A stretch of DNA of 64,000 nt, taken from the NCBI GenBank assembly GCA_945868475.1, contig CAMBLM010000002.1, forward strand, positions 1 through 64,000, in the 5' to 3' direction. Within the stretch, counting starts at the first letter, position 1; each line of letters begins with the position of its first letter. Under the pieces are notes generated by a model. That model did not search any database, had not been told where the DNA came from, and worked only from the letters and a program-made list of their open reading frames with translations. The translations under genes and the position numbers were made by a program. Below, one piece after another: positions 1-64,000 of the stretch. The stretch is from an uncultured Ruminococcus sp. (lineage in GTDB: Bacteria > Bacillota > Clostridia > Oscillospirales > Ruminococcaceae).

Positions 1-400
1 TTGTCGGTTGATCCGGATTGCTCGGCTGAACAGGATTTGTTGGCTGATCCGGATTACTTGGCTGATCTGGGTTTGTTGGCTGATCGGGATTTGTCGGTTG
101 ATCCGGATTGCTCGGCTGACTGGGGTTAGATGGCTGATTCGGTGTACTCGGCTGATCTGGGTCAGTCGGCTTTTCGGAATCTTCATCGCCGTCATCACCG
201 TTATCACCATTGTCTTCGTCACCGTTATCTTCGTCGCCGTCATCGCTGTCGCCGTTATCTTCGTCGCCATTGTCGCTGTCACCATTATCTTCGTCACCGT
301 TGTCGCTGTCGCCGTTATCTTCGTCGCCATTGTCGCTGTCGCCGTCGTCACCATCCCCGTTATCTTCGTTGCCGTTATCTTCGTCACTGTCGTCAGGTGA
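1..400 (-). repeat. In-frame tandem repeats: (E/S)D(N/D)GD units followed by Q-P-(S/T)-N-P-D units
   Basis: Reverse-strand translation: EDNGDGDDGDSDNGDEDNGDSDNGDEDNGD... then QPSNPDQPTNPDQPTNPDQPSNPDQPTNP. Confidence 0.85.
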
Positions 401-1438
401 ATCAGGTGTAGTCGGAACAGCTTCGTTTATAACTTCTTCATCAACGGGGGTTGCACCGAATTCATTGTAACCATCGTAGTTGTTGCATATAAGAGTTCCC
501 TCAAAGTGGTCGCCTGCGCCGTTCGATCCGTTTGTAACATCGGCATTTACTGCAATGAGCGAACCCATATTGCGTCCGATCTCAATATTTCCGGCATCGG
601 GTACATTAAAGATGATATCCTTGTTGTTCAGGCTGCCGTTTGTAATATCATTGCCGTTGATCTTGGACTGTGCATTGTTGTTGAGGCTTATGCTGCCCTC
701 GCCAATGATGTTGATAAGGCACTTTGAACCCTCGGGTACATTGAAATTGAAGCAAAGCTGCGTATTACCTCCGTGGAGTGCATTATATTCATCAACTGTG
801 AGCGTGAAAACATTCAACGTTGGGTCAGAACCTGTAAATACAAGCTCCGCAGACCAGCCGCCGACCGAAACACTGCCGTTCGGAGCAAGCTCGGCAAGGT
901 TTCTGGAGGTCTGTTCAAGCTGCTTGAATGTGGAATCAAAGTCAACAGCGTTATCGGAATTATCGGAATAGCCATTATCGAATGTACCATTGACCGTTCC
1001 GCCGACTACAGCATTGCCTGCCATACAGTTTCCTGCGAGGTTGACATTTCCGCCGACAGCGATATTGCCTCTGTTTGCGCCGTTTCCGATATCAACATTT
1101 CCGTGATTGTTCGTATAGTTTCCCTTTACGAATACATTGTATCCGCCCGCGTCACCAAGAGCGGAAACCGTTTTTGCGGCAGACTGAGTGCTGAGCTGTG
1201 CATCTTCATTTGTATGTACATCTCTGGTCGTATCGTTATTCTTGTCGGAATCACCGCTTGTTACTTCGCCGATACCATCGCTGTTGCTGTCCTCGTGATA
1301 AGCCGAACCGCTTGGAAAATCAGCCTCGGCAGCATCGACCTGAGCGGCTGAACCGCCTGCGAAAAGACTTGCCGCGAAAGCAAGCGAAGCGACCGATCTC
1401 ATTATTGCTTTTGTCTTGGAATTCTTATCTGCAAACAT
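1..1438 (-). CDS. Secreted choice-of-anchor A family-like protein, 3' part beyond window (partial)
   Basis: Absent from ORF track because it runs off the edge. Reverse-strand translation from ATG at 1436-1438: MFADKNSKTKAIMRSVASLAFAASLFAGGSAAQ (signal peptide) ... GNIAVGGNVNLAGNCMAGNAVVGGTVNG ... then EDNGD and NPDQP repeats; RBS ggaggtatttgt upstream. Confidence 0.8.
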   Translation of the reverse strand, partial: MFADKNSKTKAIMRSVASLAFAASLFAGGSAAQVDAAEADFPSGSAYHEDSNSDGIGEVTSGDSDKNNDTTRDVHTNEDAQLSTQSAAKTVSALGDAGGYNVFVKGNYTNNHGNVDIGNGANRGNIAVGGNVNLAGNCMAGNAVVGGTVNGTFDNGYSDNSDNAVDFDSTFKQLEQTSRNLAELAPNGSVSVGGWSAELVFTGSDPTLNVFTLTVDEYNALHGGNTQLCFNFNVPEGSKCLINIIGEGSISLNNNAQSKINGNDITNGSLNNKDIIFNVPDAGNIEIGRNMGSLIAVNADVTNGSNGAGDHFEGTLICNNYDGYNEFGATPVDEEVINEAVPTTPDSPDDSDEDNGNEDNGDGDDGDSDNGDEDNGDSDNGDEDNGDSDNGDEDNGDSDDGDEDNGDEDNGDNGDDGDEDSEKPTDPDQPSTPNQPSNPSQPSNPDQPTNPDQPTNPDQPSNPDQPTNPVQPSNPDQPT

Positions 1439-1607
1439 ACAAATACCTCCGAATACCTTTATAAATGACGTTTGCTTAAATATATGCTGAGAAAATTTAT
1501 ACAAGTATATGTATTTTATTTAGGTTATTTTAACATATACTTATACAATTGTCAAGGGATTTTCCTAAAAAACTTACTATAATTGTATATTTTTTTATAT
1601 GAAAATT

Positions 1608-2663
1608 TCACCTGCGAACTCTCTTTGCCATAATGTCCTGATTGAATGCATATTCGACCGCCGTTTCCGCAGAAATAACGCCGTCCGCAAAGAGTTTCAT
1701 CAGTGCACTGTCCATGGTCTGCATATCTGGTTCGGATTGCAGAACAGTATCGATCTGATGCGTTTTCTGCTCGCGTATCATCGTCTTGACCGCACTGTTC
1801 ACCCTCATTATCTCGAATGCAGGAACAAGTTCACCGCTTATTGACGGAACAAGCTGCTGCGTAACGACCGCACGAAGCACCATCGAAAGCTGGATCCGTA
1901 TCTGATGCTGCTGATTTGTCGGGAAAACATCGATGATACGGTCTATCGTGTTCGCCGCACCGTTCGTGTGGAGCGTTGAAAGCACGAGCTGACCTGTTTC
2001 CGCAGCCGTCATTGCAATATTTATCGTTTCAAAATCACGCATCTCGCCTACGAGGATAACATTCGGTGCTTGTCGGAGTGCCGCACGCAGCGCATCAATG
2101 TAGCTTTCCGTGTCAATGCCTATCTCACGCTGGCTGACAATGCATTTTTCATGCTTATACAAAAACTCGATAGGGTCTTCTATTGTAATTATATGCCCCG
2201 AGCGCGTAGAGTTGATCTTTTCTATCATACACGAAAGCGTTGTAGACTTGCCGTTTCCTGCCGCACCCGTTACAAGTACGATACCGCTCTTGTTCTCGGT
2301 AAGTTCCATTACACTTTCGGGAATGTGAAGCTTCGCCGCATCGGGAAGCTCAAACGGAACGCAGCGCAGCACCGCCGAAAACGATCCTCTCTGGTGGTAA
2401 ATGTTTGCTCTGAATCTGCCCGTTCCCTTTATCGAAAAGGAAAAATCCATCTCATTCCTGAGATCGTCGGGGCTGTTTATCTCAATGTGCGCAATGCGGA
2501 ATATCTGCATAACAGCGTCCTTTGTGTCCTCGGGCATAAGAACATCACCGCCTGCGGAAACGATCTTTCCGTCTATTTTAAAAGCCAGAGCCGCACCCGA
2601 AACAAGAAATATATCGGAAGCGTTTTTTTCGACCGCTTCTGTAAGAACCTTTTCAATATCCAT
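1608..2663 (-). CDS. pilT: PilT-family type IV pilus ATPase
   Basis: Walker A VTGAAGNGKSTTLSC; GEMRDFETINIAMTAAETGQLVLSTLHTNGA; likely start MDIEKVLTEAVEKNASDIF rather than track start 2723. Confidence 0.9.
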   Translation of the reverse strand: MDIEKVLTEAVEKNASDIFLVSGAALAFKIDGKIVSAGGDVLMPEDTKDAVMQIFRIAHIEINSPDDLRNEMDFSFSIKGTGRFRANIYHQRGSFSAVLRCVPFELPDAAKLHIPESVMELTENKSGIVLVTGAAGNGKSTTLSCMIEKINSTRSGHIITIEDPIEFLYKHEKCIVSQREIGIDTESYIDALRAALRQAPNVILVGEMRDFETINIAMTAAETGQLVLSTLHTNGAANTIDRIIDVFPTNQQHQIRIQLSMVLRAVVTQQLVPSISGELVPAFEIMRVNSAVKTMIREQKTHQIDTVLQSEPDMQTMDSALMKLFADGVISAETAVEYAFNQDIMAKRVRR

Positions 2664-2664
2664 A

Positions 2665-3144
2665 TTATTCCTCCGAAAAAAGATCTCCGTCCCAAAGCGT
2701 GAAGCCGTCTGCTTCGTCCTCACCGCCCGAGGAAACCGTCCTGCTGCTTATTATCCCGTATTGATCATCGCAGATAGCCATTTTCATAAGTATTTCCTGC
2801 CTGTCGTTGACAGGTGTGGAAAAGCTTATCTCTATGCCGTTCGGCGTTAGTGTGTATTCAGCGTTTTCTTCTTCAAGCAAAGCTAAAAATTCCGGTTCAC
2901 TCGGACTGAAATATTCGTCCGATAAGGTTTTGTACCTCGCCGCCGTCTGCTGTGCCTTTAGAGCGGCTTCATAGTAAGCCGCCGTGTATTCCGCACCTTT
3001 AAGGCTGTAATTATGCTCTTTTTTCGCAGCCGAAAGCGAAAGTGCCGCCAACAGGGCCATTACCAGCACAACGAATATCATCATTATCGAAAGATAACCC
3101 GTTCCGATGCCGCTCGGAAGCTTGTTTTTCTCGTTTTTCATCAC
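2665..3144 (-). CDS. Pilus-assembly-like protein, single N-terminal TM
   Basis: GYLSIMMIFVVLVMALLAALSLSAA; sits in pil operon, overlaps next gene by 4 nt. Confidence 0.6.
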   Translation of the reverse strand: MMKNEKNKLPSGIGTGYLSIMMIFVVLVMALLAALSLSAAKKEHNYSLKGAEYTAAYYEAALKAQQTAARYKTLSDEYFSPSEPEFLALLEEENAEYTLTPNGIEISFSTPVNDRQEILMKMAICDDQYGIISSRTVSSGGEDEADGFTLWDGDLFSEE

Positions 3145-3575
3145 ATAAGGCCCTCCGAACGTCCCGCAAAGCGAATTTTGTACAGCTCTTCGCCGCCTTT
3201 TCTACGAAAACTTATCTCCATTACGGGAACAAGCTCCTCTTCACGAACATTCACCACCGCTTCAAAGCTGCCGTATACGGAATAGGTGCAGTTTTCATCA
3301 AGCGGTATCACCGTGACGGCATCGCTGCCGATATTTGCACCGAATGCGGCTTTTACCGCCTCGGAAGCGTCACCCGAAAGTGCAAAGCTCTCCGCCGCAG
3401 TCTGACTGCAAAGGCTTATGTGTTCGAGCATATCGCTCTCCTTTGAAATGCCGTCCGCCGCCGCAAAAGCTCTGAGAATTACGGCAGAAGCGATCATAAA
3501 GAAGAACAGCACTATTATCATTTCAATGTAAAAAAGACCGAACGGAGCGTTTGGCTTTTTCTTTTTTACGCTCAT
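3141..3575 (-). CDS. Type IV prepilin-like protein
   Basis: Prepilin-like N-terminus FG/LFYIEMIIVLFFFMIASAVIL with Glu at +5. Confidence 0.65.
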   Translation of the reverse strand: MSVKKKKPNAPFGLFYIEMIIVLFFFMIASAVILRAFAAADGISKESDMLEHISLCSQTAAESFALSGDASEAVKAAFGANIGSDAVTVIPLDENCTYSVYGSFEAVVNVREEELVPVMEISFRRKGGEELYKIRFAGRSEGLM

Positions 3576-3594
3576 ACCGCACCTCTTTTCATTA

Positions 3595-4044
3595 TCATTT
3601 TATCCTGCAAAGTGTTCGGAAATTCTCGCCGTTTTCGCTGCGAACGCTCACCGCAAGCAGTTCACCGTCCATTTTGACCGAGAAATCCCCGACCGTGAAA
3701 AGCTGCTCGCCGCTCTCTGCCTTTATCTCCGCATCTTCGGGGAAGAGCCGCTCGTACAGCACCCCGTCACTCTCATATATGAGCGTTGAAAAGCCGCTGT
3801 TTTTTATCAGCAGTTCCTTGTCCGAAAGGAGTTCGGCACTTTCGCAGGCGTGAAGCTTATTGGAAACATATCTTACCGCCGCAGTCGAGTTGAACACTGT
3901 GCCGTAGCTGTCGTTTATGCGCTTGTATGCGGAAGCTGCGACCGTTATCATTATCAGGCAGCAGACCGCAAAAATAAGGAACAGCGTCATTCCTGCGGCG
4001 GAGCTTACCGTTTCCGCAAGTCGCCTTGTCTGTGGTCTTATCAT
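3595..4044 (-). CDS. Pilin-like protein (DUF4860-like)
   Basis: AAGMTLFLIFAVCCLIMITVAASAYKRI hydrophobic N-terminus; position in operon. Confidence 0.5.
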   Translation of the reverse strand: MIRPQTRRLAETVSSAAGMTLFLIFAVCCLIMITVAASAYKRINDSYGTVFNSTAAVRYVSNKLHACESAELLSDKELLIKNSGFSTLIYESDGVLYERLFPEDAEIKAESGEQLFTVGDFSVKMDGELLAVSVRSENGENFRTLCRIK

Positions 4045-4046
4045 AG

Positions 4047-4382
4047 TTATTCCCTCTCAACGACCGTTATCGTCGGGCGTATATTCGCCCCGAAATAGTC
4101 ATATCCGACGATGTATTTATCGCTGTTCACGGTTATCCCGTAGTTTTCTTCAAGGTAGGAAAGGCTCGGCGGATATTCGCCCTCTATCGAGTAGCAAAGC
4201 ACAGCACCGTTCATTATCTCGTCCTCGACCGAGCTGCACTGCTTCTCACGGGCAGCTTTATCCGCATTTCCCACCGAAACCAGAAACCATACTATTACTA
4301 ATGCAAAAAGAACAGCAGAAACAATATACATTTTTACGGGGTTGCCCGTCCTGCTTTTTCTCATAGAACGCTCCTTATCCAA
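4047..4382 (-). CDS. Small membrane/pilin-like protein
   Basis: Single TM then EDEIMNGAVLCYSIEGEYPPSLSYLEENYG, a pseudopilin-like pattern; overlaps pilC end. Confidence 0.5.
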   Translation of the reverse strand: MDKERSMRKSRTGNPVKMYIVSAVLFALVIVWFLVSVGNADKAAREKQCSSVEDEIMNGAVLCYSIEGEYPPSLSYLEENYGITVNSDKYIVGYDYFGANIRPTITVVERE

Positions 4383-5418
4383 GCGAAGAAATTATATCCG
4401 TCATCGGCAGCATTACCGCAAGCAGCAGTGAACCTATCATCACCGCGATAATTCCTATCATTATCGGCTCGATGAGTGATACTGCACCATAAATTCTGCG
4501 GTCGCACTCATTCTGACAGCGTTCGCTTATCTTACGCCAAGCCGTTTCAAACGTTCCTGCCTTGTATGCCGAACGAAGCGAATGTGAATCCATCGGATTC
4601 AGAAATCCCGATTTTTTCACAGCATCAGCGAAGCCTTCGCCCTCCAGCACAAGCCTTTCGCACTCGGAAAGCTTTGCGGAAACGTGTTTGTTTCCCGTCA
4701 GTCCTTTCGCAAGTTCAAGTGACTCTTCGGGCGAGATACCGCACTCCGCCATCATGCAAAGTGCGCTCGCAACATCAGCCATTGCAACGGCTTCGGAAAT
4801 TTTTCTCGTGAAAATAAAATTCGTGCCTGCGCCGTAAAGGGCTTTCCTCGTCTTTGGAAAAGCCGACAAAAGAGCCATCACAGCCGCCACTACAAGCACC
4901 GCCAGCAGCACTATCATAAGCACAATGCCAAGTCTGTACGCAAAGTCAACACTGCTTTCAGCCGCCGCAGCCGCGCTTTCATCAAAGCGGAAGAAGATAT
5001 CGCGGAACATCGGGATTATCTTAACCACCATCACAATAACAACGACCGCCATCATCGCAAGCAGAAGCAGCGGATGAGAAAATGCACTCGTCACCGTGCT
5101 TCGTATATCAGCACGCTTTTCGTAATATTCCGAAAGTCCTTTCAGCGTGTTTTCGAGCCGTCCCGTTACAAGACCTATCCTGACGGTTTTCACGGCATAA
5201 TCGGGGAAAATGCCCGACCTTTCCATTGCCGCCGCAAGCGTGATATCCTCGTTCATTGCGGTGCAAAGCTGCTCGGCGACCTCTTTGAGCCGCTGATCGT
5301 CAGCCTCCTGCGCAAGTGCTTCAAGTCCGTCCGCAAGCGGTATCCCTGCTTCGATCATCATTCCGAGCTGCTCGCAGAAATACGCGACTTCTTCATTTGT
5401 AAGCGGTTTCTGTTTCAT
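4375..5418 (-). CDS. pilC: Type II secretion system F / PilC family protein
   Basis: 347 aa; FCEQLGMMIEAGIPLADGLEALAQEA, C-terminal SLIEPIMIGIIAVMIGSLLLAVMLPM. Confidence 0.88.
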   Translation of the reverse strand: MKQKPLTNEEVAYFCEQLGMMIEAGIPLADGLEALAQEADDQRLKEVAEQLCTAMNEDITLAAAMERSGIFPDYAVKTVRIGLVTGRLENTLKGLSEYYEKRADIRSTVTSAFSHPLLLLAMMAVVVIVMVVKIIPMFRDIFFRFDESAAAAAESSVDFAYRLGIVLMIVLLAVLVVAAVMALLSAFPKTRKALYGAGTNFIFTRKISEAVAMADVASALCMMAECGISPEESLELAKGLTGNKHVSAKLSECERLVLEGEGFADAVKKSGFLNPMDSHSLRSAYKAGTFETAWRKISERCQNECDRRIYGAVSLIEPIMIGIIAVMIGSLLLAVMLPMTDIISSLG

Positions 5419-5430
5419 ATATTTTTCCTC

Positions 5431-6660
5431 TCAATATCTGTACAATGCGGAATAATTGCTGCTGTCGGAGATGTATTCCCCGATCTTCTTTTTGTTCTTT
5501 TGTCCCGAATAGAATGTCGCATCGGCAATGTTGTAGCCTTTATTTTTCAGAAAAAGTTCGGGGGTTATCCAACCCGTTTCCTCCGTGTAGATCTCGTTCC
5601 AGGCGTGGTAAATGTTCTCCTTTGCATAACCGACAACGATGCGTGAGGGTATCCCCTGCGAGCGGCACATCGCCGTCATCAGTGAAGCATAGTCGAAGCA
5701 TATCCCCTTGCCGTTTTTCAGCGTTCGGTCAGGGTCGGGGGTGTAGCCCGTAAGTCCGTTCGTTACCTTTTTCGCAAGCTCCTTGTCGTAGGAAATATTC
5801 TCCGTGACGTAGCCGAAAACAGCGGCAATTTTATCGACCGTGCCGCTCTTGTCCGAGCAGAGCTGTGACGCTTTTTTCACGCAGTCGGAATTTTTGTCGA
5901 AGTCGGAGTATTTGTTCGGGAAAAGATACATATCCGTTTCGCTCTTTATCTTTACCTCAAACGAAGCCTCCGCCGCAAGCGAGTAGCTTTTTCCCGAAAG
6001 CTGTTCATACACTCTCACCGTGTAGCTTCCGCTGCCCATAAGCGGAAAGAATTCCGTTGTTCCGCTGCCCGAAAGGTCATGGTCATACTGCGTTTTGCCG
6101 CATAAAACACGGAGCTTCGCCTTTTCGCTCTTGCCGCTGTAAGCCGCAGCGATATAGCCGTCATCAGCGTTGCTGTAGTCGATGAGCGCAGTGTCCGTTT
6201 TCTCGGCTTTTTTCCCGTCCGCCGACGGCATTTTTATAACATACGGCTTAATATTTGCTTTCGGGGCAGCATTCGTTTCCGTTTTTTCCGCATTTCCCGA
6301 AAAAGTCGTATTTGCCTCTGTCAAGATAGCCGAGATCGTTGCAGCAGCGGTATTTTCGTCAGTTTCCTCTGTTCCGGCTGTTGATCCCGTTGAAATTTCG
6401 GTTTCCGAAGAAATTTCCGTTTCAGTCCGTTTTTCGGAAGAGGTCTGCGAAGCCGTTTCTGTCGGTTCGGAAGTTGTTTCTTCCGTTTCGGCGGCCGTTA
6501 TTTCCGTTATGCTCGTCAAAACTGTGCTTGTGATGCTTGTATCAGCCGCGACCTCGGTTTCAGTTGTTCCCGTGTTGGTTTTTGAGCAAGAAGAAAACAT
6601 CAAAACCGCCGCACAAAGCAGGAGTGTCGAAGCATTATGTATTCTGTTTTTCATCGGCAC
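5431..6660 (-). CDS. Transglutaminase-like domain lipoprotein
   Basis: Lipobox LMFSSC; Thr/Glu-rich linker; GKGICFDYASLMTAMCRSQGIPSRIVVGYA...HAWNEIY. Confidence 0.85.
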   Translation of the reverse strand: MPMKNRIHNASTLLLCAAVLMFSSCSKTNTGTTETEVAADTSITSTVLTSITEITAAETEETTSEPTETASQTSSEKRTETEISSETEISTGSTAGTEETDENTAAATISAILTEANTTFSGNAEKTETNAAPKANIKPYVIKMPSADGKKAEKTDTALIDYSNADDGYIAAAYSGKSEKAKLRVLCGKTQYDHDLSGSGTTEFFPLMGSGSYTVRVYEQLSGKSYSLAAEASFEVKIKSETDMYLFPNKYSDFDKNSDCVKKASQLCSDKSGTVDKIAAVFGYVTENISYDKELAKKVTNGLTGYTPDPDRTLKNGKGICFDYASLMTAMCRSQGIPSRIVVGYAKENIYHAWNEIYTEETGWITPELFLKNKGYNIADATFYSGQKNKKKIGEYISDSSNYSALYRY

Positions 6661-6900
6661 TCCCCTTTCGTTTTATAGTTATAATAATTTTACCATTCCG
6701 CTTAAATTTTGTCAACCGATAGAGTAAAAATTGAGGATATGCTTACCGGAATTATTTAAATGCGTAATTCGTAATGCGTAATTATTATGGTGTGCAAATT
6801 TTGGAGGAAACCATAATGCGGGTACATAATCCGACCATATAGAAAATTTTTTTGAGATATTATATCACCATTCACATCGCAATTTCCGCAAATAAACCAG

Positions 6901-6955
6901 AAAGGCGCAGTTCACATTTTTAGGATTTGCCTTTTCATGTGAACCACGCCTTTAG
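6901..6955 (-). terminator. Putative terminator downstream of metK
   Basis: Imperfect hairpin aaaggcgcagttcacat...atgtgaaccacgccttt. Confidence 0.5.
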
Positions 6956-7001
6956 ATTTGTTGGCTATTACGCTTTTTCATCAAAGCTTTGCCATAACTT
7001 T

Positions 7002-8180
7002 TTACTTAACTGCCGCTTTGAGTTCTTCGACCTTGTCAGTCTTTTCCCAAGCTACGCCGAGATCTTCCCTGCCCATGTGTCCGTATGCAGCGAGCTGTCT
7101 GTACTGCGGCTTGCGCAGGTCGAGTGCTTCGATGATAGCTGCCGGACGTAGGTCAAACACCTTGCTTATGGCTTCGGAAAGCTTATCGTCGGAAACCTTG
7201 CCTGTACCAAAGCTGTCAACGAGTACGGAAACAGGTTCAGCCTTGCCTATGGCATAAGCTATCTCGATCTCGCACTTGTCGGCAAGTCCTGCTGCTACGA
7301 TATTCTTTGCAACATATCTTGCTGCGTAAGCTGCGCTTCTGTCAACCTTTGTCGGGTCTTTTCCGCTGAAAGCTCCGCCGCCGTGACGGGAATATCCGCC
7401 GTAGGTATCAACGATGATCTTTCTGCCTGTAAGACCGCTGTCGCCCTGTGGTCCGCCGATAACGAAGCGTCCTGTCGGGTTTACATAATACTTTGTATCA
7501 ACGAGGAGTTCAGCAGGAATGATCGGCTTTATTACCTTTTCGATGATATCGGCACGGATCTGTTCAAGTGTAACTGCCTCGGAGTGCTGTGTGGAAACAA
7601 CAACTGTATCTACGCGGACAGGTTTATTGTCGTCATATTCAACAGTTACCTGAGTTTTTCCGTCGGGGCGAAGATAAGGGATAGTTCCGTTCTTTCTTAC
7701 TTCTGTAAGCTTCTTTGCAAGCTTATGTGCAAGCGAGATCGGCATAGGCATAAGCTCCGATGTTTCGTTGCAGGCAAAACCGAACATCATGCCCTGATCG
7801 CCTGCACCCGTCATAAAGCGGTCAGACTTCTCGCCCTGCTTATGTTCGAGAGCTTCATCAACGCCGAGTGCGATATCAGCGGACTGCTCATCAATTGCTG
7901 TAAGAACGGAGCAGGTATGGCCGTCAAATCCGAACTTTGCACGGTCATATCCGATATCGATAACGACCTGACGTGCGATCTTCGGGATATCAACATAGCA
8001 GTTCGTGGAAATTTCGCCCATGCAGAGTATCATACCTGTTGTTGTGGCTGTTTCGCAGGCAACTCTGCCCATTGGGTCTTCTTTAAGGATAGCATCGAGA
8101 ACGGCGTCCGATATCTGGTCACATATTTTGTCGGGATGGCCTTCAGTAACGGATTCCGATGTAAAAAACTTCTTTGACAT
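7002..8180 (-). CDS. metK: S-adenosylmethionine synthetase
   Basis: [42 protein letters not shown]; full length 392 aa. Confidence 0.98.
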
Positions 8181-8204
8181 TTAAATTCCTCCTTATAAAA
8201 AAAA

Positions 8205-8360
8205 AGCACCTGAAAAAACTTTCAAGCGCAGACGTTAAAGACAAATCTTACTCATCTCTCGGCTTTTCACCGCAGGATTTAGCACCTTTCCTGTCAGAAT
8301 GAAATCTGCAATTAGGTTGCCGGGCTTCACAGGACCAGTTCCTCCGCCACTCTTGATAAG
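8205..8360 (-). promoter_or_regulatory. SAM-I (S-box) riboswitch with terminator upstream of metK
   Basis: Reverse strand: cttatcaagagtggcggaggaactggtcctgtgaagcccggcaacc...aaggtgctaaatcctgc...gagagatgagtaag, then a hairpin gcgcttgaaag/tttcaggtgc and a T-run. Confidence 0.95.
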
Positions 8361-8485
8361 TTTTCTTCATTATAGCATATACATACCATTAAGTCAATAG
8401 AAATTTAAAAAATTCACAAAAAAGGTACGCTTTTAAAAAATCACTAAAAAGGGAGCGTCCCTTTCGGAACGCCCCATAGTGTATT

Positions 8486-10303
8486 TTACTTTATCGAACC
8501 CTGACTAACGCCGATGTATGCGGAGTTTCCGCCGATAGCAGCATTGATCTTTGTCTGATAGTCGGTATCCTTTGGATTATAGAGGATATAAACATCTCTC
8601 AATGTTCCGTCGGTATCCTGAAGTGTGAGCGAGTAAACTGCCTGTGTATCGGAGTTTGTAATGGTCGGTTTCTCGGAGTATGCAACATAGTAGCTGAAAT
8701 ATCCAACGTCCTTGCGTATAACATCATTTCTCTTGATATAATCGCAGCCTGTTACGGGAACTACCATATAATGATTCTCGTTAGTGCCCTTTACCCACTG
8801 GATGACCTTGAAGTTTGCAGGATCAACTGTAGGAAGTGAAGTGTAAACCGTATAGGTAATTGCGCTGACATTTGTGTTCATATCCTTGGTCTTGATGTCG
8901 TTTGCCTTTGTTTCGTCATAACCGAAAGGAACGAGCATATATCTTGCGGAAGTTTCAGCCTTGCCTGTCGATGCATTTGTCTTGGTTATTGTCCAGGAAA
9001 GAACTTCGTCGGAGAATGTCTGTGATGTCGGTCTTTCTGTGTAAACTGTGTAGTAATCATAGATTCCCGAATACTTTGCAAATACCGTGTCAACGAATGC
9101 GCTGTCATAGCCGTAAGGTGCAAGCACATATCTTGCCTGAGTTGTACCGTTGAAAATAACATTCTTAGGTACGACCTGATCGTTTGCGAGCTTCTTCTGA
9201 GGAGTTGTATCGTAAACAAGGTTGTAGCTGTAGGAGTTGAGTGCCTTTGCCGCAACGGAGTTTGCATAAGCAGGATCATATCCGTAAGGAACGAGCATAT
9301 AGTATGTTGTTGTTCCGTTCTGGAAAGCAATGACCGTATCAGTCTGGAGGATCTTTGTTGTCGGCTTTACTGTAAGGAGCTTATAATACTGTGCATCAGC
9401 CGTTACAGTTACGGGGATAGTAACAGCTATCTTGCTGTCAGATGTCGAATAGACCTTAATTGTGCCTGTTTCTGCGCTGTAGCCGTAAACCGTGATAACG
9501 AGAGCCTTTCTCGAAGTATCAGTTGTTGTTCTTATGCCAAATCCGAAAAGGCTTGAAGAAGTAACTTTAAGGCTGGAAAGAACACTCGAGGAAGAAGCAT
9601 AGACCGTGAACGACTGTGAAGCACCCTCGGCAACGCTTACGGCCGAAACACTCGACTGGATATTTCCGCTTACGGTCGTATTGTCATTGCTGCTGTTTTC
9701 GTCATCGATGATATCATCATCATCTTCGCCGATAACATCAACATCGATGTACTTGTAGACCGACTTGGGGTAATTCTTTGCATAAACCTTAACTCTTGCA
9801 GAACCTGAGCCTACAGCCTTGAGTGTAAGGTTGATGTAGTTTCCGCTGAACTTCGCACCCGACCATGACGCCTTTACAACGCTTGAATCGGAAGTGCTTA
9901 CGGAAAGGCTGTGCGTTCCGAGAGCCTTGATGCGTACCTTTGTTGTGTCGCCCGGTTCAAGTTCAACGCTGCTTTGTCCAACAGCTATCTTGCCTGCAAC
10001 AACAGTGACTTTGCATTTAAGTGTAGAGGAATTTACCTTTGCATAAATGTAGGTCGAGCCGACCTTTTTGCCGACTACTTTACCTTTGCTTGAAACTGTG
10101 GCAACGTTCTTGTTGCCCGTTGTCCATGTGACCTTGCTTGTTGTGCCGCTCACGGAAAGAGTTGTCGAATAGCCCTTTGTGAGCGATATCGACGACTTGC
10201 TGAGCTTTACCGAGGCTGCGGACGCAGGAACGACTGCGACCGTAACGATCATCATAAGAGCAAGGAGTGTGCTAAGGAATGATCTAAGAAAGTTTTTACT
10301 CAT
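8486..10303 (-). CDS. Secreted Big_2 (Ig-like group 2) protein with four C-terminal repeats
   Basis: Signal peptide; SVKLSKSSISLTKGYSTTLSVSGTTSKVTWTTGNKNVATVSSKGKVVGKKVGSTYIYAKV; repeats RYMLVPFGYD / RYVLAPYGYD / YYMLVPYGYD. Confidence 0.8.
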   Translation of the reverse strand: MSKNFLRSFLSTLLALMMIVTVAVVPASAASVKLSKSSISLTKGYSTTLSVSGTTSKVTWTTGNKNVATVSSKGKVVGKKVGSTYIYAKVNSSTLKCKVTVVAGKIAVGQSSVELEPGDTTKVRIKALGTHSLSVSTSDSSVVKASWSGAKFSGNYINLTLKAVGSGSARVKVYAKNYPKSVYKYIDVDVIGEDDDDIIDDENSSNDNTTVSGNIQSSVSAVSVAEGASQSFTVYASSSSVLSSLKVTSSSLFGFGIRTTTDTSRKALVITVYGYSAETGTIKVYSTSDSKIAVTIPVTVTADAQYYKLLTVKPTTKILQTDTVIAFQNGTTTYYMLVPYGYDPAYANSVAAKALNSYSYNLVYDTTPQKKLANDQVVPKNVIFNGTTQARYVLAPYGYDSAFVDTVFAKYSGIYDYYTVYTERPTSQTFSDEVLSWTITKTNASTGKAETSARYMLVPFGYDETKANDIKTKDMNTNVSAITYTVYTSLPTVDPANFKVIQWVKGTNENHYMVVPVTGCDYIKRNDVIRKDVGYFSYYVAYSEKPTITNSDTQAVYSLTLQDTDGTLRDVYILYNPKDTDYQTKINAAIGGNSAYIGVSQGSIK

Positions 10304-10418
10304 AATCCATACCTCCTGTGTTGTTTTATTGTGGGATCTTACTTTATGTCTATTTTACCATCGGAGATAATAAAAGTCAATTAAAAAGGAAATACAATAG
10401 AATTACAATACGGTAACA

Positions 10419-11831
10419 TTATTGCGATACTCTTTTCCATGTTGTTATATTGTATTTTTTCGTGTAAGCTCCCCATACTTCATCAATGCGGACTTCGTCA
10501 ACGCTGCTTTCGGTAAGGATATACCTCATTTCCGTTTTGCCTGTATCGCCAATCTCACATTCAAATGCAATAGTCGTATCGCCGTATTTTGCAGCGGCAG
10601 GTATTGTAGCATATACCTCATAATAGTCATAGGATCTGAAATACTGTCCGAATACGGAGTTGGAACAAGCTGAGTCGTAGCCTCCCTCAACAAGAAGGTA
10701 TCTTGTTGCCTTTTCGCCGTTCAGCTTTCCGCTCTTGGAAAGGATAACATCGGTCGCAAGCTCCTTTTCCGGTTTTTTCTCGTAGACTGTCCAGTATTCG
10801 TATTTTTCGGTGAACTGTGCAAGAAGCGATGCTGCGTGAGCCGTGTCGGAATCCTTTGGTTCAAGAACATAATACTTCTTGTTTCCGTTGTCGGCTGAAT
10901 AAATTACGTCCGTTGACGCACGTTTTTTCGGCTCTCTGTTCCATACGACAATGTCATAGGCATTGTTTGTCACCGTTACCGGGATATAAATGTCAACATT
11001 CCTGTCATTCGGGTCGTAGATGCGAAGATTGGCACTGCCCTCGGAATAACCGTTGACAGTTACATCAACAGCACTCTTGTCAGAATTGTATTTTGTATCG
11101 ATATCAAATTTATGCTTTGCGGTCGAAACGATCCTGAGCTTGCTGAGAATGGAGGAATCCGCCTTTACCGTGACCTTGGCGGAAAGATTCTCATTGATCT
11201 CAACGGAATCCGCCGAAACGGTTATTCCCGATGAAGATACCTGCTCCGCAGGCTTTCCTTTTCCTACCTTGACCTCAACATATTTATATATGCTCTTTTC
11301 GTAACCCTTTGCGTATATTTTGATCTTTGCTGTTCCGTCGGCAATGCCCTTGACATTCACCGAAGTGATATTGCCGTTAAAGCTGCCCGAAAGAGCTGCC
11401 TTTGCTACGGATCCGTCCGAGCTTTTTACAATAAGATCATGTATTCCGACAGTCTTTACCGATATCGATCCCGTCTTGCCGACCTCGACCGAAAGCTTGT
11501 TTCCGTTCGTGGAAATGCTGCCTGCCTTTACAGTCACCTTGCATTTGAGAACACTCTTTCCAAATGAAGCGCTTATCGTTGCAGTTCCGATCTTTTTGCC
11601 CGTTACCTTGCCCTTTTTTGAAACTGCTGCGACCGAGGTATTATCGGACGACCATGTTACGGTTTTGTTCGTTCCGTTCACACTGAGGGTCGTGGAATAT
11701 CCTTTTACTATAGTAACAGAGCTTTTATTGAGCGAAGTCTTAGCCGCAGATGACGGTATCACAGCCAGTGAAAGCACCATCAAAAGCGCCATAAACAAAC
11801 TGAAAAACGATCTTGCAAATTTTTTGTTCAT
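10419..11831 (-). CDS. Secreted Big_2 protein, paralogue of 8486..10303
   Basis: Same N-terminal architecture; C-terminal KKYYVLEPKDSD / RYLLVEGGYDSACSNSVFGQYFRSYDYYEVYATIP repeats. Confidence 0.8.
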   Translation of the reverse strand: MNKKFARSFFSLFMALLMVLSLAVIPSSAAKTSLNKSSVTIVKGYSTTLSVNGTNKTVTWSSDNTSVAAVSKKGKVTGKKIGTATISASFGKSVLKCKVTVKAGSISTNGNKLSVEVGKTGSISVKTVGIHDLIVKSSDGSVAKAALSGSFNGNITSVNVKGIADGTAKIKIYAKGYEKSIYKYVEVKVGKGKPAEQVSSSGITVSADSVEINENLSAKVTVKADSSILSKLRIVSTAKHKFDIDTKYNSDKSAVDVTVNGYSEGSANLRIYDPNDRNVDIYIPVTVTNNAYDIVVWNREPKKRASTDVIYSADNGNKKYYVLEPKDSDTAHAASLLAQFTEKYEYWTVYEKKPEKELATDVILSKSGKLNGEKATRYLLVEGGYDSACSNSVFGQYFRSYDYYEVYATIPAAAKYGDTTIAFECEIGDTGKTEMRYILTESSVDEVRIDEVWGAYTKKYNITTWKRVSQ

Positions 11832-11858
11832 ACAAAGACCTCCTGTCTGTTTAAAAAC

Positions 11859-12872
11859 TTAATCAGAGTATGCGAACATCTGCACCCAGCTATCTCCCGA
11901 TCTTCCAACGCCAAGACGATTATATTTCGTGCTGAGGATATTTGCTTTGTGTCCCGGGGAGTTCATCCAGCCCTCAACAACGTCCTTGGCTGTGCTGAAA
12001 CCTGCCGCGATATTCTCACCCGCTGCGCGATAAGAGTATCCTATATCGTCCATCGCCGTGAAGCATTTTCTTCCGTCGGGGCGTGTGTGGCTGAATGTAT
12101 CCGTGATCTCATTTGCTCTTACAGCGGCAGCCGAACAAAGCGTTTCATCAAGCGCAAGCGGCGAAACTCCTGCCTTTTCACGCTCGATATTGCAGTAGTA
12201 AAGCACCTCTTCGGCAAAGCTCATGCCGTCAGTTGAGCTGTCGCTGTCATCTTTCGATACTTTAGCGGAAGCGACCTCGGCGAATTCATCTTCCTTTACG
12301 CTTTCAACATTTACATTGATGTAAGCATAAACCGATTTAGGATATTTTTTGGAATACACCTTTATTGTGGTTTCACCTGCATAAACGCCTGTTATTTTCA
12401 GCTTTATAATGTCGCCGTCCCATTTTGAACCCTTGAAGCTTACTGTCGCGATGTTTTCGTTCATCGATTCAGCAGCTATCGAGTGTCCGCCGAGTGCTTT
12501 GACCTTTACCTTGACGGTTTCATTCGATTTGACCGAAACATCGGATTTTCCGACCGTGATCTTTCCGTTGATGACCTTGACCTTGCATTTGTAGGTCGAT
12601 TTTCCTACCTTTGCAACTATGTAAGTCGAACCTGTTGCCTTTGCCGTGACCTTGCCCTTGCTTGAAACGGTCGCAATATCATCTGCCATCGATGACCATT
12701 TTACGGTCTTTTTCGTTCCTGTGAGCTTCAATGTCGTCGAAGCACCCGTGATGAGCGTTATCGACTTCTTGTTGAGCTTGACCGAAGCCGCAGCCGACGG
12801 GATAATTACCGCCGAAACAGCGATCATAAGCGCAAGCATGAGCGAACTGAACATTTTGATGAATCTTTTCAT
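11859..12872 (-). CDS. Secreted Big_2 protein with C-terminal CAP/SCP-like domain
   Basis: Likely start MKRFIKMFSS (ATG 12870-12872); N-terminus paralogous to neighbours; C-terminus CNIEREKAGVSPLALDETLCSAAAVRANEI...HTRPDGR...GENIAAGF...GWMNSPGHKANIL. Confidence 0.85.
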   Translation of the reverse strand: MKRFIKMFSSLMLALMIAVSAVIIPSAAASVKLNKKSITLITGASTTLKLTGTKKTVKWSSMADDIATVSSKGKVTAKATGSTYIVAKVGKSTYKCKVKVINGKITVGKSDVSVKSNETVKVKVKALGGHSIAAESMNENIATVSFKGSKWDGDIIKLKITGVYAGETTIKVYSKKYPKSVYAYINVNVESVKEDEFAEVASAKVSKDDSDSSTDGMSFAEEVLYYCNIEREKAGVSPLALDETLCSAAAVRANEITDTFSHTRPDGRKCFTAMDDIGYSYRAAGENIAAGFSTAKDVVEGWMNSPGHKANILSTKYNRLGVGRSGDSWVQMFAYSD

Positions 12873-13086
12873 TTTTCTGCCCCCAAACATCAAATTTCTG
12901 CCGAGTTTATCGGCGATCAAGTGCTGTTGTTTATTACCGTTTATTATACCATTTGTGAATAATAATGTCAAGCAGACAAAACAATTTTGCCGCAGAATAG
13001 ATCTGCCGCAAATTTGCTTTTGCGTATTGAAATTTTGCAGAAAATATGATATAATTATTATAACTTTTTTAATCGGAGGTATCAAT

Positions 13087-13974
13087 ATGCAAAAGCTGCT
13101 GCACGAACTGAAAAAAATCGGCTTAAAAAAATTCCTCGGTCTTACCGCCGCAGGTATCATTAATGCCATCGGAATAACGATGTTCCTTGCCCCTGTGAAC
13201 CTCTACGACAGCGGAATTTCAGGCACATCGATACTGCTTTCGGGCATAACGCCGCTCTCACTCTCGTTTTTCCTTATAATCCTGAATGTTCCGCTTTTCC
13301 TCTACGGCGTGAAAAAACAGGGTATCGCTTTTACCGTGTCAGCAATATACGCTGTTATGATATATTCGCTCTCCGCGTGGCTGATAACAGACGTTCTCCC
13401 GATCGATGTCAGCTTCGTTTCGCCGCTCGCAGGCTCTGACCTGCTCCTCTGCTCGCTTTTCGGCGGACTGATCTCGGGCATCGGCAGCGGACTTGCCATT
13501 CGTTTCGGCGGCGCGATGGACGGCATAGAAATAATGGCTGTCATCTTCGCAAAGCGTATCGGCATCACAGTAGGAACTTTCGTTATGGGATACAACATCA
13601 TTCTTTACATAGTCTGCGGAATAATACTCAAAAGCTGGATACTGCCTCTCTATTCGGTCGTTGCATATACAGCCGCGCTCAAAGCCGTTGACTTCATCGT
13701 CGAGGGTATCGACCGCTCAAAATCCGCTTTCGTCATCACGGATAAAGCCGATGAGGTCAGCAAAGCCCTCTCTGAGGAATTCGGCTGCGGAATAACGCTT
13801 ATCGGTGCGCAGGGCTACTATTCAAAGTCGCCCAAGACCGTGCTTTATATCGTTGTCAACCGCTTCCAGATAACACGAATGAGAACTATCGTCCAGAACT
13901 GCGACCCGACCGCTTATGTCACCATCTCCGAAGTAGCTGACGTCTTCAAATTCAATACCGCAAAACCCGAATAA
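13087..13974 (+). CDS. YitT family membrane protein (DUF161/DUF2179)
   Basis: MQKLLHELKKIGLKKFLGLTAAGIINAIGITMFLAPVNLYDSGISGTSILL; RBS ggaggtatcaat; the track start at 12646 is too early. Confidence 0.85.
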   Translation: MQKLLHELKKIGLKKFLGLTAAGIINAIGITMFLAPVNLYDSGISGTSILLSGITPLSLSFFLIILNVPLFLYGVKKQGIAFTVSAIYAVMIYSLSAWLITDVLPIDVSFVSPLAGSDLLLCSLFGGLISGIGSGLAIRFGGAMDGIEIMAVIFAKRIGITVGTFVMGYNIILYIVCGIILKSWILPLYSVVAYTAALKAVDFIVEGIDRSKSAFVITDKADEVSKALSEEFGCGITLIGAQGYYSKSPKTVLYIVVNRFQITRMRTIVQNCDPTAYVTISEVADVFKFNTAKPE

Positions 13975-13982
13975 ACCGAACA

Positions 13983-14013
13983 CCCCGTGAGAGTTCTTCA
14001 CGGGGATTTTTTT
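13983..14013 (+). terminator. Rho-independent terminator
   Basis: ccccgtga gagttc ttcacgggg attttttta. Confidence 0.8.
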
Positions 14014-14245
14014 ATACAAACGCAGAAAGCGTGACCGTTTGGCTGATATTATTGAGAAAATATACAAAAAAAGCTTCAATATCTTCAGATATTTGCATTG
14101 TTAACAGAAAAATAATCTATGGTTTATATTACATACTATGTCTTTCATTGACTTTATCGGCAGGATTTGATATAATTAAATATAGTATATGGTATTTATC
14201 TGTAATAATTAGATCATTTATCCGCAAAGGAGATGAAGCTGAACA

Positions 14246-16177
14246 ATGTTTAACGTTACCGCAGAGTGCATCGCACTTTATGTTTCGCTTATAATCGGAG
14301 TTTCCGTGTTCCTCAGCGTCACAAAATGGGATTATGAAAAAAAGATGTTCGTGACCTGCTCATTCTGCATTGCAGTAAGTTCATTTTTCAACATACTTTC
14401 CGCATTCTTTATCAATAATTACGGAATATTTCCCGTCTGGGCGAACTACATCGCCACAATGCTGTATTTCACATTTCTGTTCTTTACAATGGCAGCGTTT
14501 TTCGCATACTTCGTGTATATCATCGACCGCGAGGATTCCCATTGGAAAAAGCACTTAACAAAAGCTGTCGAGATACCGCTTTATCTGATGCTCGCCGTTA
14601 TCTGCACCACGCCGTTCACAAAGTTTCTTTTCAGCTTTAATGAAAACGGCTATGTCCGCGGCCCTTTGAACAAGCTGACATATATTTTTATGATATATAT
14701 TGCCGTTCTTCTCACGATCGCGGCTTTCCAAAACGGCAAAAAAACGACCTTCCGCGTAAAAATGCTCGTACTGTTCTTCCCTATCCTCTCGGGCATCGTG
14801 ATGTTTGTCCAGTTCCTTGAAAGCAATATCCTGCTCACGGGAACATCGGCGATAGGTCCGCTTATCCTTATGTTTCTCTTCATCAGCTCCGACCTTGTCG
14901 ATATCGACAGCGACACGGGATTTTTCGGCAGCAAAAGCTTCATCGAATCCGCCGAAAAGAGATTCCAGAAAGGCTCAGGATTCTGCTGCATCATCGCAGG
15001 CATTGACAATAAGCAGGAGCTTAAAGACACATTCGGAAGTATGAAGCTCCGCCAGATAATAACCCTCGCAGCCGCAGGCATCGAGAACGTTATCCCGAGG
15101 ATAGAATGCTTCCGCTATTCCGAAACAAAGTTCGCATTCATTATCGATAAGACCGACCCCGAATATATACAAAGCATAGTTGACAAGATCGATGATGCGC
15201 TCTCAAAGGAATATATCTTTAATAAGAACGAAGTCAATTTCAAGACAAGCATCGCCGTTGTGAACTGCCCAGAGCAGGCAAACAACACCGACCGCCTTGT
15301 CGAGCTTCTTGAATACTGCCTGCAAACAGCCAGAACCAAGAAAACCAACATCGTCTTTTGCGATGACGACGCCATCCGCCGTATCGGCAGGAAAAAAGAG
15401 ATCACTGAGATACTCAAGCGCGAACTTAACTCCGATGACAATAACTTTGAGATATTCTATCAGCCTATCTATGCCGTTTCCGAAGGCAAATTCCGCACAG
15501 CCGAAGCACTCGTCCGTCTTAACAAGACCGAGATAGGCCCTATCTACCCCGATGAATTTATCCCTATTGCAGAGGAAATGGGTATGATCGTCCGACTTGG
15601 AGATATCGTACTTGAAAAATCATGCAGGTTCATCGCAGAGCTTATAAACGAAGGGATCGACTTTGACGCTATTTCCGTAAACTTTTCCGTTCACCAGATA
15701 ATGCGCGGTGATATGGTCGAAAAGGTCACGAAAATGGTGAAGAAATACAACATTCCTCCCGAAAAGCTCCGCATTGAAATAACCGAAAGCGTCATCATCG
15801 ACAATTTCCAGTATGTCAAGAAAATGATGGACAAGCTCGGAGATATCGGCATAAAGTTCTATATGGACGACTTCGGAACGGGTTATTCCAACCTTTCAAA
15901 TATGATCGAACTGCCGTTTGAGTACCTCAAGATCGATAAGTCACTCGTACACAGTGCCGAGAAATCGGAAAAGGCTTACTTTATCCTCACATTTATTTCG
16001 CAGGCATTCATCAAGCAGGATATCAAGATCCTCACAGAGGGCGTTGAAACCGAAAATCAGGAACGTATCGTCGATACGATCGGCGCTTCCTATATCCAGG
16101 GCTTCCGCTTTGCCCGTCCTGTCAACGGCGATACCGCAAAGGAATATTTCCTCGGTATCAGAAACGACGCAGTATAA
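14246..16177 (+). CDS. Membrane EAL-domain c-di-GMP phosphodiesterase with degenerate GGDEF
   Basis: N-terminal TM helices; FEIFYQPIYAVSEGKFRTAEALVRL; YMDDFGTGYSNLS; GGDEF position reads YSETKF. Confidence 0.88.
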   Translation: MFNVTAECIALYVSLIIGVSVFLSVTKWDYEKKMFVTCSFCIAVSSFFNILSAFFINNYGIFPVWANYIATMLYFTFLFFTMAAFFAYFVYIIDREDSHWKKHLTKAVEIPLYLMLAVICTTPFTKFLFSFNENGYVRGPLNKLTYIFMIYIAVLLTIAAFQNGKKTTFRVKMLVLFFPILSGIVMFVQFLESNILLTGTSAIGPLILMFLFISSDLVDIDSDTGFFGSKSFIESAEKRFQKGSGFCCIIAGIDNKQELKDTFGSMKLRQIITLAAAGIENVIPRIECFRYSETKFAFIIDKTDPEYIQSIVDKIDDALSKEYIFNKNEVNFKTSIAVVNCPEQANNTDRLVELLEYCLQTARTKKTNIVFCDDDAIRRIGRKKEITEILKRELNSDDNNFEIFYQPIYAVSEGKFRTAEALVRLNKTEIGPIYPDEFIPIAEEMGMIVRLGDIVLEKSCRFIAELINEGIDFDAISVNFSVHQIMRGDMVEKVTKMVKKYNIPPEKLRIEITESVIIDNFQYVKKMMDKLGDIGIKFYMDDFGTGYSNLSNMIELPFEYLKIDKSLVHSAEKSEKAYFILTFISQAFIKQDIKILTEGVETENQERIVDTIGASYIQGFRFARPVNGDTAKEYFLGIRNDAV

Positions 16178-16235
16178 AAATACAAGCTGTTCTCGGATAT
16201 CCCGAGGGCAGCTTTTCGTTAAAAGGAACATATAA

Positions 16236-17579
16236 ATGACAAAAGACCTCACTACGGGCAGCGTTACAAAAACGATGCTGCTTTTCGCCTGCCCGATGAT
16301 ACTCGGAAATCTTTTGCAGCAGTGTTATAATATCGCCGACTCGTTAATCGTCGGAAAGTTCTCGGGTTCGGGTGCTCTCGCAGCGGTAGGATCGGCTTAT
16401 TCGCTCATGACGTTTATAACCTCCGTCATAATCGGACTCTGTATGGGCAGCGGCACGGTATTTTCCGTATGCTTCGGCAAGGGCGACAAGGTGAAACTGA
16501 AAAACAGTGTCGCCGCTTCGTTCATTTTCATTGCCGCAGTGACCGTGATAATAAACATTATCATCTTCGCCGCTGTTGATCCGATACTTCATATTCTCAA
16601 CGTCCCGGACGACGTTTATGAAATGATGCGAAGCTATGTCGTCATAGTTTTCGGCGGATTGATATTCGTTTTTCTGTACAATTATTTTGCGTTTCTGCTC
16701 CGCGCGATAGGAAATTCGGCTGTACCGCTGTATTTTCTCGGAGCGGCGGCGGTGATAAATATTGCGCTCGATATCCTGCTCGTTGCGGTATTCGATATGG
16801 GAACGGGCGGTGCTGCAATAGCTACCGTAATTGCTCAGGCAGTTTCGGGAGTGGGACTTGGTGCTTATGTGCTGATAAAAGAACCCGAGCTTCTGCCGAA
16901 AAAAAGCGAACTTCACATCACCTCTGCACTTATGAAAGAAGTCACCCGTCACTCGTTCGCAGCCTGCATACAGCAGTCGGTGATGAACTTCGGGATACTG
17001 ATGATACAAGGTCTTGTCAACAGCTTCGGAACGGCTGTAATGGCTGCGTTTGCGGCGGCAGTGAAGATAGACTCGTTCGCATATATGCCTGCGCAGGAAT
17101 TCGGCAACGCCTTTTCGATCTTCATCTCGCAGAATCACGGCGGCGGAAAGCACGACCGAGTGAAAGAGGGTATGCACCGTGCGGCGGCTGTTTCATCAGC
17201 TTTCTGTATGTTCGTTTCGGCAATGATATTCATGCTTGCAAAATACCTTATGCAGATATTCATTGACCCGTCCGAAGCTGAGATAATCAGCATAGGCATT
17301 GGCTATCTTCGCATTGAGGGCAGCTTTTACATCGGCATAGGTGTGCTTTTCCTGCTTTACGGCTTTTACCGCGGCATCGAAAAGCCCGAGATGTCGCTCA
17401 TACTGACGGTGATCTCACTCGGAACAAGAGTTTTGCTTGCGTATATACTCTCGCCCGTCCCTGCGATAGGCGTTATCGGAATATGGTCGGCGATACCGAT
17501 AGGCTGGTTTCTTGCCGATGCTGTCGGTATACTATATATAAAGGAAGCACTCCAAAGCATACAAAACAAAAACGGCTGA
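16236..17579 (+). CDS. MATE family efflux transporter
   Basis: SVTKTMLLFACPMILGNLLQQCYNIADSLIVGKFSGSGALAAVG; 447 aa, multiple TMs. Confidence 0.93.
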   Translation: MTKDLTTGSVTKTMLLFACPMILGNLLQQCYNIADSLIVGKFSGSGALAAVGSAYSLMTFITSVIIGLCMGSGTVFSVCFGKGDKVKLKNSVAASFIFIAAVTVIINIIIFAAVDPILHILNVPDDVYEMMRSYVVIVFGGLIFVFLYNYFAFLLRAIGNSAVPLYFLGAAAVINIALDILLVAVFDMGTGGAAIATVIAQAVSGVGLGAYVLIKEPELLPKKSELHITSALMKEVTRHSFAACIQQSVMNFGILMIQGLVNSFGTAVMAAFAAAVKIDSFAYMPAQEFGNAFSIFISQNHGGGKHDRVKEGMHRAAAVSSAFCMFVSAMIFMLAKYLMQIFIDPSEAEIISIGIGYLRIEGSFYIGIGVLFLLYGFYRGIEKPEMSLILTVISLGTRVLLAYILSPVPAIGVIGIWSAIPIGWFLADAVGILYIKEALQSIQNKNG

Positions 17580-17597
17580 ACCACCTCAGCCGTTTCT
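17570..17597. terminator. Bidirectional terminator between convergent genes
   Basis: aaacggctga accacc tcagccgttt. Confidence 0.65.
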
Positions 17598-17607
17598 GTT
17601 TGAACTA

Positions 17608-18048
17608 TCATTTCACTTCACCGCTCAGAGCTTTATAGCCATACTCTTCAAACTTTTCATTGATAAAATCAATATTCTTTCGCTTTTTCAGAGCAAAAAT
17701 TATTATCGCATCGTGCTTATCCTTGGCATAAAGAGGACGCATACACGCGATCTTCAGCAGCTTCTGCGTATCGCCGAAATTGAGCTTCATTCCCATAGCT
17801 ATCGCGATGAGCTTATCTCGGCTCGGCTTTTCCCTGCTGCCCTCGAATATCTGGTAAACGTAGCCCTTGTTAAGTCCCGAAGCGGCAACAACATCTGCCA
17901 CGGACATATCTTTCGCTCCAAGAAGCCTGTTAAGATGATCCGAAAGTTTTTCACTCACAAAATTGCCCGAATTATTATTTATATAATCGCTTATATCGGA
18001 TATTTCCGAAAGTTCGTTTTCAAGCTTGTCTGTGCTGACTGCGTTCAT
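17608..18048 (-). CDS. HTH (XRE-like) transcriptional regulator
   Basis: MSVADVVAASGLNKGYVYQIFEGSREKPSRDKLIAIAMGMKL. Confidence 0.75.
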   Translation of the reverse strand: MNAVSTDKLENELSEISDISDYINNNSGNFVSEKLSDHLNRLLGAKDMSVADVVAASGLNKGYVYQIFEGSREKPSRDKLIAIAMGMKLNFGDTQKLLKIACMRPLYAKDKHDAIIIFALKKRKNIDFINEKFEEYGYKALSGEVK

Positions 18049-18149
18049 TTTTTATCCCCCATATTGAATTTTCTGTAAAAATATGTTACCATATTAACAG
18101 ATAAATTTCAAGAGGTTCGGATACTTTTTATGCCGAAAATGAAAATTTA

Positions 18150-18194
18150 AGCTGACAGCATACCTTTTTGTCACTGTAATGATGTATAATAAAT
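18150..18194 (+). promoter_or_regulatory. Conserved promoter-like motif upstream of kinase
   Basis: AGCTGACAGCATACCTTTT-N16-TATAAT. Confidence 0.6.
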
Positions 18195-18260
18195 TTGATT
18201 ATATTTTAATACTGACTGACTTTTAAGTGTAAGCAAAAATCAGTATAACGGGATTTGATA

Positions 18261-19925
18261 ATGGATATTAATGAAATAAAAAACAAATATACTGCTGTCC
18301 GGCTTCTTGACAAAGACGAAAAAGGAACGATCGAAGTTGTTGGTTACGAGGGCAGGAACCTCGTTTTAAGGACGATGAACGGCAGAATAAGTTCGTATAA
18401 GGCACTGCTGAAAATATCTTCGCCCTATCTTCCAAAGGTCGAACTTGCCGAGTATGAAAACGGCAAAACGATAGTTGTTGAGGAATATATCGAGGGAGAA
18501 AGGAACATCGCTTCGCTGACCGATGAAAAAACGATAATTTCCGCATTCTGCGAGCTTTGCGATGTTCTGACCGTCCTGCACAGCCGAGGTATTATCCACC
18601 GTGATATAAAGCCGTCCAACGTTCTCATTGCTCCCGACGGACATATAAGGCTCATCGACCTTGACGCTTCACGATATTATGACGACAGCAAGGACAGCGA
18701 CACACGCTATCTCGGCACAAAGGGCTATGCACCGCCAGAGCAGTTCGGCTATAGTCAGACAAACGCGACCGCCGACATATATTCGCTTGGTGTAACGCTC
18801 AAAAATGTCCTCGGCGAAAAGGCCGAAAAGCGAAAATTCAGCCGTATCATACGCAAATGCACCGAATTTGACCCCAAAAACCGTTATCCCAGCGCGGCTG
18901 CCGTTAAAAAAGCTCTTCTCGCAAGCAATATGAGCTTTCTGCCGTTAATATTGATAGGCTCGGCTGCCGTTATTGCATTTATATTATACCTGTTCCCTGC
19001 TCAATTGCCCTCCGAGCCGGAAAATATTGATCTTGTCACTGCAGCAGCCGAAACAAGCACTGTTTCTTCATTTACTTTACCCGAAACAACAATCACTGCA
19101 GCAGCTTTATCGAGTACTGCGGCATCCTCGACAACTGCTGCGGAAGAAACAACTGCCGTTCCCGAAACAGAGCCGACCTCGGAAACAGAGGAAACGACCG
19201 TAACCGCCGAAACCTCTGCATCAATGACCGAAACTGCCGCACCGCCCGAAACGGTATCAACTTCGTCTGTCACATCGGCTTCGACCGCCAAGCCGCAGAC
19301 AACAAAAACTACAGCGGCAACCTCCAAAACCACAACTAAGACTTCCAAAACAACAACATCAAAACCTAAAGAAACGCAATCCACGGAAACGACCGCATCA
19401 AACAAAAGCGCACCTGCAGGCACAATACTTATGACCTGTGTTACCGACAAGCTGCGCACTCCTGCCTCGTCATTGGTAAAGATCGATGGCAAAAACTTCG
19501 ATAAACTGAACGAACCGTGGGAATTTGACCCCGATGAAACCATGATCGGAACATGGAACTATCTTTGCAGCACGGGTCAGGGAACAGCCATCTATGACCG
19601 TATGTATTATAAAAAGATAGTAAAAGACCCGAAGAATGCGACCTACCCCAAACGGCTTCGCTTTGACGATGACGGAACGTGCGTATTCATAAATTATTTT
19701 CCCTCCAGCGGAGCATTTTACAGCGATCCCCTAAACTGGACATACGGACTTATCGAAACTCCTGCCGTCGGCGAATATTATTTTTATGAACATTACTATC
19801 TTTATACAGCGGAGGACGGAAAGGAATATCTTTTCCTTGAGATCAAAAACGGCGACTACATGAACGCCTCCGACCCCATTTCCGGAATACATTATATGAT
19901 ATACGAAAGATTCACGGAAGAATAA
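18261..19925 (+). CDS. Membrane Ser/Thr protein kinase with Thr-rich linker and extracellular domain
   Basis: HRDIKPSNVLIAPDGHIRLIDLDASR; GTKGYAPPEQFG; one TM then Thr/Ser-rich stretch; ATG at 18261. Confidence 0.87.
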   Translation: MDINEIKNKYTAVRLLDKDEKGTIEVVGYEGRNLVLRTMNGRISSYKALLKISSPYLPKVELAEYENGKTIVVEEYIEGERNIASLTDEKTIISAFCELCDVLTVLHSRGIIHRDIKPSNVLIAPDGHIRLIDLDASRYYDDSKDSDTRYLGTKGYAPPEQFGYSQTNATADIYSLGVTLKNVLGEKAEKRKFSRIIRKCTEFDPKNRYPSAAAVKKALLASNMSFLPLILIGSAAVIAFILYLFPAQLPSEPENIDLVTAAAETSTVSSFTLPETTITAAALSSTAASSTTAAEETTAVPETEPTSETEETTVTAETSASMTETAAPPETVSTSSVTSASTAKPQTTKTTAATSKTTTKTSKTTTSKPKETQSTETTASNKSAPAGTILMTCVTDKLRTPASSLVKIDGKNFDKLNEPWEFDPDETMIGTWNYLCSTGQGTAIYDRMYYKKIVKDPKNATYPKRLRFDDDGTCVFINYFPSSGAFYSDPLNWTYGLIETPAVGEYYFYEHYYLYTAEDGKEYLFLEIKNGDYMNASDPISGIHYMIYERFTEE

Positions 19926-19931
19926 ATACAA

Positions 19932-19963
19932 TGTCCCCATAAGGTCAATTTCCTTATGGGGAC
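19932..19963 (+). terminator. Terminator after kinase gene
   Basis: tgtccccataagg...ccttatggggaca followed by atttttg. Confidence 0.7.
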
Positions 19964-19980
19964 AATTTTTGTCAAAATTA

Positions 19981-20022
19981 AGCTGACAGTTTACCTTTTA
20001 TGTAAAAATATGGTGTATAATA
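19981..20022 (+). promoter_or_regulatory. Same motif upstream of PH-domain operon
   Basis: AGCTGACAGTTTACCTTTT-N16-TATAAT. Confidence 0.6.
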
Positions 20023-20056
20023 ATTTTATAAAATACAAAAAAGGGGGTCAAAAACC

Positions 20057-20566
20057 ATGAACACCGAAAATGAGATCATCAGAGCAAAGGTCAGCAATAC
20101 AGCTTTGATACCGTCAGTATTTTTTGCACTTATCATCGATGCGATTTTGTTGAGTTATGGATTAGCAAACAATATAATGGATCCGTATTATGCGTATGGA
20201 TTTTACTGTTCCTTTGCGGTTATAATCATTCCTATCGTGTTTATCGGCATCAAATTATTCGTCCTTAAACATGTACAGCTTGTTCTCACCGACAGAAGAG
20301 TTTACGGCAAAACCGGCATCATCAACACAAAGTCGGTAGACTCGCCTATCAGCAAGATAAACAGCGTTTCCATTGAACAAGGCTTCTGGGGAAAGGTGTT
20401 TCATTACAGCACCGTGCTTATCTCGACTTCTTCGGGAAACTACAAATTTGATTTTCTGAAAGATGCCGAAAGATTCAAGGAAAAAACCATGGAGCAGATC
20501 GAGCTTTACGAAAATGATAAGCTCAAAAAACAGGCAGCTGCTCTTGCGGAAAGTATGTCAAAATAA
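20057..20566 (+). CDS. PH-domain (bPH2-like) membrane protein
   Basis: Two TMs then VQLVLTDRRVYGKTGIINTKSVDSPISKINSVSIEQGFWGKVFHYSTVLIST. Confidence 0.75.
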   Translation: MNTENEIIRAKVSNTALIPSVFFALIIDAILLSYGLANNIMDPYYAYGFYCSFAVIIIPIVFIGIKLFVLKHVQLVLTDRRVYGKTGIINTKSVDSPISKINSVSIEQGFWGKVFHYSTVLISTSSGNYKFDFLKDAERFKEKTMEQIELYENDKLKKQAAALAESMSK

Positions 20567-20587
20567 AATTTAAAGGAGTTAATCACT

Positions 20588-21067
20588 ATGGGCGCAGAAA
20601 CAACACTTTTTAAGGCAGAAGTAAACAAGCTTGTTCTTGTTTCACCGATTATCTGGTCGGTCATCATCGTTATCATCGGCGGCGTAATAGCTGCAGGCGG
20701 CGGAGTTGTCGTTGGACTTATCATCGCAGCAATACTCGTCGGAACAAAGTATCTTGCTGTCAGCCACACGAACATTTCCCTTACAAATACAAGACTTATG
20801 GGAAAAACGGGCGTTATCAACACAAAGTCAATGGATTCGCCGTTGAGCAAGGTAAACAACGTTTCCGTTGAACAGGGTCTTGGCGGAAAAATATTCAACT
20901 ACTCCACACTTGCTATCTCGACTTCATCGGGAAGCTACAATTTCAAGTACATAAAAGACGCCGATTTCTTCAAGAGCAAGGTCATGGAGCAGATCGAAAA
21001 CTGCGAAAACGAAAGACTTAAAAATCAGGCTGCACAGCTTATGGGAGCAATGACCCAGAACCGCTGA
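20588..21067 (+). CDS. PH-domain membrane protein, tandem paralogue
   Basis: ISLTNTRLMGKTGVINTKSMDSPLSKVNNVSVEQGLGGKIFNYSTLAISTSSG. Confidence 0.75.
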   Translation: MGAETTLFKAEVNKLVLVSPIIWSVIIVIIGGVIAAGGGVVVGLIIAAILVGTKYLAVSHTNISLTNTRLMGKTGVINTKSMDSPLSKVNNVSVEQGLGGKIFNYSTLAISTSSGSYNFKYIKDADFFKSKVMEQIENCENERLKNQAAQLMGAMTQNR

Positions 21068-21077
21068 GAAGCCTATA

Positions 21078-21151
21078 ATACTGATTTTTGACCAAAGTGC
21101 AGACAAAGATCGGCGCAAAAGCCATATAAACCTCAGTCTAAAAATTAGTAT
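21078..21151. repeat. Degenerate ATACTAA-type palindromic element
   Basis: atactgatttttgacc...gcgcaaaagccatataaacc...aaaaattagtat. Confidence 0.55.
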
Positions 21152-21177
21152 AGATCAACTTTTTAGGAGGAATTTTT

Positions 21178-21399
21178 ATGTCAAAAAGAGCTAAAGAAGC
21201 AGTTGGCACGACAGGCGGCGTTATTGCAGGTGCTATCGCAGGTGCAAAAATGGGTGCAGGTGTCGGCATCGTGGCAGGTCCTCTCGGCGGCATCGCAGGA
21301 ACTATCCCGGGTGCGATAATCGGCGGCATTGTCGGTGGTCTTGGCGGAAACAAGATCGGCAGCGAAATGGATCGTCACGACGAAAAGAAATACAAGTAA
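21178..21399 (+). CDS. Small glycine-zipper protein
   Basis: 73 aa GGVIAGAIAGAKMGAGVGIVAGPLGGIAGTIPGAIIGGIVGGLGGNKIG; RBS aggagga. Confidence 0.6.
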   Translation: MSKRAKEAVGTTGGVIAGAIAGAKMGAGVGIVAGPLGGIAGTIPGAIIGGIVGGLGGNKIGSEMDRHDEKKYK

Positions 21400-21442
21400 A
21401 AACTGTTAAAAAATGTCCTCGAATTTTCGGGGACATTTTTTT

Positions 21443-21545
21443 ATACTAATTTTTAAACTGAAAGTGTACAAAAAATCAAGCAAAAGCTCGCATATATGGC
21501 TTTTGCGCCGATTTTTTGTCTACACTTTGATTAAAAATTAGTATT
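21443..21545. repeat. ATACTAA-type palindromic element (near full-length)
   Basis: atactaatttttaaactgaaagtgtacaaaaaatcaagcaaaagctcgcatatatggcttttgcgccgattttttgtctacactttgattaaaaattagtat. Confidence 0.8.
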
Positions 21546-22209
21546 ATAATAACCTGAACCTATTCTTCTCAAACTCAATAAGCCCCTCATCGCGAAGCTT
21601 GCAAAGCTCGTTCGACATTGCACTGCGGTCTACGGAGAGAAAATCCGCAAGCTGCTGGCGGTTGAACGGTATGGAAAAACTGCCGCTGTTCTGCCGCTTC
21701 GCTTCTTCGGAGAGATAAGCTATCAGCTTTTCGCGCGTTGTGCGTCGCGACATATACCCGAGCTTTCGGACAAGCTTTCGGTTCTTTTCCGATATTGCGA
21801 AAAAAAGATTTTTCACCGCCATTGCGTGAAATTTGCAGCAGTTAGGACAAACCGTCAGCAGCTTTCCTATGTCAAGAAATATCACGGCACTGTCCTCGAC
21901 CGCAAGCACATCATTCATCAGCGGTCCGCTCTCGGGAGCAGCATAGGCTTCGCCGAACATCTCGCCGACACCGACCATACTTATTATGCTGCGGTTGCCC
22001 CAGTAATCGTCACGCTGAATATGCAGCTCCCCCTTGACGAGCATCATCAGCCGCTCGACACGCTCGCCCTCACGCAGAACATACTCGCCCTTTTCGTAAG
22101 TGCAAAGCTTCGCCTGCAAACAACCGAGCATCGCTTCTATATCTTCGTCCGAAGCACCCGAAAAAAGCTGTGTATTTTTCAGTATGGGAATATATTTCTT
22201 CATAAGCAT
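21544..22209 (-). CDS. Crp/Fnr family transcriptional regulator
   Basis: cNMP-binding-like N-terminus; C-terminal HTH FNRQQLADFLSVDRSAMSNELCKLRDEGLIEFEKNRF. Confidence 0.88.
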   Translation of the reverse strand: MLMKKYIPILKNTQLFSGASDEDIEAMLGCLQAKLCTYEKGEYVLREGERVERLMMLVKGELHIQRDDYWGNRSIISMVGVGEMFGEAYAAPESGPLMNDVLAVEDSAVIFLDIGKLLTVCPNCCKFHAMAVKNLFFAISEKNRKLVRKLGYMSRRTTREKLIAYLSEEAKRQNSGSFSIPFNRQQLADFLSVDRSAMSNELCKLRDEGLIEFEKNRFRLL

Positions 22210-22319
22210 CTCCTTTTCGTTGTAAAAACAACCGACTTGTTGTAAATATTATATTATAATCTTATCAGAAAGTCAAGAAAACCGAACTTTCATTTTTTGA
22301 AAACAAGGAGAAAACGAAA

Positions 22320-23027
22320 ATGATAAGAAAGATAATAAAAATAGACGAAGAAAAATGCAATGGCTGCGGACTTTGCGCCGATGCCTGCCATGAGGGTGCT
22401 ATCGACATTGTTGACGGCAAGGCGAAGCTTATGCGTGAAAATTACTGCGACGGACTCGGCGACTGCCTCCCTGCCTGCCCTGTGAACGCGATCTCGTTCG
22501 AGGAGCGTGAAGCACCTGCTTATGATGAAGCGGCTGTGCTTGCTGCCAAGAAAGCCAAGGAAACAAAAAAGAGCGGCGTTCTCCCCTGCGGCTGCCCCGG
22601 CTCGCAGTCAAGAGCTATCAGGCACGAAACAGCGGCTGCTCCGACAGCATCTGTCCCCGGACAGCTTTCACAGTGGCCCGTTCAGATAAAGCTTGTACCG
22701 GTCTATGCTCCGTATTTTGACGGTGCAGACGTTCTCGTTGCCGCAGACTGCACGGCTTATGCTTACGGCAGCTTCCACAATGACTTCATCAGGGGCAGAA
22801 TAACCCTTATCGGCTGTCCGAAGCTTGACGAGGGCGACTACGCCGAAAAGCTTACTGCAATTTTTGCAGGAAATGACATAAAGAGTGTTGTCGTTACACG
22901 AATGGAAGTTCCCTGCTGCGGCGGCATAGAAAACGCTGTAAAGAGAGCGATCAACGCCTGCGGAAAGGACATTCCGCTGAGGGTCGTGACCATTTCCGCC
23001 GACGGAAGAATACTTAACTCACTCTAA
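22320..23027 (+). CDS. 4Fe-4S ferredoxin-type protein
   Basis: CNGCGLCADACHEGAIDIV and CDGLGDCLPACPVNAISFEE. Confidence 0.9.
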   Translation: MIRKIIKIDEEKCNGCGLCADACHEGAIDIVDGKAKLMRENYCDGLGDCLPACPVNAISFEEREAPAYDEAAVLAAKKAKETKKSGVLPCGCPGSQSRAIRHETAAAPTASVPGQLSQWPVQIKLVPVYAPYFDGADVLVAADCTAYAYGSFHNDFIRGRITLIGCPKLDEGDYAEKLTAIFAGNDIKSVVVTRMEVPCCGGIENAVKRAINACGKDIPLRVVTISADGRILNSL

Positions 23028-23081
23028 AATAGTTTCCCGGGAAGAATTTACGGCTTCTCGGGATTTTTTTTGCCAAAACCC

Positions 23082-23110
23082 TTGACAACGTTTTCCGACC
23101 GTGCTATACT
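23082..23110 (+). promoter_or_regulatory. Sigma70-type promoter of ABC exporter operon
   Basis: TTGACA-17 nt-TATACT. Confidence 0.75.
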
Positions 23111-23143
23111 TTGAACATATTATTTTGAAAGGAGGCGGGCAGA

Positions 23144-23227
23144 ATGTTCGTGAATATCTTAAACACATCAAACTATCATTACGGCATTTTTATGGGAAAA
23201 AGAACGCTGCCCGTCCTCGCGGACTAA
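23144..23227 (+). CDS. 27-aa putative leader peptide
   Basis: Own SD aaaggagg; MFVNILNTSNYHYGIFMGKRTLPVLAD*; followed by terminator then ABC transporter. Confidence 0.6.
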   Translation: MFVNILNTSNYHYGIFMGKRTLPVLAD

Positions 23228-23249
23228 AATTTTAGGGTAAATAAAAGCG

Positions 23250-23287
23250 TCCCTGCTGTGCCTAATGGTACGGCAGGGATTTTTTTG
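23250..23287 (+). terminator. Putative attenuator between leader ORF and ABC genes
   Basis: tccctgctgtgcc taat ggtacggcaggga ttttttt, 13-bp stem with 2 G-U pairs. Confidence 0.8.
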
Positions 23288-23312
23288 CGTTCAAACAGAA
23301 AGGGGTAACATA

Positions 23313-25202
23313 ATGGCTTACTTTACGCAGACGGAAAAGGAAGAGAAAAAAGACGAGCTTCACAAGGAATACGGCGTTATAAGCAACTGTATCTACATAC
23401 TGAAAAGATTCGTCAAATACCGCAAGTCGCTGATATTTTTCCTGCTGACGGGAACATTCGCAGCGGCTTCGATGTCCTATATCTGGAGCTTTATCGGAAA
23501 GCTCGTCATTGATATGATACAGACAAGCGCAGGCGGCGGAAACATCGTTCCTCTCATAAAGCTTGTGACGGCGACAAGCCTTGCGGAGCTTTTCATAATG
23601 TGGCTGAACACGGTATCATCGACAAAATTGAGCGTAGGCTTTACCTATATCCGACTTATGATAGTCAAGGAACGCATCGCCAAAACGCTCAGCATGGACT
23701 ATGAATCGCTCGAAACGCCCGAAATGCTCGACCGGCTTCAGAAAGCCAAGCGCGCGACGGACGGCGACTGGGTGGGCGTTCAGGGAATGATGACCTTTAT
23801 GCAGGTGCTTCTCACGCAGATGATCTCCATTATCATCGCAGTTGTAATTATGACAAGCTTTGATCCGCTCATAATTCTGGTCATTGCGGTGCTGTCCGTT
23901 ATCCAGTTTCTTTACTTTGAGCATATCCGCAAAAAGGATAAAAAGGAAATGTGGGACGCCATGATGCCCCACTGGCGCAAGCTCGAATATATGGAAACGG
24001 TGACGACCGATTTTTCCTATGCAAAGGATATACGCCTTTTCGGAATGAAGAATTTTCTCTCGAAAAGGCAGCATGAGATCTATGATGAGGAGCTTTCGCA
24101 TTGGATAAAGTCACGCCAATACTGGATATATAACTCAATATTCTCGCACGGAATATCGCTCATCCGTCAGCTTATCATCACGGGCTGGCTCGTTTACGGC
24201 GTTATAAAAAAGGGACTTTCCATTGGTGATTTCACCCTCTATCTCGCCAGCGCAGGCGCATTTTCCAATGCGGTCAGCCAAGTCCTTTCGGCACTTTCGG
24301 GTCTGAGGGAGCGAAGCGCACACACGGACGATTACCGCAGCTTTATGGATATCCCAACGAGCGAGGACAAGGACACTGTCCCAGTTCCTAAGTCCGACCG
24401 CTATGTTTTCACATTCGAGAATGTTTCGTTCAAGTATAAGGGTCAGGACAAATACGCGCTGAAAAATCTGAATTTGACCCTTGAAGCAGGCGAAAAGCTT
24501 GCCGTTGTCGGCTTGAACGGCGCAGGAAAAAGCACATTTATCAAGCTTCTTCTGCGGCTTTACGATGTCACCGAGGGTCGTATCCTTATGAACGGAACGG
24601 ATATCCGCCGATTTGACAGAGCGGAGTATCACCGCCTATTTTCCCCTGCTTTTCAGGACGTTACCGTGTTTGCTTTTCCAATGGCTGAGAATGTTTCAAT
24701 GGATCCTCCCGATGAAACGGACAAAGCAAAGGCTGACAAGTGTCTGCGCGATGCAGGTCTTTCCGAAAAGATAGACAGCCTTTCAAAAGGCATCGACACC
24801 GAGCTGCTAAAAGTTCTCTACGATGACGGCGTTGATCTTTCGGGCGGAGAAAAGCAGAAGCTTGCACTCGCAAGAGCACTTTACAAGGGCAGCGATGTGA
24901 TAGTTCTCGATGAGCCTACCGCCGCGCTTGACGCTCTCGCCGAATACAAGCTTTACAAGAGCTTCAACGGACTTGTCGGAAACAGAACGGCGGTCTATAT
25001 CTCGCACCGACTTTCGTCAACACGCTTCTGCGACAGAGTTGCGATGTTCAAGGACGGCGAAATGACAGAAACGGGAACTCACGATGAGCTTATGGCGAAA
25101 AACGGCGATTATGCCGAAATGTTCCGCGTTCAGGCACAGTATTACATCGAAGACAAGGATATTTTCGACGGCGAAGCGACCGAAGCCGCCGTTGCTGACT
25201 GA
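23313..25202 (+). CDS. ABC exporter half-transporter (TMD-NBD), subunit 1
   Basis: Start MAYFTQTEKEEKK; Walker A GLNGAGKST; LSGGEKQKLALARALYKGSDVIVLDEPTAALD. Confidence 0.92.
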   Translation: MAYFTQTEKEEKKDELHKEYGVISNCIYILKRFVKYRKSLIFFLLTGTFAAASMSYIWSFIGKLVIDMIQTSAGGGNIVPLIKLVTATSLAELFIMWLNTVSSTKLSVGFTYIRLMIVKERIAKTLSMDYESLETPEMLDRLQKAKRATDGDWVGVQGMMTFMQVLLTQMISIIIAVVIMTSFDPLIILVIAVLSVIQFLYFEHIRKKDKKEMWDAMMPHWRKLEYMETVTTDFSYAKDIRLFGMKNFLSKRQHEIYDEELSHWIKSRQYWIYNSIFSHGISLIRQLIITGWLVYGVIKKGLSIGDFTLYLASAGAFSNAVSQVLSALSGLRERSAHTDDYRSFMDIPTSEDKDTVPVPKSDRYVFTFENVSFKYKGQDKYALKNLNLTLEAGEKLAVVGLNGAGKSTFIKLLLRLYDVTEGRILMNGTDIRRFDRAEYHRLFSPAFQDVTVFAFPMAENVSMDPPDETDKAKADKCLRDAGLSEKIDSLSKGIDTELLKVLYDDGVDLSGGEKQKLALARALYKGSDVIVLDEPTAALDALAEYKLYKSFNGLVGNRTAVYISHRLSSTRFCDRVAMFKDGEMTETGTHDELMAKNGDYAEMFRVQAQYYIEDKDIFDGEATEAAVAD

Positions 25203-25216
25203 AAGGAGTGACAGCT

Positions 25217-27013
25217 TTGAAAGATCTGAAAGAAAAGAAAAGCTCCCCCGTCAGGGAGTCGCTTAAATACTGCTTCCGTCAGATGAAGCAGTACAAAAAA
25301 ACGTATCTGCCGCTTTCCGTGCTGAATGTTATCATCAGCGCAGCAATGCCTTTCCCCGAGCTTCTGCTCCTTCCCGTTGCTATCGATGCGCTCATGGCGG
25401 AGGAAAAGGATATCCCGTTCATCATCACCTGCTTTGCGGTAATGACGGTCTTTTCCGTGCTTCTGGCGGCTCTTAACAGCGTTCTGACCGTTCATCTTTC
25501 CAAGTGCGAAGATCTTTTCAACAATGCTTCTGGCATGGAAGTTTCCGCAAGGTGTATGGAGATAGATTTCTCACTCACCGAGGACAAAGATGCTCTTGAC
25601 AGTATCAAAAAAGCAAGGGACGGCTTATGGTGGTCGGGCGGAACGCACAACATTGCATCGGCGTTTTTCGCGCTTATTTCAAATGTGATAAAAATTGCCG
25701 GTGTAATTGCCGTACTTATTATAAATGCGCCCGTGCTGCTCATAATTATTGGTATTCTGCTCGTACTTACGGCATTGATAAATGCAAAGAAAAACAAGAT
25801 AGACATTGAAAATTTCTCCGAGCTTTCGGGAATAAACCGTATCTTCGGGCATATCTGCTGGGAAATGGAGGATTTCCGCTGCGGAAAGGACGTTCGCCTT
25901 TACAGTGCCGCAGGAATGATGCTCGCCAAGACTTCACAGCAGATAAAGCGTCTTTCCGACTACTGGGAAAATATCAACAAGCTGAAATTTCCGCTCAATA
26001 TCCTTGACATTATCGTCGGAGTTCTGCGCGATTTCGGAACTTACCTTTATCTTGGAATTCTCGCCGTTACGGGAAAAATAACAATAGGTACTTTCTCGCA
26101 GATGCTCAGCGCAGGCGGAACACTCCACGCGTCGATGCAGGCGCTTATCCTCGGAATTCAGGATATCGCCAAGCGCAGCAATTATATGTATGAGATAATC
26201 AAGTTTATGGACTATCCTCCTGCAATGGAAAAGGGCAACAAAAAGATCGGGGACCTCAATGGCGGTCACGTTATCGAGTTCAGAAACGTCAGCTTTAAAT
26301 ATCCTCACACGGATAAGTATGTTCTCAACAATGTTTCGCTCACGCTCCGAGCAGGTGAAAAGCTCTCGGTAGTTGGACTCAACGGCGCAGGAAAAACAAC
26401 GTTCATCAAGCTTTTGTGCCGACTTTACGACGCCGACAGCGGTGAGATACTTCTTGACGGCGTGAATATCCGTGACTATGATTACGATGAATATATGAAA
26501 CTTTTCTCGGTCGTTTTTCAGGACTTCAAGCTGCTCGCATTCTCGGCGCAGGATAACATTCTCCTCGGCAAAGAGGACAGCTGCGAAACGGTCGATGAGC
26601 TTTTCCGCAAGACGGGGCTTCTCGACAAGATAAATTCTCTCCCCAAGGGCAGGGATACGATGATGTTCAAGCAGTTTGACAACGACGGCGTTGAGCTTTC
26701 GGGCGGCGAACAGCAGAAAATGGCTATCGCCCGCGCGCTTTACAAAAACGCTCCAGTTATAATCCTCGATGAGCCGACAGCGGCGCTTGACCCCGTTGCG
26801 GAGTACGAAATTTACCGCCAGTTCGACAGCCTTGTCAACGGCAAAACCGCGGTCTACATTTCGCACCGTCTTTCCTCCTGCAAATTCTGCGACAACATTG
26901 CGGTTTTCTCGGAGGGAACGGTCAAGGAATACGGCACCCACAGCGAGCTTGTTCACAAGCCGAACGGTATTTACGCCGAGATGTTCAAGGCTCAGGCGCA
27001 ATACTATGTTTAA
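25217..27013 (+). CDS. ABC exporter half-transporter, subunit 2
   Basis: VGLNGAGKTTF; LSGGEQQKMAIARALYKNAPVIILDEPTAALD; start TTG 25217 or GTG 25208. Confidence 0.92.
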   Translation: MKDLKEKKSSPVRESLKYCFRQMKQYKKTYLPLSVLNVIISAAMPFPELLLLPVAIDALMAEEKDIPFIITCFAVMTVFSVLLAALNSVLTVHLSKCEDLFNNASGMEVSARCMEIDFSLTEDKDALDSIKKARDGLWWSGGTHNIASAFFALISNVIKIAGVIAVLIINAPVLLIIIGILLVLTALINAKKNKIDIENFSELSGINRIFGHICWEMEDFRCGKDVRLYSAAGMMLAKTSQQIKRLSDYWENINKLKFPLNILDIIVGVLRDFGTYLYLGILAVTGKITIGTFSQMLSAGGTLHASMQALILGIQDIAKRSNYMYEIIKFMDYPPAMEKGNKKIGDLNGGHVIEFRNVSFKYPHTDKYVLNNVSLTLRAGEKLSVVGLNGAGKTTFIKLLCRLYDADSGEILLDGVNIRDYDYDEYMKLFSVVFQDFKLLAFSAQDNILLGKEDSCETVDELFRKTGLLDKINSLPKGRDTMMFKQFDNDGVELSGGEQQKMAIARALYKNAPVIILDEPTAALDPVAEYEIYRQFDSLVNGKTAVYISHRLSSCKFCDNIAVFSEGTVKEYGTHSELVHKPNGIYAEMFKAQAQYYV

Positions 27014-27075
27014 TGCGTAATTATTATGAAAAACTTTACTTTGAAGTTTTATCCTAACGATGAAAGGGTCTGTTT

Positions 27076-27525
27076 ATGGAAAAAATCGAAGTAATGTCAT
27101 ACGGACATAAGCACTGGGAAAAGACTGCCGAGTTCGCCCGAAACTGCTCTTGGAAAGCAGGTGCTTGCCTTGCTCAAAAGATGAAAGACAATGATTTTGA
27201 AAGCAACGAGCGCGTGATAATTGCGCTTGACTGTGAAAGCATTGCAGGCTTCTGCACATTCGCAAACAAGGACGAACTGCCGCCCGAATATGACTTTGCC
27301 CCTTTTATCGGATTCGTGTTCGTTGATGAAAAATACCGCGGCAAGCGTTTATCGGAACGACTGATAAACGCCGCCTGCGGTGAAGCGCAAAAGCAAGGCT
27401 TTGATACGGTTTACATTATGAGCAGCGAAGTCGGTCTGTACGAAAAGTACGGTTTTGCGAAGATCGGCGATCATCCGACGATATACGGTTCGGTCGAGCA
27501 GGTGTTTGCAAAGAAACTGCATTGA
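27076..27525 (+). CDS. GNAT family acetyltransferase
   Basis: GFVFVDEKYRGKRLSERLINAACGEAQKQGFDTVYIMSSEVGLYEKYGF. Confidence 0.85.
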   Translation: MEKIEVMSYGHKHWEKTAEFARNCSWKAGACLAQKMKDNDFESNERVIIALDCESIAGFCTFANKDELPPEYDFAPFIGFVFVDEKYRGKRLSERLINAACGEAQKQGFDTVYIMSSEVGLYEKYGFAKIGDHPTIYGSVEQVFAKKLH

Positions 27526-27586
27526 CCGTGCTTGATTTTCCCGAAACAATATGCTAAAATATGTTCCAAAAAAGAGGTGATCTTGC

Positions 27587-27763
27587 ATGAAAAAGTTCAA
27601 AACGGCAGGTTCGGTCATTATAATGGCAATAGCGGCTGTGGTCGGATTTTTCATTGGCTCGGCAGTCAGCGGCTCTGACGGCGGCTTCGGCTGTGCGATA
27701 CTGCTTGCGCTTATCTCGGGCATAGCCTGCATTGTTTATGCTATCGACAATCGCAAAAATTAA
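27587..27763 (+). CDS. Small (58 aa) two-TM membrane protein
   Basis: Not in track (<60 aa): MKKFKTAGSVIIMAIAAVVGFFIGSAVSGSDGGFGCAILLALISGIACIVYAIDNRKN*; RBS agaggtg. Confidence 0.6.
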   Translation: MKKFKTAGSVIIMAIAAVVGFFIGSAVSGSDGGFGCAILLALISGIACIVYAIDNRKN

Positions 27764-27784
27764 CAATTACATAACACAGCACAA

Positions 27785-27822
27785 AAACCGCTGCCGTTCA
27801 GACGAACCGCAGCGGTTTTTTT
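27785..27822 (+). terminator. Terminator
   Basis: aaccgctgc cgttcagacgaacc gcagcggtttttttg. Confidence 0.75.
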
Positions 27823-27828
27823 GAACTT

Positions 27829-27938
27829 ATACTAATAAATTCAGATAAAATCAAGCCGACAATCTTGTAGCTGTCAAAAACAGCTTTATATTTGGCTTTG
27901 GTGCAGACTTTTTCCTTTATTTTATTGGTGTTTAGTAT
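27829..27938. repeat. ATACTAA-type palindromic element
   Basis: atactaataaattcagataaaatcaagcc...tttatatttggctttggtgcagactttttcctttattttattggtgtttagtat. Confidence 0.7.
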
Positions 27939-28084
27939 TAAATATGCTTTTTATCCGCTTTGATTTTGTAAATAATGACTATTTTCTTAAAAACTATTGA
28001 ATTTTATATTAAAATAATGTACAATTTATTACAAACAATGCTAATTTTATTTAACCAATTTGACATGAAAGGAGGACATACGCC

Positions 28085-30322
28085 GTGAAAATACTTCTCG
28101 GCGAAGAAAATATGTCTGAAAAAAAATTTAGAAAAAGAATTATTGCAGGTGCTCTTGCGGTTATTTCCGCAGCATCGTTCTGCGGCTGTACAGACGAAGA
28201 CTGGGACGATGATTACGATTATGACAGCGACAGCGGCTACCATGAGGAAGATGAAAGCAAGGTCGGCAGTTCCGCTCCGTCCGATCCGTCGGCTTATACG
28301 GCAAGAAGCTCTTCGCTCGTTGTTCAAAGCGATGGCGGCATAAGCCTTACCCGTAAGCAGAGAGATGCGGAAGTTCCCATGGGCGAGGACGGAACATGGA
28401 CAGTGTTTGTCTACCTCTGCGGCTCTGACCTTGAAAGCGGAAACGGACTTGGCGTTTCCGATATGGAAGAAATGGTAAACGCAAGCACTTCGGAAAACAT
28501 CAAGTTCGTTGTCCAGACGGGCGGTGCTGCCGAATGGAACGGCTACGGTATCTCCGAAAACAGCCACCAGCGATATGTCATTACGGACGGCGATATCACT
28601 CTCGTTGACGAAATTTCCGAAACGGGCATGGGTCAGACTTCGACTCTTGCGGATTTCCTCAGTTGGGGCGTTGGCAATTACCCTGCCGCAAAAATGGGAC
28701 TTGTTTTCTGGAATCACGGCGGCGGAAGCATCACGGGTGTTTGCTTCGATGAAAACAAGGACTATGACTCACTTTCACTCGGCGAGATCGATAATGCGCT
28801 AACATACGTTTTTGACAGCATGACCGATAAATTTGAGTTCATCGGCTTTGACGCCTGCCTTATGGCAACGGTCGAAAATGCAAATATGCTTGTCCCCCAT
28901 GCGCGCTATATGTACGCTTCTGAGGAGCTTGAACCTGGCTACGGCTGGGACTACACAGCTATCGGACAGTACCTTGACAGCAATCCGAACTGCAGCGGTG
29001 CTGAACTCGGAAAGGTCGTTGCGGACAGCTTCTACTCCTCCTGTGCAGATGTCTGGTCGGAGGACAGCGCAACATTTTCGATAACAGACCTTTCAAAAAT
29101 AGATGCTCTTATCGAAGCCGTGAACAATGCCGCAGCTTCAATGAATCAGGCTGCCGATGACCCTTCGGCTCTCGCTTCGATGGTAAGAGGAATAAACTCC
29201 GCGAAGAATTACGGCGGCAACAATAAGTCCGAAGGTTACACAAATATGGTCGATATCGGTTCACTCATTTCTTCCGCTTCGACCGATGCTTCGGCAAGGG
29301 ACGCTGTTCTTGCGGCTATCGATGATGCCGTTGTTTACAATATCTACGGCGAAAACGAGAGCGGTTCATCGGGACTTTCCACATATTATCCGCTTATGGT
29401 ATCAGGTTCGCAGGAGCTTTCCATCTTCAAGGATATCTGCATAAGTCCTTACTATATGGCATTCGTTGACCGCATTGCATACGGCTCGTCAGGCGGCTCG
29501 ACCGCTGATTACAATGCCGATGCATGGCTCGCAGCAGGAACGGAATACTGGGGAAGCCTGAGCGGAAGCACAGAGAACGCAGACCAGTCAAGCAGCTACT
29601 GGGAGTCATACGATGAGCAGGACAGCGAGGATATGTCTTTCGTCAGTGAAAATGACGGAGAGATATACTTTGCCGAAGAGCCGCACATCAACGAGGACGG
29701 TTATTATTCGTTCACCTTTGACAGCGGAAGCATCAACAATGTTGAGAGCGTAAACTGCACCGTTTATTATAACGACGATGAATCGAACTGCTTCTATGAG
29801 CTTGGCATTGACAACTATGTATATGTCGATTGGGACAGCGGATATGTCGAGGATCTTTTTGACGGTCTGTGGTACACGCTCGCCGACGGTCAGCTCCTTG
29901 CAATGTATATCGTTGAGGAAAACGAGGACTACGATATCTACTCCGTCCCCGTGCTTCTCAACGGCGAAGCTACAAACCTGCGTATCCGCCACGAGATCAC
30001 CGAGGAAAATGACGGGGATATCACTATCCTCGGCGCATGGGACAGCATCGACAGCAACGGACAAGCACCAAAAAACATCACCAAGCTCAAAGACGGCGAT
30101 GTCATCGTTCCGCTGTACTATACCTATAATCCCGACGGAAACTATGTCGATATCACACAGGGCGAGGAATTCACCTTTGACGGAGATAATTCCGTATATC
30201 TCGATTATCTCCCCGATAACGACTATAACTACAACTTTGAGATAAATGACATCTACGGCAACAGCTATTATACCGATTTCACTATCCTCTCCGTCGAGGA
30301 CGGAGAAGTGTTCTTCAACTGA
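28085..30322 (+). CDS. Clostripain-family (C11) cysteine peptidase, lipoprotein
   Basis: Lipobox SFCGC; TVFVYLCGSDLESGNGLGVSDMEEM; LVFWNHGGGSITGVCFDE; IGFDACLMATVENA. Confidence 0.88.
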   Translation: MKILLGEENMSEKKFRKRIIAGALAVISAASFCGCTDEDWDDDYDYDSDSGYHEEDESKVGSSAPSDPSAYTARSSSLVVQSDGGISLTRKQRDAEVPMGEDGTWTVFVYLCGSDLESGNGLGVSDMEEMVNASTSENIKFVVQTGGAAEWNGYGISENSHQRYVITDGDITLVDEISETGMGQTSTLADFLSWGVGNYPAAKMGLVFWNHGGGSITGVCFDENKDYDSLSLGEIDNALTYVFDSMTDKFEFIGFDACLMATVENANMLVPHARYMYASEELEPGYGWDYTAIGQYLDSNPNCSGAELGKVVADSFYSSCADVWSEDSATFSITDLSKIDALIEAVNNAAASMNQAADDPSALASMVRGINSAKNYGGNNKSEGYTNMVDIGSLISSASTDASARDAVLAAIDDAVVYNIYGENESGSSGLSTYYPLMVSGSQELSIFKDICISPYYMAFVDRIAYGSSGGSTADYNADAWLAAGTEYWGSLSGSTENADQSSSYWESYDEQDSEDMSFVSENDGEIYFAEEPHINEDGYYSFTFDSGSINNVESVNCTVYYNDDESNCFYELGIDNYVYVDWDSGYVEDLFDGLWYTLADGQLLAMYIVEENEDYDIYSVPVLLNGEATNLRIRHEITEENDGDITILGAWDSIDSNGQAPKNITKLKDGDVIVPLYYTYNPDGNYVDITQGEEFTFDGDNSVYLDYLPDNDYNYNFEINDIYGNSYYTDFTILSVEDGEVFFN

Positions 30323-30326
30323 TAAT

Positions 30327-30360
30327 ACCCTCGCAGGCGTTTTCCCTGCGAGGGTGTTTT
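30327..30360 (+). terminator. Terminator
   Basis: accctcgcagg cgttttc cctgcgagggt gtttta. Confidence 0.75.
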
Positions 30361-31078
30361 ATATTGGCAGAAACGCCGCAATAACGGCAAATATCAGTGA
30401 CGGAAGCAGGTTAGCAACCCGTATTTTCTTTCCCCACACAAGGTTTATCCCTACGCAGAATATAAGTATACTTCCGACAAGTGATATGCAGCTCAGCGCA
30501 AGCTCGGTCATGAACGGTTTTATGAATATCGCAAAGACAGTTATCGCGCCCTCCAGCAGGAATACGGGGACTGCCGAAAAAATACAGCCTTTTCCCATTG
30601 AACATGTCATCACCATTACTATTATAAAGTCAAGCACTGACTTCGCCGCGAGTATCGACCAGTCACCCGAGATGCCGTCCTCTAACGCGCCGACTATCGC
30701 CATTGCGCCTATCGATACGGTGAGCGAAGCCGTCACAAAGCCGTCAACGAACCTGCTGTCGCCCGTGCTTTTCGTTTTCTTTTTGAGCCACTCGCCGAAG
30801 CGTTCAAAGCCTTTCTCGATATTTATTATCTCGCCGATGACTGCGCCGAGAACAAGGCAAACGGTTATCATTATGCTGTGACCCGAGGTCAGTGCGCCAT
30901 CCTTTATGCTCAGCATTTTCTCCATCGCACCCGCAATTCCTATCACGAGAACGCTCACTCCGCAGGTTAGCTGCAAAGTTTCCTGAAAGCGTTCTTTCAG
31001 CAGCTTTCCGCCGAAAAGTCCTGCCAGACCGCCTGCAACTATGGCGGCAGAGTTTATTATAGTTCCCAAACCTATCAT
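30359..31078 (-). CDS. DUF554 family membrane protein
   Basis: MIGLGTIINSAAIVAGGLAGLFGGKLLKERFQETLQLTCGVSVLVIGIAGA. Confidence 0.88.
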   Translation of the reverse strand: MIGLGTIINSAAIVAGGLAGLFGGKLLKERFQETLQLTCGVSVLVIGIAGAMEKMLSIKDGALTSGHSIMITVCLVLGAVIGEIINIEKGFERFGEWLKKKTKSTGDSRFVDGFVTASLTVSIGAMAIVGALEDGISGDWSILAAKSVLDFIIVMVMTCSMGKGCIFSAVPVFLLEGAITVFAIFIKPFMTELALSCISLVGSILIFCVGINLVWGKKIRVANLLPSLIFAVIAAFLPI

Positions 31079-31380
31079 AAAAATTTTCCCCTTTTATATA
31101 ATACAACTGCTTTATTATATCGCACCGTTAAAGCATTGTCAATAACGCATTGGCACTTCTTTTGCAAAGAGTTTTGCTGCCATTTTACATCTTTGGAAAA
31201 TTTTTTAAATTATTTTCGCAAATTGAATAAATTAATTCCAAAATTCCCTTGATTTTTTAAATAAAAGTGATATAATTGTAAATATACAAACAAAAAGCTT
31301 GATTTTCGGTGGAAAATAGTGAATTTAGACGAAATTCGCACTGATAGGAAAGTTTTTTAACATCAATAGGGGGTCATTAT

Positions 31381-33369
31381 ATGAAGTCAATCAAGCAGAA
31401 GATCATTCTTTGTTGTATTCTCATGGTCAGCATCTCGCTGCTCATTCTGGGCGCATTTGCAGGCATTATGACTTATACAACAACGATCGGCACGGTCGAA
31501 AACGATATGCTCGTTTCCGCAAAGCTTGCCGCAAACCGTACAAGCTGGGAGATCAAGGCTTATGAGAACATAGCTGTCGGTCTTGGCGTTATCCCGAGCC
31601 TTTCCGATGAAAGCGTTCCCGAAAGCGAAAAGAAAGAGATACTTGAACAAAGCGCGAATGAACACGGTCTGGTTACCTGCAACCTTATTTATTCAAACGG
31701 TGATTCGATCGACGGCAAGAATTACAGCGACAGAGAATACTTCAAGCTGGCTATGCAGGGAAAATCTACTGTTTCCGAACCTATAGTTTCAAAGCTTACG
31801 GGAGAACTCGTTATCGTCGTTGCCGCTCCTGTATGGAAAGACGGCATTTCGGGCGGCGAGGCTGTTGGCTGCGTCCTTACACAGCCTGATACCGAATTTC
31901 TCAACGATATCGTAAGAGATATCAAGATCAGCGACAACTGCAGTGCTTACATCATCGACGATGACGGCGATACGATCGCAGACGTTGACAGCGAAGTCGT
32001 AAAGAACGGCGAAAACATCGAAGCTCTCGCCGCAGCCGATACCACAGGTCAGGGCGGCTATGAAACGCTCGCACAGTCACATCAGAAAATGAGAAACGGC
32101 GAATCAGGATTTGCCGATTACACTCTTAACGGCGTTTCAAAATTCCTCGCATATACACCTATCCCCGATACAAACGGCTGGGCGCTTGCCGTTTATGCAC
32201 CAAAGAACGACTTTATGAGCGATACATACAGATCGATCATTCTTACAATAATGGTTATCGTTATCGCAAGCATCATCTCTGCGATCGTTGCAAGAGTTGT
32301 CGGCAAGGAAATCGGCAATTCGGTACGCGTATGCACAGAGCGAATCGAAAAGCTTGCCGAGGGTGATCTTACAAGCTCCGTTCCCGTACTCAAAACGAAG
32401 GACGAAACAGGCATACTTTCTGCAGCAGCACAGACCGTTGTTTCCAACACGAACAATATCATCAAGGATATCGGACGTATCCTCGAAGCTATGTCACAGG
32501 GCAATTTTGACGTACATACAAGCAAGGGCGAACAGTATTATATCGGCGACTATCAGGTGCTTCTCCAGTACCTCCGCGATATCAACCATAAGCTCAGCAG
32601 TACGATGTCGCAGATAAACGAAGCCGCAGATCAGGTTTCCGCAGGCGCAGATCAGGTTTCTTCGGGTGCTCAGGCACTTTCACAGGGCGCAACGGAGCAG
32701 GCTTCGTCCATTGAAGAGCTTGCCGCAACCATCAGCGTTATCTCCGATAAGATCAATGAAAACGCAGAATATGCAAACAATGCAATGGAAAAGACCAATG
32801 ACACCGAAATTAAGATGACCGATGCCAGCGACAGAATGAAAGACCTTGTTTCAGCAATGGACGAGATCAGCACTAAGTCCGATGAGATACGCAATATCAT
32901 CAAAACTATCGAAGATATCGCATTCCAGACAAATATCCTCGCCCTCAATGCTGCTGTTGAAGCCGCAAGAGCAGGCGAAGCAGGCAAGGGTTTTGCAGTT
33001 GTTGCCGACGAAGTAAGAAACCTCGCAAGCAAATCCGCCGAAGCCGCAAACTCCACAAACTCGCTTATTGAAGCATCCATCGCGGCTGTCCGCAACGGCA
33101 GCGAGCTTGTATCGGAAGTTGCAAATATGATGAACGGCGTCGAAACCGCATCGGAAGAAGTAACAACACTCAACAGCAAGATATCCTCTGCATCGAACGA
33201 AGCAGCCGATTCCATCAAGCAGATCTCGGTCGGCATCGAGCAGATATCCTGCGTAGTCCAGACAAACTCCGCAACCGCAGAAGAATCCGCAGCAGCCTCG
33301 GAAGAGCTTTCGGGACAGGCTTCAATGCTCAAGGAGCTTATGAGTACATTTACGCTCCGTTCGGAATAA
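31381..33369 (+). CDS. Methyl-accepting chemotaxis protein (dCache-type sensor, HAMP)
   Basis: Two TMs; [50 protein letters not shown]. Confidence 0.95.
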
Positions 33370-33421
33370 TGCTGATTAAAGCAAAAAAGTATTTATCAGT
33401 GTTTCCTTTAATACATAACAC

Positions 33422-33464
33422 AAAACCGCTGTACAGACCATACGCCTGTACAGCGGTTTTTTAT
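33422..33464. terminator. Bidirectional terminator between MCP and ureD
   Basis: aaaaccgctgtacag accatacgc ctgtacagcggttttt. Confidence 0.8.
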
Positions 33465-34180
33465 ATAATTATATCCCCGAAATATCTCCATATCTCGTCC
33501 GCGCTGTCAGCCGCCGCACGAATACATACACCCTTTTCGGCATTGGTCGAAGCTGATTCTATCATTTCACATTCGGGTATGCTCGGCTCTGTGCCGTAAA
33601 TGTACATCATACCAACATGCGAACGTTTCTCGAAAAAAACCACCCCGGAAAGCGGAGCTTCGCTCGGCACAAGTCTCTGATTATCGAGAAAGCAAAGCTT
33701 TTCACCGACATATACCGCCGTCCTTGAACGGTAGCTTGTGAATTCAAAGCGTTCTTTCATCGCAGTTCTTCCGCAGGAAAGAATGTCCGTCATCACAAAG
33801 CTGCTGTCCTCCTGCAAATGCACCTCCGTTCGTGTATCGAAAATACTTCCGCCGAACGGTATCACGGGACAGGGCATATAAACAAGGCTTCCGCCGCTTT
33901 CAACGGTGATCTTCACCTGCTGAGATGCACCAACGCTTTCCGCCTTGAATATCTTCGTGTAAGACTGTGCAGTGAATTTAAGACTTGCACCCGACCTGAC
34001 GGTCAGCTCGATATCATAATGATCTCCCTCGAGAATTCCTGCACTCGCAGCCATCATCATGACCTCAGTGCAGCCGTCACGGTAAAACGGATTCGCAATT
34101 TTCAGCGGAGAAGTGAATTCCGTATCGGTAATGACCGTTCGACCGTTTCTTTTTTCGGCGGTGAGTTTTAAGATACTCAT
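33461..34180 (-). CDS. ureD: Urease accessory protein UreD/UreH
   Basis: [49 protein letters not shown]; last gene of ure operon. Confidence 0.88.
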
Positions 34181-34788
34181 TTCAAGTCCTCAAAAAGGAC
34201 GTTTTTCTTTATCCAATCGATAACAGCGTCAACGCCGTCAAGGGTCATAAGGTTAGTGAACATAAACGGTCTGTCCCCTCTCATTCGCTTTGAATCGGAC
34301 GCCATTACTTCAAGGCTCGCACCTACGAGCGGCGCAAGGTCGGTCTTGTTTATAACGAGCAGATCGGAACGCGTAACGCCGGGGCCGCCCTTTCTCGGTA
34401 TCTTTTCGCCCTGCGCAACGTCGATAACGTAAATTGAGACATCTGCAAGGTCGGGCGAAAACGTTGCGGAGAGGTTGTCGCCGCCGCTTTCGATAAAGAT
34501 TATCTGTACATCGGGGAAGCGCGCAGCCATTTCATCGACCGCTTCAAGATTCATCGAGCAGTCCTCACGGATAGCCGTATGAGGACAGCCGCCCGTTTCA
34601 ACGCCGACTATCCTTTCGGGAGGAAGTGCAGAGTTTTTGATAAGGAATTCGGCGTCCTCCTTTGTGTAAATATCGTTTGTGACAACGCAAATGCTGTATT
34701 CCTTTGACATTTTTCTTGTAAGGCGTTCGATAAGTGCGGTCTTGCCTGAACCAACAGGGCCGCCGACGCCGATCTTTACATAAGCCAT
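34177..34788 (-). CDS. ureG: Urease accessory GTPase UreG
   Basis: [55 protein letters not shown]. Confidence 0.97.
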
Positions 34789-34803
34789 TTTAATTTCTCC
34801 CTT

Positions 34804-35481
34804 TCAAGATATATATATCCTTGAATATAATTTTTCGTGTTCCATTGAACGCAGGTCGAAGCCTGCACCTCCGATGCCAAGATCGTCCGTTTCAACATTC
34901 ATCGCAAGCTCCGCCGCTTTCGGAATATCCTCTATCGCTTTTGCAAGAGCCGCCTGACCATCAAGCTGACTTAACGGAACAAGCTTTGCGGCGTGATTTA
35001 CCATCGATGAAAGCAGACTGTAGCAGTACATCGCAACACCGTCATAAATGTCTGCACCAATATCACGGATAAAAAGTCCGACCGCAACGGGGTGGCTTCC
35101 GTTCGCTTTTCCCTCGGCAATGCTCCTTCCGTATTCTTCAAGCAGGAAACAACTTCCCATTGCAGCCTCTGTCTTTATCAGACGTCTGCAAAGATTTCTG
35201 CTGCCGTTTCTAAGCTCAAAAGGCGATCTTGCCGCTGTAAAAAGCTCATCAAGCAGCAGCGGATCATCTCCGAGCGCTGCCCTTGCGGCGAAGCCTGCAT
35301 CCCCCGTCGGAAGAGTATAGAGATACGCTTTCAGAAACTCCGAAAGGCTGTTTTTATCCTTGACGATGTTCTTCTGAACGTAGGTTTCCATACCGTTGGA
35401 AAGCGTGAACGCACCTATCGGGAACAGCGGATCAAGTGCCTGAACGAGCCGCAGAAACGGCATTTTGTCAATGGTGTTCAT
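34804..35481 (-). CDS. ureF: Urease accessory protein UreF
   Basis: FLRLVQALDPLFPIGAFTLSNGMETYVQ; start near 35481/35463, overlapping ureE 3' end. Confidence 0.92.
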   Translation of the reverse strand: MNTIDKMPFLRLVQALDPLFPIGAFTLSNGMETYVQKNIVKDKNSLSEFLKAYLYTLPTGDAGFAARAALGDDPLLLDELFTAARSPFELRNGSRNLCRRLIKTEAAMGSCFLLEEYGRSIAEGKANGSHPVAVGLFIRDIGADIYDGVAMYCYSLLSSMVNHAAKLVPLSQLDGQAALAKAIEDIPKAAELAMNVETDDLGIGGAGFDLRSMEHEKLYSRIYIS

Positions 35482-35992
35482 GATGACCTTCACCATTGTG
35501 TTCATCACTATGGTGATGATGCTCATGCGAATGTTGAGCGTTTCCGTGAGCATCGGTGTGAGCATGACCCTTACATTCGGTATAACCCGTGAATTTTTCG
35601 TGTGTCTTTACAGCGTTGAAACCGAGCTTTTTCAGATACTCAAAAGTCGGCTCATCGTAAGGGCATTTTACGTTATCATGACCGATAGCAAGCGACAGAT
35701 GGCGGTTTCCGAGCTCAAAGCAAAGCCGACCCATTTCCTCGATCGAGCCGACGCTCACGCTGATAAGGTCGGAAGGTGCGATCGTAACAACAACAAGCCT
35801 GTTCCCGTCCTCATAGATAATGTCATTCTCGTTGAGCGGCTCGCCGATCTTTATTCCGATATCCTCGCCCGAATCGGTGGTCTTGCGGAGAAGCTTTTTG
35901 TCACGCTCGAACCAATCGACCGAAACATATTCTGTTTTTTTATCGGTCTTAAAATTTTCATCAAGTTTTCCGATTATTTTTTCCGTTATCAT
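35468..35992 (-). CDS. ureE: Urease accessory nickel chaperone UreE
   Basis: CFELGNRHLSLAIGHDNVKCPYDEPTFEYLKKLGF; His-rich C-terminus HAHTDAHGNAQHSHEHHHHSDEHNGEGHHEHH. Confidence 0.95.
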   Translation of the reverse strand: MITEKIIGKLDENFKTDKKTEYVSVDWFERDKKLLRKTTDSGEDIGIKIGEPLNENDIIYEDGNRLVVVTIAPSDLISVSVGSIEEMGRLCFELGNRHLSLAIGHDNVKCPYDEPTFEYLKKLGFNAVKTHEKFTGYTECKGHAHTDAHGNAQHSHEHHHHSDEHNGEGHHEHH

Positions 35993-36006
35993 AGTTCATG
36001 CTCTCC

Positions 36007-37728
36007 TTAGAAAAGGTAGTATTTCTGCGTAAGAGGAAGCTTTTTTGCCGCTTCGCAGGTTATGAGCTTTCCGTCAACGGTAACACGGTAATTTTCGGGA
36101 TCGACCTTGATATCGCCTGTTACATCGTTGAAACGCATATCCTTTTTGCCGATATTACGGCAGTTTTTCACGGGGAGAACTATCCTCTGAAGTCCAAGAC
36201 GCTCCTTTATGCCGTTTTCAACAGCCGCACCCGATACAAAGCTTATGCAGCAGCGCTTTACGGCAAGTCCGTTCGCACCGAACATCTTTGTGTAAACAAC
36301 AGGCTGAGGTGTCGGGATAGAAGCATTCGCATCACCCATTTTTGATGCGCATATAAAGCCGCCCTTGATTATCATTTCAGGCTTTACGCCGAACATTGAC
36401 GGCTTCCAGAGTACAAGATCGGCGAATTTTCCGACCTCGACCGAACCGACATAATCGGCAATGCCGTGCGTGATCGCAGGATTTATCGTGTATTTTGAAA
36501 CATAACGCTTTATTCTGAAATTATCGCTGCGTTCACTGTCCTCCGGGAGAGCTCCACGCTGATCCTTCATCTTTGAAGCCGTCTGCCAAGTCCTTGTGAT
36601 GACCTCGCCGACACGTCCCATTGCCTGAGAGTCGCTCGACATCATACTGAAAATGCCCATATCGTGAAGAACGTCCTCGGCTGCGATGGTTTCGGGACGG
36701 ATTCGTGAATCAGCGAAAGCAACGTCCTCGGGAACTTTGCTGTCAAGGTGGTGGCATACCATAAGCATATCAAGATGCTCGTCAATTGTGTTGACGGTGA
36801 AAGGCATAGTCGGGTTCGTGGACGACGGAAGAACGTTCGGGAACGCAGCCGCCTTGATAATGTCGGGAGCGTGTCCGCCGCCTGCGCCCTCGGTATGGTA
36901 TGTGTGGATAGTCCTGCCGTTTATTGCGGCGAGGGTATCCTCGACAAAACCGCCCTCGTTGAGCGTGTCGGTGTGGATAGAAACCTGAACGTCATATTTA
37001 TCCGCAACGGTAAGAGCCTTGTCGATAACGGACGGAGTTGCTCCCCAGTCCTCATGTATCTTCAAGCCGCAAGCGCCTGCTTCGACCTGCTCGGTGAGAG
37101 TTTCAATGCCTGCACTGTTGCCCTTTCCGAGATAACCAAGGTTCATCGGGTATTCTTCCGAAGCTTCGAGCATTTTCTCAATGTTGAATCTGCCCGGCGA
37201 GCAAGTAGTTGCATTAGTTCCGTCAGCAGGACCCGTGCCGCCGCCTATCATCGTTGTAATGCCCGAATAAAGTGCAGTTTCTATCTGCGTTGGACTGATG
37301 AAGTGGATATGCGTGTCGATGCCGCCTGCGGTGAGGATAAGTCCCTCGCCTGCGATAGCCTCGGTCGATGCACCGAAAACGAGCGAGGGAGTAACGCCGT
37401 CCATAATGTCTGGGTTGCCTGCCTTGCCAATGCCGCATATCTTTCCGTCCTTTATGCCGATATCGGCCTTGTATATGCCCGTTGAGTCGATAACAACAAC
37501 ACTTGTGATGACCGTATTGGGACATTCGCTGTCGGGTACGGAGCAGGACTGACCCATACCGTCACGGAGCGACTTTCCGCCGCCGAATTTTGCTTCTTCG
37601 CCGTAAACGCAGTAGTCCTTTTCGACCTCGGCGATGAGCGAAGTATCACCCAGGCGGATCCTGTCGCCCGTTGTCGGGCCGTACATATCAGCATACTGCT
37701 TTCTTGACATTTTGAACATTTTACTCAT
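36007..37728 (-). CDS. ureC: Urease alpha subunit
   Basis: [66 protein letters not shown]. Confidence 0.98.
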
Positions 37729-38410
37729 CCTCCCCGAACAGGAAACCTTTTTCCTTAGCCTTTGCAATAGCCTTTGCCTTAACGTCAGGGTCGTCCATTG
37801 CGCCCCTAACAAGATCGTTAAGTCCGAAGCCGACACGCTTTCCTCCGATAGCGATAAGCTTTACACGCTTGCTCTCGCCCGGTTCAAAACGAACCGCTGT
37901 TCCTGCGGGGATATCAAGGCGCATACCGTAAGCAAGCCCACGGTTGAATTCGAGAGCCTTGTTGACCTCGAAAAAGTGGAAGTGCGAGCCGACCTGGATA
38001 GGTCTGTCGGCTGTATTCGTAACGGTGAGCTCGGAGCTGTCCTTGCCCGAATTTATCTCGATCTCGCCGTCCTCGATGAGAAGTTCACCGGGGATAATGT
38101 TGTTGTTCGGCACGATGGGTTCGTGAACGGTGACAAGCTTCGTTCCGTCCGGGAAAGTCGCTTCAAGCTGAATTTCATGTATCATCTCGGGTACACCGTC
38201 CATAACGTCATCGCAGGTCAGAAGCTGCTTTCCGATGCTCATAAGCTCGGTAACGGTCTTGCCTTCACGGGCAAGTTCAAGCAATTCTGAGGTTATGTAA
38301 GCTATAGCTTCGGGGTAGTTCAGCTTTAGTCCCCTCGCCTTTCGCTGCTTAGCAAGCTCGCCTGCGGAATGTATCATCAATCTTTCCTGCTCTCTCGGTG
38401 TAAGATGCAT
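37721..38410 (-). CDS. ureAB: Fused urease gamma-beta subunit
   Basis: Gamma: [53 protein letters not shown]; beta: [45 protein letters not shown]. Confidence 0.97.
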
Positions 38411-38480
38411 TTTTCTCTCATTCCTTTCGGGTGATACGCCGAAAATCCGTGCGCAAAATGCGAACGGATAAACGGTAATT

Positions 38481-38792
38481 TTATTTGTGCATTATAATTT
38501 TCTTTACAACGCCGTTCGGGTCTTTTACAAGGACAATTATTGTCCAGATAACAAGTCCGAGAACGACCGCCGATAAGCCTAAAAAGCCGTCGTTGAGCAT
38601 TGTCTGCGCATCGGGTACGAAAAACTCCGCACCCATTTCCATATATTCAACAACAGCGTCAACGAGCCACATCAGCGATGCCCCCCAGTACATACAGCAG
38701 AGCGTCCCGATCTTCATTTCACGAGCCTTGCCGCTTGTGTACCATACAGCCGTTGAAATTACTGCCGCAAAGATAGTTATGAGAAGCGTCAT
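38481..38792 (-). CDS. Small membrane protein of unknown function in urease/urea operon
   Basis: 103 aa, about 3 predicted TMs; between urtE and ureAB. Confidence 0.75.
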
Positions 38793-39178
38793 TATTCTGC
38801 ACTCTCCTTTACGGTTTTGTCAGCTTTCTTCCTGACCGCTGCTCCGATGCATAAAACTCCTGCCCAGACAGCCGTTACAAGTGCCGCCATAGCAACGCCC
38901 GATGTCGCAATTTCATGCAGCATCACCTGCGTTGTTTCGGGGTCGTTTGCTGCCGTCAAAAACGGAAAAAACGGAACGACTTCGCCGTGCCAGATATGCT
39001 CGAATGCAAGCAGAGCAGAGCCGCCCCAAAGCATCTTGTTGAGCAGTCCGAGCTTTTCGGAGAATTTGCAGGTGAGTTCCTTCCCCTCGCGTTCAGCCTT
39101 ACATTCGTGCGAATGAAGGACCTTTTCTGTGATAGTTGTAACGATAGCTTCCGTTACGGGTGCAATAAAACAAGCCAT
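38792..39178 (-). CDS. Membrane protein of unknown function in urease/urea operon
   Basis: 128 aa; FIAPVTEAIVTTITEKVLHSHECKAEREGKELTCKFSEKLGLLNKMLWGGSALLAFEHIWHGEVVPFFPFL; start/stop overlap with next gene. Confidence 0.75.
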   Translation of the reverse strand: MACFIAPVTEAIVTTITEKVLHSHECKAEREGKELTCKFSEKLGLLNKMLWGGSALLAFEHIWHGEVVPFFPFLTAANDPETTQVMLHEIATSGVAMAALVTAVWAGVLCIGAAVRKKADKTVKESAE

Positions 39179-39201
39179 AAATAATTCCTCCCTGAATTTT
39201 A

Positions 39202-39894
39202 TTACTCCGTCATAAGACGGCGTATTTCGTTATGATCGTTTTCGTTCCGTCCGCCTTTAAAGACGACAGAACCCTTTTCCATTACATATATCTCCTCCGC
39301 ATTTTCAAGTACGAAGTCAAGATACTGTTCAACGAGCAGCACCGTGATGCCTTTCCACTCGTTTATGCGGCGGATAGCTGCACCGATATCCTGAATGATA
39401 GACGGCTGAATACCCTCGGTCGGTTCGTCAAGAATGATTATCTTCGGGTCAGCCGCCAGTGCCCTCGCAATTGCCAGCTGCTGCTGCTGACCGCCCGAAA
39501 GGTCACCGCCTTTTCTCTTTGCGAACTTCGGAAGTATCGGAAAAAGCTCATAGAGGTAATCGGGAACTTTTCCCTTTCCTCCGAGCGGCTGCAAGCCAAG
39601 CTCGATGTTCTCCTGAACGGTCATCTGCGGAAAGATATCTCTTCCCTGCGGAACATACCCGATGCCGAGCTTTACTCTTTCGTAGGTCGGTATTCTGATA
39701 ATGTCCTTTCCGTCAAAAATTATCTTTCCCGAGGGAGTTTTTACAAGTCCCATTATACTTTTGAGGGTCGTGCTTTTGCCAACACCGTTTCTGCCGATAA
39801 GACTCACTATCTTTCCTTTCGGAACTTCAAATGAAAGGTCGCTTATGACCTTGCTCTCGCCGTAACAAGCGTCAATATGTTCAACTTTGAGCAT
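39202..39894 (-). CDS. urtE: Urea ABC transporter ATP-binding protein UrtE
   Basis: LSFEVPKGKIVSLIGRNGVGKSTTLKSIMGLV; LSGGQQQQLAIARALAADPKIIILDEPTEGIQPSI. Confidence 0.95.
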   Translation of the reverse strand: MLKVEHIDACYGESKVISDLSFEVPKGKIVSLIGRNGVGKSTTLKSIMGLVKTPSGKIIFDGKDIIRIPTYERVKLGIGYVPQGRDIFPQMTVQENIELGLQPLGGKGKVPDYLYELFPILPKFAKRKGGDLSGGQQQQLAIARALAADPKIIILDEPTEGIQPSIIQDIGAAIRRINEWKGITVLLVEQYLDFVLENAEEIYVMEKGSVVFKGGRNENDHNEIRRLMTE

Positions 39895-40664
39895 TACTTT
39901 TCTCCCCCTCTTCCGAGATATACCGACTGAACGGTCTTGTCGGCAAGAACGTCGTTTATGTCGCCCTCCATAAGAATTTTTCCCTCGTGGAGAACGGTAA
40001 CGGTGTCCGCTGCCTGCTTTACAAAGTCCATATCGTGTTCAATGACGATAACCGTACATTCATCTTTGATCTTTTTGAGGATCTCGCCCGTGCGGAACGT
40101 TTCGGGCTTGCCCATTCCTGCCGCAGGCTCGTCAAGCATTATGATCTCAGGCTTCTGAACGAGCTGCATACCGATCTCGAGCCACTGCTTCTGACCATGT
40201 GCAAGACTTCCTGCACGAACGTCTTTTTTGTCGAGCAGTCCGACCTTTTCAAGCACCTCATCGATGCTTTTCAGCTCCTCCTCGGACGGCTTTCCGAAGA
40301 TCGAATCCATTATGCCCTTGTGACCTTTGAGCGAAAGTATCATATTGTCAAGCACCGTGAGGTTCACGAAAACGCTCGGCACCTGGAACTTCCTGCCGAT
40401 GCCCTCGCGGACAATTTTATACTCTTTCATTCCCGTAAGTCGCATCGGCTCTCTGCCCTCGGGGTAATACATAATGTTTCCTGCGGTCGGTTTTGTCTTT
40501 GCGCAGATTATATCGAGAAGAGTTGTCTTTCCTGCGCCGTTCGGACCGATGAAAAAGTGTATCGTGTGCCTTTTTACATTGGTACGAACATCCGTCAGAG
40601 CGTAAAATCCGTCAAAGCATACGGAAATATTTTTTATTTCAAGTACGTTTTCATTGCTTGTCAT
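39894..40664 (-). CDS. urtD: Urea ABC transporter ATP-binding protein UrtD
   Basis: FFIGPNGAGKTTLLDIICAKTKPTAG; GSLAHGQKQWLEIGMQL. Confidence 0.95.
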   Translation of the reverse strand: MTSNENVLEIKNISVCFDGFYALTDVRTNVKRHTIHFFIGPNGAGKTTLLDIICAKTKPTAGNIMYYPEGREPMRLTGMKEYKIVREGIGRKFQVPSVFVNLTVLDNMILSLKGHKGIMDSIFGKPSEEELKSIDEVLEKVGLLDKKDVRAGSLAHGQKQWLEIGMQLVQKPEIIMLDEPAAGMGKPETFRTGEILKKIKDECTVIVIEHDMDFVKQAADTVTVLHEGKILMEGDINDVLADKTVQSVYLGRGGEK

Positions 40665-40680
40665 ACTGTAAACATTCCTT

Positions 40681-41796
40681 TCATGCTTTTACTTTTTCGG
40701 CAGAAGCTTTTTCAGTCTTTGCCTTCTTGTTCTTTCTTGAAGCGATCATCTCGGGAAGCTGATCCTTTACAAATCCAACGATGCCGCCCTTGAAGAAGAG
40801 TATCGTTATGCAGAAAACCGCACCGATAATGTACTGCCATATCTCAACCATCGCGCCCGAACTGAGGTTGTATTCGCAAAGGTTGATGAGGAATGCACCG
40901 ATAACTGCGCCGATGATAGTTCCTCTGCCGCCGATAGCGACCCAGATCACCATTGTGATAGAATAGGATATCGTCATCTGCGATGGTGTGATGCTGCCGT
41001 TGAAGTTTACGAAAACCGCACCTGCGACAGCTGCGATAACTGCGGATAAAACATAAACGAAAGTCTTGTAGCTGCTTACCTTGTATCCCGAGAAGTATGT
41101 GCGGTTCTCGCCGTCCCTTATCGCGATAAGAAGCTTGCCGAATTTTCTTCCGACGAGGAATTTGCAGAGCGCATAAACGCCTATCATTACTGCGAGTGCG
41201 ACATAAAAAAGCAGGAACATTCTGCTCTTGTTCGATTCGCCCTTAATGCTGCCGAAGATAGATTTTATCTCGGTGATGCCGACATTTCCGTTCGTATAAG
41301 GCGAAAGTGCGATGAAAATCGAATAAGCTGCCCATGTGAGAGCCTGCGAAATGATCGAGAAGTAAACGCCTTTAACTCTGCTCTTGAATATGAAGTAACC
41401 GATAACGCCCGAAACAGCAGCCGGTACAACGATCACCATTATCAGCGAGAGCGGCAGGTTAAGGAACGGCTTCCAAGCGAGCGGAAGTTCCGTAAGTCCG
41501 CCCGTGTGCATAAAGTCGGTGATCTTTCCGCCCGTGCTTTGAAGCTTTAAGTACATTGCCATTGCGTAACCGCCGAGTGCGAAGTAAAGTCCGTGACCGA
41601 GGCTAAGGATTCCCGTATATCCCCATATCAGGTCGATGCCCATTGCTGCGATCGCAAAGGCTGTGCATTTGCCGAGAAAAAGAACCGTTGAACTGTTCAT
41701 AAGTCCTGCGGAATACAGCAGCGGCATAACTGCAAGCACGACCGCTATAACGCCGAAGCAGATATTTGAACCCTGTTTTTTTATAAGCTTGTTCAT
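40681..41796 (-). CDS. urtC: Urea ABC transporter permease UrtC
   Basis: DLIWGYTGILSLGHGLYFALGGYAMAMYL; branched-chain AA-type permease. Confidence 0.95.
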   Translation of the reverse strand: MNKLIKKQGSNICFGVIAVVLAVMPLLYSAGLMNSSTVLFLGKCTAFAIAAMGIDLIWGYTGILSLGHGLYFALGGYAMAMYLKLQSTGGKITDFMHTGGLTELPLAWKPFLNLPLSLIMVIVVPAAVSGVIGYFIFKSRVKGVYFSIISQALTWAAYSIFIALSPYTNGNVGITEIKSIFGSIKGESNKSRMFLLFYVALAVMIGVYALCKFLVGRKFGKLLIAIRDGENRTYFSGYKVSSYKTFVYVLSAVIAAVAGAVFVNFNGSITPSQMTISYSITMVIWVAIGGRGTIIGAVIGAFLINLCEYNLSSGAMVEIWQYIIGAVFCITILFFKGGIVGFVKDQLPEMIASRKNKKAKTEKASAEKVKA

Positions 41797-41813
41797 ATCT
41801 CATTCTCCTTTGG

Positions 41814-42719
41814 TTATTCATCAAGGCTTCTGCTCTTGATAACGAACAGACCCTGCGGACGCTTCTGAAGAAATACAATAACTATAAGAAGCACGATAGC
41901 CTTTGCTATTGTAGATGAAGTGTAGTTTTCCGTGAAAATGCTTGCCGAACCGATTATCGTCGAGCCAAGCACCGTTCCTGCAAGCTTTCCAACGCCGCCG
42001 AGAACGACTGCCATAAACGAGTTTACGATGTAGCTCTGACCGACCGTTGAATCTATCGAACCGAGGAGTGCAACGGAACAGCCTGCGATGCCTGCAAGAC
42101 CCGAACCGAGTGCGAACGTGATGTTATCGACCTTTCGGGAGTTGATACCCATGCACTGTGCCATCGGTCTGTTCTGCATTACGGCTCTCATCTGCTTGCC
42201 GAAGTTAGACTTGTACATTATTATCCAGACGATAAAAAGGCAAAGCAGAACCATAAACATAATAAAAATTCTGTTGTAGGAGAAGGTGCAGCCGCCGACC
42301 GTTACGCCGCCTTGTAAAAATGACGGTGCGGTAACGTTAACGCCCTGCGTTCCGAAGATGCTTCGTGCCGCCTGCTGTAAGATAAGGCTGATGCCCCATG
42401 TTGCGAGCAGGCTGTCGATCTCTCTGCCGTAAAGCCTCTGAATGACGAATCTTTCAAGCAGACTTCCGAGCAGGAACGCCGTTCCGAATGCAACGGGGAT
42501 AGATACTATGTAATAAATATCTCTCACGCTTTCGGGAAAAACAGCAGCAAATATCTGCTGTGTAACATAAGTCATATATGCGCCGATCATAACGAATTCG
42601 CCGTGCGCCATATTGATAACTCTCATAAGTCCGAATGTGACCGCAAGACCTATCGAGGTCAGCAGGATTATCGAACTCAAGCTTAATCCGTTAAACAATG
42701 TTGATATGAACTGTGCCAT
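41814..42719 (-). CDS. urtB: Urea ABC transporter permease UrtB
   Basis: Start MAQFISTLFNGLSLSSIILLTSIGLAVTFGLMRVINMAHGEFVMIGAY; RPMAQCMGINSRKVD. Confidence 0.95.
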   Translation of the reverse strand: MAQFISTLFNGLSLSSIILLTSIGLAVTFGLMRVINMAHGEFVMIGAYMTYVTQQIFAAVFPESVRDIYYIVSIPVAFGTAFLLGSLLERFVIQRLYGREIDSLLATWGISLILQQAARSIFGTQGVNVTAPSFLQGGVTVGGCTFSYNRIFIMFMVLLCLFIVWIIMYKSNFGKQMRAVMQNRPMAQCMGINSRKVDNITFALGSGLAGIAGCSVALLGSIDSTVGQSYIVNSFMAVVLGGVGKLAGTVLGSTIIGSASIFTENYTSSTIAKAIVLLIVIVFLQKRPQGLFVIKSRSLDE

Positions 42720-42746
42720 ACAGATCGTCCTTTCGTGGGAAATATT

Positions 42747-42797
42747 TTGAGTACCCGTGTAAGGAAATGCTGTACGTTTCCTTACACGGGTACTCAA
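42747..42797. repeat. Perfect 21-bp inverted repeat (9-nt loop) between urtA and urtB
   Basis: ttgagtacccgtgtaaggaaa tgctgtacg tttccttacacgggtactcaa. Confidence 0.97.
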
Positions 42798-42839
42798 GCG
42801 GATCGCCGTGAACCGCCTAAGTGCCCAAAGCATTATTAT

Positions 42840-44120
42840 TTATTCGATAGGCTGGATGCCTGCTTCAACTGCCCAATCATAAGTTGTAAGATATGGGTCG
42901 GGGTCAACAGCTGTCGGAGTTGAATAAACTTCATAGATAAGTCCGTCATCTCTGATCTCACCGATTCTTACAGGCTTTGTGAGATGCTGATTTGTACCGT
43001 TGATAGTAACCGTACCCTCGGGAGCGTTGAACGAAATGTCGCCGCCTGCAATTGCTTCTCTTACAGCGTCAACATCGAAGCTTCCTGCCTTTTCGCAGGC
43101 TGCTTTCCAGAGGTAAACTGCATCGTAAGCTGCCTCAGCAGGGTCGGAAGTTACTCTTGATTCGCCGAATTTAGCCTTGTAAGCTTCAACGAAAGCCTTG
43201 TTTTCGGGTGTATCGGTCGTTTCATAGTAGTTCCATGAAACCATGTGACCCTTGAGGATATCTGCGCCGATAGTTGCGACCTCTTCCTCTGCGATAGAGA
43301 ACGACATTGTAGGATATTCTGCGCTTGTGTAGTTCTTTTCAGCCATCTGCTTGAAGAACGAAACATTGCCCGTGCCGTTGAGTGTGTTGATGATGATCTC
43401 AGGCTGTGCAGCTTCGATCTTGGAGATGATAGCTGCGAAATCGGTCTGATCCATGTCGGCATATTCTTCACCGACTACCTCGCCGCCTGCTGCCTGAACC
43501 TGCGCTGTGATTATCATATTCGCTGTTCTCGGGAAAACATAGTCCGAACCGAGCAGGAAGAACTTCTTGTAACCCTTGTCGAGAAGATACTCGATAGCAG
43601 GAACGATCTGCTGATTTGGTGCAGCACCCGTGTAAACGATGTTTGGCGACTGCTCCATGCCCTCATACTGAACGGGATACCAGAGCAATGCGTTGTAATC
43701 CTCGAATACAGGCTTTACAGCCTTTCTGGAAGAAGATGTCCAGCAGCCGAATACTGTTGCGACCTTTTCGCTGTCTACAAGCTTCTCAGCCTTTGTTGCG
43801 AAGGTCGAAGGCTCGGAAGCACCGTCCTCTTCGACATAAACGATCTGCTTTCCGAGGACGCCGCCTGCGGAATTTATCTCATCTATCGCAAGAACTTCAG
43901 CATCTCTTACAGCCTTTTCGCTGATCGCCATTGAACCTGTCAGCGAGTGAAGAAGTCCGACCTTAACGGTATCATCTCCGCTTGCTGCTGCAGCAGATGT
44001 TGTTCCGTCCGAGGAAGCACCGCTGTCCGATGCGGTGCTTCCGCAGCCTGCCAATGTCATTGCGAACATTGCCATAGATGCTGCGAGTGCTGCGATCTTT
44101 CTTAAACTAACCTTTTTCAT
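42840..44120 (-). CDS. urtA: Urea ABC transporter substrate-binding lipoprotein UrtA
   Basis: Start MKKVSLRKIAALAASMAMFAMTLAGCGS; TVKVGLLHSLTGSMAISEKAVRDAEVLAIDEINSAGGVLGKQI. Confidence 0.95.
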   Translation of the reverse strand: MKKVSLRKIAALAASMAMFAMTLAGCGSTASDSGASSDGTTSAAAASGDDTVKVGLLHSLTGSMAISEKAVRDAEVLAIDEINSAGGVLGKQIVYVEEDGASEPSTFATKAEKLVDSEKVATVFGCWTSSSRKAVKPVFEDYNALLWYPVQYEGMEQSPNIVYTGAAPNQQIVPAIEYLLDKGYKKFFLLGSDYVFPRTANMIITAQVQAAGGEVVGEEYADMDQTDFAAIISKIEAAQPEIIINTLNGTGNVSFFKQMAEKNYTSAEYPTMSFSIAEEEVATIGADILKGHMVSWNYYETTDTPENKAFVEAYKAKFGESRVTSDPAEAAYDAVYLWKAACEKAGSFDVDAVREAIAGGDISFNAPEGTVTINGTNQHLTKPVRIGEIRDDGLIYEVYSTPTAVDPDPYLTTYDWAVEAGIQPIE

Positions 44121-44216
44121 AATCATTCTCCTTTTTCCTTTTTTGCAGCTGGATAATATAAAAAGCCGACACAAAGCATGATTCAATACTTTGTATCGGC
44201 TCCATTGCCGTATTAT

Positions 44217-44909
44217 TTAGATGAGCTTCAGGGCTTCAAGTGCCTTGTCGTTTTCGACCGTACCCTTTTTTTCAAGGATATCATCGCCGAACTTGATTTT
44301 CAGGTACTCAATGATAAGCTCTGCGCATCTGTCTCTGCCTATCCTTGCGGTGTTGAGGGTCATATCATAAAGTACGGGGTTTGTCCAAACTTCACCGCCC
44401 GTGTAATACTTGTAGTAGTCCGCGCGGTATCGGTCGGTCTGATAAATGAGCTTGTGAGCCTCGTCCTCGGTGACTCCGAGAAGATTTGTTATCGACTCCA
44501 CACATTCCTTTCGGGGTGCTTCAACGTAAACGCTGACAACATTGTCATAGTCGCGAAGAACATGATTTGCGCACTTTCCGATTATGATGCAGGACTGATT
44601 TTTTCCAAGCTCCCTGATTATCTTCGCCTGAATATTGTAAAGATTGACGTCGGAAATGAAGCTTTTCTCGGTCGGCTGAACGATCTCATCGGTGTTCGGA
44701 GTTCGCATGAGCCTTTTCAGAAGATGATAGCCTCTCAGCTTTTCATCGACCTGAACGAAAAGATCCTTGCTTATTCCGCTGTAGTTTGAAGCCATTGCAA
44801 GTATCTGGCTGTCATAACACGGAATACCGAGCTGCTTTGAAAGAGCCATTCCGATATGCTTTCCTCCGCTTCCGAAGCCTCTCGCTATGGTAATAACATA
44901 ACTGTCCAT
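44217..44909 (-). CDS. Cytidylate kinase-like family protein
   Basis: VITIARGFGSGGKHIGMALSKQLGIPCYDSQIL; SCIIIGKCANHVL. Confidence 0.85.
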   Translation of the reverse strand: MDSYVITIARGFGSGGKHIGMALSKQLGIPCYDSQILAMASNYSGISKDLFVQVDEKLRGYHLLKRLMRTPNTDEIVQPTEKSFISDVNLYNIQAKIIRELGKNQSCIIIGKCANHVLRDYDNVVSVYVEAPRKECVESITNLLGVTEDEAHKLIYQTDRYRADYYKYYTGGEVWTNPVLYDMTLNTARIGRDRCAELIIEYLKIKFGDDILEKKGTVENDKALEALKLI

Positions 44910-45120
44910 TTCGGTCGATCCCCTTTCATCTTTCCTTTGGTGTGATTAAATTATAGCACGGTGTTCTTGAATATGCTACATTGATTTGCAGATATTTTGC
45001 CTATATTTTCAGAGCTTTTAAATTAATTATGAAATTATGTTAATTCAAAAATTCATTCTGTTCATATTTGGCAGCTGCAAAAGAATATAAAAAATGACCG
45101 CTTTTATACATCAAAAGCGG

Positions 45121-45882
45121 TCATGATCTTATCGAAGCCTTGTATCCGGACGGAGTAGTACCCGTCACTTCCCTGAATTTTTTTGTGAAATAATCAGGGT
45201 CGGTAAAACCAAGCTTTTCGGAAATTTCATAAGTACGGAGCGTTCCCTTTGCCAAAAGCGACTTTGCAAACTCAATTCTCAGACGGCTGTAAAACTCGCC
45301 GAACGTTATCCCCGTTTCTTTTATGAAGCATTTGCCAAAATAATCTTTGTTGAGATTCATAAACTCGGCAGCGTCACTCATCGTCACGAATTGATAGATA
45401 TTATCGCACAAATACGCAGAAACCGTGCGTATAAACCTGCTTTCAGAGCCTTTTCCAACTCTTTTGAGAACATTTTCCGCCTGTTCGCACAAAGTGCCGT
45501 CCTTTTCGGCATCAAGCCGAGCCTTTACACTTGAAAGCATCTGCGAAAGCTCTCTTTCGTCCGCAGGCTTCAATATGTAGTCGAGAACGCCAAGCCTCAT
45601 TCCCTTCCGCGCCGCCTCAAAATCAGGCCGCTGACTGAAAAATACCACGCAAGTGCCGCTGTACAGCCGATTTATCTCCTGCGCAAGCTTTATTCCGTCC
45701 AGCTGAGGACGGTTCACCTCCGTCAGAACAAGATCAGCACCGTTCTTTTTGAGGAAATCGGCAGCCTGCCGCTCGGTCTGCACAGCCGCAGCGACCTCGA
45801 AGCCGAATTTTCCCCATATTTCCATATTCATATATCTTACACCCTGATAATAGTCATCATCTGCGATAAGAATACTGTACAT
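45121..45882 (-). CDS. AraC-type response regulator with atypical receiver
   Basis: MYSILIADDDYYQG...DYILKPADERELSQ; C-terminal AraC HTH FAKSLLAKGTLRTYEISEKLGFTDPDYFTKKFREVTGTTPSGYKAS. Confidence 0.88.
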   Translation of the reverse strand: MYSILIADDDYYQGVRYMNMEIWGKFGFEVAAAVQTERQAADFLKKNGADLVLTEVNRPQLDGIKLAQEINRLYSGTCVVFFSQRPDFEAARKGMRLGVLDYILKPADERELSQMLSSVKARLDAEKDGTLCEQAENVLKRVGKGSESRFIRTVSAYLCDNIYQFVTMSDAAEFMNLNKDYFGKCFIKETGITFGEFYSRLRIEFAKSLLAKGTLRTYEISEKLGFTDPDYFTKKFREVTGTTPSGYKASIRS

Positions 45883-45960
45883 TGCGATACTTCCTTTTTG
45901 CGGTATGTTTTGTATGCATTATACCACACCAAAAAGAATTTTGCAAGATTATATATCAAA

Positions 45961-46280
45961 TTATGCAAAGATTTCTGTAAGCTGTTCAAAATCATCCGCC
46001 AAAGCCACAATAAGACTTTCATCAAAAATGCTGCCAAAACCGTAAGCTGCGTGGACAAACGGTATTCCTGCTTTGAACGAAGCCTTGCAGTCACCGTTGG
46101 TATCACCGACATAAGCCGCACTTGTGCAGCCGTGCTTTTCCATAAGCAAACGTATCGTTATGCTCTTCTGAACTCCCGTATCGCCCCAACAGAGAAAGCC
46201 CGAAAAGAATTTTCCGAAGCCGCTTGCCTGTAAACTTCCTATTACGCTGTTTGCAGAGCGGCTATATTTTTTCAACTATA
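45961..46280 (-). pseudogene. 5'-truncated HAD-family hydrolase (PGP-like)
   Basis: Only C-terminal part: WGDTGVQKSITIRLLMEKHGCTSAAYVGDTNGDCKASFKAGIPFVHAAYGFG; truncated next to repeat at 46281. Confidence 0.75.
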
Positions 46281-46378
46281 ATACTAAACACCCATAAAAC
46301 TATAGACAAAAAATCTGCGCAAAATCCATATATCAGAGTTTTTGCTTGATTTTTTGTATTGAAAATCGGAACTTTTTA
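46281..46378. repeat. ATACTAA-type palindromic element
   Basis: atactaaacacccataaaactatagacaaaaaatctgcgcaaaatccatatatcagagtttttgcttgattttttgtatt. Confidence 0.75.
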
Positions 46379-46533
46379 TGCTATGATAAAATATTGTCGG
46401 AAAATCATTGAGATTTCCGCTTTTATCTCAGCTTTTGGCAGTATAATTATAAATTCAGGCAGTTTTCTTATAGACTTTTTATGTTGCCGCTGTTATTATA
46501 GTCGTATAAAATTTTAAACCGAGGTTTAACAAT

Positions 46534-47715
46534 ATGGCGAATTACAGAAAAACAGTCATCGCCTGCTATCTTGGATTTGTAACGCAGGCAATTGCGGCGA
46601 ATTTTGCACCGCTTTTATTTCTCATATTCCATAAGAATTACAGCATACCGCTTGGAAAGATCGCGCTCATTTCATCGGTCTTTTTCGTTACACAGCTCAT
46701 CGTCGATGTTTTGTGCGCGAAATTCGCCGATAAGATCGGCTACCGAAGATGCGTCGTCGGCTCTCAGTTTATGTCCGCAGTGGGACTTATCGGACTTGCG
46801 TTTCTGCCCGAGCTTCTCCCCGACCCGTTCGCAGGGATCATCATAAGCACGGTGATCTACGCCGTGGGCAGCGGTCTGACCGAGGTGCTTGTCAGCCCTA
46901 TCGTTGAAGCCTGCCCGTTCGAGCATAAAGAAGCTGCGATGAGCCTCCTCCACTCTTTTTACTGCTGGGGTTCGGTCGGAGTTATACTTATCTCAACACT
47001 GTTTTTCGCCGTTTTCGGCATAGAAAACTGGAAGTGGCTCTCCTGTGCGTGGGCGCTCATTCCGTTTGTAAATATGCTCAACTTCACCTCCTGCCCTATC
47101 GAACACACCGTTGAGGACGGCGAGGGAATGAGCATAAAAGGTCTGCTGAAAGTTCCGCTCTTCTGGCTCGCAATAGTTCTTATGATCTGCGCAGGAGCAT
47201 CGGAGCTTTCAATGGCGCAGTGGGCATCAGCCTTCGCCGAATCCGCACTCGGCCTGTCGAAATCGGTCGGCGATATCGCAGGACCATGCCTTTTCGCAGT
47301 AACAATGGGAATAAGCCGAACCATCTACGGAAAATACGGCGATAAACTCGACCTGATGAAATTTATGATAGGCTCGGGCTGCCTCTGCCTTGTCTGCTAT
47401 GTAACGGCTTCAACGGCAAGCATACCGATGCTCGGACTTCTCGGCTGTATAATGTGCGGCTTCTCGGTGGGCATTATGTGGCCGGGCGCAATAAGTATAT
47501 GCTCGGCGAAAATACCGTCGGGCGGAACGGCAATGTTCGCCCTGCTCGCAATGGCAGGCGATATGGGCGGCGCGCTCGGACCCTGGATAGTCGGAAACAT
47601 CACCCAGAGCGCAGGCGACAATATGCAGAAAGGTATGCTCGCAGGCTGCGTATTTCCTATCGTGCTGACACTCGTGCTTCTTATCATGAAAAATTCAAAA
47701 AAGGCAAAGCAATAA
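46534..47715 (+). CDS. MFS transporter
   Basis: 393 aa, about 12 TMs; FADKIGYRRCVVGSQFMSAVGLIGLAFLPE. Confidence 0.9.
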   Translation: MANYRKTVIACYLGFVTQAIAANFAPLLFLIFHKNYSIPLGKIALISSVFFVTQLIVDVLCAKFADKIGYRRCVVGSQFMSAVGLIGLAFLPELLPDPFAGIIISTVIYAVGSGLTEVLVSPIVEACPFEHKEAAMSLLHSFYCWGSVGVILISTLFFAVFGIENWKWLSCAWALIPFVNMLNFTSCPIEHTVEDGEGMSIKGLLKVPLFWLAIVLMICAGASELSMAQWASAFAESALGLSKSVGDIAGPCLFAVTMGISRTIYGKYGDKLDLMKFMIGSGCLCLVCYVTASTASIPMLGLLGCIMCGFSVGIMWPGAISICSAKIPSGGTAMFALLAMAGDMGGALGPWIVGNITQSAGDNMQKGMLAGCVFPIVLTLVLLIMKNSKKAKQ

Positions 47716-47795
47716 TACACAGTTCGGCACAAATTAATTCGGACAATTCTCACACGATACCTGTACTGTCCGCGCGGTATTTCAACGAGTGAATT

Positions 47796-47897
47796 ATACT
47801 AATTCCCGATCAACCTATATACAAAAAATCTGCGCCAAATCCATAAATCAGAGTTTTTGCTTGATTTTTTGTATTGTTTTTAATTGGTGATTAATAT
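47796..47897. repeat. ATACTAA-type palindromic element
   Basis: atactaattcccgatcaacctatatacaaaaaatctgcgccaaatccataaatcagagtttttgcttgattttttgtattgtttttaattggtgattaatat. Confidence 0.75.
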
Positions 47898-47942
47898 AAG
47901 TATAAAAGCGTCAAAAACAGCTAAAGAAGAAAAGAGTGAACT

Positions 47943-48311
47943 ATGAACATAAACTATATCCACGAACCGACAGACCTGCAGTGCGGTCAGGCAGTGCTTG
48001 CAATGCTGCTCGGAACATCAGCCGAGTATATATGCGAATATCTCGGCAATGACCGCGAAACCGACCTTAAAGAAATGAAGCGTGTGCTGACTGAACACGG
48101 CATAAAATTCTCCCCCGAGCGAAAGCAGGCTCAAACTGCCGCAGACCTCCCACAATGCGCACTTCTCAGCCTTGAAACTCCGCGCTGCTGGCACTGGTCA
48201 CTCTATGCGGACGGTGTTTTCTACGACCCCGAGCATGGTATTTTGTCCGATTTTCCGCAGTCGGAACGAAAATTCTATTGGGAGATCTTTTCCGAAACAA
48301 TAAAAAAATGA
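47943..48311 (+). CDS. Small C39-like papain-fold cysteine peptidase domain protein
   Basis: DLQCGQAVLAMLLGTSAEYI ... CWHWSLYADGVFYDPEHG. Confidence 0.6.
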   Translation: MNINYIHEPTDLQCGQAVLAMLLGTSAEYICEYLGNDRETDLKEMKRVLTEHGIKFSPERKQAQTAADLPQCALLSLETPRCWHWSLYADGVFYDPEHGILSDFPQSERKFYWEIFSETIKK

Positions 48312-48314
48312 ATT

Positions 48315-48388
48315 ATACTAATTTTTAAACTGAAAGTGTACAAAAAATCAGTATTACCATTGAATTTATGCCGATTTTGTAGTATAAT
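48315..48388 (+). repeat. Shortened ATACTAA-type element containing promoter-like sequence
   Basis: Left arm atactaatttttaaactgaaagtgtacaaaaaatca matches copy at 21443; contains TTGAAT-17-TATAAT. Confidence 0.75.
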
Positions 48389-48422
48389 AGTAAAAACAGC
48401 TCATACAAAAAGGCGGTATAAA

Positions 48423-49028
48423 ATGGCACTTGAAAATAAATTGGGCATAACCGATTCTGCACAGCTTGCCCGTGAAGAAGAACGCATCAGCAAGAAAAAA
48501 GCTGCTGAATTGTTTGAAAACGGGATACTTGATACCCTGAAAGCAGGCAGTTTTGACGCCCTTAAAACGATACACAAATATCTTTTCGGGGACATATATG
48601 ATTTTGCAGGAAAAGTTCGGACCGTAAACATCGCTAAAGGCAGCTTCCGCTTTGCACCTGTTATGTACCTCGATGCCGCACTTGCAAACATTGACAAAAT
48701 GCCGCAAAGCACTTTCGATGAAATAGTCGAAAAATACGTCGAAATGAATGTCGCCCACCCATTCAGAGAGGGCAACGGCAGAAGCGGCAGGATATGGCTC
48801 GACCTTATTTTCAAAACCGAGCTTGGCAAGGTCGTTGACTGGAGCAAAGTCGATAAAGAGGACTATCTGCTCGCTATGGAAAGAAGCCCTATCCGTGATA
48901 CGGAGATAAAAGTTGTGCTGAAAGCTGCTCTCACCGACAAAATAAACGACCGTGAACTCTATATGAAAGGCATTGACCACAGCTACTATTATGAGGGTTA
49001 TACCTCGTTCAAAACCGATGAACTGTAA
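48423..49028 (+). CDS. Fic/DOC family protein
   Basis: Start MALENKLGITDSAQLAREEERISKKK; Fic motif HPFREGNGRSGR. Confidence 0.93.
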   Translation: MALENKLGITDSAQLAREEERISKKKAAELFENGILDTLKAGSFDALKTIHKYLFGDIYDFAGKVRTVNIAKGSFRFAPVMYLDAALANIDKMPQSTFDEIVEKYVEMNVAHPFREGNGRSGRIWLDLIFKTELGKVVDWSKVDKEDYLLAMERSPIRDTEIKVVLKAALTDKINDRELYMKGIDHSYYYEGYTSFKTDEL

Positions 49029-49037
49029 AAATAAAAT

Positions 49038-49074
49038 CGCCCTGCAAATGACGACCGAGGCCATTTGCAGGGCG
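49038..49074. terminator. CGCCCTGCAAA-type hairpin
   Basis: cgccctgcaaatg acgaccgaggc catttgcagggcg tattttttt. Confidence 0.8.
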
Positions 49075-49102
49075 TATTTTTTTGTTATCAATTTTCCATA
49101 TT

Positions 49103-50068
49103 TTAAATAAGATTATAATAATTCTGCTTGTCAATATACATCTTGCGGTCGGCTTCTTTTGCGATCTCCTCAAAAGGTTCATCTGCCTTTGAACGGAACG
49201 CATAGCCGAGTGAAAAGCTGACATTATATTCAGTGCTTTCTTTTTTCGCAAGGCTTATCCTGCTGAGGATATCGTCCTCTTTCCATTCGGGAAGAACGGC
49301 AAGGAATTCATCTCCGCCAAGCCTGTATACACTCTCTTTTCCGAACAGGGACAAAAGAATATTTGCAGCTCTGACGATGTACTTGTCCCCTGCCTCGTGT
49401 CCTAAGCTGTCGTTTGTCCTTTTCAAACCGTTAAGGTCGCACATTGCAACGCCGAGTGACTTGTTTGTATCATATTTCTGCCTGTAAGCCCAGCCGAGTG
49501 CCGAACGGTTCCTGCATTTTGTGAGCTGATCGTACATTGCGATCTCTTCAAGCTTTCGGGAATAATTGCGTATGCGAAGCATCATAACAATGACGAATTC
49601 CATCGTATCAATGAGGTCGGAGATGTTGTCCATTATCTCCCTCGGAGGGTTGTCCACCCCATAAAATCCTGCGTATTTTCCGTCAATGTATATCGGCCCC
49701 GTAACAAGCCTTTCAATATTCTGCGGCTTGAGAAGATGATACATCGGCTCACTCGTCGTGCGATATTCCTCCATATCATAAATAATGATATTATGCGATT
49801 TCTGATATTCATGATACCAAACATCAGGAAGTCCATCGAACAGAACATTCTGAAGATTGCCTTTTTCAGCACTCACACCGTCCCTGCACCATTCATAGGT
49901 GTTGCTGAAAGTGCCGTCAAGGTTGTTCTCAAATATGTACGCCCTGTCCGAGTTGAGATTTTCACATATATACTGCAAAATATTGTTGATTATCTGATCG
50001 GGCTGTTCTGCCGATGAAGCGAAATTCATCATATCGGTCACAAATTTGTGTTTATCAAGCTCTGCCAT
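49103..50068 (-). CDS. GGDEF-domain diguanylate cyclase
   Basis: DQLTKCRNRSALGWAY; SVYRLGGDEFLAVLPEW. Confidence 0.92.
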   Translation of the reverse strand: MAELDKHKFVTDMMNFASSAEQPDQIINNILQYICENLNSDRAYIFENNLDGTFSNTYEWCRDGVSAEKGNLQNVLFDGLPDVWYHEYQKSHNIIIYDMEEYRTTSEPMYHLLKPQNIERLVTGPIYIDGKYAGFYGVDNPPREIMDNISDLIDTMEFVIVMMLRIRNYSRKLEEIAMYDQLTKCRNRSALGWAYRQKYDTNKSLGVAMCDLNGLKRTNDSLGHEAGDKYIVRAANILLSLFGKESVYRLGGDEFLAVLPEWKEDDILSRISLAKKESTEYNVSFSLGYAFRSKADEPFEEIAKEADRKMYIDKQNYYNLI

Positions 50069-50357
50069 TATATATACCTCTTTGCTGAGTTATATTCTCA
50101 ATAATACTATAATTATACCACGGCATTTTCCGCCCGTCAATGAGAACCCGTCTTCACAAGCATATGCGCACGTCTTTTCGGCAAATTTTGCCGCAGACTG
50201 CGTTAAAAATCCTTGCCGGGCGAAAGCCCGCCTGCGGATTTTTGCCTACTCTGCAACAAAATTATGCTCGAAAATCCGCACACATTTCTTATGAAGACAG
50301 GTTCTGAAAATAGCTTTCCAACTATGCTTCAATAACTTAAATTTGTATGAACATTAT

Positions 50358-50536
50358 TAATACTAAACGCCAATAAAATACGGAAAAAATCTGCGCCGAA
50401 ATCCAATATAAACCCGTTATACTAAACACCAATTAAAAACTATACAAAAAATCAAGCAAAAGCTTGCAGCGGTTGAAAACAGGTTTATATGGATTTTGCG
50501 CAGATTTTTTTCTATAGTTTTATTGGTTTTTAGTAT
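50358..50536. repeat. Composite of an inverted half element plus a full ATACTAA-type element
   Basis: tactaaacgccaataaaatacggaaaaaatctgcgcc... followed at 50419 by atactaaacaccaattaaaaactatacaaaaaatcaagcaaaagctt...ggtttatatggattttgcgcagatttttttctatagttttattggtttttagtat. Confidence 0.8.
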
Positions 50537-50893
50537 AAAGTCGAACCGCCGTATCGTCATAAAGCTCAATAGACCCCTTGTTTGTTTTTTTATACATAAT
50601 AAAGGAATTCCTCCGCGGCCGAAGCGATAAACTCCGACCGGATCATCGTTTTTTCATCTAAAAAAATATAATAACATTATTTTTGGTTATTTTCAATGCA
50701 AAATAAAGTGCAATAAATTCCCTTACAGTAAAAAGATTGAAAATTTTGTATAAAATTCTCAAAAACCATACCGCCGCACTCACAGATGCTGAGGTAAAAT
50801 TGCTTTTTCTAAGGCTCTTCCAAAGCGGCACTCACAAACGGGTGCTGCTTTTTTCTTCGGCGGTCAGCTCTGCATTATACGGAGCTTACAATA

Positions 50894-50937
50894 AAAAACG
50901 CCAAAGCAGACATCATTCATCCGCTTTGGCGTTTTCT
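50894..50937. terminator. Strong hairpin, probable terminator
   Basis: aaaacgccaaagc agacatcattcatcc gctttggcgtttt. Confidence 0.7.
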
Positions 50938-50989
50938 TTATAAGGCGTATAAGACGTTATTCCGACAGATTTTCCGTGCAGAAAAGATC

Positions 50990-51125
50990 GATGCAGCTGC
51001 TTATGTCGCTCTCGGTGCAACCGAGGTTCAGTCTGTTAAAAAGCCATTTAAAGTTTCGACCTGTAGGCATCTTGTTCGCAGTATCGGCTATTTCCTGCTG
51101 CAATTTCAGTACACTATGCTGTCGG
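50990..51125 (-). pseudogene. C-terminal gene remnant, family unknown
   Basis: Reverse-strand open frame without good start: HSVLKLQQEIADTANKMPTGRNFKWLFNRLNLGCTESDISSCIDLFCTENLSE (stop near 50960); half repeat element immediately upstream. Confidence 0.35.
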
Positions 51126-51161
51126 CTTGATTTTTTCCAAATTTTAAATGGTGTTTAGTAT
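51118..51161. repeat. Half ATACTAA-type element
   Basis: gctgtcggcttgattttttccaaattttaaatggtgtttagtat. Confidence 0.5.
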
Positions 51162-51170
51162 AAAATATAA

Positions 51171-51214
51171 AACCGCCCTGCAAACGATGTATCAAAGCCG
51201 TTTGCAGGGCGGTT
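51171..51214. terminator. CGCCCTGCAAA-type hairpin
   Basis: aaccgccctgcaaacg atgtatcaaagc cgtttgcagggcggtt. Confidence 0.85.
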
Positions 51215-51231
51215 TATGTATGCAATAATTT

Positions 51232-52188
51232 TTATAAATATTTAATGATCTCGTCCCTTACACCGTCAAGTCTTGCATCGGAAATACCGAAATCCATTTT
51301 CTTGTAGTTCCAAGCCGCGCGACCGATGCCAAGCTGCTCGAATGCTTCGTGTATAGCCTTGAACCACTTTACCGTGTCCTCGGGTGAAGCAAGGTCTATA
51401 ACTCCGTATTCGCCGCAGTAAAGGATCGTTCCGTTAGCCTTTGCAGCCTCATAAGCACGACTAAATCTTCCGATGAAATATTCGGGAGTTATCGCAGGTT
51501 CGCAGTCCTCAATATTCATTCTGAACGAAGTGTCCATACCGTCTACCCAGTATGCACCCTGATGCGTGAAGTTGAGCGGATCATAGCAGTGGAAGTTGTA
51601 GATCACCTTGTCATCATAAGGAGCATCAAGATCGGGAACAGCATCTGGACTGTTGTTCCAGTAGCCGCCGACAAGAATATAAGTATCGGGAGCGATTTTG
51701 CGTATTCTCTCAATAGTGCTGCGGATAAGCTTGTTCCATTTTTCGCTGAAACTCTGATCGGTGACTTCGTTGAGAAGTTCAAATGCGATAGTTCCGTCAC
51801 TTACAGCGTAACGCTCCGCAATTCTGTCCCAAAGCTTCATAAAGCGTTCCTGAAGAGGCTCGCTGTCGAAGAAACCGAACTCACCTTCGCCCTTGTCGAA
51901 AGAGTAGCCTGCCGTCTTGTGAACATCAAGGATAATGTTTAGTCCTGCCGACTTGCACCACTTTATTGCATTGTCAATGTAGCCGAAACCGTAATCGGTG
52001 GGAGCACCGTTTTCATCTTCAAGGAGGTTATAGTCAATAGGAAGACGAATGTGATCTATGCCCCACGATGCAGCCGTTTTTACATCATCTTCGGAGATGA
52101 ATGTATCATAATGTTCCTTGGTGTGAACACACTGCGAAAGCCAGCCGCCAAAGTCAACACCTTTCTTAAAGCCTTTGAATTCAGTCAT
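51232..52188 (-). CDS. Glycoside hydrolase family 5 (endoglucanase-type)
   Basis: MTEFKGFKKGVDFGGWLSQC; IDHIRLPIDYNLL; IAFELLNEVTD; GTILYCGEYGV. Confidence 0.88.
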   Translation of the reverse strand: MTEFKGFKKGVDFGGWLSQCVHTKEHYDTFISEDDVKTAASWGIDHIRLPIDYNLLEDENGAPTDYGFGYIDNAIKWCKSAGLNIILDVHKTAGYSFDKGEGEFGFFDSEPLQERFMKLWDRIAERYAVSDGTIAFELLNEVTDQSFSEKWNKLIRSTIERIRKIAPDTYILVGGYWNNSPDAVPDLDAPYDDKVIYNFHCYDPLNFTHQGAYWVDGMDTSFRMNIEDCEPAITPEYFIGRFSRAYEAAKANGTILYCGEYGVIDLASPEDTVKWFKAIHEAFEQLGIGRAAWNYKKMDFGISDARLDGVRDEIIKYL

Positions 52189-52204
52189 AAAAATCCCTTT
52201 CCTA

Positions 52205-53599
52205 TCAGAAATTCTCTTCGATCTTTTTGTTGAGTTCGTCAACGGTTTCCTGACAAAGCGTTGCAATTTCTTCTCTCTTTACTGCCCAGTCCGTGCCGTT
52301 GAATGATGCCTGCTTGATAGCATCATCGATAATGTTAGCCTGCTCGGTAGGAAGTCCCATGTGAATGCTTGCAACAGGGTTTGCATCGGTCATTTCTCTT
52401 ACCTTGTGCCACATATCTATCATTTCATCTGTCCAGCCGTAGTCCTCACGGTACTGCTTTTCTGTGATAGCAAGCGCGCTTTCATCCTGCTCTGCGATGA
52501 GCTTGCACTTGATGAATGCAGCAGCACCCTCGGGGTTAGGCGCACCCTTGCAAAGTGCGTAAGCGTCCATATTTGCAGGGAGATAGTAGTTGTCAGCCTC
52601 GGGGTCTTTCGGCATCGGAACGAACATTATCTCGCCCTGCTCACCGAACTTGGAAAGGTCGGCCTCCCAAAGTGCCCATGTTGCGCAAGGCCAGAAAAGC
52701 GTCTTGCCCTCGCTTATTCTGTAAGGCTGTTCAGTCCAGTTGAATTCAGCCTTTGGAAGTGGGAGATCGTCTTTTTTGAGGTTGTACATAAAGTTTTCCG
52801 CACGCTCAACAGCAGCACTTGAAATGTTATTTACGACCTTGCCGTTTTCCATGCTGATAGGTGCAGTACCCGTTGTTAGAATAAACTGCGTTTCAAAATA
52901 CCAGCTGTCATAAGCGAATTTATCTTCATCACGGTCGCAGTAGTCAAGGCACATCTGTCTGAATGTGTCCCAAGTCCAGTTGTCCTCTTCAAGAAGTTCA
53001 ACGGGGTCAGCAAGACCATTTTCTTCGATCGTCTTTTTGTTGTAGATCATTACACACTTTGAGTCGGTGGCAACGGGTGCAACATAGTGTTTTCCGCCGA
53101 TAGTGTGAAGTTCCGCAAGCTTTTTGCAGCCGTCCGACCAAAGGTCGCTGTCAAAATCAAGATAATCATCAAAAGGTTCAAACATTCCGTCAATTACCTT
53201 GCTCGGGAATGTATCGAATTCCTGTGCAGGGAAAAGGTCGGGTGAAGAGCCGCCGAGAACGTTCGTTGAAAGATCGTTGTATCGGTTATCCCAGGTGGTC
53301 GGTATCCATTCAATCTTTCCGCCGTACTTTGACTCAAAAAGTTCAAGTGCAAACATCTTCGGCTTTCCGAGATCAGGGTTGATGTCATAAGTTGCAAGCC
53401 ACTTGACAGTTCCGTTTTCAAGCTTTTCATCTTCGCCGATATCAACTTCGGCAACAGCAGCCTTGTCCTCTTCGTCAAGCTCCTTTGGTGCAGTCGTTGC
53501 CGTTGTTTCGGCAGGTGTTGATGAATTTCCGCAGGCGGTCATTGAACCGATAAGCGCCATAGCGGCTGTAAAAGCAAGTACCCTCTTAAAATTTTTCAT
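52205..53599 (-). CDS. Extracellular solute-binding lipoprotein (sugar ABC type)
   Basis: MKNFKRVLAFTAAMALIGSMTACGNS lipobox; YNDLSTNVLGGSSPDLFPAQEFD. Confidence 0.88.
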   Translation of the reverse strand: MKNFKRVLAFTAAMALIGSMTACGNSSTPAETTATTAPKELDEEDKAAVAEVDIGEDEKLENGTVKWLATYDINPDLGKPKMFALELFESKYGGKIEWIPTTWDNRYNDLSTNVLGGSSPDLFPAQEFDTFPSKVIDGMFEPFDDYLDFDSDLWSDGCKKLAELHTIGGKHYVAPVATDSKCVMIYNKKTIEENGLADPVELLEEDNWTWDTFRQMCLDYCDRDEDKFAYDSWYFETQFILTTGTAPISMENGKVVNNISSAAVERAENFMYNLKKDDLPLPKAEFNWTEQPYRISEGKTLFWPCATWALWEADLSKFGEQGEIMFVPMPKDPEADNYYLPANMDAYALCKGAPNPEGAAAFIKCKLIAEQDESALAITEKQYREDYGWTDEMIDMWHKVREMTDANPVASIHMGLPTEQANIIDDAIKQASFNGTDWAVKREEIATLCQETVDELNKKIEENF

Positions 53600-53768
53600 A
53601 ATCTCTTTCTCCTTTTGCATTTAAGTTGAGTTTATTCGGTCACGATTTACTGTACCTATAATTTAACATATTGCAAAGGATAAAAATATCACTTTTTTGC
53701 TTTTTGTATCAAAATTATGTTGCTTTTTTTTCAAAATTGCTGTATAATAAACGCAGAGGTGAATAAAC

Positions 53769-54533
53769 GTGTCTGAATATGAAAAAGAGCTGACCTATAA
53801 AGCGTTTCTGAACCGAGAGTATGAGTTCAGACATTCGCCGTTTGAAAAAGAGTTTGAATTTTATGACTGCGTTAAGAAAGGCGATGTCAGCGCAGTTGAA
53901 AAGGTTATGACACCGCTCGGCGGAAACGGCGCAGGTGTGCTTTCCGAAGACTCGCTTCGCAACCTTAAATATCATTTTATCGTAACGATAGCACTTGTAA
54001 CACGCTTCTGCGTCGAGGGAGGAATGGAAATGGAAACCGCCTATACCCTCAGCGACCTCTATATAATAAAAGCAGATAAATGTTCGACCGAAGCAGAGCT
54101 TCACAAACTCCATAAAGAGGCCGTCCTCGAGTTTACAAAGCTTATGAACAAGCTTGCCCACGGAAATATCTATTCCAAACCCGTTATAATGACAATGGAC
54201 TATATCTATGACAACCTCCACTCAAAAATAAGCGAAAATGACATTGCCGATCATGTTTCCTTGAGTCATTCATATCTGTCACGGCTTTTTAAAAATGAAG
54301 TCGGCGTGACGATATCAGCGTATATCGCGATAAAGCGCATTGAAACAGCGCAGAATATGCTAAAATATTCCGATTTCTCGTCAGCAGATATCGCAAACTA
54401 CCTCGCATTCACTTCGCACAGCCACTTTATAAGCGTTTTCCGAAAATATACGGGAATGACCCCGAATGAATTCCGCAAAAAATATTACCGCGACAATTGG
54501 GGCAACAATACTTATAAAAGAACAAAGAAATGA
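53769..54533 (+). CDS. AraC family transcriptional regulator
   Basis: HVSLSHSYLSRLFKNEVGVTISAYIAIKRIETAQNMLKYSDFSSADIANYLAFTSHSHFISVFRKYTGMTPNEFRKK. Confidence 0.9.
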   Translation: MSEYEKELTYKAFLNREYEFRHSPFEKEFEFYDCVKKGDVSAVEKVMTPLGGNGAGVLSEDSLRNLKYHFIVTIALVTRFCVEGGMEMETAYTLSDLYIIKADKCSTEAELHKLHKEAVLEFTKLMNKLAHGNIYSKPVIMTMDYIYDNLHSKISENDIADHVSLSHSYLSRLFKNEVGVTISAYIAIKRIETAQNMLKYSDFSSADIANYLAFTSHSHFISVFRKYTGMTPNEFRKKYYRDNWGNNTYKRTKK

Positions 54534-54611
54534 TACTTACAGCAAATTTTTGATATATAAAAATGCGAATCCCTACTATAATATATAAAAACAGCGAAAG
54601 GAACTTCACCT

Positions 54612-55373
54612 ATGAAAAATATCGTAAAAAAAATTAAAACAGCGGCAATTTTTATCTCCTGTGCAGTGATGTTATGCTCCTGCGCATCTTCAAACGCAGT
54701 TTCGGAAGAGCCGAAAGAAGAAAGCATCTCAAACGTCACATTTGAAAACGGCAGTTCTTCGCTTTTCGAGTGCTCGGACGGCTGGACAAACGGAAATATG
54801 TTCAACGTCACTTGGCGCGCCGAAAACTGTACCTTTGAGAACGGAGTAATGGGTCTTACCATTGATAAGGACAGCAAAGCCGGAACAGTTCCGTATTCTG
54901 GCGCAGAGTACCGCTCCAAGGATTTTTACGGCTATGGCAGATATGAAGTCAGAATGAAAGCAATAAAAAATGACGGCGTTGTTTCCTCATTTTTCACCTA
55001 TACAGGTCCGTCCGACAATAACCCTTGGGACGAGATAGATATTGAAATTCTCGGCAAGGACACAACGAAAGTCCAGTTCAATTACTTCACCAACGGTCAG
55101 GGCAATCACGAATTTATGTATGACCTCGGCTTTGACGCATCTGAAGATTTCCACGACTACGCTTTTGAGTGGTATGAAGATAAAATAGTGTGGTTCGTTG
55201 ACGGCAAAGAGGCTTATACAGCAACGGAAAATATCCCCGTCACCGAAGGTAAAATTATGATGAACGCATGGTGCGGAACCGGCGTTGACAGCTGGCTCAA
55301 TCCATTTGACGACAGCAAAATGCCGCTTACTGCAGAGTATGAAAAGATCTCGTTTACTCCTTTTGATGAGTGA
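54612..55373 (+). CDS. GH16-family beta-glucanase (licheninase-like) lipoprotein
   Basis: Lipobox MLCSC; catalytic [47 protein letters not shown]. Confidence 0.92.
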
Positions 55374-55493
55374 GTTTAGGGGATATATGCACACCAAGAT
55401 GAACAGTGGCCAAAGCTCGCCCTCGTCAAGGAAATTACGGAAGAAGTCTGGGATAAATAAATTCGTTTTTGCCATTGGATAATATACATATAA

Positions 55494-55537
55494 ATCGGCT
55501 GCAAGTGAAAAATAGCACTTGCAGCCGATTTTTTGAT
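55494..55537 (+). terminator. Terminator-like hairpin
   Basis: atcggctgcaagtg aaaaatag cacttgcagccgat tttttga. Confidence 0.8.
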
Positions 55538-55548
55538 ATAGTAAAATA

Positions 55549-55585
55549 CCACGCAAACAACGTATCATACCCGTTTGCAGGGCGA
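55549..55585. repeat. Degenerate CGCCCTGCAAA-type hairpin
   Basis: ccacgcaaacaacgtatcatacccgtttgcagggcgat. Confidence 0.5.
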
Positions 55586-55609
55586 TTTGCATTTCCGCTT
55601 AAACTTCAT

Positions 55610-56106
55610 CATAAAAGAGTGCATATCCAAGCGGCCAGAGCGCAGGCAGGAATATATACGATAAAATGTATAAAATGCTGTTTTTTGTTATATCCAAACA
55701 TATGCGGTCCAACTATGCCCTTGACCTCGGGGTAAAAATGCGGAAAAAGTTTGATCGGCACAAAAGATACCAGTCAAAGAAAAGTATATCATAGATCTCC
55801 ATAATATAAAGCACTGCGATAAATCTTACGAAGAACTGCAGAAAGCCAAATCCGTTTTTTACTCCGTCCCATACACCGAGAACCAATGCACCCGCAAACA
55901 GCAAAAGTGCTGTCACAGCTATTATCCGGCCAATGATATGTGCACCGTGAAATCTCTTTTTTTATCGGGAATAACAGCAAGTATATCTTTGTGCGCCGAA
56001 GAAAAAAACGCTTATCCTGAATAAAACCGACTTCTGCATACAATATAAGAAAATATGCCGCCATGGCCATAACCGCCGAAACTATCGTTACTGCCATTTT
56101 TATCAC
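55610..56106 (-). pseudogene. Frameshifted integral membrane protein
   Basis: Joining frames across two T-homopolymers gives MIKMAVTIVSAVMAMAAYFLILYAEVGFIQDKRFF/SSAHKDILAVIPDKKRDFTVHIIGRIIAVTALLLFAGALVLGVWDGVKNGFGFLQFFVRFIAVLYIMEIYDILFFDWYLLCRSNFF/PHFYPEVKGIVGPHMFGYNKKQHFIHFIVYIPACALAA. Confidence 0.75.
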
Positions 56107-56298
56107 CTCATATAAAATTTATCAGCCAAAGATCAAGGAGCTTAAAGCTGACATATCAATATCACTTTTGGGAAACCAAAGAATATTGTTATTGAATATA
56201 TTATACCACTTCGGTTAGCATAAAGCAACTTCTTTTTTGTAATTTTGACAAATATGCGATTTTTTGAAAATTTACTCTTAACAAGCCAAAACAAATAT

Positions 56299-56339
56299 GA
56301 TAAGATAACTATGTTATCCAATAACAATGTTATCTTATC
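56299..56339. promoter_or_regulatory. Inverted-repeat operator upstream of TetR gene
   Basis: gataagataac ... gttatcttatc, perfect 11-bp arms, 17 nt before the ATG. Confidence 0.6.
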
Positions 56340-56356
56340 AGGAACGGAGTAGTTGA

Positions 56357-56977
56357 ATGCGCCTGCTGAATGATGAACTTGCAAAAAATATACTTGAAGC
56401 AAGCAAAAAGGAATTTCTCAAAAAAGGCTTTCAGAAAGCATCTGTGCGAAGCATTGTCGCCGCTGTGAATGTAACAACGGGCGCAGTCTACCGCTACTAT
56501 GAAAACAAGGAAGCACTCTTTGATGCGCTTGTAAAAGCACCTGCCGAGGAGCTTTATGAGCTCTATCGAAGCTATAATGAGGATTTTTCCGATCAGGAAT
56601 TAAACGAGCAAATGGACGCGCTTTCCGATGGAATTGAGGACGACACAGACGGTATGCTCGGCTTCATCTATGAGCATTATGATGCATTCAAACTTATCGC
56701 CTGCTGCTCCGAAGGAACAAAATACGCCGATTATGTCGAGCGGCTCATCGAGATAGAAACAAGGTCGAGCATAAAGCTTATCCGACTTATGCAGGCGGAC
56801 GGAAAGATCAGTCCCGATTTCGACGAACAGCTTGTGCATATTATTTCAAGTACAATGTTCAACGGAGTCTTCGAGATAATCTCCCACAACGAGCCTATCG
56901 AAACCGCTCGGGAGCATATCCACATATTAAAGGAATTCTACACCGCAGGCTGGTATAAAATTTTAGGGATCAATTGA
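56357..56977 (+). CDS. TetR family transcriptional regulator
   Basis: KNILEASKKEFLKKGFQKASVRSIVAAVNVTTGAVYRYYENKEALFDAL. Confidence 0.92.
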   Translation: MRLLNDELAKNILEASKKEFLKKGFQKASVRSIVAAVNVTTGAVYRYYENKEALFDALVKAPAEELYELYRSYNEDFSDQELNEQMDALSDGIEDDTDGMLGFIYEHYDAFKLIACCSEGTKYADYVERLIEIETRSSIKLIRLMQADGKISPDFDEQLVHIISSTMFNGVFEIISHNEPIETAREHIHILKEFYTAGWYKILGIN

Positions 56978-56999
56978 TCCCTGATTTATTGTATACCGG

Positions 57000-57017
57000 T
57001 TAGTTAACGCTAACTAA
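57000..57017. promoter_or_regulatory. Candidate DtxR/IdeR-like operator upstream of feoA
   Basis: TTAGTTAACGCTAACTAA, near-perfect 9+9 palindrome resembling DtxR boxes. Confidence 0.5.
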
Positions 57018-57042
57018 ACACATTTTAAAAGGAGAATGATCT

Positions 57043-57270
57043 ATGCCAAAGCTCACCGAACTCAAAGACGGTCAGAAAGCAAAAATCACGGGTATCAACG
57101 GCGACAGACGCTACCTTTCGAGAGTGACCTCGATCGGGCTGAATGTCGGCTGCGATATCGAAGTGCTGCAAAATGTCAGGAACCGTCCCGTGCTTGTTTA
57201 CGGACGCGACACGATGATAGCACTCAACCGCAATGAATCCGAAAGAATAACCGTGGAGGTGACAAAGTAA
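57043..57270 (+). CDS. feoA: Ferrous iron transport protein A
   Basis: 75 aa; KLTELKDGQKAKITGINGDRRYLSRVTSIGLNVGCDIEVLQ; overlaps feoB ATG. Confidence 0.9.
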   Translation: MPKLTELKDGQKAKITGINGDRRYLSRVTSIGLNVGCDIEVLQNVRNRPVLVYGRDTMIALNRNESERITVEVTK

Positions 57271-58508
57271 TGTCGGCAGAAAAGAAAATCGCGCTGCTCG
57301 GACAGCCGAACTCGGGCAAATCCACCGTGTTCAATATGCTCACGGGCGCACATCAGCATGTAGGAAACTGGCCCGGAAAGACCGTTGAAAAGGTCGAGGG
57401 CGAATTTACATACGGAGATACAAAATATCTCATCGCCGACCTCCCCGGAACATACAGCCTTTCGGCGAATTCCGACGAGGAGATCGTCACCCGTGACTAT
57501 ATCGCATCGGGCGGAGCGGATATCGTTTGTATCCTCGCCGATTCATCTCAGCTTGAACGAAGCCTTTTTATGCTTTCGGATTATGCAGGCATAACCGTCC
57601 CTGCAATGCTCGTTCTGACAATGACGGACGTTGCCAAAGCACAGGGCAAAAAGATAAACATTGCCAAGCTTTCGGAAAAACTCGGAATACCCGTTGTTTC
57701 GATAGTCGCACCCGATAAAAAGAGCTACGGCAGCTTTTACAAGGCTCTCGAAGAAGCCGCAAAAGCACAGAAACAGCTTGATTTTTCCGCGCTCACCGAA
57801 CTTTACAAAAACGGAGAGCAGAAAGCCGCTTATGCCAAAGCACTTGCGCTCGTTCCCGAAAATGGCGTGGAAAAATATTCTTCCGAATGGCTCGCAGCAA
57901 AGCTTCTTGAGGGCGACAATGCCGTTATCAACAAGCTGTCCTCCGCTTCGGACAGAAGCACACTGAAAAAATTTGCGCAGGAAAATCCCGATGGCAGCCT
58001 TTACACCAGTGACTGCAAATTTGAGTGGATAGATGGTCTGCTTTCCGATACCGTAACAAAAACGAAGAAAACATCGGAAATATTGACGAAATTCGACCGC
58101 GCGGCTATCTCAAAACGCTGGGGAAAGCTTATTTCCATAGGCATTGTTCTTCTCGGAATAATCGGCTCGTTCATCGTTGCCGCACCGCTTATGGGAATCG
58201 GCAGTGCGATACCGTCGGTTCTTACTCCGCTTATAAACGCTATCGGAATGCCCGAAATGCTCGCTTCATTCATCAACAGCACACTTATAACCGCGCTCGG
58301 CTGGGTGTTCTCAATGGCAGGCTTCGTTTTCGGAATAAACCTTGTGTTCGGACTTATTGAGGAAGTCGGCTATATGGCTCGCGTTTCCTACGTTTTCGAC
58401 AACACAATGAACAAGCTCGGCCTGCAGGGCAAATCCATTATGCCTATGCTTGTGAGCTTCGGCTGTACTATCGGCGGTGCCGCCGGAACAAGGGTCATCG
58501 ACTCATAA
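57270..58508 (+). pseudogene. feoB: Ferrous iron transport protein B, C-terminally truncated
   Basis: N-terminal G domain ALLGQPNSGKSTVFNMLTGAHQHVGNWPGKTVEK; ends abruptly ...MLVSFGCTIGGAAGTRVIDS* inside the membrane domain. Confidence 0.85.
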
Positions 58509-58543
58509 TTTAATCTTTTTAACTATACTCACAACCAAGCTCC

Positions 58544-59497
58544 TTAATCTATATAACAAACATTCTCCCCCTGACTCCTGACCCACATATCGACCCCATC
58601 ACCAAAAACCTCCGCAGAAATAATATATCCATCGGAAACCTTCTCCAAGATCTTAGCCGTGGGTAAACGGTCAAGAACAGCGTCAACATTTTTGCCCTTG
58701 TATATAAACTTTATCTTCCGCAGTCTGCCGCCGTACATGAACTGTATCCGCTTGCGGAACTCGCCCTCCTCGAACCTGTCCTTGTACGGTATGTCAAAAT
58801 GCCTGTCCAACACCTCAAAACGCCTTATCCTGTCAATTCTGTATATCGTCGGAAAAATATCATCCTTGTTGCGGAACTCTTTCTCCCTGTCAATGTCCTC
58901 GATAAACGCCGTCAGATAAAAATAAAACTCCGAAAACATTATCCCAACCGGCTCGATCACTCGCTCCACGACCGTACCGTCCTGCTTTTCGTATTCTATC
59001 TTCATGCAAAGCTGCTTTTGTACAGCCTCGCCGATCTCCCACATCGACTCAAGATACTTCCTGTGATGACTGAGTTCAACATAGTGGAACATCTCGTTCG
59101 TGATAAGCTCCCTCACCGTCCGCTGATTTTTCATCGGCACACAGCCCCTCAGAAGCTTGTTGATTATCGGCTCCATCTCCGACTTCGTGAACGCACGGCT
59201 CTCCAAAAGTATCTTGCATACCGCAAGTGCCTCACTGTTCGTCAGCGCGTCCTCGCCCCTCGTCACAAGCCGATATCCACCGTCCTCACGGCTGTAAATA
59301 AGCTCACGCCGAACGTCACCCTCGGCAGCCTTGTCCTCAAAAAACATTCTCAGATCATCAATGTCACGCTGTATCGTCCTCTGATTTACCCCGAAATACT
59401 CCGCTTCTGCCGTCTTGTTTATCACTTCGCCGTCCATAAGCTTCGTGTATATCGAAAGTACCCTGCTGTATTTGAATCCGTTGCTCATTTTATCCAT
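58544..59497 (-). CDS. HTH-WYL domain transcriptional regulator
   Basis: N-terminal HTH VNQRTIQRDIDDLRMFFEDKAAEG; WYL-like IEPVGIMFSEFYFYLTAFIEDIDREKEFRNKDDIFPTIYRIDRI. Confidence 0.88.
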   Translation of the reverse strand: MDKMSNGFKYSRVLSIYTKLMDGEVINKTAEAEYFGVNQRTIQRDIDDLRMFFEDKAAEGDVRRELIYSREDGGYRLVTRGEDALTNSEALAVCKILLESRAFTKSEMEPIINKLLRGCVPMKNQRTVRELITNEMFHYVELSHHRKYLESMWEIGEAVQKQLCMKIEYEKQDGTVVERVIEPVGIMFSEFYFYLTAFIEDIDREKEFRNKDDIFPTIYRIDRIRRFEVLDRHFDIPYKDRFEEGEFRKRIQFMYGGRLRKIKFIYKGKNVDAVLDRLPTAKILEKVSDGYIISAEVFGDGVDMWVRSQGENVCYID

Positions 59498-59517
59498 TTT
59501 TCATCACCGTTATATAA

Positions 59518-59712
59518 AGGTCACCTCTAAAAACCACCGGCTAAAGCCTTAGCACCTCATCTGCTTGCAGATTTTCCGTCATCTTGCACATAAATTTCTT
59601 GACATACGACATGTATGCAAATTCTTGCTTTGCAATAACTGCGAAATTTCTATACAATCTGACGAAAAATCTGACTGCGCATCTGAGGCACTATGGTTTT
59701 TAGAGGTGACCT
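59518..59712. mobile_element. MITE-like element with perfect 19-bp terminal inverted repeats
   Basis: aggtcacctctaaaaacca ... tggtttttagaggtgacct; interior imperfectly palindromic; no ORF. Confidence 0.75.
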
Positions 59713-60039
59713 AAACATATTTTTATTTTACAACAAATTTCTGCATATTTCAACCAATCTATTACATTTTACTCCATTAAAGTAATTTTTTGTATAAATA
59801 ATAGAAATCGGTAAATCAACTTTGTGCAGCTTTTTTATTTCAATATAATTATATAACCCCTGCTATGACAGCCATTGTCTATCTCGCAAAAATTTCCTTC
59901 TTTTTTTATTATAATACATAAAATTCCATAATTCAACCCTTTAGAGAATATTTTTTATACCTTAAAGATGTTTGCAGCTGCATAAAATATAGTATAAAGT
60001 TATAATATAAGTATAAAAAGCAAAAAAAGAAGGTGCATT

Positions 60040-60402
60040 ATGAGTTTTGAACGGGAAAAGATCGCATATAACGTCGGACTGCGTATCCGTGACTTCCGCA
60101 ATCAGCGCGGATTAAGCCAAGAAGCGCTCGCACTGAATTCGGGCATACACCCGGCCTACCTCGGCAAAGTCGAACGAGGGGAAAAATGTCCCACCGTAGA
60201 TACACTGTATAAAATTTGCTCGGGTCTGAAAATTTCAATGTCCGAACTGCTCGATTTTAATATCGAAGTCAAACCGACCTCGGAAGAAGCTATGCACCGC
60301 ATCGCCGCCGTTCTTTCGCAGACCGACGAAACAACCGCTGTAAAAATTGCCGATATTGTTGAAAGCATTGCTGAAATAAACAAAACCAAGCCGCAGAATT
60401 GA
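60040..60402 (+). CDS. XRE family HTH regulator
   Basis: VGLRIRDFRNQRGLSQEALALNSGIHPAYLGKVERGEKCPTVDTLYKICSGL. Confidence 0.9.
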   Translation: MSFEREKIAYNVGLRIRDFRNQRGLSQEALALNSGIHPAYLGKVERGEKCPTVDTLYKICSGLKISMSELLDFNIEVKPTSEEAMHRIAAVLSQTDETTAVKIADIVESIAEINKTKPQN

Positions 60403-60464
60403 ACCCTGCGGCTTGAATTTTATTTGACAGACTTTTGCCGCATTTCCAAAAGCTACACTTAGTA

Positions 60465-60505
60465 ATTATATCACACTCAAATCCGAAAAAGGTATGCTGT
60501 CAGCT
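60465..60505 (-). promoter_or_regulatory. Same motif on minus strand downstream of XRE gene
   Basis: Reverse strand AGCTGACAGCATACCTTTT-N16-TATAAT. Confidence 0.55.
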
Positions 60506-60753
60506 AACTTCCGCTCCTGCACCGGCGCACAAAGCTCTCGGAGCTGCGGAATTTGTCTTCACAAAAATTATATCTGTACCCGTAAGCTTCCCCCATTCAT
60601 TTTCCCCAAACTCCAAGCATATAAATAACATAACCACAAATTTAATCTGTTCGCGAGCATAAACTCATTTTCCGCAAACAAGCGAAAAACTGAGCCATAT
60701 CGTGAACTGCCAACGGGGAGCTTCCCCACCAAATTTGCATTGGAGTGAGAGTA

Positions 60754-60897
60754 ATGAAGTTTGCACCAAAAGCGGATACCGAGAACCGAGCCGTTGTCCT
60801 CGGCGAGTATATCATCGAGCATAACGCCACCGTCCGTGCCGTCGCAAAAGAATTCGGGATTTCCAAATCTACAGTACATACGGTTGTAGCAAAATAG
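60754..60897 (+). pseudogene. Truncated SpoIIID-like DNA-binding protein
   Basis: MKFAPKADTENRAVVLGEYIIEHNATVRAVAKEFGISKSTVHTVVAK* resembles the N-terminal HTH half of SpoIIID; not in track. Confidence 0.6.
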
Positions 60898-60933
60898 AAA
60901 ATATTTTCTGGGTGGTTATATAGTATATGAAAA

Positions 60934-60972
60934 TGCCCTGCAAATGGCCTTGTTGCGTCATTTGCAGGGCGT
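60934..60972. terminator. GCCCTGCAAA-type hairpin
   Basis: tgccctgcaaatg gccttgttgcgt catttgcagggcg ttttctt. Confidence 0.8.
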
Positions 60973-61072
60973 TTTCTTGTAAAAAACAACGCAGTATTGA
61001 TTTTTGAAATATGGTGTAGTATAATATTTTACAGTAAGATATCGGCTTATGTATTCTTAAAGGAGCATCTTT

Positions 61073-61375
61073 ATGTCAGAAAATGTTTTTACAATAAGCA
61101 AGATAAAAGAAATTGTAAAACCCATTGCAGAAAAATACAATGTAGAAGAGATATATCTGTTTGGCTCGTATGCACGAGGAGAAGCCACCAAAGACAGCGA
61201 CCTTGATTTTCTTGTGTTTGGCGGTAAAAGCTTCAAGCTGACAATGATCTTTGCATTAGCCGAAGAGCTCCGTGAAGCATTTCAGAAAGAAGTGGATGTC
61301 TTTGAGATACATGAGGTCAATATGGATAGTGCGTTTTACTCTTCAATCATGAAAGAGAGGCTGATTGTTGCGTGA
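61073..61375 (+). CDS. MNT-type minimal nucleotidyltransferase (MntA-like)
   Basis: IYLFGSYARGEATKDSDLDFLVFGG. Confidence 0.85.
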   Translation: MSENVFTISKIKEIVKPIAEKYNVEEIYLFGSYARGEATKDSDLDFLVFGGKSFKLTMIFALAEELREAFQKEVDVFEIHEVNMDSAFYSSIMKERLIVA

Positions 61376-61439
61376 ATTATTCGGATTAAAAGAAAATATC
61401 GATCTTTGGCTGCTGCAGCAAATGCTGTGGCAGTTTTTT

Positions 61440-63369
61440 ATATAAAAACCATGCTCTATTGTTTTCCAGCAGTTCAATACACTTGGCACCGCTTAGGGCT
61501 GTATCAAGCTTTACCTTTGTGCGTTTAAGCAGACTCTTTGCAACAAGTAGATTTGTTTCATTATCATCAACCACAAGCACTCTTGCATCAGGAGCAATAC
61601 GCACAATAGCGTCGGAATCATGCTCTGACGCCGCTGCTTTGAACCGCTACTCAAAATCTCCGATAGGCTCGGCATTTATTACACGCTGTTCAATTTCAAA
61701 TGATAAAGTGGAACCCGAGCCGTAAACGCTGGAAACTTTAAGCTCGCTGCCCATAAGACTCAGCAGACGCTGTACAATAGCCATTCCCAGTCCCGTACCC
61801 TCGATACTGCGGTTTCTTTCCTGATCAAGGCGTTGGAATGATGCAAAAAGCTTTTCCATATCCTCTTCCTTGATGCCTATTCCCGTATCGGTCACGCTGA
61901 ATGCCAGCCGCACAATCTCGTTTTCTGTATTCAGCACATTCATTCTGAAACGGACATGACCTTCGTGAGTATATTTGACCGCATTGGCGAGAATATTTGT
62001 GACTACCTGCCTTATTCTTACATCGTCGCCGTAAAGCACCGATGGAATATTTTCATCTATCTCATATATGAATTTCAGCTTTTTCTTTTCCGCCCTTATC
62101 TTTATCATATTTACAATATCATTCACAAGGGAGCTTACGTCATACGAAACAGGCACGATCTCCATTTTGCCGAATTCGATCTTTGAGAAATCCAAAATAT
62201 CATTGATAATGGAAAGGAGCGATCTGCCTGCACTCTGAATATTTGCGGCATATTCTATGATCTGCTTTTCGCTTGATTCACGCATGATCATTTCGTTCAT
62301 ACCAAGAACTGTATTTATGGGAGTTCTGATCTCATGGCTCATATTAGCCAGAAAACTTCCCTTTGCTTTGTTTGCTTGTTCAGCCTGTTCTTTCAGTTCT
62401 TCCTGTTCCTTCGCATACTGCTCCTTTTCCAGTGCATACTCTTCCATTTTCTTCTTTTCAATAGTAATGTTGGAAGCCACAATAACAATACATACTGTTA
62501 AGATGATAATGAATGTAATAATATTCTTATAGATCAGATTAACATATATTTGCTCATCGTTCTCTCCGTTACTCTGCACTACCAGGTACCAGTCAAGGCT
62601 ATCCACGTATTTGCTTACCGAATAACCGCCGTCAATGCCCTTCTGATATACATAAGCCATGGGATCGTTTATTTCGGAAGTGTCAATATTCAGAACCGCA
62701 TTTTCAATATTGATCATATCCGTGTCGACCTGCACAAAACCTTATTTATTCACCAGATTTATCTTTACACCATATTCCTTTTCATAATCGCATAATGTAT
62801 CCTGCAATTCTGTCATCACGACACTGACACCGCAAACTCCCAGCAATTCACCATTCTCATCTTCAATTCTGCAATTTACAAAAACAGTCCACGCATTTTC
62901 ATGGACCTCATCGGTATCAACATCAAAATCGTATTTCTTTCCGCTGTCAACAAACAATGAATACCATATATCATGTGCATCTGTTTCCGGTGATACGATC
63001 TTATTAAACCCTTTCTGCGTATAATAAGCCTTGCTTTTCTCCGATACAATAAATGCAGAGTTATAGTTCATGCTCCCGCTTATTGTCCGCAGGTATGAGA
63101 TCAGATTTTGCTCCATGTCCCCGGGGAAATCCTCGTTTTTTAGCAGGTCGATCATAAAAAATCATTTGACATTGTTTGTGCAACAATAATTGGTTCTACA
63201 ATCATATTATTAAGGGAATCATATATATATTAGATGCCAATACCTTAGACATTTCCTCATTATTTCCATCAATAACCGTAGTCAGAGAATTTACAGAGAT
63301 CAGTGTAGACAAAATAAAACTTATGATGATCAATACTACTGTCTGCAAAAGCATTCTTCTGTTTTTCAT
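61440..63369 (-). pseudogene. Hybrid sensor histidine kinase with frameshifts, in-frame stops and truncated REC domain
   Basis: dCache-type sensor; HK core FLANMSHEIRTPINTVLGMNEMI and GTGLGMAIVQRLLSLMGS; REC start ARVLVVDDNETNLLVAKSLLKRTKVKLDTALSGAKCIELLENN; lesions described in findings. Confidence 0.88.
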
Positions 63370-63449
63370 TGCTTGATTCGTTCCTTTCAATGGGCGTACC
63401 CATAAATTAAAGGGGTTCTCTAAAGAAATAAATACTTTTTTTACGCTCA

Positions 63450-63494
63450 AAACGTCTTTAAGGCACAACATCATGACGCACCTTAAAGACGTTT
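63450..63494. terminator. Hairpin upstream of HK pseudogene
   Basis: aaacgtctttaagg ... ccttaaagacgttt. Confidence 0.5.
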
Positions 63495-63672
63495 ATGCTT
63501 TTATATGACAGAATGAAGCAGAATAAATTACTGTGTATTCTATATTTTAAGGAAATACTGATTAATGAGTGTTCCCCCACCGAAGGCGTGGGAACACCCA
63601 CCTAAATACGTCACTCAGGCAACAGTAAAAGCAGAAATGTTGTTTAAATCAGTGGTTCCCTAAAAATCAGTA

Positions 63673-64000
63673 TTATATCCTGAATTCATTTACGCACTGT
63701 GAAAGCTCATCGGCGATGCGCTTTAGATCTGCTGCGGAATGACCGATCTGCGAGAATCCCGAGGACATCTCCGCAGTTTCTCCGCTGGTTTTGTTGGAAA
63801 GCTCGGCGGTAGTTCCTGCAATAGCAGTCAGATCATCGACAATTTTTACAATATCCGCACGGACATTTTCAAGCTGTGCAGTATGCTTTTCGATTATGCG
63901 GATACTATCGGCGGAAGAATGTATTCCTCCGATGACCTCGCTGACCGCAGCGGCAGTATTTTCCATGCTTACGCTCTGGTCGGTGATTATCTGCTTTGCT
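63673..64000 (-). CDS. Methyl-accepting chemotaxis protein, C-terminal part (5' end beyond window)
   Basis: SMENTAAAVSEVIGGIHSSADSIRIIEKHTAQLENVRADIVKIVDDLTAIAGTTAELSNKTSGETAEMSSGFSQIGHSAADLKRIADELSQCVNEFRI; open to window edge. Confidence 0.8.
   Translation of the reverse strand, partial: AKQIITDQSVSMENTAAAVSEVIGGIHSSADSIRIIEKHTAQLENVRADIVKIVDDLTAIAGTTAELSNKTSGETAEMSSGFSQIGHSAADLKRIADELSQCVNEFRI

Follow-up and report, generated by a model that had tools for sequence, protein, structure and literature searches.

A probable translated-leader attenuator before an ABC exporter pair in an uncultured Ruminococcus, with a Shine-Dalgarno sequence predicted to pair with the end of its own reading frame

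In the trp attenuator of Escherichia coli, translation of the leader chooses between helices, distal leader RNA base-pairs with the ribosome-binding site of the leader, and a run of Trp codons serves as the signal. Ribosome-mediated attenuators are also already known upstream of ABC exporters and of hflX. In the Bacillus subtilis vmlR leader, an anti-antiterminator, an antiterminator and a terminator compete, and a drug-stalled initiating or early ribosome blocks the anti-antiterminator, provided that translation can initiate at the leader ORF (PMC9226507). That ORF is three codons long (MIN) and its Shine-Dalgarno (SD) sequence is single-stranded, the SD of vmlR itself being hidden in another hairpin (PMC9226507). 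In bmrB-bmrCD, according to the accessible text of PMC4191407, a translated leader and a premature terminator precede two half-ABC exporters that are induced by lincomycin, erythromycin and chloramphenicol; an antiterminator, weaker than the terminator, and an anti-antiterminator are predicted. Listeria rli80-hflXr is a ribosome-dependent attenuator of an hflX resistance paralogue with a short ORF, in which mutating the start codon or the antiterminator abolishes induction and mutating the anti-antiterminator gives constitutive expression (PMC6310831). The uORFC-6-1 motif of Bacillales likewise places a short ORF 5′ of hflX (PMC8632094), and the ORFs of both systems carry an Arg-Leu-Arg (RLR) macrolide-arrest motif (PMC6310831, PMC8632094). 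Upstream of the two-gene ABC exporter patAB of Streptococcus pneumoniae, the accessible text of PMC4319486 describes a predicted terminator, antiterminator and anti-antiterminator, derepression by terminator mutations, and induction by fluoroquinolones and DNA damage.

A locus in an uncultured Ruminococcus species, lying within the 64,000-nt stretch of DNA analysed as a whole (hereafter the window), is a well-supported candidate for a further translated-leader transcription attenuator before an ABC exporter pair (Table 1). The support is comparative, and is considered good because the arrangement recurs in 13 species, two of its helices pass separate permutation tests, and the same device is found at hflX. 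As in the trp attenuator, ORF translation would decide between helices and the SD pairs distally; unlike trp, no run of Trp codons is present. Three helices that may compete as in vmlR are present at the locus, and folding models of the window leader favour an early ribosome as the switch. The locus differs from vmlR in that the ORF is 22-53 codons long (27 in the window) and spans the helices, that the leader SD would itself be the anti-antiterminator strand, and that the target is an exporter pair rather than an ABCF factor. The first-pass annotation, made from the letters of the window, had named bmrB as precedent. Gene order and protein families agree in that both leaders appear to govern a two-gene half-ABC exporter operon, and the logic of the comparison holds; the layout does not carry over, the terminator lying within the 162-nt bmrB ORF there and starting 24 nt past the stop here (PMC4191407, accessible text). 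A role for SD sequestration, proposed here, is not described for bmrB in that same portion of the source. In contrast to rli80-hflXr and uORFC-6-1, neither the window leader nor the hflX leader of the same genome (MLIKTSVKIDLIGKSVCRFVCQ) contains the RLR motif. patAB resembles the locus in placing an attenuator before an ABC exporter pair, and differs in that no leader ORF is shown in the accessible text of PMC4319486.

Table 1. Coordinates of the leader unit and exporter genes in the window.
Feature	Coordinates	Strand	Evidence
Intrinsic terminator ending the ferredoxin-like gene before the leader	23035..23071	+	10-bp stem, -15.6 kcal/mol, then 8 U
Promoter TTGACA-17-TATACT, TG before -10	23082..23110	+	11/12 consensus matches
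Shine-Dalgarno of leader ORF, AAAGGAGG	23128..23135	+	Sequence; conserved in related leaders
P1 5′ strand (SD region GAGGCGGGCAG), proposed anti-antiterminator	23132..23142	+	-22.8 kcal/mol; permutation p=3e-5, 13 diverged leaders
Leader ORF, 27 codons, MFVNILNTSNYHYGIFMGKRTLPVLAD	23144..23227	+	Strong SD and open frame retained across 13 species
Proposed antiterminator (AT) 5′ strand GGCAU...GGGA, inside ORF	23183..23197	+	Pairs with terminator 5′ arm
P1 3′ strand CUGCCCGUCCUC, just 5′ of leader stop	23207..23218	+	Duplex energy and permutation test
Intrinsic terminator of leader	23249..23286	+	-27.1 kcal/mol, z -8.2, U7 tract; compensatory stem changes
First half-ABC exporter, 629 aa	23313..25202	+	ABC_tran 8e-29; full-length MsbA-type model matches
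Second half-ABC exporter, 601 aa, listed start GTG	25208..27013	+	ABC_tran 5e-31; full-length MsbA-type model matches

The preceding gene has a terminator of its own (23035-23071), so the leader begins a separate transcription unit. Its promoter, which the first-pass annotation had called near-consensus, is the best of 17 promoter-like sites within 6 kb, matching at 11 of 12 positions; the -35 element (23082-23087) and the -10 element (23105-23110) are separated by a 17-nt spacer, with an upstream TG extending the latter. GTGCTATACT and the TTGAC(A) -35 element are kept in the related leaders L043-L046 and L066. The 27-codon ORF with its strong SD, the strong terminator and the two half-ABC exporters, all claimed from the outset, likewise stand. 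The terminator stem (23249-23280), followed by the U-tract, folds at z -8.2 relative to shuffles, and its 5′ arm (23250-23262) is the strand common to the terminator and the antiterminator. The region 23110-23310, whose folding had been suggested as a check, gives z = -3.8. Conservation of the SD and of the open frame suggests that the leader ORF is translated. Immediately 5′ of the leader unit lie a divergent pair of genes, for a CRP/FNR-type regulator (21544-22209, minus strand) and a 4Fe-4S protein (22320-23027, plus strand).

Both exporter proteins match MsbA-type half-exporter models strongly and over their full length, with weak or sub-threshold Pfam matches for the transmembrane domain. 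Each carries Walker A GLNGAGK, LSGGE, LDEPTAALD and SHRLSS, so that both nucleotide-binding sites look canonical. BmrCD, by contrast, has one degenerate nucleotide-binding site. The substrate is presumably a drug; a PDB sequence search with the exporter matched only generic ABC exporters. Assignment to a defence system was rejected, the PADLOC similarity being limited to mad3 and of the generic ABC ATPase kind. A GNAT acetyltransferase gene at 27076-27525, about 60 nt 3′ of the second exporter gene, could be a third gene of the operon.

That the SD region is complementary to the end of the ORF, offering an alternative fold, had also been noted at first pass. The pairing is real: P1 joins GAGGCGGGCAG and CUGCCCGUCCUC in a helix of 11 bp, interrupted by a single bulged U (-22.8 kcal/mol), a strength equalled by 0.9% of shuffles of ORF ends and 0.25% of random windows. 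The role, however, needs revision. P1 is not itself the antiterminator; its most plausible role is that of an anti-antiterminator that also hides the leader SD. The antiterminator, which the annotation did not mention, would form between mid-ORF and the terminator arm. In the window this second helix, AT, consists of GGCAU with GUGCC and GGG with CCC, and its core pairs in one register across six close relatives. Taken singly, AT in the window is ordinary compared with random windows (p about 0.2-0.4), because GC-rich arms easily find partners, and reliance is therefore placed on collective tests. In these, strands were swapped among 13 diverged leaders, a permutation that keeps composition and position and destroys the match alone. 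Native partners outperformed swapped ones for both P1 (summed energy -220.8 vs -175.8 +/- 10.0, p=3e-5) and AT (-149.9 vs -122.1 +/- 9.1, p=0.002), and did so again when the test was limited to the seven exporter lineages (P1 p=3e-4, AT p=0.002). In seven lineages, complementarity to the terminator arm peaks ~31 nt 5′ of the leader stop. Among the six closest leaders, compensatory changes are present in the terminator stem, and no double compensatory change was seen in P1 or AT; these leaders scarcely vary in either helix and thus add nothing beyond conservation.

The annotation had staked its reading on conservation of the leader and had proposed a search for homologues. A genome-collection scan with an exporter alignment, together with a family-wide search, yielded leaders in 13 species, each an ORF of 23-53 codons with a strong SD, a terminator 23-42 nt past the stop and, in most, a recognisable promoter. 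Orthologues of the first exporter that are 70-86% identical carry the same leader. What persists is the architecture (ORF, P1, antiterminator, terminator), the sequence being largely replaced; the annotation's refuting condition, a leader that is not conserved, therefore fails to apply. The peptides share an N-terminal M-F-V/I tendency, to which the closest relatives add NGIF and PVL, both encoded within paired segments; beyond these relatives they are unrelated (e.g., MTNIIIIKNRVKLKAVHVFSENL vs MFKHIIFRIKMNILYENASLLYHNKR). P1 is re-made in other letters, as GGCAGACAA with UUGUUUGCC in L048, GAACGGCU with GGCUGUUC in L049 and GGUAAAGGAG with CUUCUUUAUC in L050, and AT as AAACUGAAGG with CCUUCGGUUU in L049 and, with one mismatch, ACGAAAACGC with GCGUUUCCGU in L050. 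A peptide-similarity search for the leader across the genus gave no convincing relative, and in Rfam release 15 no family reached its gathering score for the window leader (best NsiR1, 26.2 bits vs 39). Short ORFs with terminators do exist as ordinary small-protein genes, and the leader might be one, unconnected to exporter control. This is highly improbable: the pairings are conserved in spite of a largely unconserved peptide, the ORF always lies directly 5′ of the exporter in the 13 species, and the same device is found at hflX.

The distribution of the leader on the exporter tree bears on the same point. All 13 proteins with a leader belong to a single clade of 18 members, in which the label changes three times, a clustering matched by none of 500 shuffles, and the pattern fits one gain and two losses. 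In one of these losses (L052, L053, L055 and L056) a divergent HTH_3 (XRE-type) gene stands in place of the leader, and a palindromic TTGTCC...GGACAA-type element surrounds the promoter, about 100-300 nt 5′ of the exporter (in L052, TTGTC...GGACAATTATTATGATATAC...TTGTCCTGTTATAGGACAA). Since the gene and the palindrome coincide with leader loss, the comparison points to a repressor having taken over from the attenuator in this lineage, an exchange that again speaks against a small-protein gene of independent purpose. In L043 (2772-2900) an AT-rich, repeat-like insertion has lengthened the leader to 42 codons without disrupting the frame, as would be expected if the ORF were selected to stay open.

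How the two helices might be switched was modelled by folding nascent leaders before the terminator 3′ arm is made, with the ribosome footprint blocked out codon by codon, pseudoknots and kinetics lying outside the model. In 22 of 23 leaders, a P-site ribosome at codons 1-3 left AT formed and P1 absent or almost so. In the window, naked RNA favoured P1 (11.9 vs 0.9 pairs for AT). A ribosome at codons 1-4 gave 12-13 AT pairs and no P1, one at codons 5-7 a mixture, and one at codons 8-14 a full 15 pairs of P1 and no AT, with little AT at later positions. These effects exceeded those of shuffled ORFs (AT 10.4 vs 3.9 +/- 0.9; P1 7.3 vs 3.3 +/- 1.0), the averages for AT and P1 lying above each of 60 shuffled sets. 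Individual leaders depart from the pattern, the hflX leader of G001 yielding no AT and L048 and L050 little P1. Equilibrium folding favours the terminator in nearly every state, which implies that AT must act through kinetics; in bmrB, too, the antiterminator is the weaker structure (PMC4191407). Overall, these models suggest a sequence tuned to detect a ribosome held on the first codons of the ORF.

The mechanism that follows is judged likely, though short of assured: a ribosome-mediated attenuator of vmlR-like logic, in which three RNA states compete. P1, between the leader's own SD and the ORF end, would act as anti-antiterminator and also shut off further leader translation; AT, between mid-ORF and the terminator 5′ arm, would compete with the terminator, T. 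With no ribosome, P1 would form and disfavour AT, and transcription would stop at about 23286. A freely translating ribosome would lead to the same outcome, either covering the mid-ORF strand or letting P1 re-form behind it. If a drug or other stress held the ribosome at roughly codons 1-4, the SD would be covered, P1 could not form and the mid-ORF strand would be free; AT would then form before the terminator 3′ arm exists, and RNA polymerase would enter the exporter pair. This ribosome-position logic is throughout a computational prediction. It leaves the first-pass idea of a leader attenuator of the exporter pair intact as to the translated leader and changes its mechanism. Premature termination in vivo and induction of the exporter pair by drugs would be expected.

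The main rival reverses the default. In untranslated RNA, P1 and AT would both be present, held together in a pseudoknot, leaving the leader ON unless mid-ORF is translated; P1 would only limit re-initiation, and the leader would sense overall initiation capacity rather than stalling. The geometry permits this, in that most exporter leaders have P1 and AT strands that abut and are joined by long loops, and the core strands of the window lie about 10 nt apart without overlap. Moreover, naked RNA already favours AT over P1 in 6 of 13 exporter leaders under the pseudoknot-free model, and a mid-ORF ribosome abolishes AT in nearly all leaders. Set against these points, the strands overlap and are hence mutually exclusive in L049 and in most hflX leaders, naked RNA of the window favours P1, and induction of the published relatives rli80 (PMC6310831) and cplR is lost when the start codon is mutated. 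The coexistence model is on this evidence unlikely. Nascent-peptide arrest at the ORF end or stop, in the manner of TnaC or MsrDL, offers another route to the same helix: a ribosome at the stop would cover the P1 3′ strand and free mid-ORF, so that AT forms. The AT strand ends 15-24 nt before the stop in all exporter leaders, so such a ribosome would just clear it, and in the model AT does form with a ribosome at the stop in L043, L045, L046 and L066. Yet the C-terminal residues are not conserved between lineages, and the stop ribosome leaves little or no AT in most leaders beyond the closest relatives (L047, L049, L051, L050, L089 and nearly all hflX leaders), making arrest at the stop very unlikely.

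Look-alike leaders at other genes were sought with an SD-region motif; most matches with one or two mismatches were ordinary genes and were discarded. With terminator criteria relaxed for hflX, an SD-clamped leader with a terminator was found 5′ of that gene in all six genus genomes examined, including the window's own, where MLIKTSVKIDLIGKSVCRFVCQ (L131, G000:C3, about 121,320-121,500) is accompanied by P1, antiterminator and terminator. Two further genera (G279, G143) have an hflX leader of the same kind, and the same scan of hflX loci in 24 other relatives found no such leader. HflX domains were confirmed in the own-genome and G143 proteins, and the hflX leader had no match in Rfam. In most hflX leaders the AT strand GGAAGU and the P1 strand GUCCGUC overlap by 2-4 nt, which makes the two helices mutually exclusive there; in the G003 leader both helices have changed compensatorily, to AGGUUC with GAACCU and GGCGAAC with GUUCGUC. 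HflX splits stalled ribosomes, and its Listeria resistance paralogue is attenuated in a ribosome-dependent way (PMC6310831). The recurrence of the leader at hflX is the strongest indirect argument that the window leader senses ribosomes in trouble.

The hflX leaders also weigh on whether the element might be a metabolite riboswitch or an amino-acid starvation attenuator. Ile and Tyr codons abound in several exporter leaders, which is why an isoleucine sensor was considered, but codons 4-13 of the window leader contain a single Ile, no regulatory codon run is common to the hflX leaders, and a riboswitch finds no Rfam family at gathering score. This class of explanation is extremely improbable, and isoleucine starvation was rejected, Ile richness being common to neither the window nor the hflX leaders. 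Lincomycin and retapamulin freeze initiating ribosomes. Because the leader apparently reads an early-held ribosome, drugs of this type are natural candidates, and the leading guess for the inducer is a lincosamide, a pleuromutilin or an early-arresting macrolide; that the M-F-V/I peptide start adds macrolide sensitivity is conjecture.

A broader proposal, on which opinion is evenly balanced, is that one modular device, a very strong SD clamped by its own ORF end, is in use across several Oscillospiraceae genera, where it acts as a common detector of ribosomes frozen on the initial codons and controls a small translation-stress regulon including hflX, the present exporter pair and one or more further ABC exporters. 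The SD would itself be the anti-antiterminator, so that SD occupancy is read and no arrest peptide is needed. Neither such an SD with a long ORF, nor the absence of an arrest motif, nor joint use at hflX and exporters in Oscillospiraceae was found in the published literature searched or in Rfam. If the proposal is right, gut Oscillospiraceae possess an inducible response to ribosome-targeting drugs in which one RNA design serves a rescue factor and exporters, exporters that are silent until a drug is present are accounted for, and drugs that freeze initiating ribosomes should induce without an arrest peptide. It also offers a search rule, complementarity of SD with ORF end and of mid-ORF with a terminator arm, for cases in which Rfam-style models fail through low sequence conservation.

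Three further loci resemble the leader to different degrees. At G284:C4, about 75,928 (L171/L097), an SD-clamped leader (MIDRHGKTLSRRDSLSALPLCPF) with a P1 of about -25 kcal/mol and a terminator precedes a different ABC half-exporter. On the minus strand of G004:C18, about 13,300 (L147), the leader MSRYIHSISMLTFGNEHLSVVEHIF and a terminator are followed by an apparently broken ABC exporter gene. At G144:C4, about 55,905 (L181/L102), a promoter, an SD-motif leader and a terminator stand about 0.6 kb 5′ of a MatE-family efflux gene; P1 is weak in this leader and its link to that gene is unsure.
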